Shown here in pieces: positions 1 through 64,000 of a DNA stretch of 64,000 nt. This DNA is from Planctomycetaceae bacterium (lineage in GTDB: Bacteria; Planctomycetota; Phycisphaerae; Phycisphaerales; SM1A02). The DNA lies in assembly GCA_947490615.1 (NCBI GenBank), contig CANLHK010000004.1, positions 62,001 to 126,000 of the forward strand. The letters are read 5' to 3'. The position numbers were made by a program, and so were the translations under genes. Under the pieces are notes generated by a model. The model made no database searches and was not told the origin of the DNA. It was given only the letters and a program-made list of their open reading frames with translations. Every line of letters begins with the position of its first letter. Positions within the stretch are counted from its first letter, which is position 1.

Positions 1-2
1 TC

Positions 3-608
3 ATGGATGCACTCGCGGCGCGTTTTCTCACCGAATCGCTGCCGCACGCGGGTGTCCCCTTCGAAGCGGGGCCTGAGCTTTCGATCGCATTGGTTCCTGC
101 GCACGAGGTCATCGAGACACTCTCGCTAGGCGCTGCGGGCGATGCCAGCGATCGGCGCGGACTTCCGCGCGGACCTCGCGCCGCGATTTGCGCGGCGGGT
201 CGTCGTGGTTCGTTTCGCAGCATCTGGACAGCGCCGAGTGAGGTGCTCGTGCAACTGGCTCGTCAGGAGCGCGGGCTCTACATCGCGCCGCGCGTGAGTG
301 CGGTGCGCGAGCGGGTGGCGCGGCATTCATGGGGGGCGTTCGTCCGCGCCCACGCCTCGCGTGGCCACGATGCGGGCGTCGCGTTCCTGGTCAAGATTGC
401 TTCGGAAGAACGCGACGGAGAGCGCGAGCATCTGTGGATTTCGGCGCAGCACGCGGATGGCCGTGGGGGGCGGGGGCTTCTCGCACGGAGCGAGTCCGCA
501 GCTGTCGTCGTGGACTTCACGCTCGAACAGGTCGGCGACTGGCGCGTCGTCGGGTTCTCTGCGGAACTTCCCGAGGTTGGCCCTGAAAGCGCCGATCGAA
601 TCCCCTGA
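3..608 (+). CDS. hypothetical protein, weak DUF2314-like C-terminus, possibly 5' truncated
   Basis: The frame opens at an ATG two bases inside the window, so the real start may lie further upstream. I do not recognise the N-terminal half. Around residues 125-185 a block containing AFLVKI, EREHLWI and LEQVGDWRVV has the spacing of DUF2314 (YegJ-type) domains, where an EHxW motif is followed by a short beta-rich stretch ending near a conserved DW. This similarity is by eye only. Codon use matches the genes downstream, which supports real coding. It ends 28 bp before the DUF58 gene on the same strand, so the two are probably co-transcribed. No signal peptide or membrane segment is visible in the part seen. 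Confidence 0.55.
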   Translation: MDALAARFLTESLPHAGVPFEAGPELSIALVPAHEVIETLSLGAAGDASDRRGLPRGPRAAICAAGRRGSFRSIWTAPSEVLVQLARQERGLYIAPRVSAVRERVARHSWGAFVRAHASRGHDAGVAFLVKIASEERDGEREHLWISAQHADGRGGRGLLARSESAAVVVDFTLEQVGDWRVVGFSAELPEVGPESADRIP

Positions 609-636
609 ATCGCGCGCGCTGCGCCACAATGGTTCC

Positions 637-1788
637 GTGCTCGAGTCCACAGTAAAACCAAAGCGCCGAACCCGACTCGCGACCGCGGGCGTGATCTATG
701 CGTTGGTGGTGCTCGCGGTGGGACTCGCTGCAGGAAGCCGCCCGAACAACTTGTTGGTGTGGGTCTTCAGCTTCCTCGTCGCGGCGCTCATCGTTTCGGG
801 GCTTCTCTCAGGCTTCATGATGATGTCGGTGCGTGCCTTGCGCATCGAGCCGCGTCGCGGGCGTGTTGGTGAGCCGCTCTTGGTGCGCTATGAAATCGCT
901 AATGCGTCGCGGGTGCTCGCTGCCTACGACCTTGGCATCACGGAGCACGGCAAAGGGCAGAATCGCCTGGAAGTCGCGGGGCCCGCGTGGATCCTCCATG
1001 TTGGTCCGCGCGAGAGTCTCCACGGTGAAGCGGTCTTTCGTCCGACGCGTCGCGGACCTGTGCGGCTTGACGAGTTTGAAGTGTCCACGAGTTTTCCGTT
1101 CGGCCTTCTTCGCAAGACGCTGCGTTTCCAGCAGGTGGGCGAAGTGCTCATCCATCCTGAGATCATTCCCTTGCGGCTCGATCTTCTAGCGAAGGTGACC
1201 TCGGCTGGATTTGGTGGTCATCGGCTCAGTGGAAGCTCGGGCGGACACGACGATTTCTTTGGCGTGCGTGAATACCGCCCTGGCGACAGCATTCGCAGCA
1301 TCGCGTGGAAGCGCCTCGCGGGCACGGGAACATTGGCAACCGTGGAGCGCAGTCGTTCGGTGCCGCCGCGGTTGCGCGTGCTCGTCGACCTGCGCACGCC
1401 GACCGATGAACTTCGCGTGGCCGAGGGCGAGGACGCGCGCAGCCTTGAAGAGCGCGCGATTGTGCTCGCGGGGAGTTTCCTCGCGCTCGCCGATCGATTG
1501 GGTTACGAGTATGCGCTGAGTGTCGCGGGATTGGACATCCCACCCGTGGCTCTGCGAAAGGGCCACTTTCACCGTGAGAAACTGATGTCTTCGCTCGCAG
1601 CGCTTGACCTCGACGCACCGCGCGCGCGCGGAAACGGCCTGGCTGCGAGCGATGAGCGCGCGACAGTCGTGGTGGTGCATCCTGACCGCACTGACCTCGC
1701 GGTGGCGCCGAGTGATGCGTGGCACTTCACGGCGCGGCAGTTGGACTCGTTGCGTGAGCGATCGAAGCGACAGGAGTCCGAGCCATGA
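637..1788 (+). CDS. DUF58 domain-containing membrane protein
   Basis: A 383-residue protein starting at GTG 637. The frame stays open further upstream, but that part overlaps the preceding gene. Two hydrophobic segments lie near residues 15-30 and 36-56. A central domain follows with the DUF58 hallmark FFGVREYRPGDSIRSIAWK (about residues 206-224), then a von Willebrand-A-like region beginning LRVLVDLRTP. DUF58 proteins are usually encoded with a MoxR-type ATPase and a TgpA-type transglutaminase and are thought to act at the cell envelope. Here the transglutaminase gene follows directly with an ATGA overlap, so translation is probably coupled. A MoxR gene is not visible and may lie left of the window. 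Confidence 0.9.
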   Translation: MLESTVKPKRRTRLATAGVIYALVVLAVGLAAGSRPNNLLVWVFSFLVAALIVSGLLSGFMMMSVRALRIEPRRGRVGEPLLVRYEIANASRVLAAYDLGITEHGKGQNRLEVAGPAWILHVGPRESLHGEAVFRPTRRGPVRLDEFEVSTSFPFGLLRKTLRFQQVGEVLIHPEIIPLRLDLLAKVTSAGFGGHRLSGSSGGHDDFFGVREYRPGDSIRSIAWKRLAGTGTLATVERSRSVPPRLRVLVDLRTPTDELRVAEGEDARSLEERAIVLAGSFLALADRLGYEYALSVAGLDIPPVALRKGHFHREKLMSSLAALDLDAPRARGNGLAASDERATVVVVHPDRTDLAVAPSDAWHFTARQLDSLRERSKRQESEP

Positions 1789-4079
1789 CGCTGCTTCGGC
1801 AGTATCGCGTGTCGAGCTTTGTCCTCGTGCTCTTGGCGATGGTCGCGTTCTCCATCGCGGAACTGGACTTTGCGATGCTGTTCTTCAGTGTCGTGCTCGC
1901 CGTGCTGGCGTGGTATGTCACCGAGGGTCCGCGCGGACGGACCTTGCCGGAGTGGGTTGCCAATGCGCTGATCCTCGCACTGTTGGGCTACAGCGGATTT
2001 GAGTTTGTGGTGCGCGGCACCATCGAAGACGCCATGGGATCGCTTGGCCGATTCCTGCTCTGGTTGTTGCTCATCAAGCTCTTCGCCAAGCGAACCCGGC
2101 ATGAGGATCGGCAGCGATTCACGCTCGCGACGATGCTGGTCCTCACGGGTTGCCTCGAGAGCGTCGATCTTTCCTTTGGCGCGCTGGTCCTCGCCTACGC
2201 GGCGCTGGCGGCGTGGACGGCGATGTTGTGGCGGCTTTCGCTTGGAGCCGACGCTGCCCGCGCGGCGCGCGCCACGGAGCACGGATTTGCGCCGCCGCTC
2301 GAGATCACCTTTGGTCGGCGCGCGTCGCCGCAGTTTCGATGGATGGCCTTGAGCAGCGTGCTGCTGATCTTTGTGGGGAGTGTCGTGGGATTCTTTCTCT
2401 TCCCGCGCTTTGCAGCAGTCGGGCTTGGCGGGATGACCCAGGGCAGCGTGACGGGTTTCAATGATGAGATTGATCTGCGCGGTGGCGATCGCATCACCGA
2501 GAGTCGTCGCGAGCTCTTCACGCTGCAGTGGTTCGATGGGCAGAGTGAGGCAGGGCCATCAGCGCGGCCTCTGTTGTTGCGCGGCGCGGTGCTCGACTCC
2601 TACGACATCGGCGGGCAGCGCTGGTATTCGAGGCGCGGCGGACAGTCGGTCGGAACGCTGCGCACTGCAACCAACGGCGACATGACCCCGCTCGCGCACA
2701 GTGAAACAGGGGAGGCACTCACCGCGCGATTTCGCGCGCGATTTGAGATGCGCTCGCTCGCGAGCGATGTGCTCTTCTCGGTCTACGCACCCGTGGCGAT
2801 TGCCACGAGCGAGTCGCGCACGGTGTCGATCGACCCAAACACGCTGCTGCTTCGAGACGCCTCAGACGATCGCGGTGGACGGCTTTGGTACTACGAACTC
2901 TTGACGAACCCGCAGCCAGACGCGCCACTGCTCGCGAGTCTCTCGAAACAGGCGCGGAGCCGTCCAAGTGGTGCGGGCGTGGGCTTCCCTGTCGCGGAGG
3001 TCGAGCCGATCGCGCGGCGGATCGTCGATGAGGTGTCGCGCACGGCCAATCTCCCACCCGAGCCCGAGGCGGGCGCGCCGCCCGAGGCGCGCTGGACGCG
3101 CAACCGCGAGGTCGCGCGTGCCATCGCGAGTTGGATGAAGTCGAACTTCACCTACACCACCGATCTCTCGGGTTTTGGCCGCATTCCTGGCGAAGATCCC
3201 ATCGTGAGTTTCCTCGAGCGCTACCGCTCAGGTCATTGCGAGTACTTCGCCAGCGCGTTGTGCGCGGTGTTGCGAAGTCTCGGCATCGAGTCGCGCATCG
3301 TGACGGGGTTCATCGCGCTCGAGTACGACGAGCGCGCGCGCTCGTACACCGTTCGAGAGTCCAACGCGCATGCGTGGGTCGAAGTGCGAACCGCCGAGTA
3401 CGGTTGGACCGCCGTCGACGCGACGCCCGAGGAGAGTCTCTTTGCGATTCAGGAGCGGAACCGATCGTTCGCCGACCGCTTCCGCTGGATCTACAGCAGA
3501 CTGGAGTTCTTGTGGAACTCGAGCGTCGTGTCCTACGACGCTTCGACGCAAGAGGAGTTTGCTCAGCGCATGCAGTCGGGCTGGTACGAAGCGTTGGCGT
3601 CCCGCTTTGATGTCATCAACAGTCGCATGCAAGCCATCGCACAAAGCCTGAGCCTCGGCAGCGCGGGGAAGATCTGGTTTGGCGTGATTGGTGTTGGGTT
3701 GGCGACGGCGGGTCTCGCGATGCTCATCCGATTTGTGCAGCGGAGAGGACTCCGCATGGCACTGCGCATTGATCGACTGCCTCCGCGCGAGCAGGCGCGG
3801 ATCCAGCGGGACGCCGTCTTCTACATCGACGCGTTGCGCATGCTCGGCAGTGCTGGTGTGAGCAAGCCAGCGCATCTCTCCGCGAGAGGATTTGCCGAGG
3901 CCCTCAGCGCGCGCGATGCCTCGATCGGCGCTGCATTCGCGCCGATCGCAGAGGCGTACTACAAGGTCCGATACGGCCGTCTTTCGCCGAGCAAGTCTGA
4001 GGCGAGCGCCCACTCCGCGCTGATTCTCGCGCTGCGAGAGGTGCTTCGCCACAACTCGCGCGCGCGGAAGACCGATTGA
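1785..4079 (+). CDS. TgpA-like membrane transglutaminase
   Basis: A 764-residue protein of the TgpA/DUF3488 type. The N-terminus carries several membrane segments (about residues 10-200), a periplasmic transglutaminase-like core follows, and one more membrane segment lies near residues 630-650 before a short cytoplasmic DUF4129-like tail. The cysteine-protease-like triad is visible: Cys485 in SGHCEYFA, His529 in SNAHAWVEV and Asp545 in AVDATPEE. In Pseudomonas TgpA the family is an essential inner-membrane protein with a periplasmic transglutaminase domain; the substrate here is unknown. ATG 1785 overlaps the DUF58 stop (ATGA), so the two proteins are likely made together. Confidence 0.93.
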   Translation: MTLLRQYRVSSFVLVLLAMVAFSIAELDFAMLFFSVVLAVLAWYVTEGPRGRTLPEWVANALILALLGYSGFEFVVRGTIEDAMGSLGRFLLWLLLIKLFAKRTRHEDRQRFTLATMLVLTGCLESVDLSFGALVLAYAALAAWTAMLWRLSLGADAARAARATEHGFAPPLEITFGRRASPQFRWMALSSVLLIFVGSVVGFFLFPRFAAVGLGGMTQGSVTGFNDEIDLRGGDRITESRRELFTLQWFDGQSEAGPSARPLLLRGAVLDSYDIGGQRWYSRRGGQSVGTLRTATNGDMTPLAHSETGEALTARFRARFEMRSLASDVLFSVYAPVAIATSESRTVSIDPNTLLLRDASDDRGGRLWYYELLTNPQPDAPLLASLSKQARSRPSGAGVGFPVAEVEPIARRIVDEVSRTANLPPEPEAGAPPEARWTRNREVARAIASWMKSNFTYTTDLSGFGRIPGEDPIVSFLERYRSGHCEYFASALCAVLRSLGIESRIVTGFIALEYDERARSYTVRESNAHAWVEVRTAEYGWTAVDATPEESLFAIQERNRSFADRFRWIYSRLEFLWNSSVVSYDASTQEEFAQRMQSGWYEALASRFDVINSRMQAIAQSLSLGSAGKIWFGVIGVGLATAGLAMLIRFVQRRGLRMALRIDRLPPREQARIQRDAVFYIDALRMLGSAGVSKPAHLSARGFAEALSARDASIGAAFAPIAEAYYKVRYGRLSPSKSEASAHSALILALREVLRHNSRARKTD

Positions 4080-4136
4080 ACCTCGTCCGCCTCTGGCCGT
4101 CGTCGGGGGCGGTTCGTCCGCGCAGTCGGAGCTCCA

Positions 4137-4997
4137 ATGCCAGCATCACGATCTAGAACTACAGAGTGGCGTCGTTCGCTCGAACAACTTCGCGCGCGTG
4201 AAGGCGCCATCGAAATCGCCGTTGCACACGATCATCCTGGTGGAGACGAAGCCATCCTCGGCGCGGCCGATCTGGTGTGGCGCGTGCGCGTGCTCGATCT
4301 CACCGAGAAGGAAGTCTCCGTCGATCTTCCCTTTGCGCTCGGTCGAGCTATCGAGCTTCCTGTTGGAACCGAACTCGTCGCCGCGATCGCCATCGGACAG
4401 AACCGTTGGATGTTCCGCAGCAAGGTCAAGGGAGCTTGGACGCCGCGCGCGCCGTTCCCGCGATCGCATCGCGGTGTCTGCCTCACGCTTCCTGATCATG
4501 TCGAGCGTTGCCTGCGACGCAGCACGCGCGTGGAAGTCGCGCAGATGAATACGCCCGCGGTCGAGATGTGGCCGCTCCTTGAGCCGCGTTCCGCGATGCC
4601 CGCCGAGCGCGCGAGCGAGTTGGCGTTCCGCGCATCGCAGAGTGGCGGCACGACCGCCCCGATCGGCGAAGAGCTCATGCCGACGGTGGGACCGCGCTTC
4701 TGCGCGTCGTTGGTCAATCTCGGTGGCGGTGGACTCGGCGTGCTTGTCGAGTCAGGTGACTCGGCAGTCCTTTCACGCCAGCGACTGTTCTGGATCCGCT
4801 TCACGCTCGGCGGCATCACGCCCGTTCCGATCTGCGCCACGGCGCGCGTCGTGCACACGCACATGGACAGCTCGCATCGCACCTACGCGGGTATCTCCTT
4901 TGACTTCGACTTCAATCCCGCGCATCAGCGCGTGGTGGCCGAGCAGATCGTGCAAGCGATCGCGCGGTTGACGGGTGCGCAGAAGCGCGCCGCCTGA
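4137..4997 (+). CDS. PilZ-like protein, degenerate c-di-GMP site
   Basis: A 286-residue soluble protein with the two-part layout of YcgR-type PilZ proteins. An N-terminal beta domain (about 35-125) contains WRVRVLDLTEKEVSVDLP. A C-terminal domain begins with the RxxxR motif as RRSTR (residues 127-131). The second PilZ motif, normally D/N-x-S-x-x-G, reads NLGGGG from Asn194, so the serine is replaced by glycine. PilZ domains bind cyclic di-GMP and control motility, adhesion or polymer secretion; whether this one still binds is uncertain. It lies 57 bp after the transglutaminase gene and may be the last gene of that operon. GGAG about nine bases before ATG 4137 may serve as ribosome site. Confidence 0.65.
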   Translation: MPASRSRTTEWRRSLEQLRAREGAIEIAVAHDHPGGDEAILGAADLVWRVRVLDLTEKEVSVDLPFALGRAIELPVGTELVAAIAIGQNRWMFRSKVKGAWTPRAPFPRSHRGVCLTLPDHVERCLRRSTRVEVAQMNTPAVEMWPLLEPRSAMPAERASELAFRASQSGGTTAPIGEELMPTVGPRFCASLVNLGGGGLGVLVESGDSAVLSRQRLFWIRFTLGGITPVPICATARVVHTHMDSSHRTYAGISFDFDFNPAHQRVVAEQIVQAIARLTGAQKRAA

Positions 4998-5029
4998 GCG
5001 TCGCGCACTTCCGCCGATGACGCACTCAC

Positions 5030-5070
5030 AAAAAACGAAACAGGGCGCCTTTCCGCAGGCGCCCCGTCCC
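5030..5070 (-). terminator. rho-independent terminator of the PEP-CTERM gene
   Basis: An 8-bp GC-rich stem (GGGCGCCT at 5043-5050 pairing with AGGCGCCC at 5057-5064) encloses a 6-base loop. Read on the minus strand it is followed by a T-rich run (complement of 5030-5040). On the plus strand the hairpin is followed by GTCCCGTTTGTTTG, so it may also stop transcripts arriving from the PilZ-like gene. Confidence 0.85.
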
Positions 5071-5096
5071 GTTTGTTTGCTCGAAGACCCTACGCA

Positions 5097-5759
5097 TCAA
5101 CCGCGACGGCGGCGACCCGCGAGTCCTGCCAATCCAAGCAATGCCATCACGCTCGGTGCGGGCACGGTGGTGTAAGCAAGGAAGTTTCCCGAGGTCGAGG
5201 CAGAGCCCCAACCCGAGGTCGCGAGATCGCTGCGCGAGAGGTGATCGACGCCAGGATCGGTGCCGCCGCCACCCGAGGTGGCGACATCGAAGTAGAGAGT
5301 CTGTCCAGCAGAGAGCCCCATCGACGCGAGCGAAAAGGTCCAGCTCACGGTGTTGCCGGCGACGGAGTTGGTCAGAACGGTCTCGCTCCCCCAGTTCCAC
5401 GCCGCGCCCGTCCAAGAGACCAGCTGCGAGTTGCTCGTGGCCGCATCGACCCACGACCCGATGAAGTAATCGATGTTGCTCGTGACATTCACGGGACGCG
5501 ACCACGCGTTGGAGCTGGTGCCAGCACCCGTGGTGTTGAAGAACAACATGTACTTCGTCCAGGTCTGGAAACCGCGCGTCGAGACCGCGATGGTCAGGTC
5601 GACGCCATTGTCCGACACATCGACCGAAGAGATGTCGAGGTTGTCGAGGCCATTGTCAAAGGTGTCGAAGGTGGCATCGGTGTAGAGATCGGCCGCAGCA
5701 ACCGCTGCAATGGATCCGATCGACGCCGCGACAGCAGTCGCGAGTTGCGAGAACTTCAT
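5097..5759 (-). CDS. PEP-CTERM sorting domain protein
   Basis: A 220-residue exported protein. The N-terminus MKFSQLATAVAASIGSIAAV is a signal peptide ending near AAADLY. The body is rich in Ser, Thr, Asn and Trp and looks like a secreted beta-sandwich. The C-terminus VPAPSVMALLGLAGLAGRRR has the three parts of a PEP-CTERM signal: a Pro motif (PAP), a hydrophobic helix and an Arg cluster. In this system an exosortase processes the protein during transfer to the outer surface; no exosortase gene is in the window. The start has a clear Shine-Dalgarno AGGAG (5765-5769) and a strong terminator follows the stop, so this is a single-gene unit. Confidence 0.9.
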   Translation of the reverse strand: MKFSQLATAVAASIGSIAAVAAADLYTDATFDTFDNGLDNLDISSVDVSDNGVDLTIAVSTRGFQTWTKYMLFFNTTGAGTSSNAWSRPVNVTSNIDYFIGSWVDAATSNSQLVSWTGAAWNWGSETVLTNSVAGNTVSWTFSLASMGLSAGQTLYFDVATSGGGGTDPGVDHLSRSDLATSGWGSASTSGNFLAYTTVPAPSVMALLGLAGLAGRRRRG

Positions 5760-5874
5760 CTTTGCTCCTAAGTGTGGTTCTGCGCGCGGGGGGAACTTCG
5801 GCGCAGCCGTGAGGGATCACGGAGAGGGACAGGAAGGGACAGGACAGATTTGCAGACAGGACTCAGAACAGATT

Positions 5875-5901
5875 CTCCGAAGAAGAGGGAGTTCTTCGGA
5901 G
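5875..5901. repeat. perfect 10-bp inverted repeat
   Basis: CTCCGAAGAA (5875-5884) and TTCTTCGGAG (5892-5901) form a perfect hairpin with a 7-base loop in the 264-bp gap between pabB and the PEP-CTERM gene. No T-run follows on either strand, so it is not a classical terminator. It may lie in the 3' end of the pabB transcript or upstream of the PEP-CTERM promoter. Confidence 0.55.
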
Positions 5902-6023
5902 TGCGTGAGTATGGCGAAACGGCTGGTTCTCCACAATCGACCTGCCGCGTGACGGCACGGAATCCTGCAAAAAGATGCAGAACGCGGACCACCCCCATCG
6001 TGCGGCAAGGACTTACGCGAGAG

Positions 6024-7352
6024 CTACCGCTCGAGAAGCTGCGCGATCGCGCGCACTTTGGCGTGGGTCTCAGCGACTTCCGACCATGGATCGCTCTCGG
6101 CAACGATGCCGCAGCCCGCGTGATAGCAGAGTGGATGCGCGCCATCGGAGGACGCTGCGCCAATCTGCGCGGTGCGAATCGCCACGCTCAACGCAGCGTG
6201 ACCCGAGCGCGCGATGAAGCCGAGCGCGCCGCAGTAATAGCCGCGCGCGTGCGGTTCCAACTCATCGATGATCTGCATCGCGCGAATCTTCGGTGCACCC
6301 GTGACTGATCCAGGCGGGAACGACGCTGCAAGCAAGTCGAGCCACGACACCTCATCGCGCAACTGCGCGGAGATCTCGGCGACTCCATGGTGCACGGTGC
6401 GATGGGTCTCGAGCACGCGTGGTTGTGCCACGCAGACCGAACCAATCGTCGCGACGCGGCCGAGATCGTTGCGCATGAGGTCGACGATCATCGCGAGTTC
6501 CGCCGCGTCTTTCCCGCTCTCGGCGAGTTCTCGCGCATCGACCGTCGATGGTCGCGTGCCCTTGATCGGTCGCGTGACAATCGAGCCATCGGGCCGCGCG
6601 CGCAGGAAGAGCTCAGGGCTCATCGACACCAAATGTTCGCCGTTAGGAAGATCAATCGACGCGCCAAACCAGGCGCGGTTTTCCGTGATGGCCGCGTGCG
6701 CGAATCCGCGGAGACTGCCTTCAAGCGAGCCTGAAAAGCGTCGCGCGATGTTCGCCTGAAAGGCATCACCCGCGCGGATGTACTCGACAGCACGCGCAGC
6801 TCCCGCTGCGTAATGCGAGTCACTGGTGTCGGGTTCAAGCGCGCGCAATCGCCACGGCGCCGCGCCGCACATCGGTTGGAGCGCAGGTGGGCAACCGATG
6901 GCATGGAGTGATCCATCGGAATGATCCACACACCACGCGTCTTCACACCACAAGAGGACCGCATAGGGCGCAGGATTGCCGCGATGCGCTGCGCTGGCGG
7001 TGCCTGGCTCAAAGCAGGCGCCGAGTCCGTAGCCGAGCGCCACGATCCAACCGCCGTCAAACGGAGGAACGCGCGCAGTGCTGTGGTGCGCGCGTGGTGC
7101 GAGCATCGTCAAAGTGCGAGGCGTGCGCGCGAGTGCTGCGTCGAGCGCGGCGAGCGCGCCCTCTGCGTCGAGCGCGCCGTCGATCACCACGGCCTCGCGT
7201 GGCGACGCAAAGATCGACCAAGAGTTCTGCGCGCCGCCCTCGCCGCCCGAGACCAACGCCGCGAGCGGTGCTGTGCGCGGCCAACGCAGCAACACATCCG
7301 CGGCAGACGCAGAGGTGTCAGGGGCGTTGATCGCCAGCGTCGTCGCGGTCAT
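6024..7352 (-). CDS. pabB: aminodeoxychorismate synthase component I (PabB type)
   Basis: A 442-residue chorismate-binding enzyme. It makes 4-amino-4-deoxychorismate from chorismate and ammonia for folate synthesis, normally with a PabA glutaminase partner. The signatures PIKGTRPS, MRNDLGRV, FPPGSVTGAPKIRAM and YCGALGFI are all present. The lysine in PIKGT (Lys264) is typical of PabB; TrpE enzymes have PIAGT, so this is not anthranilate synthase. ATG 7352 is preferred over an upstream TTG because a TACCAT -10-like box lies eight bases before it. No pabA or pabC is adjacent. It is divergent from ppdK. Confidence 0.9.
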   Translation of the reverse strand: MTATTLAINAPDTSASAADVLLRWPRTAPLAALVSGGEGGAQNSWSIFASPREAVVIDGALDAEGALAALDAALARTPRTLTMLAPRAHHSTARVPPFDGGWIVALGYGLGACFEPGTASAAHRGNPAPYAVLLWCEDAWCVDHSDGSLHAIGCPPALQPMCGAAPWRLRALEPDTSDSHYAAGAARAVEYIRAGDAFQANIARRFSGSLEGSLRGFAHAAITENRAWFGASIDLPNGEHLVSMSPELFLRARPDGSIVTRPIKGTRPSTVDARELAESGKDAAELAMIVDLMRNDLGRVATIGSVCVAQPRVLETHRTVHHGVAEISAQLRDEVSWLDLLAASFPPGSVTGAPKIRAMQIIDELEPHARGYYCGALGFIARSGHAALSVAIRTAQIGAASSDGAHPLCYHAGCGIVAESDPWSEVAETHAKVRAIAQLLER

Positions 7353-7360
7353 GGGCCGCG

Positions 7361-7366
7361 ATGGTA
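7361..7366 (-). promoter_or_regulatory. -10-like box TACCAT for pabB
   Basis: TACCAT on the minus strand ends eight bases before the pabB ATG. That would put the transcription start about one or two bases upstream of the start codon, an essentially leaderless message. No -35 consensus is seen. Confidence 0.45.
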
Positions 7367-7503
7367 CGACGCGGCAGCGCGCGCTTGCGCTGATTTCCTC
7401 GGGCTGCGCAAGCAATCGTGCTGTCGCGCAACTTGTACACTCCTCGATTCACCGCGGCCGGAAGACGCCGCGAACGCACACACCGAGAAAGCACGAAACC
7501 ATC

Positions 7504-10266
<2,763 letters not shown>

Positions 10267-10310
10267 GCGCGGACGCGGAGTGAGGCGGCTGTTGGTGGTT
10301 TCGATTTGAT

Positions 10311-10347
10311 CAACGCCCGCGGTGAAGGCCGCGGGCGTTGTTCTTTG
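10311..10347 (+). terminator. rho-independent terminator after ppdK
   Basis: A perfect 12-bp stem, CAACGCCCGCGG (10311-10322) pairing with CCGCGGGCGTTG (10329-10340), with a 6-base loop and followed by TTCTTTG. It lies between the convergent ppdK and acyltransferase genes. On the minus strand the trailing sequence is less T-rich, so the main direction is plus. Confidence 0.88.
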
Positions 10348-10371
10348 TGCGGTGAGATGCATCGGCCGCGC

Positions 10372-11265
10372 TCATGGGAAGAACCGTCGCAGCTGGGTTT
10401 GTCGTGCGATCGCCGTCACGACACCACTGATGAAAAGCGCGGCAACAAAGAGAGGTAACCCGGAAACTCCCACATAGCGCAGTGGGAAGATCACCATGGC
10501 GTGTACCAGGTAGATGCCGCCTGTCAGCGATGCGACCGCGACGAGCCAGTGGGGCGGTGCCGGCTGAGGCGCACGACAGAGGCAGATGGTTCCGAGGGCG
10601 ACGAGAAAGTAGTTCAGCCACACGTGCGTGGTGACAAGGCAGAGCGCGACAGCAGCGATGATGGCGAGCAAGCCAAGCGCGGCCCATGCACGGCTTCCGC
10701 TGCGCGGAAGGATCCTGCATGTGCCGATCGCGGTTGCGAATCCGAAACCAGCGACAAGCATTTGCGGCGCTGGCGGATCGCTCATGGAGAGTCCCGTCAT
10801 ACTCACTGCCGCAATCAGTCCAGCAACGACGGCCGACAGCCATGCAACCGACTTCCAGTGCACCCGCTCGCCGAGCAGAAGCAGCATTCCACTTGTCGCG
10901 GCCAACGCAGGTAGATACCAAAGGTGAATCGACGGGCCAGTGAGAAGCATGGACGGTCTCGCGAGTGCGAGCGGGTCGTTGCCCTTGATGATGCTTCGAA
11001 CAACAAGCACAACGGCGTACGGAACACACCAAGCCAGCCAGAGGAACAGCACCTCGCGAATGCGCGCCCGCAATCGTGGGCTGTTCGAGGCATCGATCGT
11101 AAATGTGGTTGAGATGGTGAGGAATCCGACGACCGCGAGGATCGCAGCGTTGATCGACGCTGGGCGCGCATGCCCCAGCACGACGAGGCTACAAAAGACG
11201 CAACGCAGTAGCTCGGGGTAGCTCCGGTTGTGGATCTGCGCGCGGTCAGGCGATTGCGAGCTCAC
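10372..11265 (-). CDS. acyltransferase 3 family membrane protein
   Basis: A 297-residue polytopic protein with about nine or ten hydrophobic segments. The N-terminus contains YPELLRCVFCSLVVLGHARP, matching the family opening in which an Arg is followed about ten residues later by the conserved His of VxxxH. Near the C-terminus GGIYLVH matches the family's typical last motif. Members move acyl groups such as acetate or succinate onto extracellular sugars, peptidoglycan or lipids. The start used is GTG 11265. No glycosyltransferase or polymer operon is adjacent, so the substrate cannot be inferred. Confidence 0.8.
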   Translation of the reverse strand: MSSQSPDRAQIHNRSYPELLRCVFCSLVVLGHARPASINAAILAVVGFLTISTTFTIDASNSPRLRARIREVLFLWLAWCVPYAVVLVVRSIIKGNDPLALARPSMLLTGPSIHLWYLPALAATSGMLLLLGERVHWKSVAWLSAVVAGLIAAVSMTGLSMSDPPAPQMLVAGFGFATAIGTCRILPRSGSRAWAALGLLAIIAAVALCLVTTHVWLNYFLVALGTICLCRAPQPAPPHWLVAVASLTGGIYLVHAMVIFPLRYVGVSGLPLFVAALFISGVVTAIARQTQLRRFFP

Positions 11266-11447
11266 GGCGGTTTATCGACTGCGATTGGTTTCGACTGCAA
11301 CGACCGGTCGCGCTTCCCGCCGCTGAGAAGCGATGGGTCGCTCGAAGCAGGTAGATACCCGTTGTCGCGGTGTTGAGTTCTTTCTGCGGTGCTCCCTGGA
11401 TCACGGTGCGCTCCCACAGCTGCCGCAATCACGGGATTCCAGTGAGG

Positions 11448-11453
11448 TAAGCT
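11448..11453 (+). promoter_or_regulatory. leaderless -10 box TAAGCT before the helicase gene
   Basis: TAAGCT followed by exactly six bases and ATG 11460. It fits the TAnnnT-N6-start arrangement seen repeatedly in this window. Confidence 0.45.
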
Positions 11454-11459
11454 TGACGC

Positions 11460-14400
11460 ATGGGAAACGACGGTGGATCCTATCGACGAATCCGCATCCG
11501 AAGCGATGGCGTGCCTGTTGAGGGCCTGTACGACAGCGTGGTCGACACGCGTCTCAAGGCAGTGCTCGACGCCGCCAAGAGCGCGGGCATCGACGTTGGT
11601 ACGCGAGACCTGAAGGGGCGGGACGGCCGCTTGCTCGCGCGAGAACTCGCGTCCGTCGTGCTCGAGGCTCTCGAGTCGAAACTAAACGCTGATCAAGCCG
11701 CGACGCCAGCCGACCTCGACGTCGTGAATCGGCTGCTGCGATTCGCTCAACAAGATGGCGGCGAGGATGTGACCGCTGCGACAAACATGCTGCCTCTCGT
11801 GCTTGAGCGCATCGGGCCGCGGCACGACCGTAACCCACCGGATCTCTCTGACCATGGTCTCCTCACGGGGCGCGAGGGCACGGAGAGCCTGCTCGTTCAG
11901 CTCAAGCGAGAGCTCGCTACTTGCAACCGAGTGGATTGGCTGGTCTCGTTCATCAAGCTTGCCGCAGTCCGCATGCTGAAGTCGGATATCGAGGCGTTCT
12001 TGGCGCGCGGCGGATTGATGCGAGTCGTCACGACCGCGTACATGGGAGCGACCGACCCGAAGGCGCTCGAGGAGCTCGCAGCCATTTCCTGCGCACATGG
12101 TTCGCGTTTGCAGATTCGATTCTCGCGCGAGTCGGATGCGACGCGACTCCACGCGAAGGCCTACATCCACCACCGCGAAAGTGGTTTTGGGAGTGCCTAC
12201 ATCGGTTCTGCGAACCTCTCGCGACCCGCGCTCACCGAGGGGCTCGAGTGGACCGTCCGCCTCTCGCAGGCCGCATCGCCCGGCCTTTGGTCCAAGATCG
12301 AAGAGACCTTTGACCAGTGGTGGGGAGATCCTGACTTCGCCGAGTATGGGCTGACCGCAGATCATCCAACGCACGCACAATTCCGCGAGCTGGTCGCTCG
12401 CGAAAGGCGTGCGTTCGGATCAGGATTGAGCGAGCAGCTCTCATCGTTGCCGATCTTCGACCTGCAGCCGAAGCCATTTCAGCAAGCGATCCTCGATCGA
12501 ATCGCAGTTGAACGCGAGGAACTAGGGCGCGCAAGGCATCTCATCGTGGCCGCGACGGGGACTGGCAAGACCATGATCGCTGCATTCGATTATCGCGAAT
12601 TCGCTGCGAAGTTCTCGAAGGCAGAGGGTCGTGCGCCAAGGCTGCTCTACGTCGCGCACTCTGAACGGATCTTGAAGCAAGCGCGGCTGACTTTCGCGCA
12701 GGTCGGGCGCAACCTCAATTTCGGAGGCCTCCTCGTCGGCGGGCAGGACGACCGACCATGCGATGCGCTCTTCGCGTCGATCCAATCGTGGAACTCGAGG
12801 ATCGGGACCGCCACCCTTGCTGCCGATCACTTCGAGTACGTCGTCGTCGATGAGGTACACCACGGCGAGGCGCCAAGTTGGCGCAAGTTTCTCGAGTGGG
12901 TTCGACCGAGGACGCTGATCGGGCTGACGGCAACGCCTGAGCGCGCTGACGGACTCGACATCACCAAGCACTTTGAGGATCGCATCACTGCGGAGATTCG
13001 GCTTCCTGATGCCATCGGTCGTCGTCTCCTTGTGCCGTTCCGTTACTTCGGCGTCACCGACACGATCGATCTGCGCGATGTCGACTGGACGCCGCGTGGA
13101 TACAAGATGGACGAGGTGCAGCGTCGCTATCTCGAGGCTGGACCGCAGTGGATCGAGAACGTCAGGCGTGCGGCCTTCGAGTATGTGGCCGAACCGCTGA
13201 GCATGCGCGCGATCGGCTTCTGCAGTGGTGTTTCGCATGCGCGTGCGATGGCCGAGGTGTTCGAGCATGTGAGACTTGCAGCCCACGCCCGCGGCCAACG
13301 CGCGTTGCGTGCAGAAGCGCTCGATGGTGGAGATTCACTAGAGACGCGCGAGGAGGTCATTGGCCGGCTGCGACGCGGCGAGACGCAGGTGATCTTCGTC
13401 GCGGACCTCTTCAATGAAGGCGTCGACATTCCGGAGGTCGACACGGTGCTCTTCATGCGCCCGACCGACAGTCTTACGATCTATGTGCAGCAGCTCGGTC
13501 GAGGCCTGCGACTCTGTCCGTCGAGTGGCAAGGACTGCCTAACTGTCCTCGACTTCGTGGGGCAGTACCGGAAGGAGTTTCGGTTCGGTGATCGTCTCAG
13601 CGCGATGCTGGCCGATCCGGCGGTTTCGATCGAGTCGCAGGTCGAGCACGGCTTCACAGCACTTCCGCCGGGATGCTCGATCACTCTTGAACGCATCGCA
13701 CGAGAACAGGTGCTCGCGAACATCCGTGCGCAGACGCGATCGCAGCGCGAGCGGCTGATCGAGACTGTCAGGGCGCTGCGGGAGCGACTGCAACGGGTGC
13801 CGAGCATGCGGGAGTTCGTCGAGGCGACGCGTGTCGATCCGCGGCTCTTTTACGCGAAGAGGGACGCACGCATGACATGGTCGGGTCTTCTCCAAGGCGC
13901 GAGTCTCGGGGGAAGCGCTGAAGACCTCGAGGCGATCGAGCAGTTCATCGTTCCACTGCGAGCGAGCGCATCGGTTACCGATCGGAAGTTGGTGGAGTTT
14001 GGCTTAGCCCTTCTTGATGCTATTGAACGCGACAACCCCCTCTCGCCAACGGTGGCACGGGATCCGCGGCTTCAAGTGTTGCTCGTCGAGTTTGGCGAGG
14101 CTGTTCGCAGGAGGTCCGCGCGCGACACGGCATCGACTTCGGCCGAGGTCTTGGAAGAGCTGCGAGCGAACGCGCCGCTTCGGAGAGAGCTTCGTTCATT
14201 GCTGGATGCGCTCTCTGTGCGAGTCGTTGGATTGGCCCCGGTTCCAGCGGTCTCAGTTCCTGATGGCGTTCCGCTCGCGCTGCACCGGGTCTACACCCGG
14301 CGGCAGCTGTTCGCGGCGTTTGGCTGGGAGTCCATCTGGAGTGCGACGCCGCAGAGTGGTGTGGCCTGGATCGCGAAGTACTCGGCGTACCTCATGCTGG

Positions 14401-14732
14401 TGACGCTCGAGAAGGACGCGGTGACGTTCACCGAGCGCACGCGCTATCGCGACTATGGGATCAGCCCATCAGTGTTCCACTGGCAGAGCCAGGCCTCAGC
14501 GCGCCCGGACCGGGGAGACGGCCAGCACATCGTGCAGGCCAAGACTGGAGGCGCGACCATGTGGCTGTTCGTTCGACGGTCGACGGATGACGAGTATGGC
14601 ACCGAGCCCTACATCTTCCTGGGCGCGTTCAAGCCCACTTCGATCGAAGGGATGCAGCCGATGAGCGTGACCGGAGAGCTCGCCAACGCGATGCCCGCGG
14701 AGTGGTTTGAGATTGCGGCGCGGGCGAGGTAG
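11460..14732 (+). CDS. PLD-like nuclease / SF2 helicase / DUF3427 protein
   Basis: A 1090-residue multidomain protein. A phospholipase-D-like domain (about 130-290) has LHAKAYIHH (His231, Lys233) and GSANLSRPAL; the Asp of the classical HKD motif is not conserved. An SF2 helicase core (about 340-720) follows, with Walker A ATGTGKT (Lys370), DEVHH (from Asp464), GLTATPERADG and a motif-VI-like QQLGRGLRL. The rest, to FEIAARAR, matches the usual position of DUF3427. Proteins with this order are found in mobile and defence-associated loci and are presumed ATP-driven nucleases. It is convergent with an HNH nuclease gene 162 bp away. The start at ATG 11460 is supported by TAAGCT six bases upstream. 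Confidence 0.88.
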   Translation: MGNDGGSYRRIRIRSDGVPVEGLYDSVVDTRLKAVLDAAKSAGIDVGTRDLKGRDGRLLARELASVVLEALESKLNADQAATPADLDVVNRLLRFAQQDGGEDVTAATNMLPLVLERIGPRHDRNPPDLSDHGLLTGREGTESLLVQLKRELATCNRVDWLVSFIKLAAVRMLKSDIEAFLARGGLMRVVTTAYMGATDPKALEELAAISCAHGSRLQIRFSRESDATRLHAKAYIHHRESGFGSAYIGSANLSRPALTEGLEWTVRLSQAASPGLWSKIEETFDQWWGDPDFAEYGLTADHPTHAQFRELVARERRAFGSGLSEQLSSLPIFDLQPKPFQQAILDRIAVEREELGRARHLIVAATGTGKTMIAAFDYREFAAKFSKAEGRAPRLLYVAHSERILKQARLTFAQVGRNLNFGGLLVGGQDDRPCDALFASIQSWNSRIGTATLAADHFEYVVVDEVHHGEAPSWRKFLEWVRPRTLIGLTATPERADGLDITKHFEDRITAEIRLPDAIGRRLLVPFRYFGVTDTIDLRDVDWTPRGYKMDEVQRRYLEAGPQWIENVRRAAFEYVAEPLSMRAIGFCSGVSHARAMAEVFEHVRLAAHARGQRALRAEALDGGDSLETREEVIGRLRRGETQVIFVADLFNEGVDIPEVDTVLFMRPTDSLTIYVQQLGRGLRLCPSSGKDCLTVLDFVGQYRKEFRFGDRLSAMLADPAVSIESQVEHGFTALPPGCSITLERIAREQVLANIRAQTRSQRERLIETVRALRERLQRVPSMREFVEATRVDPRLFYAKRDARMTWSGLLQGASLGGSAEDLEAIEQFIVPLRASASVTDRKLVEFGLALLDAIERDNPLSPTVARDPRLQVLLVEFGEAVRRRSARDTASTSAEVLEELRANAPLRRELRSLLDALSVRVVGLAPVPAVSVPDGVPLALHRVYTRRQLFAAFGWESIWSATPQSGVAWIAKYSAYLMLVTLEKDAVTFTERTRYRDYGISPSVFHWQSQASARPDRGDGQHIVQAKTGGATMWLFVRRSTDDEYGTEPYIFLGAFKPTSIEGMQPMSVTGELANAMPAEWFEIAARAR

Positions 14733-14894
14733 ACGGAGGCGCAGTTGGGGAGCGAACCCCGTTGTTCGCGCCGCCGCTCGCGTGGAGACGTGGTTTCGGC
14801 AGGTCTGGCGGTGCGGGCGGGCGTCATTCGTCATCTCGCCGCGGCATTTGGAGAGCGAGTGAGGCACGGCAGCGTCGAGGCGCACTTCAGTGTC

Positions 14895-15905
14895 TTAACC
14901 GGTGACTCGCGGCTCTCTCTTGTACACCCACTCCGCGATCAGTCTCACCGTCTCCTGATCCACTTCCGCCGCGCCGAACTTCTTTACCAGCACCGCTGCG
15001 TGCTCGTCGTTCCTTTCAAGCCACCGCTCTCGCCACTCCGGCTTCTTGAGTTCGTCCCGCATCTTGTTGTTCACCTCTCTACTCGCCAACACCAAGTTGA
15101 ACGGCGAGTCGAACGGATAGCGCGCCCACGGAATGAAGTGGTCGACCTCGCCTTTGTTCGGTGCGGCGAGTTTGGTTCCCGAGTAAAAGCAGCGTCCCGA
15201 CTGCAGTTCATAGAACCGCTCGGCGTAAACCGACACAGGGCTCCGACTCGCGCCAAACAGAAATGACTCCAGCTCGCGGTCGGCGGCGAGTTTGTCGTTG
15301 TTCTCGCGAATCCAGAGTGCCCAGCGGGACTGGACAAGCGCCACGATGATGCCGCGCATGCGGCGAAGGGACGCGGACACGCCAGGCTTCAGGACGATGC
15401 GCTTGAGCGTCGCACACTTCGCCGCGGTTGCTGGGTGGTCGAAAAGAAATCGATCATTCGTCGACTCAGAGGTCTTACCAATGGTCTGCAGACAGTGAAT
15501 CGGGTTCTTGGCGAGCGTCTTGATCGCCTCATTCACGAGACCATCGCGCGACGCGCGGTACACGCGGAGTCGTTGATAGCTCGACTGAGAGGTGCGCGCC
15601 TCTTCCTTGAGCAAGGTGATCATCTTCGACGGCTTCGCGGCTTCCCGATTCTGCTTGAGGATCGCGGCCACGCGCGGATACGGCCGCGCCATGTTCCAGT
15701 ACAGCGCGAGGTATTGCCGCGCAATCTCCTCGAGCTCTACCTCGAGTTCCTCGCCCGTGTCGTCTCCCCGTTCGACTGCGATGTTGGTCAGCGCGATGAG
15801 CAGTGCAAACTTGTAGGTGCTGGTGAAGCGGCCCTGAGAAAGCAGCCGCTCAATCTTCCCGAGGAAGTCCAGCTGTTCTTGGGCGGTGGGAGCGGGGCGC
15901 GCCAT
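14895..15905 (-). CDS. HNH endonuclease family protein
   Basis: A 336-residue protein with a largely helical N-terminal 230 residues that I do not recognise. A C-terminal HNH nuclease follows: GRCFYSGTKL with a single Cys instead of a CxxC pair, EVDHFIPWARYP (catalytic His near residue 255), NLVLASREVNNKMRDEL. The spacing matches HNH_4-type nucleases that cut or nick DNA with a metal ion. ATG 15905 (MARPAPTAQEQ) is chosen over upstream starts because the added residues read as low-quality Gly/Arg sequence and a TACGCT box lies 11 bases before it. It faces the helicase gene tail to tail, which suggests a shared genome-defence role, though they are not one operon. Confidence 0.8.
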   Translation of the reverse strand: MARPAPTAQEQLDFLGKIERLLSQGRFTSTYKFALLIALTNIAVERGDDTGEELEVELEEIARQYLALYWNMARPYPRVAAILKQNREAAKPSKMITLLKEEARTSQSSYQRLRVYRASRDGLVNEAIKTLAKNPIHCLQTIGKTSESTNDRFLFDHPATAAKCATLKRIVLKPGVSASLRRMRGIIVALVQSRWALWIRENNDKLAADRELESFLFGASRSPVSVYAERFYELQSGRCFYSGTKLAAPNKGEVDHFIPWARYPFDSPFNLVLASREVNNKMRDELKKPEWRERWLERNDEHAAVLVKKFGAAEVDQETVRLIAEWVYKREPRVTG

Positions 15906-15946
15906 GATTTGTGGGGAGCGTAATCCGTCGCAGCCACTCGCGCCCC

Positions 15947-17572
15947 TCACCCACTCGCCCTCGCCAAATCCTCCGCGCTCCCAATGTCGGCCCATTTCCC
16001 ATCCAGCCTCGTCGCCTCCAACTCGGTGCGTTCCGACAGCCACGCGATCAAGTGCCCAGGCGCATCAGGATTCCCACTGCTCGTGAGGTACTCGCGCACC
16101 AGTGTCGGGAGTTCTCGCGGCAGCAGATAGACCGCAATCGCGCTGAGGTTCGACTCTGGACTCGCGGGCTTTTCGCGCAAGCGCGTCACGCGGGTGCCGC
16201 GTTCGTCGAGCAACACCTCGCTGTACTTCCCACCTGGAACGGGCGTCGGTACCTCGCGCACGACGAGTTGTCCTCGTCCGCTTTGTGCGAACCTCTTGGC
16301 GAGTCGCGCGAGGTCGAACTCGAAGAGGTTGTCGCACGCGAGGACGAGGTAGCCGTCGAGGTCGTCGCGTTGTGGCGCTTGCTCGAGCGCGAGTATGAGG
16401 TCGCGCACAGCGCCGAGTCGGGAGTCGTTGGTCATCGCGCCGTCGTTCACGATCGAGAGTGGGAAGCGCGCTTGCGCGTCGTGCTCCCAAGTCACAAAGT
16501 CGGCGTGGAAGCGGCCGTTGGCGACGACGACGCCGTCAACCGCGCACTCCGCGCGTTCGACTTGTCGCAGCACGCGCGTCATCATCGGCACGCCGTCGAC
16601 TTCGAGGAGCGGCTTGGCCTTGTGCAGCGTGATTGGATAGAGCCGCGTTGCGAAGCCTGCTGCGAGGAAGACCGCGCGCAATCGGGGCGTGGGCAGCGCC
16701 ACGGTCGGCGCGAGCGTCGTGTGCCCGAGCGCGCGGCAGGCTGCCTCGAGGGTCGTGCGGTGCGTTTCATCGCGAACGGCGAAGAGCACCGCACCGCCTG
16801 AGCCTGGGAACTTCGCTGCCGCGCCGAGAGAACGGCCGAGCTCAATGAGCGCGCGGTCGGCGGGTGCGATGTCAAAGATGGCACTGCGAAGATCGAAGTT
16901 GCGATCGACGCACGCGAGAAACTCTGCGTGATCACGCGCTTCGAGTGCTGCGCGGCCTGTGAGCGCGTTGTCGGCGAGCGCTTCCATCACGCTGCGCACC
17001 CGTTGATCGCCCGACTCAAAGCGCGCGTAGATCGGCGCGTGCACATCGCCTGAGCTCGTGCCCACCTGTCCGTGCCACGCGAGGAGCAGTGGGGGAAGCA
17101 GCGTTGGATCGAGTCGCTCAACCGAGGCCTCATCAAACGGCGCGCGGAAGTCCATCGCCGCGAGCCCCTCGTGCGATTGCACGAGTCGATCAAGCGGGCC
17201 TGCACGAATCCCCAGCACTTCGTTTTCGGTGCGCCACGCGAGTTCTGCGATGCGCGTGCGCGAGAGTCTCAGGTCAAACCAGTCGTTCCACGCGCGCAGC
17301 GCTGCAATCAGAAGCGCGCTTGAACCCGAGAGTCCTGCTTGAAACGGGATGTTGCTGTTGGCTTCGGTCGAACACGGTCGCGCCGCGCCGTCGATTCCCA
17401 GAGTCGTCCATGCCGCGCGCAGGTGCGCCGAGTCGATCGAAATCTGCGCTGCATCACGCAGCGTCACTCGTGCTTCAAGTTCCCGCACGGCAAAGCCGAG
17501 TCCGCGGCCTCCATAGAGATCGGAGGGATTGCCGAGCAATCCGACGCGGGCATGGGCGCGAGCCGTGAGCAT
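15947..17572 (-). CDS. bifunctional GHMP sugar kinase (glucuronokinase-like) / nucleotidyltransferase
   Basis: A 541-residue fusion. Residues 1-290 are a GHMP kinase: RVGLLGNPSDLYGGRG at the N-terminus, the ATP loop GLSGSSA (80-86) and the third motif AAAKFPGSGGAVLF. The opening and the phrase ENEVLGIRAGPLDRLVQ resemble plant glucuronokinase. From about residue 298 a nucleotidyltransferase begins with VFLAAGFATRLYP and KAKPLLEVDG and contains ACDN. The expected chemistry is phosphorylation of a sugar at C1 followed by transfer to an NDP carrier, the same logic as the FKP fusion of Bacteroides but with the domains in reverse order. The actual sugar is inferred. The start is at ATG 17572, with a TATCCT box nine bases upstream. 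Confidence 0.85.
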   Translation of the reverse strand: MLTARAHARVGLLGNPSDLYGGRGLGFAVRELEARVTLRDAAQISIDSAHLRAAWTTLGIDGAARPCSTEANSNIPFQAGLSGSSALLIAALRAWNDWFDLRLSRTRIAELAWRTENEVLGIRAGPLDRLVQSHEGLAAMDFRAPFDEASVERLDPTLLPPLLLAWHGQVGTSSGDVHAPIYARFESGDQRVRSVMEALADNALTGRAALEARDHAEFLACVDRNFDLRSAIFDIAPADRALIELGRSLGAAAKFPGSGGAVLFAVRDETHRTTLEAACRALGHTTLAPTVALPTPRLRAVFLAAGFATRLYPITLHKAKPLLEVDGVPMMTRVLRQVERAECAVDGVVVANGRFHADFVTWEHDAQARFPLSIVNDGAMTNDSRLGAVRDLILALEQAPQRDDLDGYLVLACDNLFEFDLARLAKRFAQSGRGQLVVREVPTPVPGGKYSEVLLDERGTRVTRLREKPASPESNLSAIAVYLLPRELPTLVREYLTSSGNPDAPGHLIAWLSERTELEATRLDGKWADIGSAEDLARASG

Positions 17573-17581
17573 GAAGCCAAG

Positions 17582-17610
17582 AGGATAGTGCGTGCGCGCT
17601 TCTGTACACT
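17582..17610. promoter_or_regulatory. paired divergent -10 boxes
   Basis: The 46-bp gap between the sugar-kinase fusion and the Nramp-like gene holds TATCCT on the minus strand (17582-17587, nine bases from its ATG) and TACACT on the plus strand (17605-17610, eight bases from ATG 17619). The two promoters would overlap back to back, so the genes may compete for polymerase or share control. Confidence 0.45.
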
Positions 17611-17618
17611 CGACGCCG

Positions 17619-19037
17619 ATGGACTCGCCTGACCACGCTGACACTCGCGGCATCCCCATGGTTCATCCGCCTGATCCTGCGCGGCTCGCTGCGGATCGCG
17701 CGTGGCTCAGGGAGGTTTCAGAGCGTCCGTGGCTCACGCGGCAGTTGGCCTATCTTCGCCGTGGTGGACCCGGATACCTGCAAAGCGCGCTCACTCTCGG
17801 CGGCGGCACCGCAAGCGCGTGCATTCTTTCGGGCGCAGCGTTCAGCTACGAACTCCTTTGGGTCGCGCCCCTGGGCATGATCCTCGGCGGCATCGTGTTC
17901 ATGGCGATCGCACACCAGACGCTTTCGACGGGCATGCGTCCGTTTGAAGCGATGCGTGTCCACGCGGGACCAGTCGTCGCGTGGGGTTGGGCGATCGGCA
18001 CCGTGGTCGCGTCGATCGTTTGGCACTTCGCGCAGTACTCACTCGCGTCGACAGTGCTCGTGGATCTCGCGGAAGTCGCGGGATTTGCCGTGCCGCGCTG
18101 GCTCATGGGAGTCCTCGTGTTGGCATGGGCGGTTCCCACGGCACTCTCGTTTGGTTCAGGCAAGAAGTTTGCTTCCGCGTTCGACACGCTCATGCGTTGG
18201 ATGGTCTGGCTGATCGTCGCGATGTTTGGCGTGGTCGCGTTTCGCCTTGGTTTCGGCGAGCACGCGAGCGAGATCGCCAGCGGATTCGTTCCACACATCC
18301 CACTCGACCGTGGCGATGTGCGCGCCGACGATGTCATCGTGGCTGGGCTTGCGACCGCCGTCGGCATCAACATGACCTTCTTGTACCCCTACACGCTGCT
18401 CGCACGCGGTTGGGGACGCGAACACCGTGAGTACGCCAAGGCTGATGTGGTGTACGGCATGGTGTTGCCGTACATCCTCGTCACGGCACTCATGGTGATC
18501 GTTGCAGGAGCGACGCTGTCCGCAGGGTTCACGGGTAAGACCATCGGTCCCGTCGACGCAGCGAAGTCGCTCGGGTCCTTGCTCGGACCAGTGTGGGGTC
18601 GTGTCTTCTTCGACCTCGGTCTCCTCGGCATGCTGCTCACGACGATCACGCTGCACATGGTCTGCTCGGGGCTCGCGTGCTCCGAGATGTTCAACCTCAA
18701 AATCGGTTCACGCGCCTACCGCATCGCGACGCTGCTCCCGACGCCGGGAGTGCTCGGCAGCGTGTACTGGTCATCGATGTTTCTCTGGGTCGCCGTCCCG
18801 ACCAGCATCATCGCGGGCGCGATGCTCCCACTGGCGTACTACGGCTTCATGAAACTGCAGTGGAGTCGCGCGTATCTTGGAAAGGACCGCCCGCGCGGAG
18901 GCCTCGCATTCGCGTGGTTGGGGACGATGGGCGTCGGCACGCTGATCCTCGCGTGGTTTCTTGCCATGACAGTCGCGAAATCCGTGCCTGCCTACTGGAG
19001 TCGCGTTGCAGCGCTCTTTGCAGGAGGCGCGGAGTGA
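17619..19037 (+). CDS. divergent Nramp-like transporter
   Basis: A 472-residue membrane protein with about eleven hydrophobic segments in the LeuT-like order of Nramp metal transporters. The first-helix break that reads DPGN in true Nramps is GPGYLQSALTLGGG here. The sixth-helix MPH motif is INMTFLYPYT. Both key metal-liganding residues (Asp and Asn of DPGN, Met of MPH) are therefore missing, so substrate may not be Mn or Fe. The TACACT box eight bases before ATG 17619 supports this start. The next gene overlaps by four bases (GTGA), so the two are co-translated. Confidence 0.7.
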   Translation: MDSPDHADTRGIPMVHPPDPARLAADRAWLREVSERPWLTRQLAYLRRGGPGYLQSALTLGGGTASACILSGAAFSYELLWVAPLGMILGGIVFMAIAHQTLSTGMRPFEAMRVHAGPVVAWGWAIGTVVASIVWHFAQYSLASTVLVDLAEVAGFAVPRWLMGVLVLAWAVPTALSFGSGKKFASAFDTLMRWMVWLIVAMFGVVAFRLGFGEHASEIASGFVPHIPLDRGDVRADDVIVAGLATAVGINMTFLYPYTLLARGWGREHREYAKADVVYGMVLPYILVTALMVIVAGATLSAGFTGKTIGPVDAAKSLGSLLGPVWGRVFFDLGLLGMLLTTITLHMVCSGLACSEMFNLKIGSRAYRIATLLPTPGVLGSVYWSSMFLWVAVPTSIIAGAMLPLAYYGFMKLQWSRAYLGKDRPRGGLAFAWLGTMGVGTLILAWFLAMTVAKSVPAYWSRVAALFAGGAE

Positions 19038-20188
19038 AGGTCGCGATCATCGGCACTGGCTTCTTGGCGCGCACACGGGTGCGCTGTTGGCGGCGCGTGT
19101 TTGGAGTCTCAATCGAATTGGTTGTCGCGGCGCGCGATCGCGCGAAAGCCGAGGCGTTCGCGCGGGCGCATCAACTGCAATCGGTCTGCACGATCGACGA
19201 GCTACTTGCCGATCGCTCCGTGCTGTTGGTCGATCTCTGCGTGGCCAACCGCGCGCACCGCGAACTCTGCCTTCGCGCTGCTGCTGCGGGAAAGCATGTG
19301 CTCTGCACGAAGCCGCTCACCGTCTACTCGGGGCAGGATCTCGATGAGCGTGCCACAGCCGCCGAGGTCGCGACGGTCCCGCGCGCGACGATGCTTGCAC
19401 GCGCCGTCGAGGATGCAGAGGCGATGGTCGCGGCGTGCACGCGCGCTGGAACGCAGCTTTTCTACGGCGAAAATTGGTGTTTCGCGCCAGCGATCGTGCG
19501 CGCCGAGGCGTTGGCGTCTGCCTCAGGAAGCGCGATCAACGAGATGCGCGGCTGGGAGAGTCACTCAGGTTCGCACTCCGCCTACGCGCGCGATTGGCGA
19601 CACACCGGCGGCGGTGCACTGCTTCGTCTTGGCGCGCATCCCATCGGCACGATGCTTTGGTTGAAGCAGCGCGAAGGTGAGCGATTGCACGGGCGCGCGA
19701 CGCGCGTGAACACCGTGACGGCCGAAGTGCGCGAGTCTTCGGATCCGACGCAATCAGGTTCGTCGGTCGCCACTCAACCTGAGTCGTGGGGCGCCTGCAC
19801 ACTCAAGTTTGACGACGGCAGCGTCGGTGTCGCGTACGGCAGCGACCACATGCTTGGAGGCATGCAGAGTCATCTCACACTCCTCGGTGGCGCGTTTCGT
19901 TTCGAGTGCGCGCTGAGTCCCATCGACACGCTGCGCGCCTATGCGCCGCGCGATGGCGTCTTCGGGAACGAGTCGATCATGGAGAAGGTCGACGGTCACG
20001 CGGGTTGGTCGACACCGATCCCTGACGAGGGGTGGGGTTCTGGTCAGCAGGGACTCGTGCAGTCAGTCGCGGAAACGCTTTCGCGCGGTGAAGCGGCTGT
20101 GTGTGATGGCGCGCTCGGCGCCGAGGTGGTTCGCGTGGTTTACGCCGCCTACTTGAGTGCGGCCGAGGGCCGACGCATCGCGTTGTAG
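19034..20188 (+). CDS. Gfo/Idh/MocA family oxidoreductase
   Basis: A 384-residue NAD(P)-dependent sugar-type dehydrogenase. The Rossmann start VKVAIIGTGFLA gives the GxGxxA loop at the very N-terminus. GKHVLCTKPLT corresponds to the family EKP motif with Glu replaced by Thr and the Lys kept. GGGALLRLGAHPI matches the GGG..D.G.H. substrate region, with Asp replaced by Arg. It probably oxidises or isomerises a sugar or cyclitol; the substrate is unknown. GTG 19034 overlaps the Nramp-like stop (GTGA). The neighbouring sugar kinase/nucleotidyltransferase fusion and CBM9-like protein make a carbohydrate role plausible. Confidence 0.85.
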   Translation: MKVAIIGTGFLARTRVRCWRRVFGVSIELVVAARDRAKAEAFARAHQLQSVCTIDELLADRSVLLVDLCVANRAHRELCLRAAAAGKHVLCTKPLTVYSGQDLDERATAAEVATVPRATMLARAVEDAEAMVAACTRAGTQLFYGENWCFAPAIVRAEALASASGSAINEMRGWESHSGSHSAYARDWRHTGGGALLRLGAHPIGTMLWLKQREGERLHGRATRVNTVTAEVRESSDPTQSGSSVATQPESWGACTLKFDDGSVGVAYGSDHMLGGMQSHLTLLGGAFRFECALSPIDTLRAYAPRDGVFGNESIMEKVDGHAGWSTPIPDEGWGSGQQGLVQSVAETLSRGEAAVCDGALGAEVVRVVYAAYLSAAEGRRIAL

Positions 20189-20210
20189 CGTGGCCGACCG
20201 ACGCAGTCGG

Positions 20211-20216
20211 TACGCT
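20211..20216 (+). promoter_or_regulatory. leaderless -10 box TACGCT
   Basis: TACGCT, six bases, then ATG 20223 of the CBM9-like gene. It lies 22 bp after the oxidoreductase stop, so the gene may have its own promoter despite the short gap. Confidence 0.45.
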
Positions 20217-20222
20217 TTCGCC

Positions 20223-21203
20223 ATGTCCTCTGCACCATTCGTCGTCGCGATGCTTGCATCACTTCTCACCGCGTCGAGCGCGCGTGAAACTCAAGAGACG
20301 CGCCCGTCGACTCCAAGCATTCCTCCGATCGCGCCGACCTTTCCGCCCGCAGGCGACGCGACGACGCAGAAGCCTGAGTATCGGCAGAAGTCCTACGAAG
20401 CAAAGTTCGTCACGACCGCGCCAACGCTTGATGGCAAACTCGATGACGCAGCATGGGCCAGCGCGCCGTGGTCCGACGACTTCGTGGACATCCAAGGTCC
20501 GAAGCTCCCCAAGCCGCGCTATCGCACCCGCGCCAAGATGCTGTGGGACGACACCTATCTGTACATCGCCGCGGAACTCAGCGACCCACATGTCTGGGGC
20601 ACACTGACCAAGCACGATGAGATTGTTTTTCACGACAACGACTTTGAGGTCTTCATCGATCCCGACGGTGACACGCGCGAGTACTACGAACTCGAGGTCA
20701 ACGCGCTCACGACGATCTTCGACCTGTTTCTCTATCGTCGTTACAAGGAGGATGGTCCTGCGGAGCACGGTTGGAACGCCAAGGGACTCAAGACCTTTGT
20801 GGCCATCAACGGCACGCTCAATGATCCCACTGACACCGACATCGGTTGGACGCTCGAGTGGGCAGTCCCGTGGAGTGCCTTTACGCCACCAGCGTGGGAC
20901 AAGCCGGGTTTTGGCGAAAAAGCACGGGCTGCGAAGGCTCCTGCCGTTGGCGACGAGTGGCGTCTGAACTTCTCGCGCGTGCAGTGGCGGCACAATTGGG
21001 AAGGGAAGACTGCTCCAAAGCCCATCGTGAAACCCATCAACGACAGCTTTGATCAGAAGCCTCCGACGCCCGACGCCGACGCAAAGCCCGCCTACGAGAA
21101 GACCAAGGGAAAGCCCGAAGACAACTGGGTCTGGACACCGCAATGGCAGATCGACATGCATGATCCGCGCTGGTGGGGTCGCGTGAAGTTCACCAAGAGT
21201 TGA
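20223..21203 (+). CDS. secreted carbohydrate-binding family 9-like protein
   Basis: A 326-residue exported protein. A signal peptide (MSSAPFVVAMLASLLTASSA) and a Pro/Thr-rich linker precede a CBM9-like beta-sandwich. The sandwich has the characteristic APTLDGKLDDAAWASAPW, MLWDDTYLYIAAEL, FHDNDFEVFIDPDGD and YYELEVNA, then WTLEWAVPWSAF. Single-domain CBM9-like proteins of this length are common in planctomycetes and bind sugars; CBM9 was first seen in xylanases. The long C-terminal stretch (WRHNWEG to the end) is typical of this stand-alone form. The start is supported by TACGCT six bases upstream. Confidence 0.85.
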   Translation: MSSAPFVVAMLASLLTASSARETQETRPSTPSIPPIAPTFPPAGDATTQKPEYRQKSYEAKFVTTAPTLDGKLDDAAWASAPWSDDFVDIQGPKLPKPRYRTRAKMLWDDTYLYIAAELSDPHVWGTLTKHDEIVFHDNDFEVFIDPDGDTREYYELEVNALTTIFDLFLYRRYKEDGPAEHGWNAKGLKTFVAINGTLNDPTDTDIGWTLEWAVPWSAFTPPAWDKPGFGEKARAAKAPAVGDEWRLNFSRVQWRHNWEGKTAPKPIVKPINDSFDQKPPTPDADAKPAYEKTKGKPEDNWVWTPQWQIDMHDPRWWGRVKFTKS

Positions 21204-21335
21204 GCTGCCTCCCGCCGCGGAGTCGCTGCCGATAAGGATCTCGAAGTGTGGAGGAACTGGCGGCTTTCTCAGTTCTCCTTAGAACTCCGCGCTTTCCGCA
21301 GCGTGAACGCGAAGAGCCCTTATCTTCGAGGAGTC

Positions 21336-22667
21336 ATGGATCGCATCTCTGTCACACGAACCGCCCGCCCGCTTGCCTCGCGCATTTTTGAGGAGATCGG
21401 GCTGTCGCCGCAGCCAGGCAATCTCTTTCATGAGACGACCGAGCGGTTGCTCGTCGCCTCGGAGATGGTGGGATTGCGTCATCACCAACAGATCATTCTC
21501 GCGCAGCCCAAGAGCGAGATCATGGTGCAGTTTCCTGTCCAGATGGATGATGGACGCCATCGCCTCTTCAAGGGCTATCGCGTGCAGCACTCCAATGCGC
21601 TCGGGCCCTATCACGGCGGTGTGCGCTTTGCGCCACGCCTTTCACTGGACACGGTGAAGGGGCACGCGATGTTGGCGACGCTTCGTGCGTCGTTGGTGCG
21701 CGTGCCGTTTGGTGGTGCGTTTGGTGGCGTGAAGGCGAGTCCGCGCGAACTCTCGCGAGACGAACTCATGCGCCTGACCCGTCGCTACTGCAGCGCGATC
21801 AGTCACCAAGTTGGTCCTGCCTATGACATCGTGGCGCCTGAATCGGGTGCCGATGGACAGGTCATGGCGTGGTTCCTCGACACGCTTGCGCAGACCACCC
21901 CCGAGCCGTCGCGACAAGATCAGTCGCGCGCGGTCATGGGAAAACCCGCGGAACTCGGTGGATTTGGCGCACGCGGCAAACTCATCGCCACGGGTGTCAC
22001 TGCAGTGCTCGACGAGCTGCTCGGCGACTCGCTCATGGAACTTGAGACGGCGCGCGTCTCGGTTGTTGGCTTCGGACAAGTTGGAACGGCGGTCGCGAAG
22101 GCTCTCGCTGCGCGCGGCGCTCGCGTGACTGCAGTGCTCACGAGCAGCGCGGCGATCTACGAGCCGGGCGGCATCGATGTCATGGCGCTGGCGCAGCATC
22201 GCCATCGCACTGGTGGTATCGTAGGATTCGCTTCTGCCACGACGATTCTCGAGCGGGACTTCTGGAGCGCGCCTTGTGAGCTGTGCATCCTCTGCGGCGA
22301 TGATCGCTGCCTTGACATCACGCGCGCCGAACTCTGCCGCGCCCGCGTCGTGGTGGAAGTCGGCGGCGCCAACATCACTCCCGACGGTGAAGAGGTGTTG
22401 CTCCGACAAGGCACCGAGATCGTTCCCGACCTGCTGGCCGCTGCCGCTGCCGATGTCGCGAGCGCGCTGGAGTGGCGTGAGAGTCGCTTGGAACCAACCT
22501 TCCGCAAGGATGACCTCGAGTCGCACATTCGTCGACAGCTGACACTCGCCGCGCGTCGTGTTCGTGTCGCGCGCGCTCGGTACGAATGCGACCTTCGCAC
22601 GGCGGCGACTTGCGCTGCGTTGGAGCGAATCGGCAAGATCTACGACATTCGCGGCGTCTTCCCGTGA
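21336..22667 (+). CDS. Glu/Leu/Phe/Val dehydrogenase-fold protein with substituted active site
   Basis: A 443-residue protein that follows hexameric glutamate dehydrogenase over its whole length, including KGYRVQHSNALGPY and the nucleotide loop VVGFGQVGTA. The usual catalytic residues are changed. Matched to Clostridium numbering with a constant offset of four, Lys89 is His93, Lys113 is Arg117, Lys125 is Phe129 (GGAFGG instead of GGAKGG) and Asp165 is Glu169. These Lys and Asp residues bind and activate the amino acid, so ordinary glutamate dehydrogenase activity is doubtful. ATG 21336 is chosen because GAGGAG lies just before it; TATCTT nine bases upstream may be the -10. Confidence 0.85.
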   Translation: MDRISVTRTARPLASRIFEEIGLSPQPGNLFHETTERLLVASEMVGLRHHQQIILAQPKSEIMVQFPVQMDDGRHRLFKGYRVQHSNALGPYHGGVRFAPRLSLDTVKGHAMLATLRASLVRVPFGGAFGGVKASPRELSRDELMRLTRRYCSAISHQVGPAYDIVAPESGADGQVMAWFLDTLAQTTPEPSRQDQSRAVMGKPAELGGFGARGKLIATGVTAVLDELLGDSLMELETARVSVVGFGQVGTAVAKALAARGARVTAVLTSSAAIYEPGGIDVMALAQHRHRTGGIVGFASATTILERDFWSAPCELCILCGDDRCLDITRAELCRARVVVEVGGANITPDGEEVLLRQGTEIVPDLLAAAAADVASALEWRESRLEPTFRKDDLESHIRRQLTLAARRVRVARARYECDLRTAATCAALERIGKIYDIRGVFP

Positions 22668-22721
22668 TCGCATGATCCTTCGTAGTGCGAGCAGGCTGCC
22701 GCGGGCCACCGCACGCACGAT

Positions 22722-22727
22722 TACAAT
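22722..22727 (+). promoter_or_regulatory. leaderless -10 box TACAAT
   Basis: TACAAT followed by exactly six bases and ATG 22734 of the HIT gene. It is one of the closest matches to TATAAT in the window. No -35 consensus is visible. Confidence 0.55.
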
Positions 22728-22733
22728 CGCCGC

Positions 22734-23138
22734 ATGACGATCTTCGCTCGGATCATCGCAGGTGAGATCCCTTGTCACCGCGTCTATGAGGATGCGCATG
22801 TCTTGGCGTTCCTCGACATCGGGCCCGTCTCCGATGGGCACTTGCTCGTCGTTCCCAAAGAGACGAAGGCGCAGCTTCATGAACTCAGCGATGAGTCCGC
22901 TGCTGCGATTGGCCGCGTGCTTCCGCGTCTTGCGCGCGCGGTGATGCAGGCAACAGGCGCGACGGCCTACAACATTCTTCAGAACAACGGGGCAGCAGCG
23001 CATCAAGCGGTCATGCATGTGCACTTCCACATCATTCCGAAACTCGGCAGTGCGGGACTCGGCGTCGGTTGGAATCCAGGAACACTCGATGCCGCGCGTG
23101 CGCGCGAACTCGTCGCGTCGATGCAGGCGGCGCTTTGA
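22734..23138 (+). CDS. HIT family nucleotide hydrolase/transferase
   Basis: A 134-residue histidine-triad protein. The N-terminus MTIFARIIAGEIPCHRVYED and GHLLVVPKE match the HinT/Hit branch. The triad HVHFH (His95, 97, 99) is intact; the middle His is the nucleophile that attacks the alpha-phosphate of AMP-type nucleotides. The gene begins a tight unit with nadC (one base apart) and birA (ATGA overlap). Its role with these cofactor genes is unclear, although hydrolysis of aminoacyl- or biotinyl-AMP side products would fit. Confidence 0.92.
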   Translation: MTIFARIIAGEIPCHRVYEDAHVLAFLDIGPVSDGHLLVVPKETKAQLHELSDESAAAIGRVLPRLARAVMQATGATAYNILQNNGAAAHQAVMHVHFHIIPKLGSAGLGVGWNPGTLDAARARELVASMQAAL

Positions 23139-23139
23139 C

Positions 23140-24111
23140 ATGAGTGCACAGCGCCACCACGAGTACAACGCCTTGGATCTTCCAGAGCTGTTTGACGCGC
23201 TGGCTCGCAACGATGCAGAGGCGATGGTGACGCGAGGGCTCGCGGAAGATTTGGGCGCGACCGATGGATCGCAGGGCTTTCGCGGAGATCTCACGAGCGC
23301 TGCAGCGATCGCGCCAAGCACGCGCGGTCGCGCGACGATCGTGAGTCGCGCCGATGGAACGCTCGCGGGCTTACCCGTGGTGCACATGGTGGCGCAGCGG
23401 GCGGGGCTTGCGTGTGCGCCGCATCTTGCGGATGGCATGCGCGTCACGCGAGGCTCACGCATCGCGACCCTTGAGGGTCCATACGCCGCGATGCTGGCGC
23501 ACGAGCGCACGATGCTGAACTTCCTCACGCTGCTCTCGGGCAATGCGACACTCACAGCGCGTTTCGTAGAAGCGGTGCACGGCACGCGTGCGAAGATCTG
23601 CGACACCCGCAAGACGATTCCAGGCCTGCGAACCTTGCAGAAGTACGCCACCCGTTGCGGCGGAGGAACGCTCCATCGCATCGGACTCTTTGACGCGGTG
23701 CTCCTGAAGGACAACCATCTCGGCGTGTTTGAACCAGGGACGCTGGGGGCTCGGGTGCGCGCCGCGGCGCAGAAGGCGCGCGCGATTGCGACGCCCTCGT
23801 TTGTCGAGTGCGAAGTCGATTCGCTTGCGCAACTCGACGAGTTGCTCGAGATGCTCAAGCAGACACCGAACACGATCGACCTCGTGCTGCTCGACAACAT
23901 GGACGCTGCGTCGCTCGCCGACGCGGTCGCGCGTCGTGATGCCTGTGCGCCCGCGCTCTTACTCGAGGCTTCAGGCGGCGTGCGACTCGACAGCGTGCGC
24001 ACGATTGCTCTGAGTGGCGTGGATCGCATTTCGGTTGGCGCGATCACGCACTCGGCGCCTGCGTTGGACCTCGGCTTAGACTTCGAAACGCGATTGGATC
24101 AGGGCGCATGA
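23140..24111 (+). CDS. nadC: nicotinate-nucleotide pyrophosphorylase (carboxylating)
   Basis: A 323-residue quinolinate phosphoribosyltransferase, which makes nicotinate mononucleotide from quinolinate and PRPP in de novo NAD synthesis. Family blocks seen: GDLTSAAAI, ERTMLNFLTLLSGNATLT, ICDTRKTIPGLRTLQKYA, CGGGTLHRIGLFDAVLLKDN, VECEVDS, LLDNM, LEASGGV and ISVGAITHSAPALDLGLDF. The Arg, His and Lys residues of the active site all lie in these blocks. The start ATG 23140 is one base after the HIT stop. nadA and nadB are not nearby. Confidence 0.95.
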   Translation: MSAQRHHEYNALDLPELFDALARNDAEAMVTRGLAEDLGATDGSQGFRGDLTSAAAIAPSTRGRATIVSRADGTLAGLPVVHMVAQRAGLACAPHLADGMRVTRGSRIATLEGPYAAMLAHERTMLNFLTLLSGNATLTARFVEAVHGTRAKICDTRKTIPGLRTLQKYATRCGGGTLHRIGLFDAVLLKDNHLGVFEPGTLGARVRAAAQKARAIATPSFVECEVDSLAQLDELLEMLKQTPNTIDLVLLDNMDAASLADAVARRDACAPALLLEASGGVRLDSVRTIALSGVDRISVGAITHSAPALDLGLDFETRLDQGA

Positions 24112-24878
24112 GCGTGGTGCCCTTTGCGGCGTGGAGCGAGCGTCTCAACGACGCCTGCTCCTCGTGCGCGTTGTTTCGCACGGCCATCGCCTTGCAGGAA
24201 ACGCCTTCGACACAAGACGCGCCTGAGACGCGCGCCGCGCCGACGGGAACCGTGGTCACGGCGTGGAGGCAGACCGCAGGACGAGGGCGATTCGGGCGAG
24301 TCTGGGTGGACCGCGCAACGATGGGCCTCGCGGCGACCTTCGTCGTCGATCGGCAGGCTGCCGAGCGGTTGGCGTTGGCGGGGGCGGTGGCTGCTGCCGA
24401 CGCAGCGGAGTCTGTGCTTGGCGCGCGCGTGGGGATCAAGTGGCCCAATGACATCGTCGTCGGTGGGCGAAAGCTCGCGGGTGTGCTGATCGAAGCGACT
24501 TCGGCGCGCGCGCTCGTCGGCATTGGTATGAACATCACGCACCCAAGCTTCGATGGCGAACTTGAGTCGCGGGCCACGAGTCTCGCGATGCTCGGCACGC
24601 GCGTCGATCGAGTCGAAGTGCTCTGCCTCTTGGTCAAGGCGTTGGATCGCGCGCTGGTCGCGAGCGATGCACATCTGGTCGAACAGTTTCTTGAACGGGA
24701 CGCGCTGCGCGGGACGCGCGCGCTCTTCTCGACACCCACGGGTCCCGTCGAGGGAGAGGTTCGCAGCGTTGACCCGATGCGCGGATTGGTCCTTCGAACC
24801 GAGTCGGGCGAGCGATTCTTGCCCGCCAACTCCACAAGTGTCGCCGAGTGGGGCGAGAAGCGCGCGGCGCAGCGCTGA
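24108..24878 (+). CDS. birA: biotin--[acetyl-CoA-carboxylase] ligase
   Basis: A 256-residue biotin protein ligase that attaches biotin to carboxylase carrier domains through biotinyl-AMP. The core motifs are AWRQTAGRGRFGRVW (the biotinyl-AMP loop), IKWPNDIVVGGRKLAGVLIE (catalytic Lys region) and VGIGMNI, followed by a short C-terminal SH3-like cap (VEGEVRSVDPMRGLVL). There is no N-terminal helix-turn-helix, so it is a mono-functional enzyme and not a BirA repressor. ATG 24108 overlaps the nadC stop (ATGA). Confidence 0.93.
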   Translation: MSVVPFAAWSERLNDACSSCALFRTAIALQETPSTQDAPETRAAPTGTVVTAWRQTAGRGRFGRVWVDRATMGLAATFVVDRQAAERLALAGAVAAADAAESVLGARVGIKWPNDIVVGGRKLAGVLIEATSARALVGIGMNITHPSFDGELESRATSLAMLGTRVDRVEVLCLLVKALDRALVASDAHLVEQFLERDALRGTRALFSTPTGPVEGEVRSVDPMRGLVLRTESGERFLPANSTSVAEWGEKRAAQR

Positions 24879-24888
24879 GTCGCTTCAA

Positions 24889-24906
24889 GCTCAAGTGCGC
24901 TTGAGC
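24889..24906. repeat. short perfect hairpin after birA
   Basis: GCTCAAG (24889-24895) and CTTGAGC (24900-24906) form a 7-bp stem with a 4-base loop between birA and the next gene. No T-run follows, so it may be an mRNA 3' structure rather than a terminator. Confidence 0.4.
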
Positions 24907-24926
24907 CGTCGGCCGATATCGAGGCC

Positions 24927-25586
24927 GTGCCCCTTGCTTCAGTCCTGCTTCTCTGCGTTCTTGCGTCGCCGCCAGCGCCGCTTGATCCGCCTCAAGGTGG
25001 TGTGACCACAAGTGTGCTGCGGCCAAAGCTGAAGATGCTCGAGGCGGGGATCGATGATCGGGGCGGGCTCGAGAAGAGCCTGCGCGTGCTGCCCGTCGAC
25101 CTGCGGGTGCCGTCGGGCTTTCAGAGCGTGTATCGCGTGCCTGGAGAAGAGGAGCGGATGATGCGCGGCAGCGGCGCGCTCTTTGCGATCTTTCCGCGCA
25201 GCTTGTATCGCCGCACGAGCGAAGGCAGTACGCCGATCATTCCAGCAGGCACGGTCTATTCGATTGGGATGCCTGGAGGCTTTACCTATCCAGGCGGCTT
25301 TCTTCGAGACGATGTGGCGCCGCCCGATCCACGGATCGCCACGCTGGTGGATCGTCGTGTGCGCTTGACGCCGATCGCCGATGCGCCTGCATTGCGCACC
25401 GCGCTTGAACACGAGCGCGCGTCACCGGTGCGCGCGATCGACATCGCTTCGACTGAGGCAATGCCCGCGATCTCTGAGGCAGCTCGGCTTCGCGCCGTGC
25501 CACCACAGGCGATTGGGTCGCATCGCGCTCCACTTCCCACCATCGATGATCTCAAGCTCGGCGCTGCGCGCGTGCTGCATGATTGA
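24927..25586 (+). CDS. hypothetical exported protein
   Basis: A 219-residue protein that I do not recognise. The GTG start gives a short hydrophobic leader (VPLASVLLLCVLASPPAP) resembling a signal peptide. The middle, about residues 80-125, is rich in Gly, Tyr and Phe with repeated PGGF and YPGG. The last third is Ala/Arg-rich and predicted helical. It is 48 bp after birA on the same strand, with a small hairpin between them. Start choice is weakly supported: no SD and only a poor GATATC box six bases upstream. It is convergent with the MORN lipoprotein gene. Confidence 0.6.
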   Translation: MPLASVLLLCVLASPPAPLDPPQGGVTTSVLRPKLKMLEAGIDDRGGLEKSLRVLPVDLRVPSGFQSVYRVPGEEERMMRGSGALFAIFPRSLYRRTSEGSTPIIPAGTVYSIGMPGGFTYPGGFLRDDVAPPDPRIATLVDRRVRLTPIADAPALRTALEHERASPVRAIDIASTEAMPAISEAARLRAVPPQAIGSHRAPLPTIDDLKLGAARVLHD

Positions 25587-25616
25587 ACGCGCTGACTTCT
25601 GCACCATCGCAACCGC

Positions 25617-26072
25617 TCACGGCTCCGCGCCGCTCTGTTGCCGACCATCGCCGCGTTGCTCGGTGCGCAAAAGCTTGCCTTCGGTGTCGTAGTACTTCCA
25701 CTCGCCGACGCGCACACCATCGTTGTAGTTGCCTTCGCGCTCGAGCACGCCATGGTCGTAGTAGGCGCTGCTCTTGCCAGTGCGCGACCACTTTCCCGCA
25801 GCGTTGCGGCGGAGTTCGTACTGGTACTTCAACTTGCCGTTGGGCCAGTTCTCTTTCGAGATCTTGACCTCAGCGCTGCTCGGTGGGATGACGGGATCTG
25901 TGGTGACTTCGGGCTTGACGGACGGAGTGACTGCTGGCGTCACGGGCGGAATCACGGGCGGGGTCACGGGTGTGGGCGTCGCGGGGTCGCAGGCGACGAC
26001 CGCGAGCATGGTGCAGCACAGCGTGGCGAGAAGGGCGAGTCGTGCTTGAGGGCGGAAGCGCTGGAGGAGCAT
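25617..26072 (-). CDS. lipoprotein with MORN-like (YwqK-type) repeats
   Basis: A 151-residue lipoprotein. From ATG 26072 the N-terminus is a type II signal ending in the lipobox LAVVAC (Cys28). A Pro/Thr/Val linker with repeats of the form TPxVxPP spans about residues 31-60. After it come three MORN-like units typical of YwqK/toxin-antitoxin-type repeats: WPNGKLKYQYELR, YYDHGVLEREGNYNDGVRVG and WKYYDTEGKLLRTE. The protein is expected to sit on a membrane facing the periplasm or outside; its function is unknown. A longer frame from ATG 26117 would move the lipobox inward and is less likely. Confidence 0.78.
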   Translation of the reverse strand: MLLQRFRPQARLALLATLCCTMLAVVACDPATPTPVTPPVIPPVTPAVTPSVKPEVTTDPVIPPSSAEVKISKENWPNGKLKYQYELRRNAAGKWSRTGKSSAYYDHGVLEREGNYNDGVRVGEWKYYDTEGKLLRTEQRGDGRQQSGAEP

Positions 26073-26151
26073 CGGGGGGATCTGCCAAGGCGATGGAGAG
26101 TTTGCAGCGCGCAGCATACTTCATGCATTCCGCGGGCAACGCTGCCGACCG

Positions 26152-26157
26152 TACGAT
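26152..26157 (+). promoter_or_regulatory. leaderless -10 box TACGAT
   Basis: TACGAT, six bases, then ATG 26164. It supports this start for the large exported protein over an internal ATG at 26188. Confidence 0.45.
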
Positions 26158-26163
26158 CTCGCC

Positions 26164-27834
26164 ATGCACGCGTTGCGCGTCAACCTCATGAGTCAACGCG
26201 CCTGCCTCGGGCGGTGCGTTGTTGGTGTCGTGATGACAGCCCTGGTGCTGCTCGTGTCAGCAACGGTGAGTCGCGCGGAAATCGAGCCCGCCGTCGTTGA
26301 GGCGGTCTGTGTGCGCGGTGAGCCTGTGTTCATTGAAGTCCGTGTCGGCGTCGACGCATCGATCGGCGGCTTGGAGTTCTCCAAGCGCGGAGGCGAGTCC
26401 CGCAACTCCATCGAAGGCCGTCTCTATTGGCCGTATCTCCCAGCACCAACCGAAGGCGCGCTGGTGCGTTGGGCTGCACCCTCCAATCCGCTTCGATTGT
26501 CGGAGACGCGTCCAATCGGCGCGAAGAGCGCGCTGCTTGTCGTGACGATCCCGCCCTCGGCTGCGGAAGAACTCCTGCTCTTTGTCGGTGGACGCGCGGT
26601 GGCATTGCGTGTGTTTGAACCAGGTGCCGCGGACATGTTTGATCAGTTGGCCAAGCGTGCCGGAATGATCGCCCCACAAGGTGAGCGCGAGGCTTCGCTC
26701 TCGTTGCCTGACGCTGCTGCGCCGTTTGAGCGCTTTCGATTCTCGATCGGCGTTCCGATGCGCGGCTGGCCCGAGCCGCCACCGTTCAAAGAGGGGAGTG
26801 GTGACGAACTTGCCGCGCGTGCTTCGACGGCGTTGTGGCGCGCGGCATTGTCGCGCGTCGCCGCTGGTGGCATCGGCCCAGCGACTGAACTCGCCGAGCA
26901 ATTGGTGGCGAGTTGTTCCGATGAGACGGCTCCCGCGCCGATTGCGGCGTGGATCGCCAGCCCTGAAGAGTTGCGCAGCGTGCTGAACCTCGCGTTTGAG
27001 CGGGAGTTTTCACCAGCGCGCGTGGCGGCGAGCGTGAACGAGTTCGTCCATGTTCGCGCGCCTGTGCTGTGGTGGATCGAAGATTCTGATCGCCTGACGG
27101 TGACGCTGGCGATGGCCAATCCCACCACGCACGCACGGCTTGTGCAGTACCAGTGGCTTGCTGGAAGTGAGACCGATCTCTTGCCGCTGGTCGTCGAAGT
27201 GCCCGCGGCCGAAGTGCGCCGCGCGCGCATCGAGCGCGCCGCTGTGGTTCGCAGCGCGTTCGCTGCGGGCCAACCCGACGCGATCGAACGCCTGCAGGTT
27301 TCTTGCGAGGGTCACGCGGAGAACTTGCAAGTCTCTCCTGGGATGATCCGCGTACCCGGTGGTGGCCTCACGCTGTCGGAGTGCTTTGCGCCGCTCAATC
27401 TGGTGTCGGTGGCGCGTGATGGACGCGGCGCGATGCGGCTCTCGACCACTCGCATCGCGGTGCGCGAGCGGCTGACGGGTTGGGAGTTGTTCCTTGATGT
27501 CGGCGGAGTCGACGGCGACGACGCCGTCGCGGCGCAGGAGCACGCGCTGTGGACGGTCGGTTCTGACGGCGGAAGCGTGCGCGTGGATGGCAGCGGCGCG
27601 GTCACGATTTTGGAGAGCAGCCTCGGCGCCGAGGCGGTTGAGTTCGCAGCGTTCCCTGAGCGATTCCGCGCGGCCACGGTGTTTCCGAGCGAGTGGATTC
27701 GGCGCGAGGAAGGCACGACGATCTTGCAAGTCGGGTTTCGGCGGCTGTTTCCTGGCGGATTTGCCGACGCGCCGTTTGCCACGGTGCCATGGCGCACGCG
27801 CCCTCGCACGATCGAGCTTGAGCTCTCGCCCTGA
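26164..27834 (+). CDS. large exported protein of unknown function
   Basis: A 556-residue protein that I do not recognise. The first 37 residues form a signal peptide (CVVGVVMTALVLLVSATVSRA core, cleavage near SRAEIEP). The rest has no membrane segment, few Cys and alternating hydrophobic stretches that suggest beta-rich domains, with a helical region around residues 215-300. No catalytic motif is evident. It follows a TAnnnT-N6-ATG promoter and ends 68 bp before parA, so it is probably a separate unit. Codon use is like its neighbours. Confidence 0.75.
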   Translation: MHALRVNLMSQRACLGRCVVGVVMTALVLLVSATVSRAEIEPAVVEAVCVRGEPVFIEVRVGVDASIGGLEFSKRGGESRNSIEGRLYWPYLPAPTEGALVRWAAPSNPLRLSETRPIGAKSALLVVTIPPSAAEELLLFVGGRAVALRVFEPGAADMFDQLAKRAGMIAPQGEREASLSLPDAAAPFERFRFSIGVPMRGWPEPPPFKEGSGDELAARASTALWRAALSRVAAGGIGPATELAEQLVASCSDETAPAPIAAWIASPEELRSVLNLAFEREFSPARVAASVNEFVHVRAPVLWWIEDSDRLTVTLAMANPTTHARLVQYQWLAGSETDLLPLVVEVPAAEVRRARIERAAVVRSAFAAGQPDAIERLQVSCEGHAENLQVSPGMIRVPGGGLTLSECFAPLNLVSVARDGRGAMRLSTTRIAVRERLTGWELFLDVGGVDGDDAVAAQEHALWTVGSDGGSVRVDGSGAVTILESSLGAEAVEFAAFPERFRAATVFPSEWIRREEGTTILQVGFRRLFPGGFADAPFATVPWRTRPRTIELELSP

Positions 27835-27890
27835 CCGCGCAGGCACGCGGCGCGCTGCTGATGTGCGCCAAAAACACCGACGGTTTTCCT

Positions 27891-27896
27891 TATACT
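27891..27896 (+). promoter_or_regulatory. leaderless -10 box TATACT before parA
   Basis: TATACT, six bases, then ATG 27903. The surrounding TTTTCCTTATACT is AT-rich against the GC-rich background. It supports ATG 27903 over the ATG at 27861. Confidence 0.55.
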
Positions 27897-27902
27897 CGCA
27901 GC

Positions 27903-29237
27903 ATGCCTGCCGTTTCGAGTGCCGTTCCTCCGCGCATCGCAGCCTTCCTCAATCAAAAGGGTGGAGTCGGTAAGACGACTTCCACGGTGAACATCGGCGC
28001 GGCGATCGCGTCGCTCGGTCGGCGCACGCTGCTCATCGATCTTGATCCGCAGTCGCACCTTTCACTGCACCTTGGCGTTGATGGCGCGACGGTCGGGTCG
28101 ACGGCCTACGAAGCACTGGTCGAACCAGACGCGGCGTTGCGCGACTCAATCGTGCAGGTTCGGGAGAATCTCTGGCTGCTCCCGTCGACGACCGATCTTG
28201 CGGGCGCGGAGACCGAGCTCGCCTCGCATCCTGACCGCAATCGCATCTTGCGAGAGCGCTTCGAGCCGATCGCAGGCGAGTACGACTTCGTGCTCATCGA
28301 CTGCCCGCCGAGCCTTGGTGTGCTGACGCTCAATGGTCTGTGCCTTGCCGATGAAGTCGTGGTGCCGATGCAGGCGCAGTTTCTTGCGATGCAGGGCCTG
28401 ACCAAGCTGCTCGAAACCGTGCAGGCGCTCTCGCAGGGCCTCAATCCGCGACTCAAAGTCAGCGGCGTCGTGCTCTGCATGCATGAGACGCAAACCGCGC
28501 ACAGTCGTGAAGTCGTCCAGGAGCTCACCAACTTCTTTGCGGAGCACGAGGGCAGTGGACTGCCTTGGGATGGCGCGAAGGTGTTTCTTCCTGCTGTGCG
28601 TCGCAACATCAAGTTGGCCGAGGCGCCGAGTTTTGGTCAGACCATCTTTGACTACGCGCCGTGGTGTCCTGGCGCGATTGACTACCGCACGCTCGCCGAG
28701 CGGTATGTCCGCGAGTGGGAGTTGGCGCATGGCATCACTGACGCACGCGCGGGAAAGCCGACGCATGCCGCCGCCGCAGCAGCAGCGACTGCCGCAGCCT
28801 CAGCCGCTGCGGCCGCCGCTGCAGCATTGCACTCGTCACGCTTCACGCCTCAGACTGCAGCGATTGCGCGCGCCGCCAAGGCAGCGAAGAGTCCGCCGCG
28901 CGTCGGCACGGCTCCCATCGTTGCCGCGACGGTCTCATCGCGTCCACCAGTTGTTGCGCCGTCGCTCCCCGTTGCTCCCGTTGCTCCCGTTGCTCCCGTC
29001 GTGGCGACGGCCGTCGTCGCCGCCGCGAAGAAGGAAGCGCCAGTGAAGAAGGCCAGCACAGCCAAGCGTGCTGAGCCCGCACAGATTGAGACGAAACCGA
29101 TGGCCGTGGTGGCGCCGGTGCAGCAGGCCGCAGCGAAAAAGGCCGTGATGCACGAGATTGCGCCGACTGTTCCCGTCGTGGAACCCATGGACGCGTCGCA
29201 TCCCTTTCGCGCTGCATCGCGCGTGCGGAGTTCTTGA
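27903..29237 (+). CDS. ParA/Soj-type ATPase with long Ala/Pro/Val tail
   Basis: A 444-residue protein. Residues 10-270 are a ParA-type ATPase: deviant Walker A KGGVGKTT (Lys19, Lys24), switch regions LIDLDPQSH and VLIDCPPSLG, then LAEAPSFGQTIFDY. Such ATPases bind DNA or membranes as ATP dimers and position chromosomes or protein complexes. Residues 270-444 are low complexity: a long Ala run, then Val/Pro/Lys/Ala with PVAPVAPVAPVV encoded by a 9-bp tandem repeat. No parB, parS-like repeat or rep gene is adjacent, so a cargo-positioning role is as likely as chromosome segregation. The next genes are all envelope proteins. Confidence 0.88.
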   Translation: MPAVSSAVPPRIAAFLNQKGGVGKTTSTVNIGAAIASLGRRTLLIDLDPQSHLSLHLGVDGATVGSTAYEALVEPDAALRDSIVQVRENLWLLPSTTDLAGAETELASHPDRNRILRERFEPIAGEYDFVLIDCPPSLGVLTLNGLCLADEVVVPMQAQFLAMQGLTKLLETVQALSQGLNPRLKVSGVVLCMHETQTAHSREVVQELTNFFAEHEGSGLPWDGAKVFLPAVRRNIKLAEAPSFGQTIFDYAPWCPGAIDYRTLAERYVREWELAHGITDARAGKPTHAAAAAAATAAASAAAAAAAALHSSRFTPQTAAIARAAKAAKSPPRVGTAPIVAATVSSRPPVVAPSLPVAPVAPVAPVVATAVVAAAKKEAPVKKASTAKRAEPAQIETKPMAVVAPVQQAAAKKAVMHEIAPTVPVVEPMDASHPFRAASRVRSS

Positions 29238-29245
29238 TCGTGACG

Positions 29246-30124
29246 ATGGATGCCGAGGTGTTGGCGGTTGCCGCACGGCGCGCGTGGCGCATCGCACTCG
29301 TCGCGTACCTCATTCCTGTGTCAATCGCGACGCACTGGCCGCGCCTGGGTTTTCCTGGCGGCGGAACCATCGACAAGTTTGTGCACTTCCTCGCCTTTGG
29401 CGTGTTGGCGTGGCTGTGGATGCACGCGCGTCCCTTCGGCCGTGCTTCCGCGGGGTGGTTGATCGCAGCGGCATGGGTGTATCTCGATGAACGCACGCAA
29501 GCCATTGAGATCCTCGGAAGGACTTTCAGTCTCCACGACATGATCGCGGGTTGGCTTGGCGTCGCGATCGCGGGCGCGCTGTACGCGGCACGCACCGCCG
29601 CAACCGCGCCAAGGACCGCGGAGCGCACCGACGCGCAGTTCGTGGAGTCGCTGACCTACAGCCGCGCGAGTTCCTGGCTCATCGCAGGAGCCATCACCCT
29701 CATCTGGATTCTGCTGCTCGGAGGCGCGATGGTGTTGCTCGAGCGCCTGAGTAGCGGTGAAGTCTTCGTGGGGACCTTCGTCTACGCCATCGGCTTTGCT
29801 GGATTGCTGGGCATCGTGTGCGCCACCGTGGCCGTCGAGTCGCTGACTCGGGCGCAATTTTCCAGCGTCGTGGGGCGGCCACTCATCAGACCAGCTCGAA
29901 TGCGTCGCGGTGTTCGTTCGTTGGCAACGATGGTGGGGATCGCGCTGCTCTTGATGCTCGCGTTTCGCCTGCTGGTGCTCGCGCTGTTTGGCTCTACGGT
30001 GCCCGACGAACTGGCGGTCGACCACGAAGGATTCCGCGTGCTCACGCGAGGCTATTCCGTCGCGGTTGCGGTTCTCTCGATTGCGGCGGCCACGGCGCTT
30101 CTGCGTCCCCGCGCTGCGCAATGA
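29246..30124 (+). CDS. VanZ-like family membrane protein
   Basis: A 292-residue membrane protein. The N-terminal half is a VanZ-like domain: THWPRLGFPGGGTIDKFVHF, then WVYLDERTQ and LGRTFSLHDMIAGWLGV, which are the family's DKxxH, DExxQ and R-x-x-x-x-D-x-x-x-N/G signatures. The second half adds four further hydrophobic segments and a charged linker. VanZ confers teicoplanin tolerance by an unknown envelope mechanism. The frame is open back to TTG 29234, which overlaps the parA stop as TTGA; GTG 29240 and ATG 29246 are alternatives. Either way translation is probably coupled to parA. Confidence 0.82.
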   Translation: MDAEVLAVAARRAWRIALVAYLIPVSIATHWPRLGFPGGGTIDKFVHFLAFGVLAWLWMHARPFGRASAGWLIAAAWVYLDERTQAIEILGRTFSLHDMIAGWLGVAIAGALYAARTAATAPRTAERTDAQFVESLTYSRASSWLIAGAITLIWILLLGGAMVLLERLSSGEVFVGTFVYAIGFAGLLGIVCATVAVESLTRAQFSSVVGRPLIRPARMRRGVRSLATMVGIALLLMLAFRLLVLALFGSTVPDELAVDHEGFRVLTRGYSVAVAVLSIAAATALLRPRAAQ

Positions 30125-30130
30125 GCGCGG

Positions 30131-30136
30131 TATCCT
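30131..30136 (+). promoter_or_regulatory. leaderless -10 box TATCCT
   Basis: TATCCT, six bases, then ATG 30143. It would allow independent expression of the lipoprotein and possibly murJ within the parA cluster. Confidence 0.45.
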
Positions 30137-30142
30137 TCGCGG

Positions 30143-30544
30143 ATGCTCGTTGCACTTCGCGCGTTGGCGCTTCCACTTGTCCTCGCGCTTGGCGCGTGTT
30201 CGCAGGAGACCATGCTGCTCGAGAGCGATGTGCCGCTTCCCGACGGCATGAGCACGGTGCGCAGCGCCGACATCCGTCGCGCGGCAGGCACGGTGAGCGG
30301 GGGCACCTTCCTGCTTTCAGGACCTGTGACGGATGCGCGCGGCGATCTTGAACTTTGCAGCAGTCGCTACGCGGACGCGGGTTGGTTTGTCGTCAAGAGC
30401 GACGGCAACTCCGACACGGCCTCAGCGATCTACGCCAAGGACACCCGCGTGGTCGACCTTACGCTGCGACGCCGCGCCCTCGAGCCACGCATGTCCATGG
30501 GTTCACTCACGGTGCAGACACCGGTTCGTGCTCCCACGCCCTGA
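30143..30544 (+). CDS. small lipoprotein of unknown function
   Basis: A 133-residue protein with a type II signal peptide whose lipobox LALGAC puts the lipidated Cys at residue 19. The mature part has no recognised domain. It contains DLELCSSRYADAGWFVVKSD and ends VQTPVRAPTP, and is predicted to be a small alpha/beta domain. Two Cys remain in the mature protein (19 and about 72). It sits between the VanZ-like gene and murJ in a same-strand run, so it may be an envelope accessory factor. Confidence 0.72.
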   Translation: MLVALRALALPLVLALGACSQETMLLESDVPLPDGMSTVRSADIRRAAGTVSGGTFLLSGPVTDARGDLELCSSRYADAGWFVVKSDGNSDTASAIYAKDTRVVDLTLRRRALEPRMSMGSLTVQTPVRAPTP

Positions 30545-30568
30545 TCAGTGTTCGAGGAACGGAATCCG

Positions 30569-32233
30569 ATGGCTGAGCAGTTTGAGAAACACGCGCGCAC
30601 CTTCGGCATTCTGACGCTCGCGAGTCGTCTGACGGGCCTGGTCCGCGACGCAGCGTTCGCGAGCGTGTTTGGCGTGAGTCCCTTCACCGACGCGTTCAAC
30701 TTCGCGTTTCAGTTCCCCAATCTCTTTCGCAGGCTCTTTGGTGAGGGCGCCATCTCGGCAGCGTTTGTGCCGAGATACACCGAGCTGTTGCGCGATGACC
30801 CCGAACGCGCACGACGCTACGCGGGACTTCTCATTGGATTGCTCGCTGCGTTTCTCTGGCTCCTCGTCTGCATCGGCGAACTCGTGCTGTACTGGCTCTG
30901 GCTTGGCGCACCTGAAGTGCAGTACATGGTCGGGCCATCGACAGGTGTTGGTGGCGTTCCGCTTCCAGTCGTGAGCGTGCGCTACGCGAGACTCGCGTAC
31001 GAGTTGCTTGCGGTCATGTTGCCGTACATGCCGATGGTTTGCCTCGTCGCCGTGGGTGGCGCAGCGCTGCAATCGCACGGCCGCTTTGGACCGACGGCGG
31101 GAAGTCCGATCCTGCTCAACCTCTTGATGATCGGCGCGACCGTCGGGCTCTATCCGATGGTGCTCGATGGTTCGCTCGATGCTGCTGCGCACTTGCGCGT
31201 GCTGGCAGTCGCGGTGCTTGTGGCGGGCGTGCTTCAAGTCGCATGGACGGCGTACTCACTGCGCGCGATGCGCTTGAGCTTCGCGATTCGAGAGCCAAGC
31301 GCGTGGGCGTCGGTGCGCGAGACGCTGCTTGGTGCGGGACCGATGATGCTCGGGCTCGGCGTGCTGCAAATCAACATCGTGGTCGATGGCATCATCGCGA
31401 GCTGGCCGAGCATCTTTGGACCGACGATCTTGGGTATGCCCTATCCGTTGGCCGAGGGGGCGATGACTGCGGTGACCAACGCGGCGCGCATCTATGAGTT
31501 TCCGCTCGGCGTCTTTGGGATCTCGATCGCCACGGCGATCTTCCCGCTGCTCGCGCGACAGAACAATGACTTGCCTTCGTTTGCGGCGACGGTGCGCCGT
31601 GGCCTGCGGCTCACGCTCTTCATCGGCGTTCCCGCGAGTCTTGGCCTGATGCTCGTCGCGCGTGAGGCCGTGGGCGTGCTCTTTCAGCGCGGAGCTTTTT
31701 CCGCGTCCGACACCGCGCGCGTCGCGTGGGTCCTGCTCGGATTCGCGCCCGCGATCTGGGCGTATCAGTCGATTCACATCTTGACGCGCGGTTTCTACGC
31801 CCTGAAAAAGCCCATGAAGCCCGTGCGAATCGCGGTTTCGATGGTGGTACTGAACTTCGCGTTGAATGTCGCGCTGATCTTCACGCCGCTGCGTGAAGCA
31901 GGTCTGGCGTGGGCGACTTCGATCTGCGCAGTGTTCCAGGCAGCGATCCTTGCGCGCGCGCTGTCCCGCGAGGTTCCAGGCATCCTCGACCGTGAACTGG
32001 CCGCAAGTGGGCTTCGCTCCACGCTGGCGGCCTGCACAATGGGCGCGGTCTTGGTCGCAGTGGCGCAGTTTCTACCGACCACGACAACCCCACTGGCCAT
32101 GGCGCTGGTGCTGGGCGTCAAGGTTCTTGTCGGCGGGGCGGTCTTTCTCGCAGCGGCCCTGGCGCTGCGGATGCCCGAACTCTCCTGGGCACTGGGAAGG
32201 CGCCTGCCAGCGTTGTTCCGCGGCGGCCGTTGA
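30569..32233 (+). CDS. murJ: lipid II flippase MurJ (MviN family)
   Basis: A 554-residue polytopic membrane protein that moves lipid II, the peptidoglycan precursor, across the cytoplasmic membrane. The N-terminus has the family signature TLASRLTGLVRDAAFASVFG, then SPFTDAFNFAFQFPNLFRRLFGEGA and AAFVPRYTE. About 14 hydrophobic segments follow, with TRGFYALKKPMKPVR between later helices. The start chosen is ATG 30569, preceded by GAGGAACGGA; a GTG at 30548 is also in frame. It follows the small lipoprotein gene closely and precedes the coiled-coil membrane protein gene on the same strand. Confidence 0.94.
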   Translation: MAEQFEKHARTFGILTLASRLTGLVRDAAFASVFGVSPFTDAFNFAFQFPNLFRRLFGEGAISAAFVPRYTELLRDDPERARRYAGLLIGLLAAFLWLLVCIGELVLYWLWLGAPEVQYMVGPSTGVGGVPLPVVSVRYARLAYELLAVMLPYMPMVCLVAVGGAALQSHGRFGPTAGSPILLNLLMIGATVGLYPMVLDGSLDAAAHLRVLAVAVLVAGVLQVAWTAYSLRAMRLSFAIREPSAWASVRETLLGAGPMMLGLGVLQINIVVDGIIASWPSIFGPTILGMPYPLAEGAMTAVTNAARIYEFPLGVFGISIATAIFPLLARQNNDLPSFAATVRRGLRLTLFIGVPASLGLMLVAREAVGVLFQRGAFSASDTARVAWVLLGFAPAIWAYQSIHILTRGFYALKKPMKPVRIAVSMVVLNFALNVALIFTPLREAGLAWATSICAVFQAAILARALSREVPGILDRELAASGLRSTLAACTMGAVLVAVAQFLPTTTTPLAMALVLGVKVLVGGAVFLAAALALRMPELSWALGRRLPALFRGGR

Positions 32234-32269
32234 TATGGGGTCAGCGAGGACCGTCCCCAACTCAGGAAT

Positions 32270-35245
32270 ATGGAAGACACATTTCAGCGAGAGCCCAAAA
32301 TCGCCGATTCGGCGAAATGGAGGCATTTGCTGCAGATGGTGGACCATACCTCACTCAATCAACCGCAGACCGGCACGAGCGACACTTTGGCTTTGCTCGC
32401 GGATGTCGAGCGATCCCTCGCGAAACTTCGCGCGTGCGCCGACGATGAAACCCAGCGTGCCGAAGAGGCCGCGCGTCTTGCGCGCGAGATGAAGTCGCTC
32501 CAAGAGGAGCGGGCTCGTCTGCTCAATCGCCATGTGGAACTCGAATCGCAACTGGCCACCGCGCGTGCCGCCGCCGCCGCGTTTGAGGGCCAGCTTGCGG
32601 AGTCGCGCAACAACTCCAAGCGCTTTGAGTCGCAGCTTGGTGAGTCGCGCGCCGCAACCCAGCGCCTTGAAGGTGAGCTCGGTCGCGCCACGACCAGTGC
32701 GCGCACACTTGCTGGAGAGGGCAAGGAACTCAAGAACAAGGCGACGGCGCTGGAGTCGCAACTTGCCGACACTCGCAAGAACTCGCAGAAGTTGGAGTCC
32801 GATCTCGCGGAGTCGCGCAAGTCGATGACGGCGATTGAAGCGCAGGTCGTTGCCGCTCGCAGCGAAGCGTCGAAGATCGAGTCGCGGTGCGCGGAGCTTC
32901 AAGCCAAGTCGCAGAAGTCCGACGCAGCCTTCGAGCAGAGTCGCAAGGCTTCCGCGCAGTTGGAGTCACAACTCGCTGAGTCGCGCAAGTCGTGCAGCAA
33001 GTTCGAGTCGCAAGTCTCCGAAGCGCGTGGCAGCTCCGCCAAGCTCGAATCGCAGCTCGCGGAATCGAAGAGCGCTGCAACCAAGCTCGAGTCTCAGGTC
33101 GCCGAAGCACGAAAGTCGACCGGCAAGTTTGAAGTGGACCTCGCGGACGCGCGCAAGAGCGCTTCGAAGTTCGAGTCGCAGTGGAATGAAGCGCGCAGCG
33201 CCTCGACGGCCCTCGAGCAGCAGCTCAAGGAGTCGCGCGCGGCGACGGGTCGTCTCGAGCAGCAGTGCTCTCAGGCCAAGGCAACCGCGGACGGACTGCG
33301 TGTCGAACTCAAGAATGCCCAGGAAATCGCGACCCGTGCGCAGCAGGCGGTTGCGGAGATCAACACTGAGAAGGACCGTCTCCAATCCGCCCTCGAGGGA
33401 TCGAAGTCGGAATTGGCGAAGTCCACCGAGCAGTGCGCGCAGTTCGAGGCAGAGCTCGCGGAGGCTGCCCAGTTCTCCGGCCAGTTCTCCATTGAACTCT
33501 CGGGGATGAAGAGTGCGACCCAACGGCTCGAGCACGAGCTCGCCAAGGCGAAGGCCAGTGCTGGACGGCTTGAGCGCGAGCTCACCGACGCCAAGGCCAA
33601 TTCCGCCAAAGCGAACGCTGACATCACCAGTGTGCGCGCGCAATCGTCCACCGGGGACGGTGAAGTTCGCGCTGCGCGACAGGCGATGAGCGCGTTGGAG
33701 AGCGAAGTCGCCACGGCGCGCAAGACCATCGAAGAACTGCGTACCCAGCTCGAGAGTGCCCGCAGTGCGAGCTCTGGCCTTGAGTCCGCGCTCGCGAAGT
33801 CGCAGTCGGACTGCGAAGACGCTGAGCAACTCGCGGTGCTCGCGGAACAAGAGTGCAAGCGTCTCTCGGAGGAGCTCAACACGGCAAGGAACAGCAGTCA
33901 GTCGCTTCAAGGGCTTCAGGGCGAGCAGACTCGCGCCTTGGAAACGCAGCAGGCTTCTGCGCGCGCGGCAATGGAAGCCGAGCGCACTCGTGTTGCGCAA
34001 GCAGAACGCGATCGTGACGCAGCGCGTGACGCGGCCAAGAGTGCCGACGCACGCATCACTTCGATCACCGAACTCGCTGATCGACAGGCCGAGCAGATTC
34101 TGCTGCTCGAGCAGCAGGTCATTGACACCCGCGCGACGCTCGACCAGTTTCGCGCTGGAGCCAGCGAGACTGTCGTCGCGCATACCAATGAAGCAGGCGG
34201 CGAATCCAACGAGAACGCTGGCGCCACGCTCACGCTCGCGCAAATCGAGACGCTCGCTGAGGCGCGCGTCACGGAAATGATCCAGCCCAAGCTCGAGCAA
34301 CTCGCTCAGGTCGCTGCGTTCCTTCGCACGCGTCGCGAGCGGTTGAGCGCGCTGCGCATGGGTCTCAAGCGCCGCGCCAAGGAGCTCAAGGCACTCAAGA
34401 ATTCCGCACAGAACGGCTTCGCCCCCGAGATCGAGGCGGAGCGCACCGAGCTTGCCAAGGAGCGTCAGGAGATCGTTGATCTTCGCTCGATGCTCCACGC
34501 CAGCGAAGACTCCATCGCTCGTCGCGCCGCGGGTACGCGGTTTTTCACCTCGGCCACGCTCTGCTCGGCGATGCTTGGAGTGGCGGCGATCTGCGCTTGG
34601 AATGTTGCAGGTGTGCTGGTCCCCGTACAAGCGTTGGCGACCGTTGAACTCGAAGTGTCGAGCCGAATTCAGGACACGAAGAACGACAGCAAATCCGAGT
34701 CGAACTCCGAGACAGCGACCGAGCCTTCGGCCACTGCGGTGGCAACGCCAGCTGCGATCGCAGAGCCCATCGCAGAACTCATCAAGTCGCGCATCGATGA
34801 TCCAGTCTGGGGCGGTCTCGTCTCGACACGCATCGCTGAGCGCGGCCGCACGCGCGCTGAGAGCGACGCCATGGTGCAGCACCTCGATGATCGTGTCACC
34901 GTCACTCCCGATGGTTCGACGGTGCGTCTCGCGCTGCGTGGAGAAGGCGAAGTGGCCACGCGCATGACGCTCGACGCCATCGCCACCACCGCCGTCGCGG
35001 AAGCGAATCGTGATCCAAGCCGTCGCAGCGATTTCTTGCGCGTGGGGATCGCCAACGCCAAGCAGGAAGTTGGCCGCACCGTCTTCTCGGTGGCCGAAGT
35101 CATGCCCGATAGTGAGCGATTCAAGCGCGCGGGCGCACTCTTTGGCATCACCGTGCTGCTGGGCGCAGGGTTCATTGGAGTGCTGTTGCTGCTCGGCCGC
35201 CGTCCTGCCAAGGTCGTGGAACCCGTGGTGGCCACGCACGACTGA
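32270..35245 (+). CDS. giant coiled-coil membrane protein with Wzz-like topology
   Basis: A 991-residue protein. Residues 30-750 are almost continuous coiled coil, including 17 in-phase 14-residue repeats of the type LESQLAESRKSxxK. A hydrophobic helix lies near residues 755-785 (TSATLCSAMLGVAAICAW). A 165-residue soluble domain follows, then a second helix near 953-975 (ALFGITVLLGAGFIGVLLLL) and a short tail. Helix, extracytoplasmic domain, helix is the layout of Wzz-type chain-length regulators, but with the very large coiled coil on the cytoplasmic side. No tyrosine-kinase motif is seen. AGGAAT lies directly before ATG 32270. A terminator follows at 35275. Confidence 0.85.
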   Translation: MEDTFQREPKIADSAKWRHLLQMVDHTSLNQPQTGTSDTLALLADVERSLAKLRACADDETQRAEEAARLAREMKSLQEERARLLNRHVELESQLATARAAAAAFEGQLAESRNNSKRFESQLGESRAATQRLEGELGRATTSARTLAGEGKELKNKATALESQLADTRKNSQKLESDLAESRKSMTAIEAQVVAARSEASKIESRCAELQAKSQKSDAAFEQSRKASAQLESQLAESRKSCSKFESQVSEARGSSAKLESQLAESKSAATKLESQVAEARKSTGKFEVDLADARKSASKFESQWNEARSASTALEQQLKESRAATGRLEQQCSQAKATADGLRVELKNAQEIATRAQQAVAEINTEKDRLQSALEGSKSELAKSTEQCAQFEAELAEAAQFSGQFSIELSGMKSATQRLEHELAKAKASAGRLERELTDAKANSAKANADITSVRAQSSTGDGEVRAARQAMSALESEVATARKTIEELRTQLESARSASSGLESALAKSQSDCEDAEQLAVLAEQECKRLSEELNTARNSSQSLQGLQGEQTRALETQQASARAAMEAERTRVAQAERDRDAARDAAKSADARITSITELADRQAEQILLLEQQVIDTRATLDQFRAGASETVVAHTNEAGGESNENAGATLTLAQIETLAEARVTEMIQPKLEQLAQVAAFLRTRRERLSALRMGLKRRAKELKALKNSAQNGFAPEIEAERTELAKERQEIVDLRSMLHASEDSIARRAAGTRFFTSATLCSAMLGVAAICAWNVAGVLVPVQALATVELEVSSRIQDTKNDSKSESNSETATEPSATAVATPAAIAEPIAELIKSRIDDPVWGGLVSTRIAERGRTRAESDAMVQHLDDRVTVTPDGSTVRLALRGEGEVATRMTLDAIATTAVAEANRDPSRRSDFLRVGIANAKQEVGRTVFSVAEVMPDSERFKRAGALFGITVLLGAGFIGVLLLLGRRPAKVVEPVVATHD
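32582..33295 (+). repeat. 17 tandem 42-bp coding repeats
   Basis: In-frame, in-phase units of 42 bp (14 residues, two heptads) run without interruption from 32582 to 33295. Well-conserved units begin at 32960 (LESQLAESRKSCSK), 33002, 33044 (LESQLAESKSAATK), 33086 and 33170. They appear to have grown by duplication and would make a regular two-heptad coiled coil. Confidence 0.85.
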
Positions 35246-35274
35246 GCGCGGTGCGCTTCGAATTTATCTCTTCC

Positions 35275-35307
35275 GCCCGCGCAACTCCTGCGCGGGCTTT
35301 TCTTTCT
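35275..35307 (+). terminator. rho-independent terminator after the coiled-coil gene
   Basis: A 9-bp stem, GCCCGCGCA (35275-35283) with TGCGCGGGC (35289-35297), and a 5-base loop, followed by TTTTCTTTCT. It ends the ParA-to-coiled-coil cluster. Confidence 0.9.
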
Positions 35308-35415
35308 GCGCGAGTTTGCGCGGGATCAAGGAAGTGGCGGGGCGATGAGGTCGATGGCCATGTGTCGCAGGTGCGGCAAAGGCGCCACGGATGAGCGCTG
35401 GAAAGGGAAGTTCTC

Positions 35416-35655
35416 GTGCACGGATACGCTCGACTCAAGCTCGTTGGGACCACACCGGTCGATGGCATTGAAGAGTGCCCAGCTGACGGTTTCCCAGAGC
35501 CACTTCCTTTTCCAACCTGCGTTCGCACGCTGCCTCACCGCAGTCGTGGACTTGATCCGCTGGCGGCGCTCGATCGTGTGAGCTTCTCGCTTGAAAAGCT
35601 TCGCGCCGCACTGGAGCCCGCGGCGCCCGACGCAGACGGCCCGCGCGCTGCATGA
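35416..35655 (+). CDS. small protein of unknown function
   Basis: A possible 79-residue protein starting at GTG 35416 (VHGYARLKLVGTT...). No domain is recognised. It is acidic toward the C-terminus, with VSFSLEKLRAALEPAAPDA. Support for it being real is contextual: it lies between a terminator ending the previous gene (35275-35307) and another strong plus-strand terminator just after its stop (35670-35714), which needs some transcript to terminate. GGGAAG about six bases before the GTG could be a ribosome site. The alternative is that this region makes a non-coding RNA. Confidence 0.45.
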   Translation: MHGYARLKLVGTTPVDGIEECPADGFPEPLPFPTCVRTLPHRSRGLDPLAALDRVSFSLEKLRAALEPAAPDADGPRAA

Positions 35656-35669
35656 CCAATCGACCGAAG

Positions 35670-35714
35670 AACACGGCCGCCGCCTATGGGGGACGGCGGC
35701 CGTGTTCGTTTTTG
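35670..35714 (+). terminator. strong rho-independent terminator
   Basis: A perfect 13-bp stem, AACACGGCCGCCG (35670-35682) with CGGCGGCCGTGTT (35694-35706), and an 11-base loop, followed by CGTTTTTG. The T-run is on the plus strand, so it terminates the small transcript from 35.4 kb. It also faces the 3' end of the minus-strand M16 gene. Confidence 0.9.
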
Positions 35715-35748
35715 CATGACGCGTGTCGTCGAGCGCAGTCTCACGCGC

Positions 35749-37245
35749 TTACTGAGGACGCTGCATGGTCATCGGATCGCGCAGCGGCAGATGCTCGGCC
35801 TGATCGTTGAAGAAGTCGGCCATGCGCGCGCGGTTGGTCGGATCGCCAGGAGCGATCGTGTCCCAGTCACCAACGATGAAGATCGCCATGGAGTCCATCC
35901 CCAAGAGGCGCTTGGCGACGCGCTGCACATCAGCGGCGGAGACCTTGGCGACATTTTCGCGGTAGGTTTGCCAGTAGGCGGGATTGCGTCCCGTCCATTC
36001 GTCACCAACGAAGATGCCGAGCATCGCAGGCTTGCTCTCGAACGCGCGCGGGAAGGTCTCGATGAACGACTTCTTCGCAACATCGAGTTCTTCCGCCGTC
36101 ACGGGAACATCGCGCATCTTGCGAAACTCATCCTCGATGAGCTTGATCGCCAGAGCAACGGTGGGGTTCTTCGATTGGAATCCAGCGCGGAACTCGCCTG
36201 GGTAGTAGACACCCGCATCGAGATTGCTTCCTGCGGAGTAGGCGAGACCTTCGTCCGAACGCACCGTCTTGACGATGCGACTCGTGAAGCCGCCTCCTCC
36301 GAGGATCTCGTTCATGACGAGCGCGGCGAAGAAGTCGGGGTCGTCGCGGGTGAGCGAGCGGCGTCCGATGTAGACCTTGCCTTGCGGGATCTCTTTCTCG
36401 ATGTGGAAGACGCCAGGCGTGAGTGCCGCTGTCGGCGCGGGTGGGTTGGCCATGCGCTCGCCCTTGGGCCAACTTGAGAGCGCGGCCTCGAGTTTGGCGA
36501 GCATCGGCGCGGGCTCAAAGTCGCCGCTCACCGAGACAATCATGTTGCCTGGATTGAGCACGCGCGTGGCGAACGCGGTCATGTCGGCCTTGGTGATGCC
36601 GCGAATCGATGCTTCCGTCGGCTCGCGCGCTTCGAAGTGATCTTCGCCGTAGAGCGCCATGTTCCATTCGCGTCCGAGGATCGGATCCGCATCGTCGTTG
36701 CGCTGCTTCATCTGCTCGAGCATGCCGTCGACGGCGATCTTCTGCTTGCCCTCGTCGAAGCGCGGACGACGCAGCATGTCCATGAGGAGCGACAGGCTCT
36801 CGTCGAAGTTGGCGGTCAGACAATCAATCGACGCGCCGCAGGTCGTTCCCTTGGTAGAGATCGACGCGACGGTCGCGAGGAAGTCGAGCTTCTCGTCGAG
36901 TTCAGTCGGCGCGAGGCTTTCGGTGCCGCCCGTCCGCAGCATGACTGCGGTGAGCGCAGCGAGGCCAACCTTGTCGGCAGGCTCGAGGTAGTCGCCACCT
37001 TTGAAACTCAGCGAGAGATCGATGAGTGGGAGCTCCTTGCTTGGCGCGAGAAAAACCACGATGCCGTTGGAGAGTACATGGCGATACTCCGAGGGCTTCG
37101 GTGGCGTGAAGCTCAGTGGCTTGAACTTGATTTGCTCGGGGCGAGCAGGGATCGTCTGCGCGGACGCGGACACGGACACGGCCAGCGATCCACTGAGGGC
37201 CGCGATGGCGATGAAGGTGAGTGGGGTCATGGTGTTGGTCTTCAT
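35749..37245 (-). CDS. M16 family peptidase-like protein lacking the zinc motif
   Basis: A 498-residue exported protein of the M16 (insulinase/processing peptidase) fold. Residues 1-30 are a signal peptide ending SVSASAQ. The fold is recognisable from YRHVLSNGIVVFLAPSKELP, NPGNMIVSVSGDF and SDEGLAYSAGSNLDAGVYY. Where active members have HxxEH it reads ALTAVMLRTGG, so no zinc can bind. Such inactive subunits normally pair with an active one, as in bacterial M16B pairs and mitochondrial MPP alpha/beta. The active partner is the gene just upstream, 26 bp away. GGAG precedes ATG 37245. Confidence 0.88.
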   Translation of the reverse strand: MKTNTMTPLTFIAIAALSGSLAVSVSASAQTIPARPEQIKFKPLSFTPPKPSEYRHVLSNGIVVFLAPSKELPLIDLSLSFKGGDYLEPADKVGLAALTAVMLRTGGTESLAPTELDEKLDFLATVASISTKGTTCGASIDCLTANFDESLSLLMDMLRRPRFDEGKQKIAVDGMLEQMKQRNDDADPILGREWNMALYGEDHFEAREPTEASIRGITKADMTAFATRVLNPGNMIVSVSGDFEPAPMLAKLEAALSSWPKGERMANPPAPTAALTPGVFHIEKEIPQGKVYIGRRSLTRDDPDFFAALVMNEILGGGGFTSRIVKTVRSDEGLAYSAGSNLDAGVYYPGEFRAGFQSKNPTVALAIKLIEDEFRKMRDVPVTAEELDVAKKSFIETFPRAFESKPAMLGIFVGDEWTGRNPAYWQTYRENVAKVSAADVQRVAKRLLGMDSMAIFIVGDWDTIAPGDPTNRARMADFFNDQAEHLPLRDPMTMQRPQ

Positions 37246-37271
37246 GGGTGTGATCTCCAGTCGCGACTCAA

Positions 37272-39134
37272 TTACTTCTTGCCCTCGAGCTCGGCGATGC
37301 GAGCCTGGATCTTCGCGAGGAGGTAGTCAAAGAACGGCTTGGCATGCGGAGGAACTTGTCCTGCTTGGCCCTGCATCTGCGCGAGGCCTTGCGTGAGCTT
37401 GGCGAGATCGGTTTCCTTGGCGATCTGCGCGGCGGCTGCCTTGGCTTGCGCCTGCATCGGCGCAGGAAGCGCTGCGATTTCGGTGTCGACTGCGGTGGCG
37501 GTGAGTCCTGCCTTGCGGCGATAGGTCGCGACCGAACGATTGCTCACGCCGAAGTACTCGCGGGCCACACGCTGGATGTCCTGCGCCGTGACTGCGGCGA
37601 TGCGCTTGGGGCTTTCGTTGATCTCTTCCCAACCGCCGAGGCCTTCGCCGTAGCCGAGTTGAACGAGGAGGAAGAAGTTGCTCTCGAGCCGACGGAAGTT
37701 CGACGCCGCGGCCTGGTTCTTCACCTTTTGCAGTTCATGCTCGGACACCAACTCGTCCTGGAGCTTCTTGAGATCGGCGTACCACGCCTCCTCGAGTTCG
37801 CGCGGATCAGCGTCGCCCTTGACCTCACCGCTGAAGCTGAAGGCGCCTGCGTACTTGCGCTGCTCGCTCTGCGCGCCTGCGCCCGAAGCGATCTCGCTGC
37901 CTTCGACCATCGACTTGTAGAGACGGCCCGTGCGACCATTGAGCACGGAGGCCATCACCTCGAGGGCGTACGAATCCTTGTGGCGGAACGGCACCGTGTG
38001 GTAACGCACTTCGACCGAGGGCTGGCAATCGCACTCGGCGTTGAGGCGCATCTCCGCGAGTTGGGGAACCTCGAGCGTGACCACGGGAGGTGGCGCCTGC
38101 TCGCCGCGCTTGAGGCGGCTGAAGTAACTGCGGATCGTCTCCTTGACCTCGCGCGGATTGAAGTCACCGACCACCACGCCACACAGATTGTTGGGGCGGT
38201 AGTAGATGTTCCAGTACTTCATCGCCTCTTCCATCGTGTAGCTGTTGAGATCACTCGTCCAGCCAATCACGGGCCAGGAGTAGCCACTCGACGCGTAGAA
38301 CATCGCGTCGAACTGCTCCTGAAAGATGCCCGTCGGAGTGCTCTCGGTGCGGAGGCGCCGCTCCTCGTGCACCACATCGCGCTCAGAGAAGAACTCGCGG
38401 AAGACTGAGTTCGAGAGGCGATCGGATTCCATCCACGCCCAGAGTTCAAACTTGTTCGAGGGGACATTGATGAAGTAGAAGGTCACATCGTTCGAGGTGA
38501 ACGCGTTCATGCCTGAGCCGCCTTGGCCCGTGTAGATCTTGTCGAACTCGTCCTTCACCACGCTGCGCGCTTTGTCCTGCTGCGCCTTGACCGTCTCGAG
38601 CTCGCGGGTGAGTCGCTCTTTCGCCTCGCCCGAGGCTGCGGCGATGTCCTTCCCGAGCGCGGCGATCTTGTCGGCGTCGAGTCGGCCTTGCTGCGCGTCC
38701 ATGAGTTGCTTGAGCTCGGCGCGCATGGCCGCGAGCTCGGGCGTGTCATTCTCGCTGGTCCACGCATCGTTGATCTCGCCGTTGAAGTAGCGGCGGTACT
38801 GGGTGTCCCAAGTGATCGCGTTCATGCGCGCGCGAAGCGACTTCTGCTTCTCGCGATAGACCGCGTCGGCGGCAGCGTCGGAGGTACCGATGGTGTCGGT
38901 GCCCTTGAACATCATGTGCTCGAAGAAGTGACTGATGCCCGTGATGCCAGGGCGCTCATTGACGCTGCCGACTTTCGCGACCCAGCCTGCGGCGATCACA
39001 TTGGGTTGATCGGTGCGGGGGAGCAGGAGGAACTTCATCCCGTTGTCGAGGGTGAAGACTTCGGGTGCGACCTGCTGCGCTGCGAGCGGGGCTGCAACGG
39101 TGAGAGCGGCCAGGGCAAGGACGGCGTGACGCAT
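37272..39134 (-). CDS. M16 family zinc metallopeptidase, catalytic subunit
   Basis: A 620-residue exported peptidase. The signal peptide is MRHAVLALAALTVAAPLAA. The inverted zinc motif HFFEH (His69, Glu72, His73) is followed by MMFKGT, as in active M16 enzymes. Compared with typical members about 100 extra residues, mostly Lys/Glu/Ala helix, lie between the zinc motif and the GGSGMNAFTSNDVTFYF block. It should degrade peptides in the periplasm together with the inactive M16 partner encoded next. ATG 39134 is chosen because it gives a clean signal peptide and GGAG lies ten bases upstream; the longer frame is not convincing. Confidence 0.9.
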   Translation of the reverse strand: MRHAVLALAALTVAAPLAAQQVAPEVFTLDNGMKFLLLPRTDQPNVIAAGWVAKVGSVNERPGITGISHFFEHMMFKGTDTIGTSDAAADAVYREKQKSLRARMNAITWDTQYRRYFNGEINDAWTSENDTPELAAMRAELKQLMDAQQGRLDADKIAALGKDIAAASGEAKERLTRELETVKAQQDKARSVVKDEFDKIYTGQGGSGMNAFTSNDVTFYFINVPSNKFELWAWMESDRLSNSVFREFFSERDVVHEERRLRTESTPTGIFQEQFDAMFYASSGYSWPVIGWTSDLNSYTMEEAMKYWNIYYRPNNLCGVVVGDFNPREVKETIRSYFSRLKRGEQAPPPVVTLEVPQLAEMRLNAECDCQPSVEVRYHTVPFRHKDSYALEVMASVLNGRTGRLYKSMVEGSEIASGAGAQSEQRKYAGAFSFSGEVKGDADPRELEEAWYADLKKLQDELVSEHELQKVKNQAAASNFRRLESNFFLLVQLGYGEGLGGWEEINESPKRIAAVTAQDIQRVAREYFGVSNRSVATYRRKAGLTATAVDTEIAALPAPMQAQAKAAAAQIAKETDLAKLTQGLAQMQGQAGQVPPHAKPFFDYLLAKIQARIAELEGKK

Positions 39135-39473
39135 GCGATTGAACTCCGTTGGTTGCGAAGTCTCAGCGAGAGAATTCGGGGCGCGGATGGTACACGCGCG
39201 TCGGCATGGTCCTCGTTGCGCCAATGGGGCGTTGCACGGGTCGGCGGACGGCCATCGTGCGTAAGGCCAACTCGGCAAGGAGGAAGCGCGTGGATTGGAT
39301 GCCGAAGTGACCGCACCGATGACGCCCGAGCCACGCAGGCGGACCGCGCGTCTCGCGCGCGCACCCGCGTTTCAGGCTCAATCCAAGGCATCGCGCTTCC
39401 GATCAGGAGTTTCAGGTTTACATTGCGTGGGTTCACTGAACCCCGATCCGATCTTGTTTGGACCACCCTAGTT
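39135..39473. other. 339-bp divergent intergenic region
   Basis: This gap separates the M16 operon (minus) from the exported endonuclease gene (plus). I see no convincing gene in it. It holds the M16 ribosome site at its left end and a 15-bp palindrome near its right end. A TACATT at about 39417-39422 could be a -10 for the endonuclease gene. Confidence 0.5.
39429..39443. promoter_or_regulatory. 15-bp palindrome GGGTTCACTGAACCC
   Basis: A perfect inverted repeat, GGGTTCA-C-TGAACCC, 30 bases before the start of the endonuclease gene and just downstream of a TACATT box. Its position and symmetry suit an operator for a dimeric regulator or a 5' mRNA hairpin. Confidence 0.4.
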
Positions 39474-41318
39474 ATGTCCCCAACTCGACTTGTTGCGCTG
39501 GCTTCGATCGCGTTGTGCCTCGGCAGCACAGCGTCGGCGCAGGTGCGCATCGTCAATTACAACCTCGCAAAGCTCGCTGGTGATCCCGCGGCAACGCGCG
39601 CGGTTCTGACCGCCATCGGCGATGACAACAAGTTTGGCTTTGCGGTTGATCCTGGCGTGTTGATGTTTCAGGAGATCCGCGCAGCTGACATCGTCGAGCT
39701 CGACGGCATGATCCTCGCCGCGTTCCCTGGCGTGCCGTACGCCCGCGCGACCTACACGACTTCGGGGACCGAGGACGGCGCGGCAGGTGGACAGTGCATG
39801 TACTACCGCACTGACCTGCTGACCGAAATCGTCTCGGGTCATGTCGACATTCCAACGGGCGCCTCGCGCAACAGCGATCGATGGCTGCTCTCACTCAACG
39901 GCTACACCTCGACGGCCGCGCGGTTCTACGCCTACTCCTCGCATCTCAAGGCGAGTAACACCGCCGCCGATGCGGACATCCGCAACACAGGCGCGATTGC
40001 GTTGCGCAACAATGCCGATGCGCTGGGCGCGGGCGTGCATTGCGTCTTTGTCGGTGACTACAACCTCTACACCAATGCCGAAGCGGCCTATGGCACCATG
40101 GTGTCGGCAGGCAATTCGCAGTGCTTCGATCCACTGGGAACGGCGAACTGGACGGGCGTGGCCAACGCGATCAAGCACACGCAATCACCGGTGTTGGTGA
40201 CAGGCACGCTCGTTGGTGGTGGAGTCGATGATCGATTCGACTTCCAACTCTCGACGGCGGACTTCCAGGATGGTGATGGCCTTTCGTTGATTGCAGGCAC
40301 CTACCGCACGCTGGGCAATGACGGTGCCCACTACAACCTGGCGATCAACGACGGCAACAACGCCTATTTCCCGACGGACATCCCGCGCTCGAACGCGCTT
40401 GCGGCTGCGCTTTTTGTTGCAAGCGATCACATGCCCGTCATCGCTGACTACCAGGTGCCGCCGATCATGAACGCGACGATGCAGTCGTCGTTCTCGACGG
40501 TGATCGTGGGCGCGTCGGTCGTCGTGCCGGTCTCGGTGTGGAACAGCGCGAATGTCGTGCATGTGCTCGGAAGTGATGCCTTGGTCGCGTCGGTCGTTGG
40601 CTCGGCGGGGCTCGTGGGAACTCAATCGGTGACGGCACCGCTGGCACCATCGACTGCGACGGTCAATCTTTCGGTGAACACGGCGACGCCTGCGAACATC
40701 GCAGCCTCGGCGACCATCACGACGACCGTGGAAGGCACGCAGAACCCATCGATCGCGCGAGGCTTGACGGGCACAGTGCTCGCACACGCGCGTCCATCGT
40801 GGAGTTCTTCGAGTGTGACCACGACGACGATCGTGTCGACTTCAACGGCTGCGAATGTCGGCTCGTTGCCGTTGAGCGTTCCGATCTACAACTTTGGATT
40901 CGGTGCGCTCCAGGCCACGCTCGACCTTGATGGAGCGAGCGGACTTGTTGCGCCGTTTGCCGTCGTCGATGCAGTCGAGAGTGGAGTCGGGGCATTGCCC
41001 GCGAATCTGCTCTTCTCCTTCGACACCAACGGTCGCGCGCCTGGCGTCTACACGCAGAGCGCCATCGTCTCGACGAGTGACGCCAATCTCCTTGGCGCGA
41101 CGAGTGCCACGCGGACCGTCACGCTTGAGGTCACGGTGACAGCGATCTCCGAGCCCGCCGATCTCAACGGCGATGGACAAGTGGACGGCTCCGACCTCGC
41201 GATCTTGCTGAACGCGTGGGGAGCGGTGAATCCCAAGAACCCAACACCCGCCGATATTGACGATGATGGCATCGTCGGAGGCAGCGATCTCGCCATCCTG
41301 CTGAACGCGTGGGGTTGA
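39474..41318 (+). CDS. exported endonuclease/exonuclease/phosphatase-fold protein with dockerin-like C-terminus
   Basis: A 614-residue secreted protein. The signal peptide is MSPTRLVALASIALCLGSTASA. Residues 23-330 have the endonuclease/exonuclease/phosphatase fold: VRIVNYNLA at the start, LMFQEIRAAD with the metal-binding Glu, YSSHLKA, VGDYNLYTN with the catalytic Asp/Asn pair, and ASDHMPVIADYQ at the end. A middle domain rich in Val/Thr/Ser is Ig-like. The C-terminus has two dockerin-like loops, DLNGDGQVDGSDLAILLNAWG and DIDDDGIVGGSDLAIL. It may hydrolyse nucleic acids or phosphodiesters outside the cell. ATG 39474 gives the signal peptide; the longer frame lacks one. Confidence 0.85.
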   Translation: MSPTRLVALASIALCLGSTASAQVRIVNYNLAKLAGDPAATRAVLTAIGDDNKFGFAVDPGVLMFQEIRAADIVELDGMILAAFPGVPYARATYTTSGTEDGAAGGQCMYYRTDLLTEIVSGHVDIPTGASRNSDRWLLSLNGYTSTAARFYAYSSHLKASNTAADADIRNTGAIALRNNADALGAGVHCVFVGDYNLYTNAEAAYGTMVSAGNSQCFDPLGTANWTGVANAIKHTQSPVLVTGTLVGGGVDDRFDFQLSTADFQDGDGLSLIAGTYRTLGNDGAHYNLAINDGNNAYFPTDIPRSNALAAALFVASDHMPVIADYQVPPIMNATMQSSFSTVIVGASVVVPVSVWNSANVVHVLGSDALVASVVGSAGLVGTQSVTAPLAPSTATVNLSVNTATPANIAASATITTTVEGTQNPSIARGLTGTVLAHARPSWSSSSVTTTTIVSTSTAANVGSLPLSVPIYNFGFGALQATLDLDGASGLVAPFAVVDAVESGVGALPANLLFSFDTNGRAPGVYTQSAIVSTSDANLLGATSATRTVTLEVTVTAISEPADLNGDGQVDGSDLAILLNAWGAVNPKNPTPADIDDDGIVGGSDLAILLNAWG

Positions 41319-41409
41319 TGCCGATGATCCAGCCTGTGAGGACGCGTTGGAGCGTGCCGAGGATGAGATGCCTGTTGGCTTCGCGAGTTGTCTGCCACCG
41401 AGTGCCTGC

Positions 41410-42249
41410 ATGAAGTCGAACCTCTTTTGCACCATCGTCGCGTTCCTCGCCCTGACTGGCGCCTCTGGCGCCGTCGCCGACACCGTGACGCTGACGAGCG
41501 TTGATGACAACACGCTGATCGAAGATCCCGCAGGCGTGTACAGCTGTGGCGCGGCGCAGTACTTCTTCGTCGGTCGCGTTGGGGTCAATGGCGGTTCGAC
41601 TCTGCGCCGTGGTGCGGTGCGCTTTGACTTCTCTTCGATCCCTGCAGGCTCGACAATCACAGCCGTCTCTTTGCGCATGTATTGCTCAGCGGCGGGGCAG
41701 GTCGCGAGTCAGACCATCAACCTCAAGCGCTTCAACGCGTCGTGGGGCGAAGGCGTGAGCGTTGCCTTTGGTGGTGGCGGCGCGCCAGCGCAGACCGACG
41801 ATGTCACTTGGCTCCATCGACACTATCCAAGCACTTTGTGGACGACCCCAGGTGGGCAGTACTCCAGCACGGTGACCGCGGCGCGGAGCGTCGGTGGCGT
41901 CGGGTACTACACCTGGGCGACAAACGCGCAGTTCGTGGCGGATGTGCAGTCGATGCTCACCACACCGTCAGGCAACTTCGGTTGGTGCGTGACCGGCAAT
42001 GAGGTCACGCTGCAATCGGTCAAGCGACTCGATGCGCACGAGTCGACGGTCGCGGCCTCACGACCTCAGCTCACCGTCGTCTTCAATCCGCCGACGAACT
42101 TCGACCTCACCGGCGACAACAAAGTCAATGCGGCGGATCTCGCGATCTTGCTCAGTGCCTGGGGTACGAGCGGACCCGGTGACTTCAGCGGCGACGGCAG
42201 TGTTGGCCCGCAAGACATCGCGATGTTGCTCAGCGCGTGGACCGGCTGA
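41410..42249 (+). CDS. exported DNRLRE-like protein with dockerin-like C-terminus
   Basis: A 279-residue secreted protein. MKSNLFCTIVAFLALTGASG is the signal peptide. The body (about 25-215) resembles DNRLRE domains: VTLTSVDDNTLIED, YFFVGR, LRRGAVRFDFSSIPAGSTI and AVSLRMY, with FNASWGEG later. This beta-sandwich is common in secreted planctomycete proteins. The end carries two dockerin-like calcium loops, DLTGDNKVNAADLAILLSAW and DFSGDGSVGPQDIAMLLSAW. It is 91 bp after the endonuclease gene on the same strand, and both share the same C-terminal module. Confidence 0.82.
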   Translation: MKSNLFCTIVAFLALTGASGAVADTVTLTSVDDNTLIEDPAGVYSCGAAQYFFVGRVGVNGGSTLRRGAVRFDFSSIPAGSTITAVSLRMYCSAAGQVASQTINLKRFNASWGEGVSVAFGGGGAPAQTDDVTWLHRHYPSTLWTTPGGQYSSTVTAARSVGGVGYYTWATNAQFVADVQSMLTTPSGNFGWCVTGNEVTLQSVKRLDAHESTVAASRPQLTVVFNPPTNFDLTGDNKVNAADLAILLSAWGTSGPGDFSGDGSVGPQDIAMLLSAWTG

Positions 42250-42264
42250 GCACGCGCCATCGTC

Positions 42265-44085
42265 TCAGGGACGACGACGAAGTTCCGCACGCAACCAATC
42301 AACGAATTGCCCCGTGCCGATCGAGCGATCGCCTTCCGCTTGCGCGGTCGTTGCGTCGAGATACGCCGCGTTGATATCGCCGCGTGCGGCTTCGGTGGCC
42401 GCGAGCACCAGCAGTGCATCCATGGATGGAGTGGCAGCAGTCGCAGCAGGAGTGACCGCGCGCTCAAGTCCATCGAGCCGTGTCAAGAACTTCGGATCAA
42501 TAGAGACGCGGCGAATCGCGGAGGGATCCGCCGCAAAGGCGCGACGAAAGATGTCCGCAGCACCCACGGTGTCGCTGCGCAGTGCGCGTGCAAAGGCGCG
42601 ACCAATAGGCCAACGCGCGTCGGCGGGATAGGCGACCTCAAGCACCGCGAACCCGTCCTCTGCGTCACGGTCGTAGCCGTCGGCCATGAAGACCCACAGC
42701 GCGTCAGGGTTCGGCAGCGTCGGTTGCACCGCGGTGTAGACGACCGGCGCATAGACCGGTGTGTAGATCGGCGTGTACCACGGGCCGTAGCTGTAGCAGG
42801 GAGACCACGCGGAAATCGGGCACGGACCGCAGTCGTACCACGCGTGTCGCCACGGGCGCCAGGAGTAGGCGTAGCTGTAGGAGTAGGGCGCGCAACTCCA
42901 CGATGAGGCGTAACCCTCCCACCACGGATTGGCCCAGCTCGTACAGAGCGGCGCGCCACTCGAACCGTAGAAGAAGCCAAAGCTGTATCCGCTTCCAAAG
43001 CCAATCGCGAGCGAGAAACCATCGTTGCAGTCGTAGCGATCCCACGCTCCGCACGGACCACAATCCACCCAACGCGATCCGCGTGACCAACCGTTGCAGC
43101 GCGCGACGGAGTCGTAGTAGCGACCGTGATCGTCACCGTCGTGGCGATCGCGATCGCCGCGACCGTTGTGTTGATCGCGATTGCGATCGTTGTTGCGATC
43201 GTTCTCGTGACCACCGCGGCCGCCTCCGACATCAACGCCATGCACGGTGTTGGACACGAAGCGCGCTGGGCGCGCCTCGGGTTGCGGTGCTGGAGTTCGT
43301 GACGGCTGCTCGCGCGGACGAGGTTCGTCGCGCGTTGGTCGTTGCGTGCCGCGTGCACCGAGATCGGTGTTGTCGCGCACAGGATTGGTGCGGTCGGCGT
43401 TGGGTCGTGCGGTGGTTGGAGTGGCCGCGGGCTTTGGAGTCGGCGTGGGCTTCGACCCGGGCTTCTGCGTTGGCGCAGGCCTCGCGGCAGGAGGTGTGTT
43501 CACGATCGGCTTGTCGTCGCGCGTTGGCCGCCGAGTCTCGGGCTGCGGAAGTTCAGCGGGTTTGCGCGGCTGAGGAGGGACAACCAGCGGCGGATTCTTC
43601 GGCTGCTCGAGTGGCTTGCGGGGCGCTGGAGTCGGCGTCGCGGTTGGCACACGCCCAGGCGCAGGTTGGGCCGGCGCCGCTTGAGGGGTGCTCGGTCGCA
43701 CGCCACGCGAATCAGTTGGAGGTTGCTCGCCTCGCGGCTTCGCGCTCTGTGGGACTGACGGCCTCGCGGGTTGCTTCACCTCTTGGCGAACTTCGGGCCT
43801 CGATGGCGGAGTTGCGGCGGGCTTGGCCTCCTGTCGCGCGGTCGGGCGAGCGTCCGTTTGCGGCGATCGAGTCGGGACTCGTGTCGGAACTTGCCGCGTG
43901 ATCTCTGCAGGCTTTCGCGCACTCTCGTGTTGCTTGGGCGCCTCGTTGGATCCCTTCATCGTCGAACCTTGCATCGGCGGCGCCGCAGCGACGGCGGAGG
44001 CCAGCAGTGCCGCTCCGAAGGCCGGTGCAAACGCGTGCGGGGAACGCTGGAGGACCGTCAAGACGAAGTTCGGGAAGGCGCGCAT
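42265..44085 (-). CDS. exported proline-rich protein with Tyr/Trp/Gly-rich domain
   Basis: A 606-residue secreted protein. ATG 44085 gives the signal peptide MRAFPNFVLTVLQRSPHAFA...AVAAA and is preceded by AAAGGAC, a good ribosome site. Residues 40-290 are a disordered Pro/Ala/Arg/Thr region. A short Asp/Asn/Arg/His stretch (HENDRNNDRNRDQHNGRGD) follows. Then comes a Tyr/Trp/Ser/Cys-rich section with DCGPCGAWDRYDC and AWYDCGPCPISAW, and a helical C-terminal domain (about 480-606) resembling repeats that count modules, ARALRSDTVGAADIFRRAF. Function unknown; it may be a surface or outer-membrane anchored structural protein. Confidence 0.75.
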   Translation of the reverse strand: MRAFPNFVLTVLQRSPHAFAPAFGAALLASAVAAAPPMQGSTMKGSNEAPKQHESARKPAEITRQVPTRVPTRSPQTDARPTARQEAKPAATPPSRPEVRQEVKQPARPSVPQSAKPRGEQPPTDSRGVRPSTPQAAPAQPAPGRVPTATPTPAPRKPLEQPKNPPLVVPPQPRKPAELPQPETRRPTRDDKPIVNTPPAARPAPTQKPGSKPTPTPKPAATPTTARPNADRTNPVRDNTDLGARGTQRPTRDEPRPREQPSRTPAPQPEARPARFVSNTVHGVDVGGGRGGHENDRNNDRNRDQHNGRGDRDRHDGDDHGRYYDSVARCNGWSRGSRWVDCGPCGAWDRYDCNDGFSLAIGFGSGYSFGFFYGSSGAPLCTSWANPWWEGYASSWSCAPYSYSYAYSWRPWRHAWYDCGPCPISAWSPCYSYGPWYTPIYTPVYAPVVYTAVQPTLPNPDALWVFMADGYDRDAEDGFAVLEVAYPADARWPIGRAFARALRSDTVGAADIFRRAFAADPSAIRRVSIDPKFLTRLDGLERAVTPAATAATPSMDALLVLAATEAARGDINAAYLDATTAQAEGDRSIGTGQFVDWLRAELRRRP

Positions 44086-44317
44086 CTGCAAGTCCTTTCG
44101 CACAAACTCATTCGTGGATCATTCGCGGATCGGGCGTGAAGCAGGATCGCCCGAAGAGTACCTCGGAATCGGTTCGTGGCCGCGCAACGACTCTTGAGGT
44201 TGTCTTCAGATTCCGCAGCGGGTGGAGGTGCAGTCCGAGATTCCGATTATTCCAGCGGATTTCAGGCGAATCTCCCCGAGTCCCTTCGCACCCCTTGGCA
44301 GATCGCGCGCGTCCCGC

Positions 44318-44323
44318 CATCCT
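44318..44323 (+). promoter_or_regulatory. -10-like CATCCT before the dockerin-like protein gene
   Basis: CATCCT, six bases, then ATG 44330. It differs from TAnnnT at the first base only, in the same position relative to the start codon. Confidence 0.3.
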
Positions 44324-44329
44324 GTTCGG

Positions 44330-45844
44330 ATGCGTTCACTTCTCTGTGCCACCGTGTTCTCCGCTCTCGCCTGCGCGAGCGCTGCGCTCGCCGACTACTC
44401 CACGAGCCCAGCGAGTCCGCTCTCTCTCGTTGCGACCGCTGCCGATGATGTGCAGCCGAAGATCGCCGCTGGGCCAGCCGACAGCCACTACATCAGCTAC
44501 TTCACTGGAAGCGGCTACGACGTGGCGCTGCAGCGACTCGACAAGGACGGCAAGGCGATGTGGAAGTCGCCGACTTTGGTGAAGGACCGCACGCTGAGCT
44601 CCACGACCGATTACGGCATGGCCAGCGACAGCCTCGGCAATGCGTATGTCGCCTATGACACCGCAGCCGCGCAGATCGAGGTCTCCGCGATCTCGCCGAC
44701 AGGCTCGATCCTCTGGACAGTCGTGATGACCACGGGCGGATTTGTCGCCAGCGCGCAGGTCACGGTCGCGAGCGATGGCTTTGTCTGGGTGGCGCATGTG
44801 CAAGATGCCACGACCCGCGTGCAGCGCTTCGATCCAGTTTCGGGCGCTGCGACCTTTGTCTCGCCGCTCACCGTGAACGAGACGGGCGCGACGCAGAATG
44901 TCGCCGACATCGAGCCATCCATCGGTGGCGCGGTCATTCTCTCGTGTGTGCGTTACACGACCTTCCTCGGCGCGAAGATTCTCCGCGCGCATCGCATCGA
45001 GTCCAATGGCACGCGTCCATGGGCCGCGATCGGCGTGAGCGTGTTCACCACGGGATCGCTGCAGTTTGGAAACTTCCCGCAGTTCATTCCCGATGGCGCG
45101 GGCGGCGGCTACTTCGCGTGGTACGCGACGGGTCCGTTGCAGTGCCATGTGCAACGCATCGACGCCAATGGCGCGCTGATCTACGGAACCAATGGAACGT
45201 CCGTCACCACGACGACAACCTTTGAGCGCGTCGATCCATCGATGCTCCTCGGTGCGGATGGTCGCCTCTATGTCTTCTGGGGACAGCACACCGCCGCGAG
45301 TTCGATCTACGGCGTGTACGGTCAGTGCTTCGCCAAGGGCGTGCGTCAGTGGGGCATTCTTGGCGCTGCGATCGAGCCGATGGGCACGACCTACTCGCGA
45401 ACCTTTGCGCGCGCGATTCGCCTCGGCGATGGTGTTGGCTGCACCTACGACGATTCGACGAGCGCCATTCAGGACAACCTCAAGTGCGCAGCGGTCAGCG
45501 CGACGGGCGCCGTGAAGTCGACCTTCGAAGTCGCGACGAACCCTGGAAGCAAGTATCGCTTTGCCACCGCCTCCGCCGTCGATGGTGGCAGCGTGCTGGC
45601 GTGGCAGGGCGGCGTGTCCACGGGCGCGAGTGATGTCTGGGCCGCACGCATCAATGCCGACAACACGCTTGGTCCGCCGGCACCTGCGGGCATCGCAGGT
45701 GATCTCAATGGTGACGGCGCCGTGAACGCGCAGGACCTCGCGATCCTCCTCAGCTCTTGGGGCGGTTCGGGCATCGCGGACATCGATGGCGATGGCGTTG
45801 TGGATGCCCAGGACCTCGCGATTCTCTTGAGCGCGTGGACCTGA
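44330..45844 (+). CDS. exported beta-propeller-like protein with dockerin-like C-terminus
   Basis: A 504-residue secreted protein. MRSLLCATVFSALACASAALA is the signal peptide. The body contains several repeats of about 45-55 residues with the pattern ...ASDSLGNAYVAYD..., ...VASDGFVWVAHVQD..., ...PDGAGGGYFAWYATG... and ...LGADGRLYVFWG..., which suggests a beta-propeller. The C-terminus has two dockerin-like loops, DLNGDGAVNAQDLAILLSSW and DIDGDGVVDAQDLAILLSAW. I see no catalytic motif. It is the third dockerin-bearing gene in this stretch and stops two bases before the stop of the convergent gene. Confidence 0.8.
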   Translation: MRSLLCATVFSALACASAALADYSTSPASPLSLVATAADDVQPKIAAGPADSHYISYFTGSGYDVALQRLDKDGKAMWKSPTLVKDRTLSSTTDYGMASDSLGNAYVAYDTAAAQIEVSAISPTGSILWTVVMTTGGFVASAQVTVASDGFVWVAHVQDATTRVQRFDPVSGAATFVSPLTVNETGATQNVADIEPSIGGAVILSCVRYTTFLGAKILRAHRIESNGTRPWAAIGVSVFTTGSLQFGNFPQFIPDGAGGGYFAWYATGPLQCHVQRIDANGALIYGTNGTSVTTTTTFERVDPSMLLGADGRLYVFWGQHTAASSIYGVYGQCFAKGVRQWGILGAAIEPMGTTYSRTFARAIRLGDGVGCTYDDSTSAIQDNLKCAAVSATGAVKSTFEVATNPGSKYRFATASAVDGGSVLAWQGGVSTGASDVWAARINADNTLGPPAPAGIAGDLNGDGAVNAQDLAILLSSWGGSGIADIDGDGVVDAQDLAILLSAWT

Positions 45845-45846
45845 GT

Positions 45847-46788
45847 TCAGCCGCCGAGTCCGCGTCCTTCACGGGCTCTGCGGAAGCTCGAGGGCAGCAG
45901 GAAGCTGCGTCCCTCGAACGAGTAGATCGTTCCCGAAATCAGAATCGCTGGTGCAGCGTCCGACTCGCGCGCCGCGATTTCCAATCGCTCAAGAAGCAAG
46001 CACGGCAAGATCTCCACACTGGGATCTCCGCTGCCTGTGACTTGCTGCGGAACGAAACGCCAGGATCCCGCTTGCGGATCGCGTGAGAGTCGTCCGAGTC
46101 GTTGCGTGAGTCGCGTTCCTGACGCCACGGGAGGAGCCGACTTCACGCCTACTGATCCGTCGCGCGTTGAAGCGGTCTCCGTCGGACGCGGCTGCGGTGC
46201 GCGTCCAACACGCTCTTCGAGACGACGCTCAAGCGCCTCGACCACGGCATCGTCGTGCGCAGAGCCGTCTGCAGGAACGACAAACTTGTCGTTGCCGTTG
46301 GGCGTTGCTTGAGTGGCCGTTGTCGGCTTCGGCGCGGTGCCTTGCGGCGTATCGAACCGCATGATGGTCGGAGCAAGATCAGGCAGCAGAAAGTTTCGGC
46401 CGTGATAGATGAACACGCGGCCCGTCATCTCAAACTGCACGGGTACTCCCGCGGCGCGCACGGTGCGGATCAGATCCTCAAGTACGGGTGAGGCGAGCAG
46501 CACGAACTCGCGGCGTAGCCCACCAGTTTCTGGCTCGGTTGGACGGAAGAGCCAAAGCAGCTCGTCGGGATCTTGGGTCAGGTCACCAACGACGCGCGCA
46601 ATGGTGCTGCCTTCGCGCAGCAGCGGAAGCCGGTAGCCGCCAAGATCGGTCGCGGGTTGCGCGGTCGTGGCGATCGGCGGAGTCGGCGGCGCGGTCTGCG
46701 CATCGAGCGGCGCGGCGCAGGCGATCACACTAAGAATGCATGGGACGAAGTGCAGCATGGGGTTCGGTGTTGGCTTCTGCGCGTGCAT
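45847..46788 (-). CDS. exported protein with an internally duplicated domain
   Basis: A 313-residue secreted protein. The N-terminus includes the hydrophobic MLHFVPCILSVIACAAPLDA signal; ATG 46788 is used, with 46806 and 46758 as alternatives. Two similar domains are visible. The first runs from about residue 50 to 140 and ends GRVFIYHGRNFLLP. The second is the last 100 residues and ends GTIYSFEGRSFLLPSSF. Both contain an LVRRL/LGRLSRDP type opening, an xxWLFRP/WRFVP strand and an LxxLI helix. A Pro/Thr/Asp-rich linker separates them. Function unknown. tRNA-Cys lies upstream on the other strand. Confidence 0.72.
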   Translation of the reverse strand: MHAQKPTPNPMLHFVPCILSVIACAAPLDAQTAPPTPPIATTAQPATDLGGYRLPLLREGSTIARVVGDLTQDPDELLWLFRPTEPETGGLRREFVLLASPVLEDLIRTVRAAGVPVQFEMTGRVFIYHGRNFLLPDLAPTIMRFDTPQGTAPKPTTATQATPNGNDKFVVPADGSAHDDAVVEALERRLEERVGRAPQPRPTETASTRDGSVGVKSAPPVASGTRLTQRLGRLSRDPQAGSWRFVPQQVTGSGDPSVEILPCLLLERLEIAARESDAAPAILISGTIYSFEGRSFLLPSSFRRAREGRGLGG

Positions 46789-46961
46789 CGGCACTCGACT
46801 CTTCATGGGCAATGCATCGACAGTTTCCGCCGCCAAGCGCGATGAGGCAAGCCGTCGAAACCACGATGGTCGGTTTATGCCGAGGGGTCCGCAACGCTGC
46901 TGGCGGTTCTCACGCCTCGGCGTTGACGCGTCGGCGGATTGGTGCGATAGTCCACGACCCT

Positions 46962-47034
46962 GGTCGCGTACCCAAGTGGTCCAAGGGAACGGATTGCAAA
47001 TCCGTGATTCGTGGGTTCGAATCCCACCGCGACC
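46962..47034 (+). tRNA. tRNA-Cys (GCA)
   Basis: A 73-base gene that folds as a full cloverleaf. The 7-bp acceptor stem is GGTCGCG with CGCGACC. The D arm has CCC/GGG and a GG-bearing loop. The anticodon arm is ACGGA-TTGCAAA-TCCGT with anticodon GCA. The variable loop is five bases and the T arm is GTGGG-TTCGAAT-CCCAC. CCA is not encoded. It stands alone in a 403-bp gap between exported-protein genes; the flanks 46789-46961 and 47035-47191 show no further gene. Confidence 0.97.
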
Positions 47035-47191
47035 TTTCTGTGGACCAGCCAGCGCAGGCTCACTTCGCCCCGTGTTTCGGCGTGAAGTGACGAGTCCCGC
47101 GCCGCGGAACAGCGTGCTTCGCGCCAGACGGCGCCCCTCAACAACTATGACTGCACCCGATCGCCCGCGCGACGCTTTGGCCTGTTTGCGA

Positions 47192-48022
47192 TCAGCGGAA
47201 GAGCGGCGGGGTCGTCGGTGATCCGCGGCGCGCTGGTGGCTTGACGGGATTCGCAGGCTGTGCTGGCGCGGCGGGTGCCCGAATTGGCGATTGAGGCGGG
47301 GGAACGACCGTTGGAGGCGCGGACGGCGGAGTCGTCGGACGCATCGAAGGCGGCTTCGGCGGCGCGATTGGTGCGCGATCGCTCGGGTTGTTCCGACTCG
47401 GCGTCGTCCCGAATCCTGGTGGTTTGGGCGCGCGGATCGGCGCTCCTGGCTCATTCTTGCCTGGTCGCTGCTTCATCGAAGGTGGGCGTGGAGCTTCGAT
47501 GGGTCGGCCTGGCTCATTTCGGCCTGGCGTAGAGCCAAATCCTGGCGGCTTCGGTGCCTTGATCGGATCGCCAGGCATGCGCTTACTCGGCATGGTGCCC
47601 GGCGCGAGGTCGGGCCGCGGCGAAACCACGGGCCCTGGCTCCTGCTTTCCGGGCATGCGGCTTGGATCGGGGCGATCAGGACTGATTGGATCTCCTGGAT
47701 CTTGGCGACCCGGAGTGTTGCTCGGCGTTGGCGCAGGATCGTCGGATGGCCTGACCGATGGAGGGGCGACGGGGGGCGCGACTGGAGGCGCGACCTCAGG
47801 AGCAGGTTGCCGCGGACGATTGCGGCTCGGAGTCGGAATCGAGCCCGGCGGCGCGCTGGGTGGTGTTGCCTGTCCAAGCGCGTCATGTCCACAGACCAAC
47901 ATCGCGCCGACGACGAGGACGCGCCCAACGAGCGTGCGCACAACACAAGAGGTCGTGCGGCAGGCGGCCGTCGGAAGCAGGCCGTGGAGCGCCGCGGGGG
48001 TGCTATTGGTTTGGGTCGTCAT
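47192..48022 (-). CDS. exported proline-rich repeat protein
   Basis: A 276-residue protein, unrecognised beyond composition. The start at ATG 48022 is set by an unusually good Shine-Dalgarno, GAGGTGAT (48027-48034), five bases upstream. A hydrophobic stretch VLVVGAMLVCGHDALGQ near residues 35-50 is a signal peptide. The rest is almost entirely Pro, Arg, Ala, Gly, Ser and Thr. It includes imperfect repeats of about 22-25 residues of the form PGDPIKAPKPPGFGSTPGRN, seen about five times. It should be an extended, unstructured secreted or wall-associated chain. It follows the MFS gene on the same strand. Confidence 0.65.
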   Translation of the reverse strand: MTTQTNSTPAALHGLLPTAACRTTSCVVRTLVGRVLVVGAMLVCGHDALGQATPPSAPPGSIPTPSRNRPRQPAPEVAPPVAPPVAPPSVRPSDDPAPTPSNTPGRQDPGDPISPDRPDPSRMPGKQEPGPVVSPRPDLAPGTMPSKRMPGDPIKAPKPPGFGSTPGRNEPGRPIEAPRPPSMKQRPGKNEPGAPIRAPKPPGFGTTPSRNNPSDRAPIAPPKPPSMRPTTPPSAPPTVVPPPQSPIRAPAAPAQPANPVKPPARRGSPTTPPLFR

Positions 48023-48109
48023 GGAGATCACCTCAGTGAATACGCAAGCATCGGCGATTCATCATCGGCTTGGAAGGGGGATCAGGGGAAATGGCGGGAA
48101 ACAAGTCAC

Positions 48110-49381
48110 TCATCCCGCTGTTGGCGGGGCTCCAAAGCGCCTTCTCGTGACAACCGTGAGGACCGCCATCGCCAAGCAAAGCGCCCCGAGAGCCAGAAAC
48201 ACGCGGTGGGAGGGCACGCCGAGTTGCCTCAGTACGAGGAAGAGCCCGCTGCCGACCGCTCCCATCACGAAGCTGAGGCCGTTGGCGGTGCCGAGCACGC
48301 GCCCGCGCGACTCGTCGGGCGCGAGCGACTGCAGCATCGATTGCAACGGGATGATGTAGAAGCCCGCGACGAGTCCCGCGAGTGCGATGAGTGCGGCGGT
48401 CAGGCCGTAGTTCGGTGGCGCGAATCCAAGGAGAAGAAACGCGATGGCAAGACCAGCCGCGCCCGCGGGCACGAACCACAGTCGTCTCGCGGGAGTGTCG
48501 AGGTAGGCAGCCGTCACGCACCCAACGCCGATGGTGATCGCGAGTCCCGCCATGAGATACGAAGTCTCGTCATCACCCACGCTGAGGTAGGTCGAGTAGT
48601 CGGGAAGGATGAGAAGCACCACTGCTGCGATGAGATAGAAAAAGGTCCACGCACCAGCGACAGCCAGGAGTGGTGTGCGCGCCATCGCTTTGATCGTCGT
48701 GATGTAGGTGGAAAATGGATCGAGGTTCACCGAGAGATCAGGACTCTGCGCGCGAAGTCGCGGAAGCGTCAAGCAGGTGAAGAAGCCGAGCAACACGAAC
48801 GCGGCCATCGCGAGTCCTGGTTGCCACGCAGCGGTTCCTGTGGGTGCGCCATCGACAAAGCTCTCCTTCCAGTGCTTGGCGACGAGTCCCGCAATGAGCA
48901 GCCCCGTGATGACCGCGACATTGGTCGCCATGTTGATGACGCCATTGGCGCGCGTGAGTTTTTCGGGCGCGACCAACTCCGCGATCATGCCGTACTTCAC
49001 GGGACCGAAGAACGCGCTGACCGACGCGAATGCCACGAGCGCCACGAGCGCGCCCATCGCGGAACCGCGTGCAAACTCAAACGCGCAGAGCGCGCAGACT
49101 GCAAGCGAAATCGACTTGAGGAGCATGGTGATCCGCGACTTCGAGTGTCGATCGGCGAGACGACCGCCAAACGCGGAGAGCAGAATGAACGGCAGCGTGA
49201 AGGCGATGCCGACGATGCCATTTCCACCTTCACCAAAGGTCGTTTCCCACGGTCCGCCCATGGCGACCGCGAAGGTGATGACGCCTTTGATGATGTTGTC
49301 GCTGGCTGCTTCGAAGAACTGCGTGAGCAGCAGCGAGACAAAGCCGGCATTCCACAATCCCCGCGCAGAAGTGTGCTTCAC
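48110..49381 (-). CDS. MFS transporter, LplT-like
   Basis: A 423-residue membrane carrier with about twelve hydrophobic segments. FVSLLLTQFFEAASDNIIKG at the first helix and FGGRLADRHSKSRI at the loop between helices 2 and 3 are typical of the LplT branch, which flips lysophospholipids inward in proteobacteria. AFFGPVKYGMIAELVAPEKL is a second LplT-like block. No acyltransferase domain is fused. GTG 49381 overlaps the stop of the cyclophilin gene (GTGA), so the two are co-translated. Confidence 0.82.
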   Translation of the reverse strand: MKHTSARGLWNAGFVSLLLTQFFEAASDNIIKGVITFAVAMGGPWETTFGEGGNGIVGIAFTLPFILLSAFGGRLADRHSKSRITMLLKSISLAVCALCAFEFARGSAMGALVALVAFASVSAFFGPVKYGMIAELVAPEKLTRANGVINMATNVAVITGLLIAGLVAKHWKESFVDGAPTGTAAWQPGLAMAAFVLLGFFTCLTLPRLRAQSPDLSVNLDPFSTYITTIKAMARTPLLAVAGAWTFFYLIAAVVLLILPDYSTYLSVGDDETSYLMAGLAITIGVGCVTAAYLDTPARRLWFVPAGAAGLAIAFLLLGFAPPNYGLTAALIALAGLVAGFYIIPLQSMLQSLAPDESRGRVLGTANGLSFVMGAVGSGLFLVLRQLGVPSHRVFLALGALCLAMAVLTVVTRRRFGAPPTAG

Positions 49382-50430
49382 CGATCGCTCTCCACCGGCG
49401 CGACCTTCGCGGCAGGGCGCTCGACTCGACGGTCGGGTCGTCCCGTTCCAGGGATCCATGCGGGAGCGGGCACGGTGAACGCGCGCAACACCGTGTGCGG
49501 CGACTTCGGGCGTCCTGTCGCAGCGTCGGCGACTTCACCCTCAGCCATCGCAAGGATCGCCTCAGCACCATCGACGGCATAGCCAAACGCGCAGTACTGC
49601 CCATCGAGTCGTGCAGTGGCCTCACGCGAGAGACAGACAAACCACTGGCTTCCTGCGCTGTCGGGCCAATCGTTGCGCGCCATCGAGAGCACCCCGAAGT
49701 CGTGCGCCAACTTCGACGGCTCGAGCGCGAGGTCGTATCCAGGACCGCCGTCGCCTGTGCCTGTGGGATCACCACCTTGGATGACGAAGGGCAATCCATT
49801 GCGATCCGCAGGAACGATGCGATGCACGATGGTGCCGTCATAGAAACCCTTCTCCGCGAGCTCGACGAAATTGCGCGCGGTGTTGGGCGCGAAGTCGGCG
49901 CGCATCACAAAGCGGATGCGACCCGCTGTGGTTTCGAAGACGACATCCTCATCACTCATCAGGCGAAACCCAGACGGCGGTTGCGGGTCGGGCTTGGGCC
50001 AGTCGGCCTTCAACTTCGCGTGCGCTTCGTTGTGGGGATCGAGCAACACATCGCCCCAACCGATGACGCGGGTGTAGGAGGTCTTGCCGTCGGGGCGCAG
50101 ATCACTCGTGGTTCGAATGGTCTCGCGGTTGCGCAGTGGCACGATGAGGAGCGGGGCGCCGTCGGGCGATCCGCCGACCACGGCCTGAACGCGCAAGACA
50201 CCCGTCTGCGTGGCGATCATGGGAAAGAGCGCCGCGAGATCGACATCACCAGGGGAGGCACCGGCGCGGCCGAGTTCTTTGGCATCGGTGTCGAGCAGGA
50301 CCAGTTTGCACGCGCCATCAACGCCCGACAGACGCGCCACCAGTGGTGAGCGCGGTCCAGCGAGTTCGGTGCGTGGTGTGAGTGTCGCGGAGGTCATCAC
50401 GGCCGATGCGAAGAGGAGCGCTGCGGTCAT
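49378..50430 (-). CDS. exported cyclophilin-type peptidyl-prolyl isomerase with N-terminal extension
   Basis: A 350-residue protein. MTAALLFASAVMTSA is a signal peptide. Residues 15-160 are an unassigned domain beginning TLTPRTELAGPRSPLVARLS. The cyclophilin domain (about 162-325) has FETTAGRIRFVMRADFAPNT, FVELAEKGFYDGTIVHRIV with the catalytic Arg, QGGDPTGTGDGGPGY and SAGSQWFVCLS. It should catalyse proline isomerisation in periplasmic protein folding. A CATAAT box six bases before ATG 50430 supports this start. The MFS gene follows with a GTGA overlap. It is divergent from gatB. Confidence 0.88.
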   Translation of the reverse strand: MTAALLFASAVMTSATLTPRTELAGPRSPLVARLSGVDGACKLVLLDTDAKELGRAGASPGDVDLAALFPMIATQTGVLRVQAVVGGSPDGAPLLIVPLRNRETIRTTSDLRPDGKTSYTRVIGWGDVLLDPHNEAHAKLKADWPKPDPQPPSGFRLMSDEDVVFETTAGRIRFVMRADFAPNTARNFVELAEKGFYDGTIVHRIVPADRNGLPFVIQGGDPTGTGDGGPGYDLALEPSKLAHDFGVLSMARNDWPDSAGSQWFVCLSREATARLDGQYCAFGYAVDGAEAILAMAEGEVADAATGRPKSPHTVLRAFTVPAPAWIPGTGRPDRRVERPAAKVAPVESDR

Positions 50431-50436
50431 GAGTCC

Positions 50437-50442
50437 ATTATG
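50437..50442 (-). promoter_or_regulatory. leaderless -10 box CATAAT for the cyclophilin gene
   Basis: CATAAT on the minus strand followed by exactly six bases and ATG 50430. It matches TATAAT at five of six positions. It lies 30 bp from the back-to-back gatB box. Confidence 0.45.
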
Positions 50443-50472
50443 CCCAGCCTTCTCGCTGCCCGCATCGTCCCG

Positions 50473-50478
50473 TACCAT
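50473..50478 (+). promoter_or_regulatory. leaderless -10 box TACCAT for gatB
   Basis: TACCAT, six bases, then ATG 50485. It supports this gatB start over the ATG at 50440. Confidence 0.45.
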
Positions 50479-50484
50479 CCAACA

Positions 50485-52047
50485 ATGCTTCCCCAGTCAG
50501 CGGTCCAAGCCCACGACCCCAAGACCGCCACGATCGTGCGCACCACGCTCATGGTTGGTCTCGAGATCCACATCGAGCTCGCGACGCGCACCAAGATGTT
50601 CACCCGCGTTCCCAACGGCGCGCATCCTGCGCACTACGACGAGCCGCCGAACACGCTCATCGATCCCGTGGTCTGCGCGCTTCCTGGCGCACTTCCAGTG
50701 ATGAACCGCGCCGCGGTGGAGATGTCGATGCTGGTGGGGCTCGCGCTCCACTGCTCGATCGCGCGTCACTCCAAGTGGGATCGTAAGAACTACTACTACC
50801 CCGATCTCCCGAAGGGCTACCAGATCTCGCAGTACGACCTTCCGCTCTGTCACGATGGGCGTGTGGAAATCGCGGCGGCTGCGGGTGGGACTCGCGCGAT
50901 TGGCATCATCCGCGCGCACCTCGAAGAAGACACGGGCAAGCTCGGGCACGAACTTCCAGGCGGCGGTCATTACGCAGGTTCGCTTGTGGATCTCAATCGC
51001 GCAGGCACGCCGCTTCTGGAAGTGGTCACGGCTCCCGACTTCGACTGTGCCGACGATGTGGTGACCTTTGCCGAAGAGCTGCGCCACATCTGTCGCTTCC
51101 TCGGTGTGACCGAAGGCATCATGCAACAAGGGCACATGCGCTTCGAGCCAAACATCAATGTGCATCTCGAGCTCGCGGACGGCACGGTCATCAAGACGCC
51201 GATTGTCGAGGTCAAGAATCTCAACAGCTTCCGCGCGCTGAAGGGCGCCATCGAACACGAGTCAACGCGGCAAGTCGCGCAATGGCGTGCAACTGGTCGC
51301 GTGATGGGCCGCGGCATGAAGGAGACGCGCGGCTGGGATGATGTCGCGCTCAAGACGCTCCTGCAGCGCGAAAAGGAAGACGCGCACGACTACCGCTATT
51401 TCCCTGAACCTGACCTTGTGCCCGTCGAGGTCAGCGACGCGTGGCGCGACGAGGTTGCCGCGCGCATTCCCGAACTTCCGATGGCGCGTCGCGCGCGCTA
51501 CATGACGGCCTACGGCTTGAGCGAGGTCGACGCGCGCAACCTCATCGATGTGCGAGCGACGGCTCTGTACTTCGAAGAGTGCGTCGCGGCGGCGGTCGCG
51601 TGCGGCGCGACCAAGTCAGAGAAGGAGGCGGGCTTTGCGGTGGGCAAGTTGCTGCTGAACATCGGCGCCAAGCATGCCAACGAGCGCGGCATCGGCGTGG
51701 CAGAGTGCGGCATCGGTGCTGCGCAACTCGCAGGAATTGTCGCGCTGCGCGAGGCGGGTGCGATTGGTGCCCAGGCGGTCGATCCCTTGTTCGGTGCGCT
51801 TACTTCGAGCGACGACGACGCGAAGGCAGCTGCCGAACGACTCGGTCTTCTCGTCGTGCGCGATGAAGGGCAATTGCAGGCGTGGGTCGATGCAGGGATC
51901 GCCGCCAACGAGCAGGCCGCCAACGATGTGCGCGCGGGCAAGATGGCTGCGATCGGCCGCATCGTCGGCGCTGTCGTGAAACTCTCGGGTGGTAAGGTCG
52001 ACGCCAAGACCGTGCACGAGGCGATCAAGTCACGACTTGGTCAGTGA
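50485..52047 (+). CDS. gatB: aspartyl/glutamyl-tRNA amidotransferase subunit B
   Basis: A 520-residue subunit of GatCAB, which converts Glu-tRNA(Gln) and/or Asp-tRNA(Asn) to the amide form. The family blocks are in order: MVGLEIHIELAT, LPGALPVMNRAAVE, KNYYYPDLPKGYQISQYD, HLEEDTGKL, DLNRAGTPLLEVV, MRFEPNINVHL and EVKNLNSFRAL, then EKEDAHDYRYFPEPDL and a C-terminal YqeY-like tail. gatA and gatC are not in the window, so the complex is encoded at separate loci. hpt and a PH-domain gene follow closely on the same strand. Confidence 0.95.
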   Translation: MLPQSAVQAHDPKTATIVRTTLMVGLEIHIELATRTKMFTRVPNGAHPAHYDEPPNTLIDPVVCALPGALPVMNRAAVEMSMLVGLALHCSIARHSKWDRKNYYYPDLPKGYQISQYDLPLCHDGRVEIAAAAGGTRAIGIIRAHLEEDTGKLGHELPGGGHYAGSLVDLNRAGTPLLEVVTAPDFDCADDVVTFAEELRHICRFLGVTEGIMQQGHMRFEPNINVHLELADGTVIKTPIVEVKNLNSFRALKGAIEHESTRQVAQWRATGRVMGRGMKETRGWDDVALKTLLQREKEDAHDYRYFPEPDLVPVEVSDAWRDEVAARIPELPMARRARYMTAYGLSEVDARNLIDVRATALYFEECVAAAVACGATKSEKEAGFAVGKLLLNIGAKHANERGIGVAECGIGAAQLAGIVALREAGAIGAQAVDPLFGALTSSDDDAKAAAERLGLLVVRDEGQLQAWVDAGIAANEQAANDVRAGKMAAIGRIVGAVVKLSGGKVDAKTVHEAIKSRLGQ

Positions 52048-52062
52048 GCAGCAGGAGGGCCT

Positions 52063-52662
52063 TTGATTTTGGAGACGCTTCGCATGCAAGATGGCAAGGC
52101 TCATGAAGATCGCATCCACGAGGATGTCGAGCGCGTGCTGGTTCCGAGCGCTGCGATTGCCGCGCGCGTCCGCGCGCTGGCCACGATGCTCGGCGAGGAC
52201 TACAGCCACGCCGACGGCCGACTGACCGTCGTTCCCGTGATGACGGGAAGTTTGCTGTTCGCAGCCGACCTCGTGCGTGCGTTGCCGCAGCGTCACCTGC
52301 GCATTCAACTCACCACGGTGTCGAGCTACGGCGGTACGGCGACGGCCTCACGCGGCAGTTCGGTCGTGGGCGCGCTGCCCAAACACCTTGCGGGTCATCA
52401 TGTGCTCATCGTCGATGACATCCTCGACTCCGGCGGCACGCTGCGCCTTCTGCGTAAGGAGTTCGAAGACCGCGGCGCTGCCGATGTCCGCGCCTGCGTC
52501 TTGTTGCGCAAGCGGATTCCCAGCGCGCTTGGAACTCCCTGTGAGTATGTCGGCTTCGACATCGATGACGAGTTCGTCGTGGGCTACGGTCTCGACTACG
52601 ACGACCTCTATCGAAACCTCCCCTATGTGGGCACGCTGCGAAAGGACGCGCGACGGTCATGA
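52063..52662 (+). CDS. hpt: hypoxanthine phosphoribosyltransferase
   Basis: A 199-residue purine salvage enzyme that makes IMP or GMP from hypoxanthine or guanine and PRPP. The PRPP loop VLIVDDILDSGGT (residues 114-126) and VVPVMTGSLLFAADLVR near the N-terminus are diagnostic. C-terminal FDIDDEFVVGYGLDYDDLYRNLPYV is the HGPRT closing block. Two starts are possible: TTG 52063, four bases after AGGAGG, or ATG 52084, nine bases after GGAG. The former is listed because its ribosome site is stronger. It follows gatB by 15 bp and overlaps the next gene by ATGA. Confidence 0.92.
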   Translation: MILETLRMQDGKAHEDRIHEDVERVLVPSAAIAARVRALATMLGEDYSHADGRLTVVPVMTGSLLFAADLVRALPQRHLRIQLTTVSSYGGTATASRGSSVVGALPKHLAGHHVLIVDDILDSGGTLRLLRKEFEDRGAADVRACVLLRKRIPSALGTPCEYVGFDIDDEFVVGYGLDYDDLYRNLPYVGTLRKDARRS

Positions 52663-53231
52663 GTGCTGCGAACGCAGCCTCGCGAGTCGAGCATGCCACC
52701 ACGCCCGCGGCGGTGGTGGAGACGCCCACCGTTCCCGTCGTGCTGCAATCGGTCGTCACGCCTGGTGAAACCATTCTTCTGGTGTTGCGACCGAGCCCGC
52801 TCTACATCGTGCTCTCGTCACTGGGCACCTTGGTCGCGAGCGTCGTGATCGGCCTGGTGCTCGCGTACTCGTCGCAGTCTGCCTGGAGTGGTTGGAGTGA
52901 GAAGCAGGGCGCTGCGTTTGCTGCGGGACTCGCCTGCGCGCGATTGGCGTGGGCGGTGCTCGATTGGATCAACCACGCCTATGTGCTAACGGATCGACGG
53001 GTCATTGCGCGGCGCGGCATCTTGCGCACGGCGTTGTACGAAGCGCCTTTGTCGCGCATCCAGAACACGATTGTCGTGCAATCACTGCGCGAGCGACTGT
53101 GCGGGCTTGGCACACTGGGCTTTGCGACCGCCGGCCGCGGAACCTTCGATGCGTTCTGGGAAACCGTCGCGTCGCCCTTCGAGGTGCACCGCAAGGTGCT
53201 CGAGGCGATCACCCGTTACGGCCGCAAGTGA
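52659..53231 (+). CDS. PH domain-containing membrane protein (YdbS/DUF304 type)
   Basis: A 190-residue protein. An Ala/Thr/Val-rich N-terminus (1-45) is followed by two membrane segments (about 47-70 and 85-105), then a bacterial PH domain. The PH domain has the usual NHAYVLTDRRVIARRGILRT, YEAPLSRIQNTIVVQSLRERL and GLGTLGFATAG. Members are membrane-anchored and of unknown function. ATG 52659 overlaps the hpt stop (ATGA). Its last 16 bases overlap the 3' end of the convergent dnaJ-like gene. Confidence 0.88.
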   Translation: MSAANAASRVEHATTPAAVVETPTVPVVLQSVVTPGETILLVLRPSPLYIVLSSLGTLVASVVIGLVLAYSSQSAWSGWSEKQGAAFAAGLACARLAWAVLDWINHAYVLTDRRVIARRGILRTALYEAPLSRIQNTIVVQSLRERLCGLGTLGFATAGRGTFDAFWETVASPFEVHRKVLEAITRYGRK

Positions 53232-54151
53232 GCGAGCCGCGCGCGCGGGTTCTCAAGGTTGCCGCCGATCTCCTTGAGCAATGAGCTGACGAGCGCGCTC
53301 ACCTCTTTCGGTGGAACGATCTGCACGACGACATAGAGGTCACCCGCGGGCTTGTCACCGCTCGCGGGAATGCCCTTGCCTGGGAGACGCATCTTCTTCC
53401 CACTCGCAGTGCCAGGCGGGATCTTCAAGGTCGCGCTTCCGCCCGCAGGAAGTGGCGCATCGATCGACGCACCGAGCGTGGCTTCGACGATCGAGAGCGG
53501 CAAGTCGTAGGAGAGGTCTTGTTCATCGCGCGTGAGCCACGGATGCGCGTCGGCGTGCACGCGCACCACCGCATCGAGTCGGCCGGGCACCGAAACCAGC
53601 GTGCCGTCTTCCACACCAACGGGGATGTCGAGTTCGTGTCGGGTGGTTCCGATGGTGACAGCGTGTTTGCCGCCACGAATGATCTTCTCGAGCGGCACCG
53701 CGAGCTCGAACTCCATGTGCGGTCGGGCGCGTTCGCGTTGCGGACGCGCGGCGCCACGGCGATTCCCGCGGCTGAAGACATCGCTGAAGATGGTCTCGAA
53801 ACTATCGGAGTCGGCCCGCGTCCACGGGTCGCCCCCGCGTTGTTGGCCGCGCCACGCGCCGCCGAAGGGATCGCGGTCGGCTCCCGATTCATGTCCTGGT
53901 TGGGCTCCGCCACTGGCGAACGCGTCGGTCGAGCCGCCGAGTCGGATGAACTCGTCGTACTTGCGGCGTTTCTCTTCGTCGGAGAGGACCTCGTAGGCCT
54001 GCTGAATTTCCGAGAACCGTGCGGCGGCGCTCTTCTCCTTGTTCCGATCGGGATGGAACTGCATGGCAAGCTTGCGGTGCGCGCGACGGATTTCGTCCGC
54101 CTTCGCCGAGCGTGGCACACTGAGGACCTCGTAGTAATCGCGCGCCGACAT
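53216..54151 (-). CDS. DnaJ-like co-chaperone (CbpA type)
   Basis: A 311-residue protein. Residues 4-66 are a J domain, DYYEVLSVPRSAKADEI with the HPD motif in FHPDRNKEK, which stimulates DnaK ATPase. A Gly/Phe-rich linker follows (GGAWRGQQRGGDPW, SFETIFSDVF). Two DnaJ C-terminal beta domains start at ARPHMEFELAVPLEKII. The Cys-rich zinc domain of true DnaJ is missing, so it is the CbpA/DnaJ class-B form. A TATACT box eight bases before ATG 54151 supports the start. It is divergent from the polyferredoxin gene. Confidence 0.9.
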   Translation of the reverse strand: MSARDYYEVLSVPRSAKADEIRRAHRKLAMQFHPDRNKEKSAAARFSEIQQAYEVLSDEEKRRKYDEFIRLGGSTDAFASGGAQPGHESGADRDPFGGAWRGQQRGGDPWTRADSDSFETIFSDVFSRGNRRGAARPQRERARPHMEFELAVPLEKIIRGGKHAVTIGTTRHELDIPVGVEDGTLVSVPGRLDAVVRVHADAHPWLTRDEQDLSYDLPLSIVEATLGASIDAPLPAGGSATLKIPPGTASGKKMRLPGKGIPASGDKPAGDLYVVVQIVPPKEVSALVSSLLKEIGGNLENPRARLAHLRP

Positions 54152-54159
54152 CGCCCGCG

Positions 54160-54221
54160 AGTATAGATGACGCGCGAGACTGTGGCGGCGGCTGCGGATT
54201 CTCCACGGCTCGGCATAGGAT
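54160..54221. promoter_or_regulatory. divergent -10 boxes TATACT (minus) and TAGGAT (plus)
   Basis: Within the 78-bp gap, TATACT on the minus strand (54160-54165) lies eight bases from the DnaJ-like ATG. TAGGAT on the plus strand (54216-54221) lies eight bases from ATG 54230. Both would give messages with almost no leader. Confidence 0.45.
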
Positions 54222-54229
54222 GCGCCGCA

Positions 54230-56248
54230 ATGTCTCCCCCGATCAAGCACTGCGAGTCGAAGCACGCGTCCACTTCTGTCACGCTTGCGCTTCCTGTTGT
54301 GGGCCACACCCCCAAGGGAACGCTTCCTCCACGCTCGACGATGGGTTGGCGGCGCGCGGCGGTCTTGATCTTCGTGCAGTTGCTGATGCTCGCGCATGTC
54401 GTGCAATGGATGTGGACGGGCAGCACCATCAAGCCGATCGAGCCATCAGATTCGATGGAGACGGTCAAGGACGGCGTCGTCACCGTCGGCACGATCTTCT
54501 TCGTGCTCGCGCTGCTCTCGACGGCCGTGCTCGGACGCTGGTTCTGCGGTTGGGGTTGCCATGTGGTGGCGCTGCAGGATTTCTGCGGCTACCTCATGAA
54601 GCGCGCGGGCATTCGACCGCGGCTCTTCCGCTCGCGCCTGCTCCTGTGGCTTCCTCTGGTGTTGGCGTGCTACATGTTCCTCTGGCCCATCGTCTATCGA
54701 GTAGCGATCGCGCCGTACACGCGGCCCGAGCTCGAGTGGCAGGGACTGCGCGCAGGACTGACCACGACCGACTTCTGGGGGACCTTTCCTGGCCTGCTCC
54801 TGTCGATTCCCTTTCTTCTGCTGTGCGGATTTCTCACCGTCTACTTGCTCGGAGCCAAGGGCTACTGCACCTATGGATGTCCCTATGGCGGCTTCTTTGC
54901 GCCGCTCGATGAAATCGCGCCGTTGCGCATTCGGGTGTCGGACGCTTGCACGCAATGTGGGCATTGCACGGCGGTGTGCACTTCGAATGTCAAGGTGCAC
55001 GAAGAGGTGCGCGACTACCGGATGGTCGTCGATCAAGGCTGCATGAAGTGCATGGACTGTGTGAGTGCGTGTCCCGAGCAGGCGTTGAGCGTGCAGTGGG
55101 GCAAGCCTGCATTTCTCGCGCGTCCTGTCGTGGAGGCGCCCGCGCAAGCGCGTTGGGATCTCAATTGGAATCAAGAGATCGCGTTGGCGCTCGTGGCCGG
55201 GCTCGCGTTCTTCTCGGTGCGCGGAACGCTCGGCGTGCCGTTGCTCTTCGCGTCAGGCATCGCCATCTGCATGGTGATGATGGCGTGGTTGCTCTGGCAA
55301 CTCATCGGGACGCGCGATCTGCGTCTGCACCAATGGCAACTCAAGCGCGCTGGACGGATGAGTGCTTCAGGTGTGGCCGTCGGATTGCTCGCAGTCGCGT
55401 CGGGAACGATGCTGGGTGCGGTGGGTTCGGTCAACGGACTCCTCGCCTACGCCGACTTTGATCAGGAGCGCGTGGTGGTTTCACCGCAGGTCGTCTACGC
55501 TGGTCATGGGACCAAGGCCGAAGAAGCGACCCGCGCGCGCGCCGTGCGCGGGTTGGCGCGATACGAACGAGCGTTGGCGTGGGCAAGCACGCTTGGGCTC
55601 GAAGGCGCTGTGCGCAGCGCCGCCGATGCGCGGATGTCGTGGCTCGATGCGGTGGGAGGGAACTTCGTGCAGGCCGAGTCACGCCTGCGCAGTTGCGCCG
55701 CGCGCGACGGGATGAACGAGTCCTATGCCATCGCCTTGACGCGCACGATTCGTGGTGGCGGCGATGCGTCGGGCAGCGTGGCCTTCGCGCGCGAGCAATG
55801 GGAGAGCAATCCATCGTGGGGTGCTCTGCGCGAGGAACTCGTGAACATGCTCGTGACCGACGAGGAACTTGCCGCGGCTGAGGCCATCGCGCGACGCGCC
55901 GTCGAACTCGCGCCCGACGACTTCATTGCACTGCGTCGTCTTGCGGTGATGCTCGTGGAGTCCAACGATCCGCAGCTCGTCCTTGAGGGCATGGGTCTGC
56001 TCGATCGACTCTTCGCGGTTGATCCCAACAACGGGCTGCTTCGCCTGGCGAGCGCCGTTGGATTTCAGAAGCTTGAGAAGTTCGAGGATGCCGAGCGTGA
56101 GCTTCGTCACGGACTAGAACTGGCGCCACTGGATTGGCGGCTGCACCAGGGCCTGGCCGATTTCTTGATGGCCACCGATCGACAGAAGGAAGCGATGGCC
56201 TTCATGAAGTCCGCGGGCGAACTTCGAGTGAAGGCCCTGCGCCAGTAG
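54230..56248 (+). CDS. membrane polyferredoxin (NapH/CcoG-like) fused to TPR domain
   Basis: A 672-residue protein. Residues 35-230 have five or so membrane segments with two short Cys clusters, RWFCGWGCHVVALQDFCGY and CTYGCPYGGFF, as in NapH, NosR and CcoG. Two 4Fe-4S ferredoxin motifs follow: CTQCGHCTAVC (first Cys at 240) and CMKCMDCVSACP. Two or three more hydrophobic segments lie near 315-415. From about residue 455 the protein is helical with TPR-like units such as AEAIARRAVELAPDDFIALR and AERELRHGLELAPLDWRLHQ. The N-terminal part should pass electrons at the membrane; the TPR part should bind a partner. No reductase gene is adjacent. Confidence 0.85.
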   Translation: MSPPIKHCESKHASTSVTLALPVVGHTPKGTLPPRSTMGWRRAAVLIFVQLLMLAHVVQWMWTGSTIKPIEPSDSMETVKDGVVTVGTIFFVLALLSTAVLGRWFCGWGCHVVALQDFCGYLMKRAGIRPRLFRSRLLLWLPLVLACYMFLWPIVYRVAIAPYTRPELEWQGLRAGLTTTDFWGTFPGLLLSIPFLLLCGFLTVYLLGAKGYCTYGCPYGGFFAPLDEIAPLRIRVSDACTQCGHCTAVCTSNVKVHEEVRDYRMVVDQGCMKCMDCVSACPEQALSVQWGKPAFLARPVVEAPAQARWDLNWNQEIALALVAGLAFFSVRGTLGVPLLFASGIAICMVMMAWLLWQLIGTRDLRLHQWQLKRAGRMSASGVAVGLLAVASGTMLGAVGSVNGLLAYADFDQERVVVSPQVVYAGHGTKAEEATRARAVRGLARYERALAWASTLGLEGAVRSAADARMSWLDAVGGNFVQAESRLRSCAARDGMNESYAIALTRTIRGGGDASGSVAFAREQWESNPSWGALREELVNMLVTDEELAAAEAIARRAVELAPDDFIALRRLAVMLVESNDPQLVLEGMGLLDRLFAVDPNNGLLRLASAVGFQKLEKFEDAERELRHGLELAPLDWRLHQGLADFLMATDRQKEAMAFMKSAGELRVKALRQ

Positions 56249-56287
56249 GCGCGAACGATTGGTGCGAACTAGAACGCGTCGCGTTGC

Positions 56288-56743
56288 TCAGCGCTCGGCG
56301 TCACAGAAGAGCGTGTGGAGCTCGGCGGCACTCTGGGCCGCGTAGGCAGCCTGGCGAAACTCAGGGTTCGTCATGATCTTGGAGATCTTGCCGAGCGCCT
56401 GGATGTGCTCATCTTTCTTTTCGGGCGGTGAGACGAGCAGGATCACCAACTGGACGGGCTTCTTGTCGATCGAACCAAACTCAATCGGTGCCGCGGGCTT
56501 GCCCATCGCCATCACGAGACCTTGGGTGCCGCCGCACTTGCCGTGCGGAATCGCCAGTCCTTCGCCGATACCAGTTGAGCGCTGCGACTCACGCTCCCAG
56601 ACCGCGCGCTTCACGCTGACGGGATCGGGGCAAAGACCTGTACTCGCGAGCAGATCGACGAGCTCGTCGATGATGCCGTGCTTCTCAGTAGCCGCGAGCG
56701 GCACCTTCACAGAGTTCGGTGAGAGGATGTCGAGGATGCGCAT
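56288..56743 (-). CDS. PTS IIA (EIIA-Ntr/fructose type) domain protein
   Basis: A 151-residue protein that is one PTS IIA domain of the PtsN type. TGIGEGLAIPHGK holds the phospho-accepting His67. VQLVILLVSPPEKKDEHIQALGKIS matches the following helix-strand part. No IIB, IIC, HPr or EI gene is nearby, so it is most likely a regulatory EIIA that takes phosphate from EI and HPr encoded elsewhere. It lies 63 bp downstream of rsmB on the same strand, and a TACCAT box at 56776-56781 could give it its own promoter. Confidence 0.9.
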   Translation of the reverse strand: MRILDILSPNSVKVPLAATEKHGIIDELVDLLASTGLCPDPVSVKRAVWERESQRSTGIGEGLAIPHGKCGGTQGLVMAMGKPAAPIEFGSIDKKPVQLVILLVSPPEKKDEHIQALGKISKIMTNPEFRQAAYAAQSAAELHTLFCDAER

Positions 56744-56806
56744 GGCGCGTGGGTCCGAAGAGGTGGAAGGGACTGATGGTATCAGCGATGGAAAGGCGCG
56801 CAGGCC

Positions 56807-58201
56807 TCAGGACTTCGCGGCACTCGGCGCAATCTTCGTGAGCAGCGCGTGGTATCCGCCGTCGCGGTAGACGCGCGCTGGCTCTCCAGGCAAGCCCGTG
56901 GGCATGATGGTGCGATCCATGATCGGAGCGAGTCCGTGCACGCTCGACAAGCGTCGGACCTGCGTCTCGTTTTCAGCGTGTTCGATGGAGCAAGTGGCAT
57001 AGAGCACGACGCCTTTGGCCGCGAGCAAACCCATGGCGGGATCGCAGATGTTCTGTTGGAGCTCGATGACACTCTTGGTGCGACCCTTGGTGAATCGGTA
57101 ACGCGCCTCGTTGCGCCGCGCGAGCACTCCCGAGTTCGAGCAGGGGACATCGAGCAAGAGCAGATCGGTCTTGCCCGCAGTTTCACGGAAGAGCAGCTCG
57201 TGACCAAGCACGCGAATGTTGGGGAAGCGATGGCGCAACTGCGCGAGCGACTCGAAGCGCGACTCTTCGGGATCGGTGGCGTAAATCGTCGCGTCGGGAA
57301 AGAGCTCGGCGAGCTGGCGGGTCTTGGTGCCGCGACCTGCGCAGAGATCCACGATCACCTTGGGCGGGTTGGGAAGTGCGGTCAGTGCAGCGACCGAGGA
57401 CGCAGCGGTGGGATCTTGCACGCGGAGCGTCGGGCACTCAGCCAGCAGCGTTGCAAGTTCGGCGTGCGAACCATTCCACACGCCGAAACCGGGATCGTCG
57501 TGCGCCGTCGCGCAGGCAGCTTGGCGCGGGTCGGTGGGATCAAACGGCGTGAAGAGCAGCGGCGCATCGACGAGATCGTGGAGCGCGAGACGCTGCGTCT
57601 CCTTGAAGCCAAAGGCACCGATCCAGTGCAGAATGAGTTCGCGCGCGTGGCTGGTCTTCTCGGACATCGCCGCGGCGGAGTCCTCGCTACAGACATCGAT
57701 TGTGAGCCGCAATGCGCTGCCGTCAGCCAGTGGAATGATGTCGCGGCGCGTGTGATCGTTGATCGACGGGTCACCGAGGGGCAATCGCTCGGCCACACTT
57801 CCAGCGACCTTTCGCAACACCGCATTGACCAGTCCGCCTGCACCTGCGCGCAGTCGTCGCTTGGTCCACTCGACACTCGCGTCGACTGCTGCGGCCGCAG
57901 GAACTCGATCAAGAAAGAGAATCTGTGCAGCACCCGCGAGGAGCGCCGCCTGCACGGGCTTTTCGAGCATCGGCCAGTTCTTGGCCAGATGCGGACGAAT
58001 GCACGCGATCAGCGTGAGGTAGCGACGCACCACCGCAAACTCAATGGCGCGAGCCAACGCCGCGTCGCGCGCGTCAAGGTTGGTCCCGACACGCGGATCA
58101 AACAGCGCGATGTCCAAGTCAGGAAAGCGCAGTGCCTGCGAGAGGATGCGCTCGAGAGCGATCTCACGCGCGGGGTAGCCGACGGGGACCTCACGGTTCA
58201 A
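56807..58201 (-). CDS. rsmB: 16S rRNA m5C967 methyltransferase (RsmB family)
   Basis: A 464-residue protein. The N-terminal 140 residues are a NusB-like RNA-binding domain ([33 protein letters not shown]). The C-terminal Rossmann methyltransferase has [20 protein letters not shown] (SAM loop), [34 protein letters not shown] with the PC motif cysteine, and [16 protein letters not shown] with the TC catalytic cysteine. It methylates C5 of a cytosine in 16S rRNA; the exact site is inferred from the family. TTG 58201 overlaps the metK stop as TTGA, and no ATG or GTG fits better. Confidence 0.88.
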
Positions 58202-59481
58202 GCGAGGGTGAGCTCCGCAGCACGCGACTTGCGCGCGCTCTTTTTGGCGCTGGACTTCGAGGCGGGCGCCGACTTGCCCGTGCTCTTGTTGGCGCCCTTC
58301 TTGAGCGCCGCGGCGATGTCGGTCTTCTCCCAAGTGAAGGTGCCCTTGCCGCCTTCGCCCGGCTCGCGACCAAAGTGGCCGTGGCTCGAGGTCGACGAGT
58401 AGATCGGCGCGCGCAGCTTCAGCATTTCGATCAGGCCGTAGGGCGTGAGGTCGAAGTTGTCGCGCACAAGTTTGGCCAGCAGTTCATCACCCACCGTGCC
58501 AGTGCCCTGCGCATCCACGAGCACCGAGACGGGCTCCGCGACGCCGATGGCGTAGGCCACTTGCACTTCGCAGACGCGCGCGAGTTTCGCGGCGACGATG
58601 TTTTTGGCGATGTAACGCGCCATGTAGGCAGCGCTGCGATCGACCTTCGATGGATCCTTGCCGCTAAACGCGCCGCCACCGTGACGACCGCGGCCGCCGT
58701 AGGTGTCGACGATGATCTTGCGTCCCGTGAGGCCGCAATCGCCGTGAGGACCGCCGATTTCGAACTGCCCCGTTGGGTTCACGAAGACCTTCACGCCGTC
58801 GTGCCACCACTTTCCGAGCACAGGCTTGATGATCGCGTCGGTCACGGCCTTCTTGAGTTCGGCTTGCTTCTTCTCGCCGTTCCACTCAGGCGCGTGTTGC
58901 GTCGAGAGCACCACGGCGTCGACCTTCTTGGCGTCGAGTCCTTCGTATTCGATGGTGACCTGACTCTTCGCGTCGGGGCGGATGCCCGAGATGATGCCCT
59001 TGCGGCGCACTTCGGCCTGTCGCTCGACGAGTCGGTGCGAGAGGTTGATCGGCAGCGGCATGAGCCGATCGGTCTCTTCGCACGCAAAGCCGAACATCAT
59101 GCCTTGATCGCCAGCGCCTTGCGACTTCTTTGACTTGCGCAGCACGCCGCGCGCGATATCCGCCGACTGCTCGTGCAGAAGGTTGAGCACGCCGCAGCCG
59201 TGTCCATCGAAACCCATCGCAGCATCGTCGTAGCCGATGCGCAGGATCGTGTCGCGCACGGTCTGCTGGACATCGAACTTCTTCTTCGCGTTGTGGGTGA
59301 ACTTGATCTCACCCGCGACGATCGCCTGGGCGGTGGTCACCAGCGTCTCGCAGGCGCAACGGCCCGACGGATCGTGGTCGAGGATCAGGTCGAGCACGGC
59401 ATCCGAAATGGCATCGGACACCTTGTCGGGGTGGCCCATCGAAACGCTTTCAGAGGTGAAGAGGTGACGAAGGTTGCTCAT
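58198..59481 (-). CDS. metK: S-adenosylmethionine synthetase with basic C-terminal tail
   Basis: A 427-residue MetK. It makes SAM from ATP and methionine. The signatures [43 protein letters not shown] and [20 protein letters not shown] are complete. The family normally ends after the FTWEKTD block; here about 35 more residues of Lys, Ser and Ala follow ([26 protein letters not shown]). The product SAM is the substrate for the next gene, rsmB, which overlaps it by TTGA. A TATAGT box at 59584-59589 would give a leader of about 95 bases; I recognise no SAM riboswitch in it. Confidence 0.95.
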
Positions 59482-59583
59482 GGCGGGATTCACTGGTGAC
59501 TGGAGAAATGCGGGGACTCTGGGCCGCGAGTCGTCGTTGCTTTGAGGAGGCGCGACGGAGGCGTAGCCCGAACGAAGGGTCGG

Positions 59584-59589
59584 ACTATA
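59584..59589 (-). promoter_or_regulatory. -10-like TATAGT upstream of metK
   Basis: TATAGT on the minus strand in the 240-bp gap between metK and the subtilase gene. The overlapping plus-strand sequence ACTATAAC could also serve the subtilase gene. No -35 consensus is visible. Confidence 0.4.
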
Positions 59590-59691
59590 ACCGCACTGCT
59601 CACCCCTCTTGCCTGCGTCGCCCGCATAGGCGGAAAAACCCGCCATGGTTGGGCGATTTCGGAAACCCTGCTCAGGCCCGCTTCGAACGCG

Positions 59692-59713
59692 GGGGTAGAT
59701 TTGAATCTGCCCC
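59692..59713 (+). promoter_or_regulatory. hairpin just before the subtilase start
   Basis: GGGGTAGAT (59692-59700) pairs with ATCTGCCCC (59705-59713) through one T-G pair, with loop TTGA. It ends eight bases before ATG 59722, so it would cover the usual ribosome-binding region of the subtilase mRNA. It is not a tRNA T arm. Confidence 0.4.
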
Positions 59714-59721
59714 GTAACGCC

Positions 59722-61254
59722 ATGGTTTGTACACCCCGACACCACCGAATCTTGACCTGCGCGTTGCCGCGCCTGTTCGCGCTGCTTGCCGGCGCGTCGA
59801 TGGCCAGCGTGTTGGCGTTGGGTGATCATGCGGTCGCGGCGCCTCTGGCTCGTGCGGGAGTCGCACGCGCGCCCGACGATGCCGTGGCCAATCTCGTGGA
59901 GCGCGGCGGCTACGCGCGCGATCACATTCTTCTGCAGTTCGCCCCAGGCATCAATCCTGCGACCAATTCCAAGTTGCGTGCTGCGATGGCGGCGGCGGGC
60001 GTGACCGAATTGCGCAGCGCCTTTGTGGAAGCACCGCACGACGCGAAGACCGCGACCGCGCTCGGCTTAGATCGATGGCAGCGTGGCATGCTCGCAGCGG
60101 GACGCGATCCCGCGGGAGCGGCGGCGCGATTGCGCAAACTCACGGGCATCGTGGTGCGCGCGGATCTTGATGGTGAAGGCGGACTCGCGGAGATCCCCAA
60201 CGATCCGCAGTTCCCGTCGCAGTACGCGTTGCGTAACACTGGGCAAGTCGTGGCAGGCTCGACGGGAATCGTCGGAGCCGATGTCGGAGCCGTTGCGTCG
60301 TGGAATGCGACCCATGGCAACGACATGATCATCGCGGTCCTCGATTCAGGCATCAATCCGCATGTCGAGCTCGCAGGGCGAATTCTTCCAGGAATCAATG
60401 TTCCTGATGGCACGGAGATCACGCTCGATGAGTGCAATCACGGCACCCATGTGGCAGGGATCATTGCGGCTGCTGGAAACAACGGCGTGGGTATCGCAGG
60501 GTTGGCGTGGAACGCGCGCTTGCTTCCCGTGGTCGTCGTGAATGGCTGCAGCGGCTTCGAAGCCAATGTCGCGAGCGGCTTGATCTGGGCCGTCGATCAT
60601 GGCGCCCGCGTCGTGAACATGAGCTTGCAGTTCTACGCGTTCAATCCCATCTTTCTGCAGGCCGTGCAGTACGCGCACGCGCAAGGGGTGGTGATGGTGG
60701 CAGCCACGGGCAACAACGCGAGCAACATCGTCGCGGCACCCGCGGCGTGGAACGAAACCATCGCCGTCGCGGCGACCGACAATCGCGATGTGCGCGCGAC
60801 CTTCTCCAACTTTGGTCCCGAGGTCGACATCGCAGCTCCAGGACTCAATGTCCTCTCACTGTCGGGCACTTCGGCGTACGCGTTGCAGTCGGGTACCAGC
60901 ATGGCAGCGCCGCATGTGTCGGGAGCGGCAGCGTTGCTCTGGGCCTACAACCCGTCGCTCACGCGCGACGAAGTGCGCGCGCTGATTCTCGCGGGAGCGA
61001 AAGACCTCGGTGATCCAGGCAATGACCCGCTCTACGGGGCGGGGCGACTTTCGATTTCTGTTTCGATGGCGCTGGCACCACCGCCGACGATTCCTGAAGA
61101 CCTCGACGGAAACGGTGTCATCGATGCGCGCGATCTCGCCATCGTGCTGGATTCATGGGGCCCGTGCGCCGACTGCGATGCGTGCCCTGCGGACCTCGAT
61201 GGAAACTGCACGGTTGGCTCAACCGACCTCGCCCGCGTGCTCTCGGTCTGGTGA
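59722..61254 (+). CDS. secreted subtilisin-like serine protease (S8) with dockerin-like C-terminus
   Basis: A 510-residue exported protease. A signal peptide lies in residues 10-40 ([16 protein letters not shown]). A propeptide follows, containing [13 protein letters not shown]. The S8 domain (about 165-450) has the full triad: Asp208 in IIAVLDSGI, His240 in NHGTHVAGI and Ser393 in [12 protein letters not shown]. The C-terminus has [20 protein letters not shown] and [17 protein letters not shown], dockerin-like loops separated by a short Cys-rich segment. The start ATG 59722 gives the best signal peptide; a hairpin sits just before it. Confidence 0.88.
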
Positions 61255-61307
61255 GAGCGCACTGTCGACCGCAGTCTTTCCCCGAAACCTCTTCACGCAC
61301 TCGGCGC

Positions 61308-61313
61308 TATCCT
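61308..61313 (+). promoter_or_regulatory. -10-like TATCCT upstream of the bifunctional nuclease gene
   Basis: TATCCT ten bases before ATG 61324, which would give a leader of about four bases. Confidence 0.35.
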
Positions 61314-61323
61314 CGCGCACGCC

Positions 61324-61773
61324 ATGTTCGTGCCGATGGAACTCTCCCGCGTGCTGATCCTCGATACGAGTGCCGAGCAGTTCATCACGCTCTCGGAGGT
61401 TGGTGGCGAACGCAGCTTCGCGATCAAGATCGGTCTCGCCGAGGCTCTCGCGATCGAGCGCCGACTCCGTGGTGAACCGCCAGCGCGTCCACAGACGCAC
61501 GAACTCATTGACAGCGTGCTCCTGGTCTTGGGAGGCGAGCTGGTCAAGGTGGTCATCCATCGATTGGAGAAGGGCACCTACTTCGCGAACCTCATCGTTC
61601 GCCGCGGCGACACCTTGATCGAGGTCGATGCGCGGCCGAGCGACGCCATCGCGCTGTCGGTCGCGCGCCGACTCCCTATCGAGGTTGCCGAAGAAGTCGT
61701 CGAAGAGGCCCAAGAGTTGCGTCCTGAGATCGAACCTCCGATTGAGTTGGGCGAGGACGACGATGACGAGTGA
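61324..61773 (+). CDS. bifunctional nuclease family (DUF151) protein
   Basis: A 149-residue protein whose first 120 residues match the DUF151/BFN domain: ITLSEVGGERSFAIKIGLAEA, RPQTHELIDSVLLVLGG, VVIHRLEKGTYFANLIV and the closing DARPSDAIALSVARRLPI. Plant members act as DNase and RNase; the bacterial role is not settled. The tail is very acidic and ends in a run of Asp. truD begins inside its last codons (11-bp overlap), so both are in one operon. Confidence 0.9.
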   Translation: MFVPMELSRVLILDTSAEQFITLSEVGGERSFAIKIGLAEALAIERRLRGEPPARPQTHELIDSVLLVLGGELVKVVIHRLEKGTYFANLIVRRGDTLIEVDARPSDAIALSVARRLPIEVAEEVVEEAQELRPEIEPPIELGEDDDDE

Positions 61774-63178
61774 GCCCGAGAGCGGCGAGCGAGCGCTCGA
61801 CGCCGTTCCCACTCGTCAGGGGTCTACGAACGCTACCGACTTTGTGGCGCATCCTTCCTGCGGGTTGCTGGTGCCGTCGAACTGGATCACCAACGCGCTT
61901 CCACATGAGCGCCTCGATCCGCGTCCTGGTCCGCGCGCGTCGACCGAGCCGGGCCTTGGTGGAAGACTCAAAGAGCGCGCGGAGGACTTCATCGTCGAAG
62001 AGATGCCCGCCTACGACCCCTGTGGTGAAGGTGAACACATCTATCTCGGCGTGCAGAAGACCAACATGCCGCACACCGAGATGCTCGGCGTGCTGTGCAG
62101 GCATTTCAAGGTGGAGGAATCCGCGGTGGGCTTCGCGGGCATGAAGGATCGCGTCGCGGTCACGCACCAAGCGGTGTCGGTGCATCTTCCTGTCGACCGT
62201 CCTATTGGCGAGCTGCGTCACGATCGCCTCGCTGTGCTTTGGACCAAGCGACACACCAACAAATTGCGTCGCGGCCACCTGCGAGGAAATCGCTTCAGCA
62301 TCCGCATTCGCGGTGTCGATCCGCTGCAGGTTCGCACCGTCAAGGCGCGCATGGAGCAGCTCGCGGTGCGAGGCGTGCCCGACTACTTCGGTGACCAGCG
62401 TTTCGGTTACCGCTTCAACAATCATGTCGTTGGGCGTTTCTATGCGCTCGCGCAGTGGCAGCCGTTGCTCGATGAGATGCTTGGTTCGCGCGGCGCGCCG
62501 TTTCCTCCGCACCAACTCGAAGTGCGCGAGCTCTACGACCGCGGCGAGTTTTTGGCGGCGCACGACCTGTGGGGACGCAACGATCAAGCGGAACGCATCG
62601 CGTTGCGCGCATTGGCCAAGGGACGAGACGCCGCGGGTGCGATTCGAGCGGTGCCTGCCCACACGCGCAGTTTCTGGATGAGCGCTCTGCAGGCTGCGGT
62701 CTACAACCAGACGCTTGGGACGCGCGTGCGCGACGGGACCTTTGACACGGTGCTGCGCGGCGATGTGGCGATGCTCGCGGGCACGAGCTCGATCTTTCCG
62801 ATTGCACTCGATGCCTCGGACGCCGAGCTCGCCGAACTGCAAACGCGTTGCGCGGCCTTTGATCTTTCGGCGACGGGACCGATTCCTGGCCCTCGTCTCA
62901 CTGGAACGGTGGTGGCGGCAGCGGGTAATCCTGGAGCGATTGAAGAACGCGCTCTCGACGCCTGTGGCGTGACAGCCGACCACTTTGCGCCGCCGCGCCT
63001 TGAAGGTCTCGGTGCTCGCCGGCCGTTGCGCATTGTCATGCGTGATTGGTCGGTCGATGCGGGCGTCGACGAACACGGCGGCTACATCCGTCTCGCATTC
63101 GACCTGCAGAAGGGCGCGTTTGCCACGGTGCTCTGTCGCGAGATCATGGGCGACAGCGCGGGCGTCGAAGAGGGTTGA
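61763..63178 (+). CDS. truD: tRNA pseudouridine synthase D
   Basis: A 471-residue TruD, which makes pseudouridine at position 13 of tRNA(Glu). Motif II AGMKDRVAVTHQ has catalytic Asp129. RLKERAEDFIVEEMP opens the domain, and GNRFSIRIRG, VPDYFGDQRFGYRFNNH and the TRSFWMSALQAAVYN block are also family typical. Relative to E. coli TruD it is about 120 residues longer, with a 55-residue N-terminal extension. ATG 61763 overlaps the bifunctional nuclease gene by 11 bp. It stops six bases before the stop of the convergent HAD gene. Confidence 0.93.
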   Translation: MTSEPESGERALDAVPTRQGSTNATDFVAHPSCGLLVPSNWITNALPHERLDPRPGPRASTEPGLGGRLKERAEDFIVEEMPAYDPCGEGEHIYLGVQKTNMPHTEMLGVLCRHFKVEESAVGFAGMKDRVAVTHQAVSVHLPVDRPIGELRHDRLAVLWTKRHTNKLRRGHLRGNRFSIRIRGVDPLQVRTVKARMEQLAVRGVPDYFGDQRFGYRFNNHVVGRFYALAQWQPLLDEMLGSRGAPFPPHQLEVRELYDRGEFLAAHDLWGRNDQAERIALRALAKGRDAAGAIRAVPAHTRSFWMSALQAAVYNQTLGTRVRDGTFDTVLRGDVAMLAGTSSIFPIALDASDAELAELQTRCAAFDLSATGPIPGPRLTGTVVAAAGNPGAIEERALDACGVTADHFAPPRLEGLGARRPLRIVMRDWSVDAGVDEHGGYIRLAFDLQKGAFATVLCREIMGDSAGVEEG

Positions 63179-63184
63179 TCGCGC

Positions 63185-63835
63185 TCAGCAGGCCACGCCG
63201 TGGGCGCGGGCTGCGGCAACGATTTGCGCGGCAGTGTCGCGTTGGTGGTCGATGCGCACGCTGTTCCAACCGCAGGCGCGGGCCGCGGCGCAATTCTCTT
63301 CGATGTCGTCGAGAAAGAGGATCTCGCTTGCAGCGACTCCTGTGGAACGCTCAACGGCGCGATAGATCTCCGCCGACGGCTTCTCGAGCCCGAGCAAGTG
63401 TGACGCGTGTCGATGCTCGATCTCACCAAGCGCGGGCAATTCGATGAGCGCGTCCCAATGGCGATCGTTGGTATTCGAAAGGCACGCGGTGCTCGCGCCC
63501 GCCTTGCGAATAGCGCCAAGACTGCTGGCCACGCCCGGATACTCGCCAACAAGAATCGCGTCGTGCGCGCGCAAGAGCGTGTCGCGATCGATGTGTCGTG
63601 CCAGCGCAGCGTGTGCCGTGTCGAGCCACTGGTTCCAGTCTTGCTCACCGCGCTGGTGACGCGAGGTCGAGAGTCGGAAGTTGTGCATCTCTTCAGGAGA
63701 GATCGATTCCAGCAGGTAGCCAGGCACACCGACGGCGTGCAGCGTTTCGGCCAGCGAGCGCCGAATGCGCACCACGACGCCACCGAGATCCACACAGACG
63801 AGTTTGATGGGTCGCCGCGAAGTCATGCCATACAT
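63185..63835 (-). CDS. HAD family hydrolase (YihX-like)
   Basis: A 216-residue haloacid dehalogenase-type phosphatase. Motif I is LVCVDLGGVVV, in which the nucleophile Asp is followed by LGG, as in YihX-type glucose-1-phosphatases and epoxide-hydrolase-type members. Motif II is ACLSNTND, motif III has Lys in GLEKPSAEIY and motif IV is ILFLDDIEENCAAARACGW. A four-helix cap lies in residues 20-90. The substrate is likely a small phosphomonoester. ATG 63835 or 63826 are both possible starts. Confidence 0.85.
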   Translation of the reverse strand: MYGMTSRRPIKLVCVDLGGVVVRIRRSLAETLHAVGVPGYLLESISPEEMHNFRLSTSRHQRGEQDWNQWLDTAHAALARHIDRDTLLRAHDAILVGEYPGVASSLGAIRKAGASTACLSNTNDRHWDALIELPALGEIEHRHASHLLGLEKPSAEIYRAVERSTGVAASEILFLDDIEENCAAARACGWNSVRIDHQRDTAAQIVAAARAHGVAC

Positions 63836-63872
63836 CTCTTGATCGTTGCTGTGGTTCGTTCCCGCGTGCCTC

Positions 63873-64000
63873 TTACGCTGATCGCTTGTGCTTCGCGTCC
63901 TTCAGCAGCTTCTGCTGGGCGCGGCGTTCCTTGAAGAAGGAGCGCAGCAACTCGACGCACCGCGGGGCAAGAACGCCTCCGTGCATTTCGACACGATGAT
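63873..64000 (-). CDS. tadA: tRNA-specific adenosine deaminase TadA, C-terminal fragment
   Basis: The 3' end of a minus-strand gene that runs off the right edge of the window. The 41 complete codons read HRVEMHGGVLAPRC, then a helix VELLRSFFKERRAQQKLLK and a basic end, KDAKHKRSA, before TAA at 63873. This matches the C-terminus of TadA (HxVEVxGGVL...LLxxFFxxRR), which deaminates the wobble adenosine of tRNA(Arg)ACG to inosine. The zinc-binding HAE and PCxxC motifs would lie beyond the window, so catalytic integrity cannot be judged. Confidence 0.82.
   Translation of the reverse strand, partial: HRVEMHGGVLAPRCVELLRSFFKERRAQQKLLKDAKHKRSA

Follow-up and report, generated by a model that had tools for sequence, protein, structure and literature searches.

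What might a single polypeptide accomplish in which a sugar kinase of the GHMP type runs directly into a nucleotidyltransferase (NTase)? The question is raised by a 541-residue protein encoded in the window, by which we mean the whole 64,000-nucleotide stretch of planctomycete DNA analysed here. The protein is probably a bifunctional uronate-activating enzyme, with D-glucuronate as its most likely substrate and UDP-glucuronate as its product.

The fused gene and its two domains

The gene and its parts are as follows, with the kinds of evidence that define them.

15947..17572, minus strand: fused gene, 541 residues, GHMP kinase (N-terminal) and nucleotidyltransferase (C-terminal); ORF, Pfam, model and dN/dS
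16697..17572, minus strand: kinase domain, residues 1–292; motif positions, conservation, Pfam and structural comparison
16682..16696, minus strand: linker of approximately five residues (LPTPR, 293–297)
15950..16681, minus strand: nucleotidyltransferase domain, residues 298–541; Pfam and structural comparison

The ORF runs from 17572 to 15947 without an internal stop. A longer ATG at 17659 would give a protein of 570 residues, and the alignment with the nearest relative, L004, covers residues 1–540 as numbered from the 17572 start. Pfam detects GHMP_kinases_N (E value 6.6e-14), GHMP_kinases_C (6.1e-5) and NTP_transferase (1.4e-21) along the protein in that order, all above cut-off, in agreement with the order of domains given in the initial annotation. 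The AlphaFold2 prediction, made from an alignment of 43 sequences including that of the window, is a confident two-domain model with a mean pLDDT of 95.5 and a pTM of 0.91.

Fused relatives with the same order of domains are present in four other assemblies, one with 78% identity (L004) and three with 65–68% (L005, L006 and L007). Pairwise comparison of the fused gene with these four gave dN values of 0.15–0.28, dS values of 0.88–1.07 and dN/dS ratios of approximately 0.17–0.27. These data clearly show that the fused gene evolves under purifying selection, the combination of low dN and high dS indicating that the fused frame itself is maintained. In addition, the dN/dS values, the same-order relatives in four other assemblies and the confidence of the model together rule out chance or an assembly accident as the source of the fused ORF.

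The N-terminal domain belongs to the GHMP kinase superfamily and contains the motifs LGNPSD (residues 13–18), GLSGSS (80–85), GPLDR (125–129) and GSGG (257–260). Asp128, within GPLDR, is presumably the catalytic base, as in other GHMP kinases, and NPSD, GxGSS, Asp128 and GSGG are present in all 16 of the aligned fused and split kinases. The C-terminal domain shows structural Z values of approximately 27 to UDP-glucose pyrophosphorylases and carries GFATRL (306–311), Lys318 and Lys320, Asp414-Asn415 and Asp529, to which we assign catalytic roles on the assumption that they act as in the RmlA/GalU family.

Kinase family and its nucleotidyltransferase partners

The placement of the kinase was examined in a tree of 48 rows, comprising GK1 (the fused and split kinases, 16 rows), GK2 (longer related kinases, ten rows, including one of Rufibacter plasmid origin), HddA-like kinases, mevalonate kinases and galactokinases. 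The rows represent eight of 12 HddA-like loci, five of eight galactokinase loci plus L003, and all eight mevalonate kinase loci; the HddA-like and galactokinase loci left out gave a wrong, empty or overlong extracted frame, and L058 was excluded from the kinase trees as it is cut at a contig end. The eight mevalonate kinase rows are planctomycete sequences above the cut-off, and the eight HddA-like rows are themselves below the HddA cut-off. GK1 and GK2 form one branch (support 100/99) apart from the HddA-like kinases, mevalonate kinases and galactokinases, in support of the glucuronokinase-like character first proposed for the kinase; the clustering with heptose-type or mevalonate kinases that was named in advance as refuting it is not seen. 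Within this branch, GK1 has a support of 91/74, is absent as a group from another tree and survives the AU test (p 0.385); the GK2 branch is weak (61/41), and 'GK2' is a convenience name rather than a proven clade. The mean identity of the window kinase is 34.9% to GK2, 20.6% to the galactokinases and 18.7% to the HddA-like kinases. Residues common to GK1 and GK2, and not to the HddA-like kinases or galactokinases, include the NPS of LGNPSD, Arg129, Gln132, His178, Arg184, Asn225 and Arg229. An approximate sequence of the Arabidopsis glucuronokinase, of use as a lead only, has all of the GK1/GK2 signature residues and groups with GK2 inside the kinase branch (98/98).

The fused kinase–NTase was found at six distinct planctomycete loci, among them the window and L058, a further same-order fusion. 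In ten other planctomycete genomes (L047–L056) the kinase and the NTase are encoded by adjoining separate genes in the same order, and these ten pairs, with the six fused loci, bear out the two-step logic of sugar activation first proposed for the window protein. The junctions of the split pairs show a four-base stop/start overlap in five of the ten, a one-base overlap in one and a two-base gap in another; in the close relatives L048, L049 and L054 the NTase starts approximately 25 bases past the kinase stop, at a start codon that is uncertain. Given these overlapping, coupled pairs, a fusion would arise most simply if the kinase gene lost its stop codon, and we infer that the fused form is most simply a derivative of the two-gene operon, kinase then NTase, that is present in several planctomycete families. 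The fusions may share a single origin, which has a support of 74/77 in one tree, while the NTase tree requires two changes. At L057 (genome G376) the kinase is present without an adjoining NTase, and at L059 the NTase is located at a contig end.

The fusion is patchily distributed within the window's genus: of 15 other genomes, 13 have no match, one contains the complete fusion and one retains an end fragment of 30 residues at the edge of a contig. In the wider search of planctomycete genomes at most three candidates per genome were scored, so second copies can be missed; the counts of neighbouring genes were taken from tblastn, as ORF calling sometimes chose the wrong strand. The fused protein was not confirmed in any viral contig by a scan sensitive to close relatives only, and structure matches in BFVD were NTase-type folds with 8–21% identity. 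In a plasmid search yielding 26 records, none covers 80% of the fused protein, and among the best 25 of the 26, one match is to a kinase and all others are to the NTase part. The plasmid NTases of Halocatena salina and Lactococcus garvieae lie within loci for glycosylation or polysaccharides, and the PLSDB gene tables, which are incomplete, annotate no GHMP kinase near them in the stretch shown. Planctomycetes, too, have broadly similar NTases that occur singly, and 11 of these, placed in the NTase tree, lie closest to the paired NTases; with such stand-alone relatives, the NTase domain by itself does not fix the sugar. Haloarchaeal NDP-sugar synthases match the domain at 30–36%, and they share a distance tree with the NTase domain of an animal enzyme considered below (PMC3938481).

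The GK2 kinases were examined at 20 loci, i.e. 18 planctomycete regions, which are a selection of the matches, L064, and L105 on a plasmid of Rufibacter tibetensis. A GalU-type gene adjoins the GK2 gene, on either side, in 16 of the 20 (a contig end truncates one of the 16), the loci without such a neighbour being L108, L122, L124 and L125. Three of the four GalU neighbours scanned pass the TIGR01099 galU cut-off, and the fourth reaches 273.8 of 326.8 bits. Three arrangements are of particular relevance.

L105, 7998-9936 (Rufibacter tibetensis plasmid NZ_CP012644.1; Bacteroidota): gene for a glucuronokinase-like GHMP kinase, followed immediately by galU
L109, 2117-6990: GK2-GalU-DctP-DctQ-DctM operon
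L110, 2067-7020: GK2-GalU-DctP-DctQ-DctM operon

The genomes of L109 and L110 are of the window's order and family, and both loci have a complete DctPQM TRAP system after the kinase–GalU pair; TRAP genes occur in at least two of the 20 GK2 loci, as judged from 20 neighbour proteins scanned. Among solved structures, both DctP proteins match 4x8r and 4n8y best, with 4n91, 4ovr and 4mhf/4mij also high. 4X8R holds glucuronate and 4N8Y galacturonate, according to a source that warns that co-purified ligands may be non-native (PMC11668362), and 4N91 and 4MHF bind D-glucuronate (PMC7660916). Two arginines and one asparagine are described as ligand contacts (PMC7660916), and the DctP alignments retain a pattern of arginines and asparagine common to these solved relatives, which may include those contacts. 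The L109 and L110 operons are thus predicted, from their gene content, to provide the uptake and UDP-activation of a hexuronate. This wider pairing of kinase and uridylyltransferase, with a predicted hexuronate importer at two loci, is a more interesting result than the fusion itself.

Proposed reaction and alternative explanations

In the reaction that we favour, the N-terminal GHMP domain would use ATP to phosphorylate a free hexuronate, most likely D-glucuronate, at its anomeric oxygen, yielding glucuronate-1-phosphate, which the C-terminal RmlA/GalU-fold domain would combine with UTP to give UDP-glucuronate and pyrophosphate. The UDP-glucuronate would presumably be destined for cell-surface glycans. 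It is from gene neighbourhoods that we infer the substrate and the nucleotide, since the GalU-type gene beside the GK2 kinases points to UTP, the similarity of the TRAP binding proteins to solved hexuronate binders points to a uronate, and the following gene beside a split kinase points to glucuronate.

L056, 4419-5204 (genome G030): full-length myo-inositol oxygenase (MIOX) gene, divergent neighbour of the split kinase; E values 4.9e-93 (Pfam) and 5.8e-93

MIOX is established as an enzyme that produces D-glucuronate, as restated in PMC3938481. G030 is the only one of 16 module genomes searched to contain it, and it was not found in the window's own genome. Across 392 planctomycete genomes, 12 have a full-length MIOX match and 16 any match, and in the other eleven with a full-length match nothing matched the window protein at an E value of 1e-8 with up to three candidates scored per genome. 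Uronate isomerase (UxaC) was found in none of the 16 module genomes, as against seven of 14 control genomes; the isomerase pathway by which uronates are usually degraded was thus not seen in these 16. All 16 have the N-domain of the UDP-glucose/GDP-mannose dehydrogenases, a family not specific for UDP-glucose, which makes synthesis of UDP-glucuronate de novo also probable and salvage not obligatory. Bacterial UDP-glucuronate is generally attributed to UDP-glucose dehydrogenase, and many planctomycetes feed on polymers of algae and plants that are rich in uronates. If our proposal is correct, the kinase route would let planctomycetes place scavenged sugar acids in surface polymers without burning them.

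With the same chemistry, the fused branch might instead activate another hexuronate, such as galacturonate or mannuronate, or a modified uronate. We regard this as unlikely. The TRAP binding proteins are about equally close to galacturonate-bound 4N8Y and glucuronate-bound 4X8R, and the fused-branch kinases lack the N-terminal segment of the GK2 kinases, so that their specificity may differ; the MIOX gene adjoining the split kinase in G030, however, points to glucuronate, and the zebrafish enzyme accepts glucuronate only among nine sugars, with a Km of 31 μM (PMC3938481). It is more improbable still that the NTase uses dTTP, GTP or CTP and makes a product other than a UDP-sugar. Such a nucleotide would be compatible with the failure of the NTase domain to reach any NCBIfam equivalog cut-off, whatever the specificity, and with its top match to rmlA_long (68.5 of 320.25 bits); the galU model scores 24.5 of 326.8 bits, and the fold is shared with GalU/RmlA. 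UTP is favoured over these by the GalU-type partner of the GK2 kinases and by the requirement for UTP reported for the animal NTase domain (PMC3938481). That the kinase acts on heptose, mevalonate or galactose and is joined to an NTase by happenstance seems to us very improbable indeed, even though the best PDB sequence match of the kinase part is an HddA-like protein (4n3o) and its top Foldseek rows are mevalonate kinases. No NCBIfam equivalog cut-off is reached by the kinase domain, the window protein scoring 37.9 of 163 bits with TIGR00549 and 47.5 of 403 bits with PRK03926 (both mevalonate kinase models) and 36.3 of 600 bits with the HddA model NF049969; these wide margins and the separate tree branch led us to reject all three identities. 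Structure comparison was uninformative as a guide to the substrate, with galactokinases, the heptokinase WcbL and a mevalonate kinase tied at Z values of approximately 32.

The genes divergent from the fused gene bear on a further possibility.

17592..19037, plus strand: Nramp-like transporter, divergent from the fused gene; Pfam and tblastn
19034..20188, plus strand: Gfo/Idh/MocA oxidoreductase, its start overlapping the transporter stop

The Nramp-like transporter is present in seven of 18 related loci, the window included, and in all seven aligned copies the DPGN and MPH-type motifs, which we take to be the Nramp metal-binding motifs, are replaced; with these lost, the transporter may carry a non-metal substrate and is possibly a candidate uronate or inositol carrier. 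Of the 18 loci that carry a GK1 gene or its NTase, again counting the window, 17 have an orthologue of the oxidoreductase close to these genes, the remaining locus being L058, which ends inside the kinase. Its substrate may be a uronate, a uronate phosphate or a UDP-sugar. UDP-glucuronate could accordingly be an intermediate, the product or the free uronate being oxidized or reduced, perhaps at C3, by this neighbour; we consider such an unusual NDP-sugar, which is compatible with the activation of glucuronate proposed above, rather doubtful but worth keeping in mind. It is favoured by the constancy of the oxidoreductase and its strong conservation (65% mean column identity in 16 of the 17 copies, L005 being cut and left out), and the oxidoreductase model (mean pLDDT 81.8, with two stretches below 50) is nearest to KanD2 and GenD2, which act on sugar hydroxyls of aminoglycosides, and then to scyllo-inositol dehydrogenase. 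However, none of the NCBIfam equivalog cut-offs is reached by the oxidoreductase, and the phylum Planctomycetota abounds in Gfo/Idh enzymes. Nor is there an obvious follow-on enzyme, since a rough clustering of ORFs from 23 loci gave no neighbour family in more than four loci aside from the module's own gene clusters.

On the other side of the fused gene, a minus-strand gene (14895-16043) has a Cas9-type HNH domain (HNH_4), the only stretch of it that the NCBIfam Cas9 models match. As listed, this ORF extends into the last part of the fused gene, and its true start is probably further in. Convergent with it is a plus-strand gene (11460-14732) for a PLD nuclease-helicase-DUF3427 protein, and the two could form a defence pair.

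Comparison with known systems

HddA and HddC are a GHMP kinase and a small NTase of one heptose activation pathway. The HddA-like kinases occupy a branch separate from that of the window kinase, which lies far under the HddA cut-off. In plants, glucuronokinase is a kinase alone and the UDP-sugar pyrophosphorylase is a separate enzyme; the approximate sequence of AtGlcAK1 (EC 2.7.1.43) aligns with the window protein at 34.5% over 290 columns and shares its NPSD and NFD(L/I)R motifs, which would place both in one GHMP sub-family. The Arabidopsis enzymes have been used in PMC6888640.

The initial annotation had compared the protein with FKP, which likewise holds a kinase and a pyrophosphorylase in one chain and whose kinase domain superposes on that of the window protein (Z 29.7). 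The opposite order of domains noted there is correct, since FKP has the NTase before the kinase in a protein of 949 residues with a beta-helix domain and a long linker, acting with GTP and fucose (PMC11982464). An FKP-like enzyme was rejected on the reversed order and on size, as the 541-residue model leaves no room for an extra domain, and a closer precedent than FKP, the closest of all, is the glucuronokinase-pyrophosphorylase of animals and fungi (PMC3938481). That work also extends glucuronate salvage beyond the plants, to which the annotation had chiefly confined it. The original interpretation is thus partly supported, being largely right but stopping short of the closest precedent.

A search of the open-access literature, with most subscription journals outside its range, returned no bacterial glucuronokinase and no kinase-first fusion. 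The term 'glucuronokinase' appears as a predicted community function in an ecology paper (PMC8571626), indicating that the annotation exists in functional databases. For bacteria and archaea, PMC3938481 reports stand-alone NTases only; the NTase–kinase fusions that it describes are from fish, frogs, tunicates, polychaetes and fungi, with protist sequences also included in its tree.

The animal proteins DrGKUP and XtGKUP resemble the window protein in joining a GHMP glucuronokinase to a short bacterial-type NTase in one chain, for which conversion of glucuronate into UDP-glucuronate is reported (PMC3938481). In the zebrafish protein the NTase is N-terminal and the glucuronokinase C-terminal, and its NTase activity was seen as a trace only, in a 70-hour assay (PMC3938481). 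The window protein has the opposite order, with the kinase first, and is smaller (541 residues compared with 619 for animal GKUP). It is a reverse-order bacterial variant of this kind of enzyme and apparently part of an undescribed bacterial UDP-uronate salvage route. A compact bacterial enzyme that makes UDP-glucuronate in one chain would be of use in glycan synthesis. On balance, and with somewhat less assurance than for the fused protein itself, we lean towards such a route being widespread in bacteria, with one glucuronokinase-like family coupled to a uridylyltransferase in at least three ways: as a kinase–NTase operon, as a kinase–NTase fusion and as an operon in which the partner is a different enzyme, of the GalU type, and which in some cases includes a hexuronate TRAP importer. 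The animal NTase–kinase fusion would then be an independent, mirror-image solution, and the mirrored bacterial and animal fusions would be evidence that the animal NTase domain really partners its kinase.
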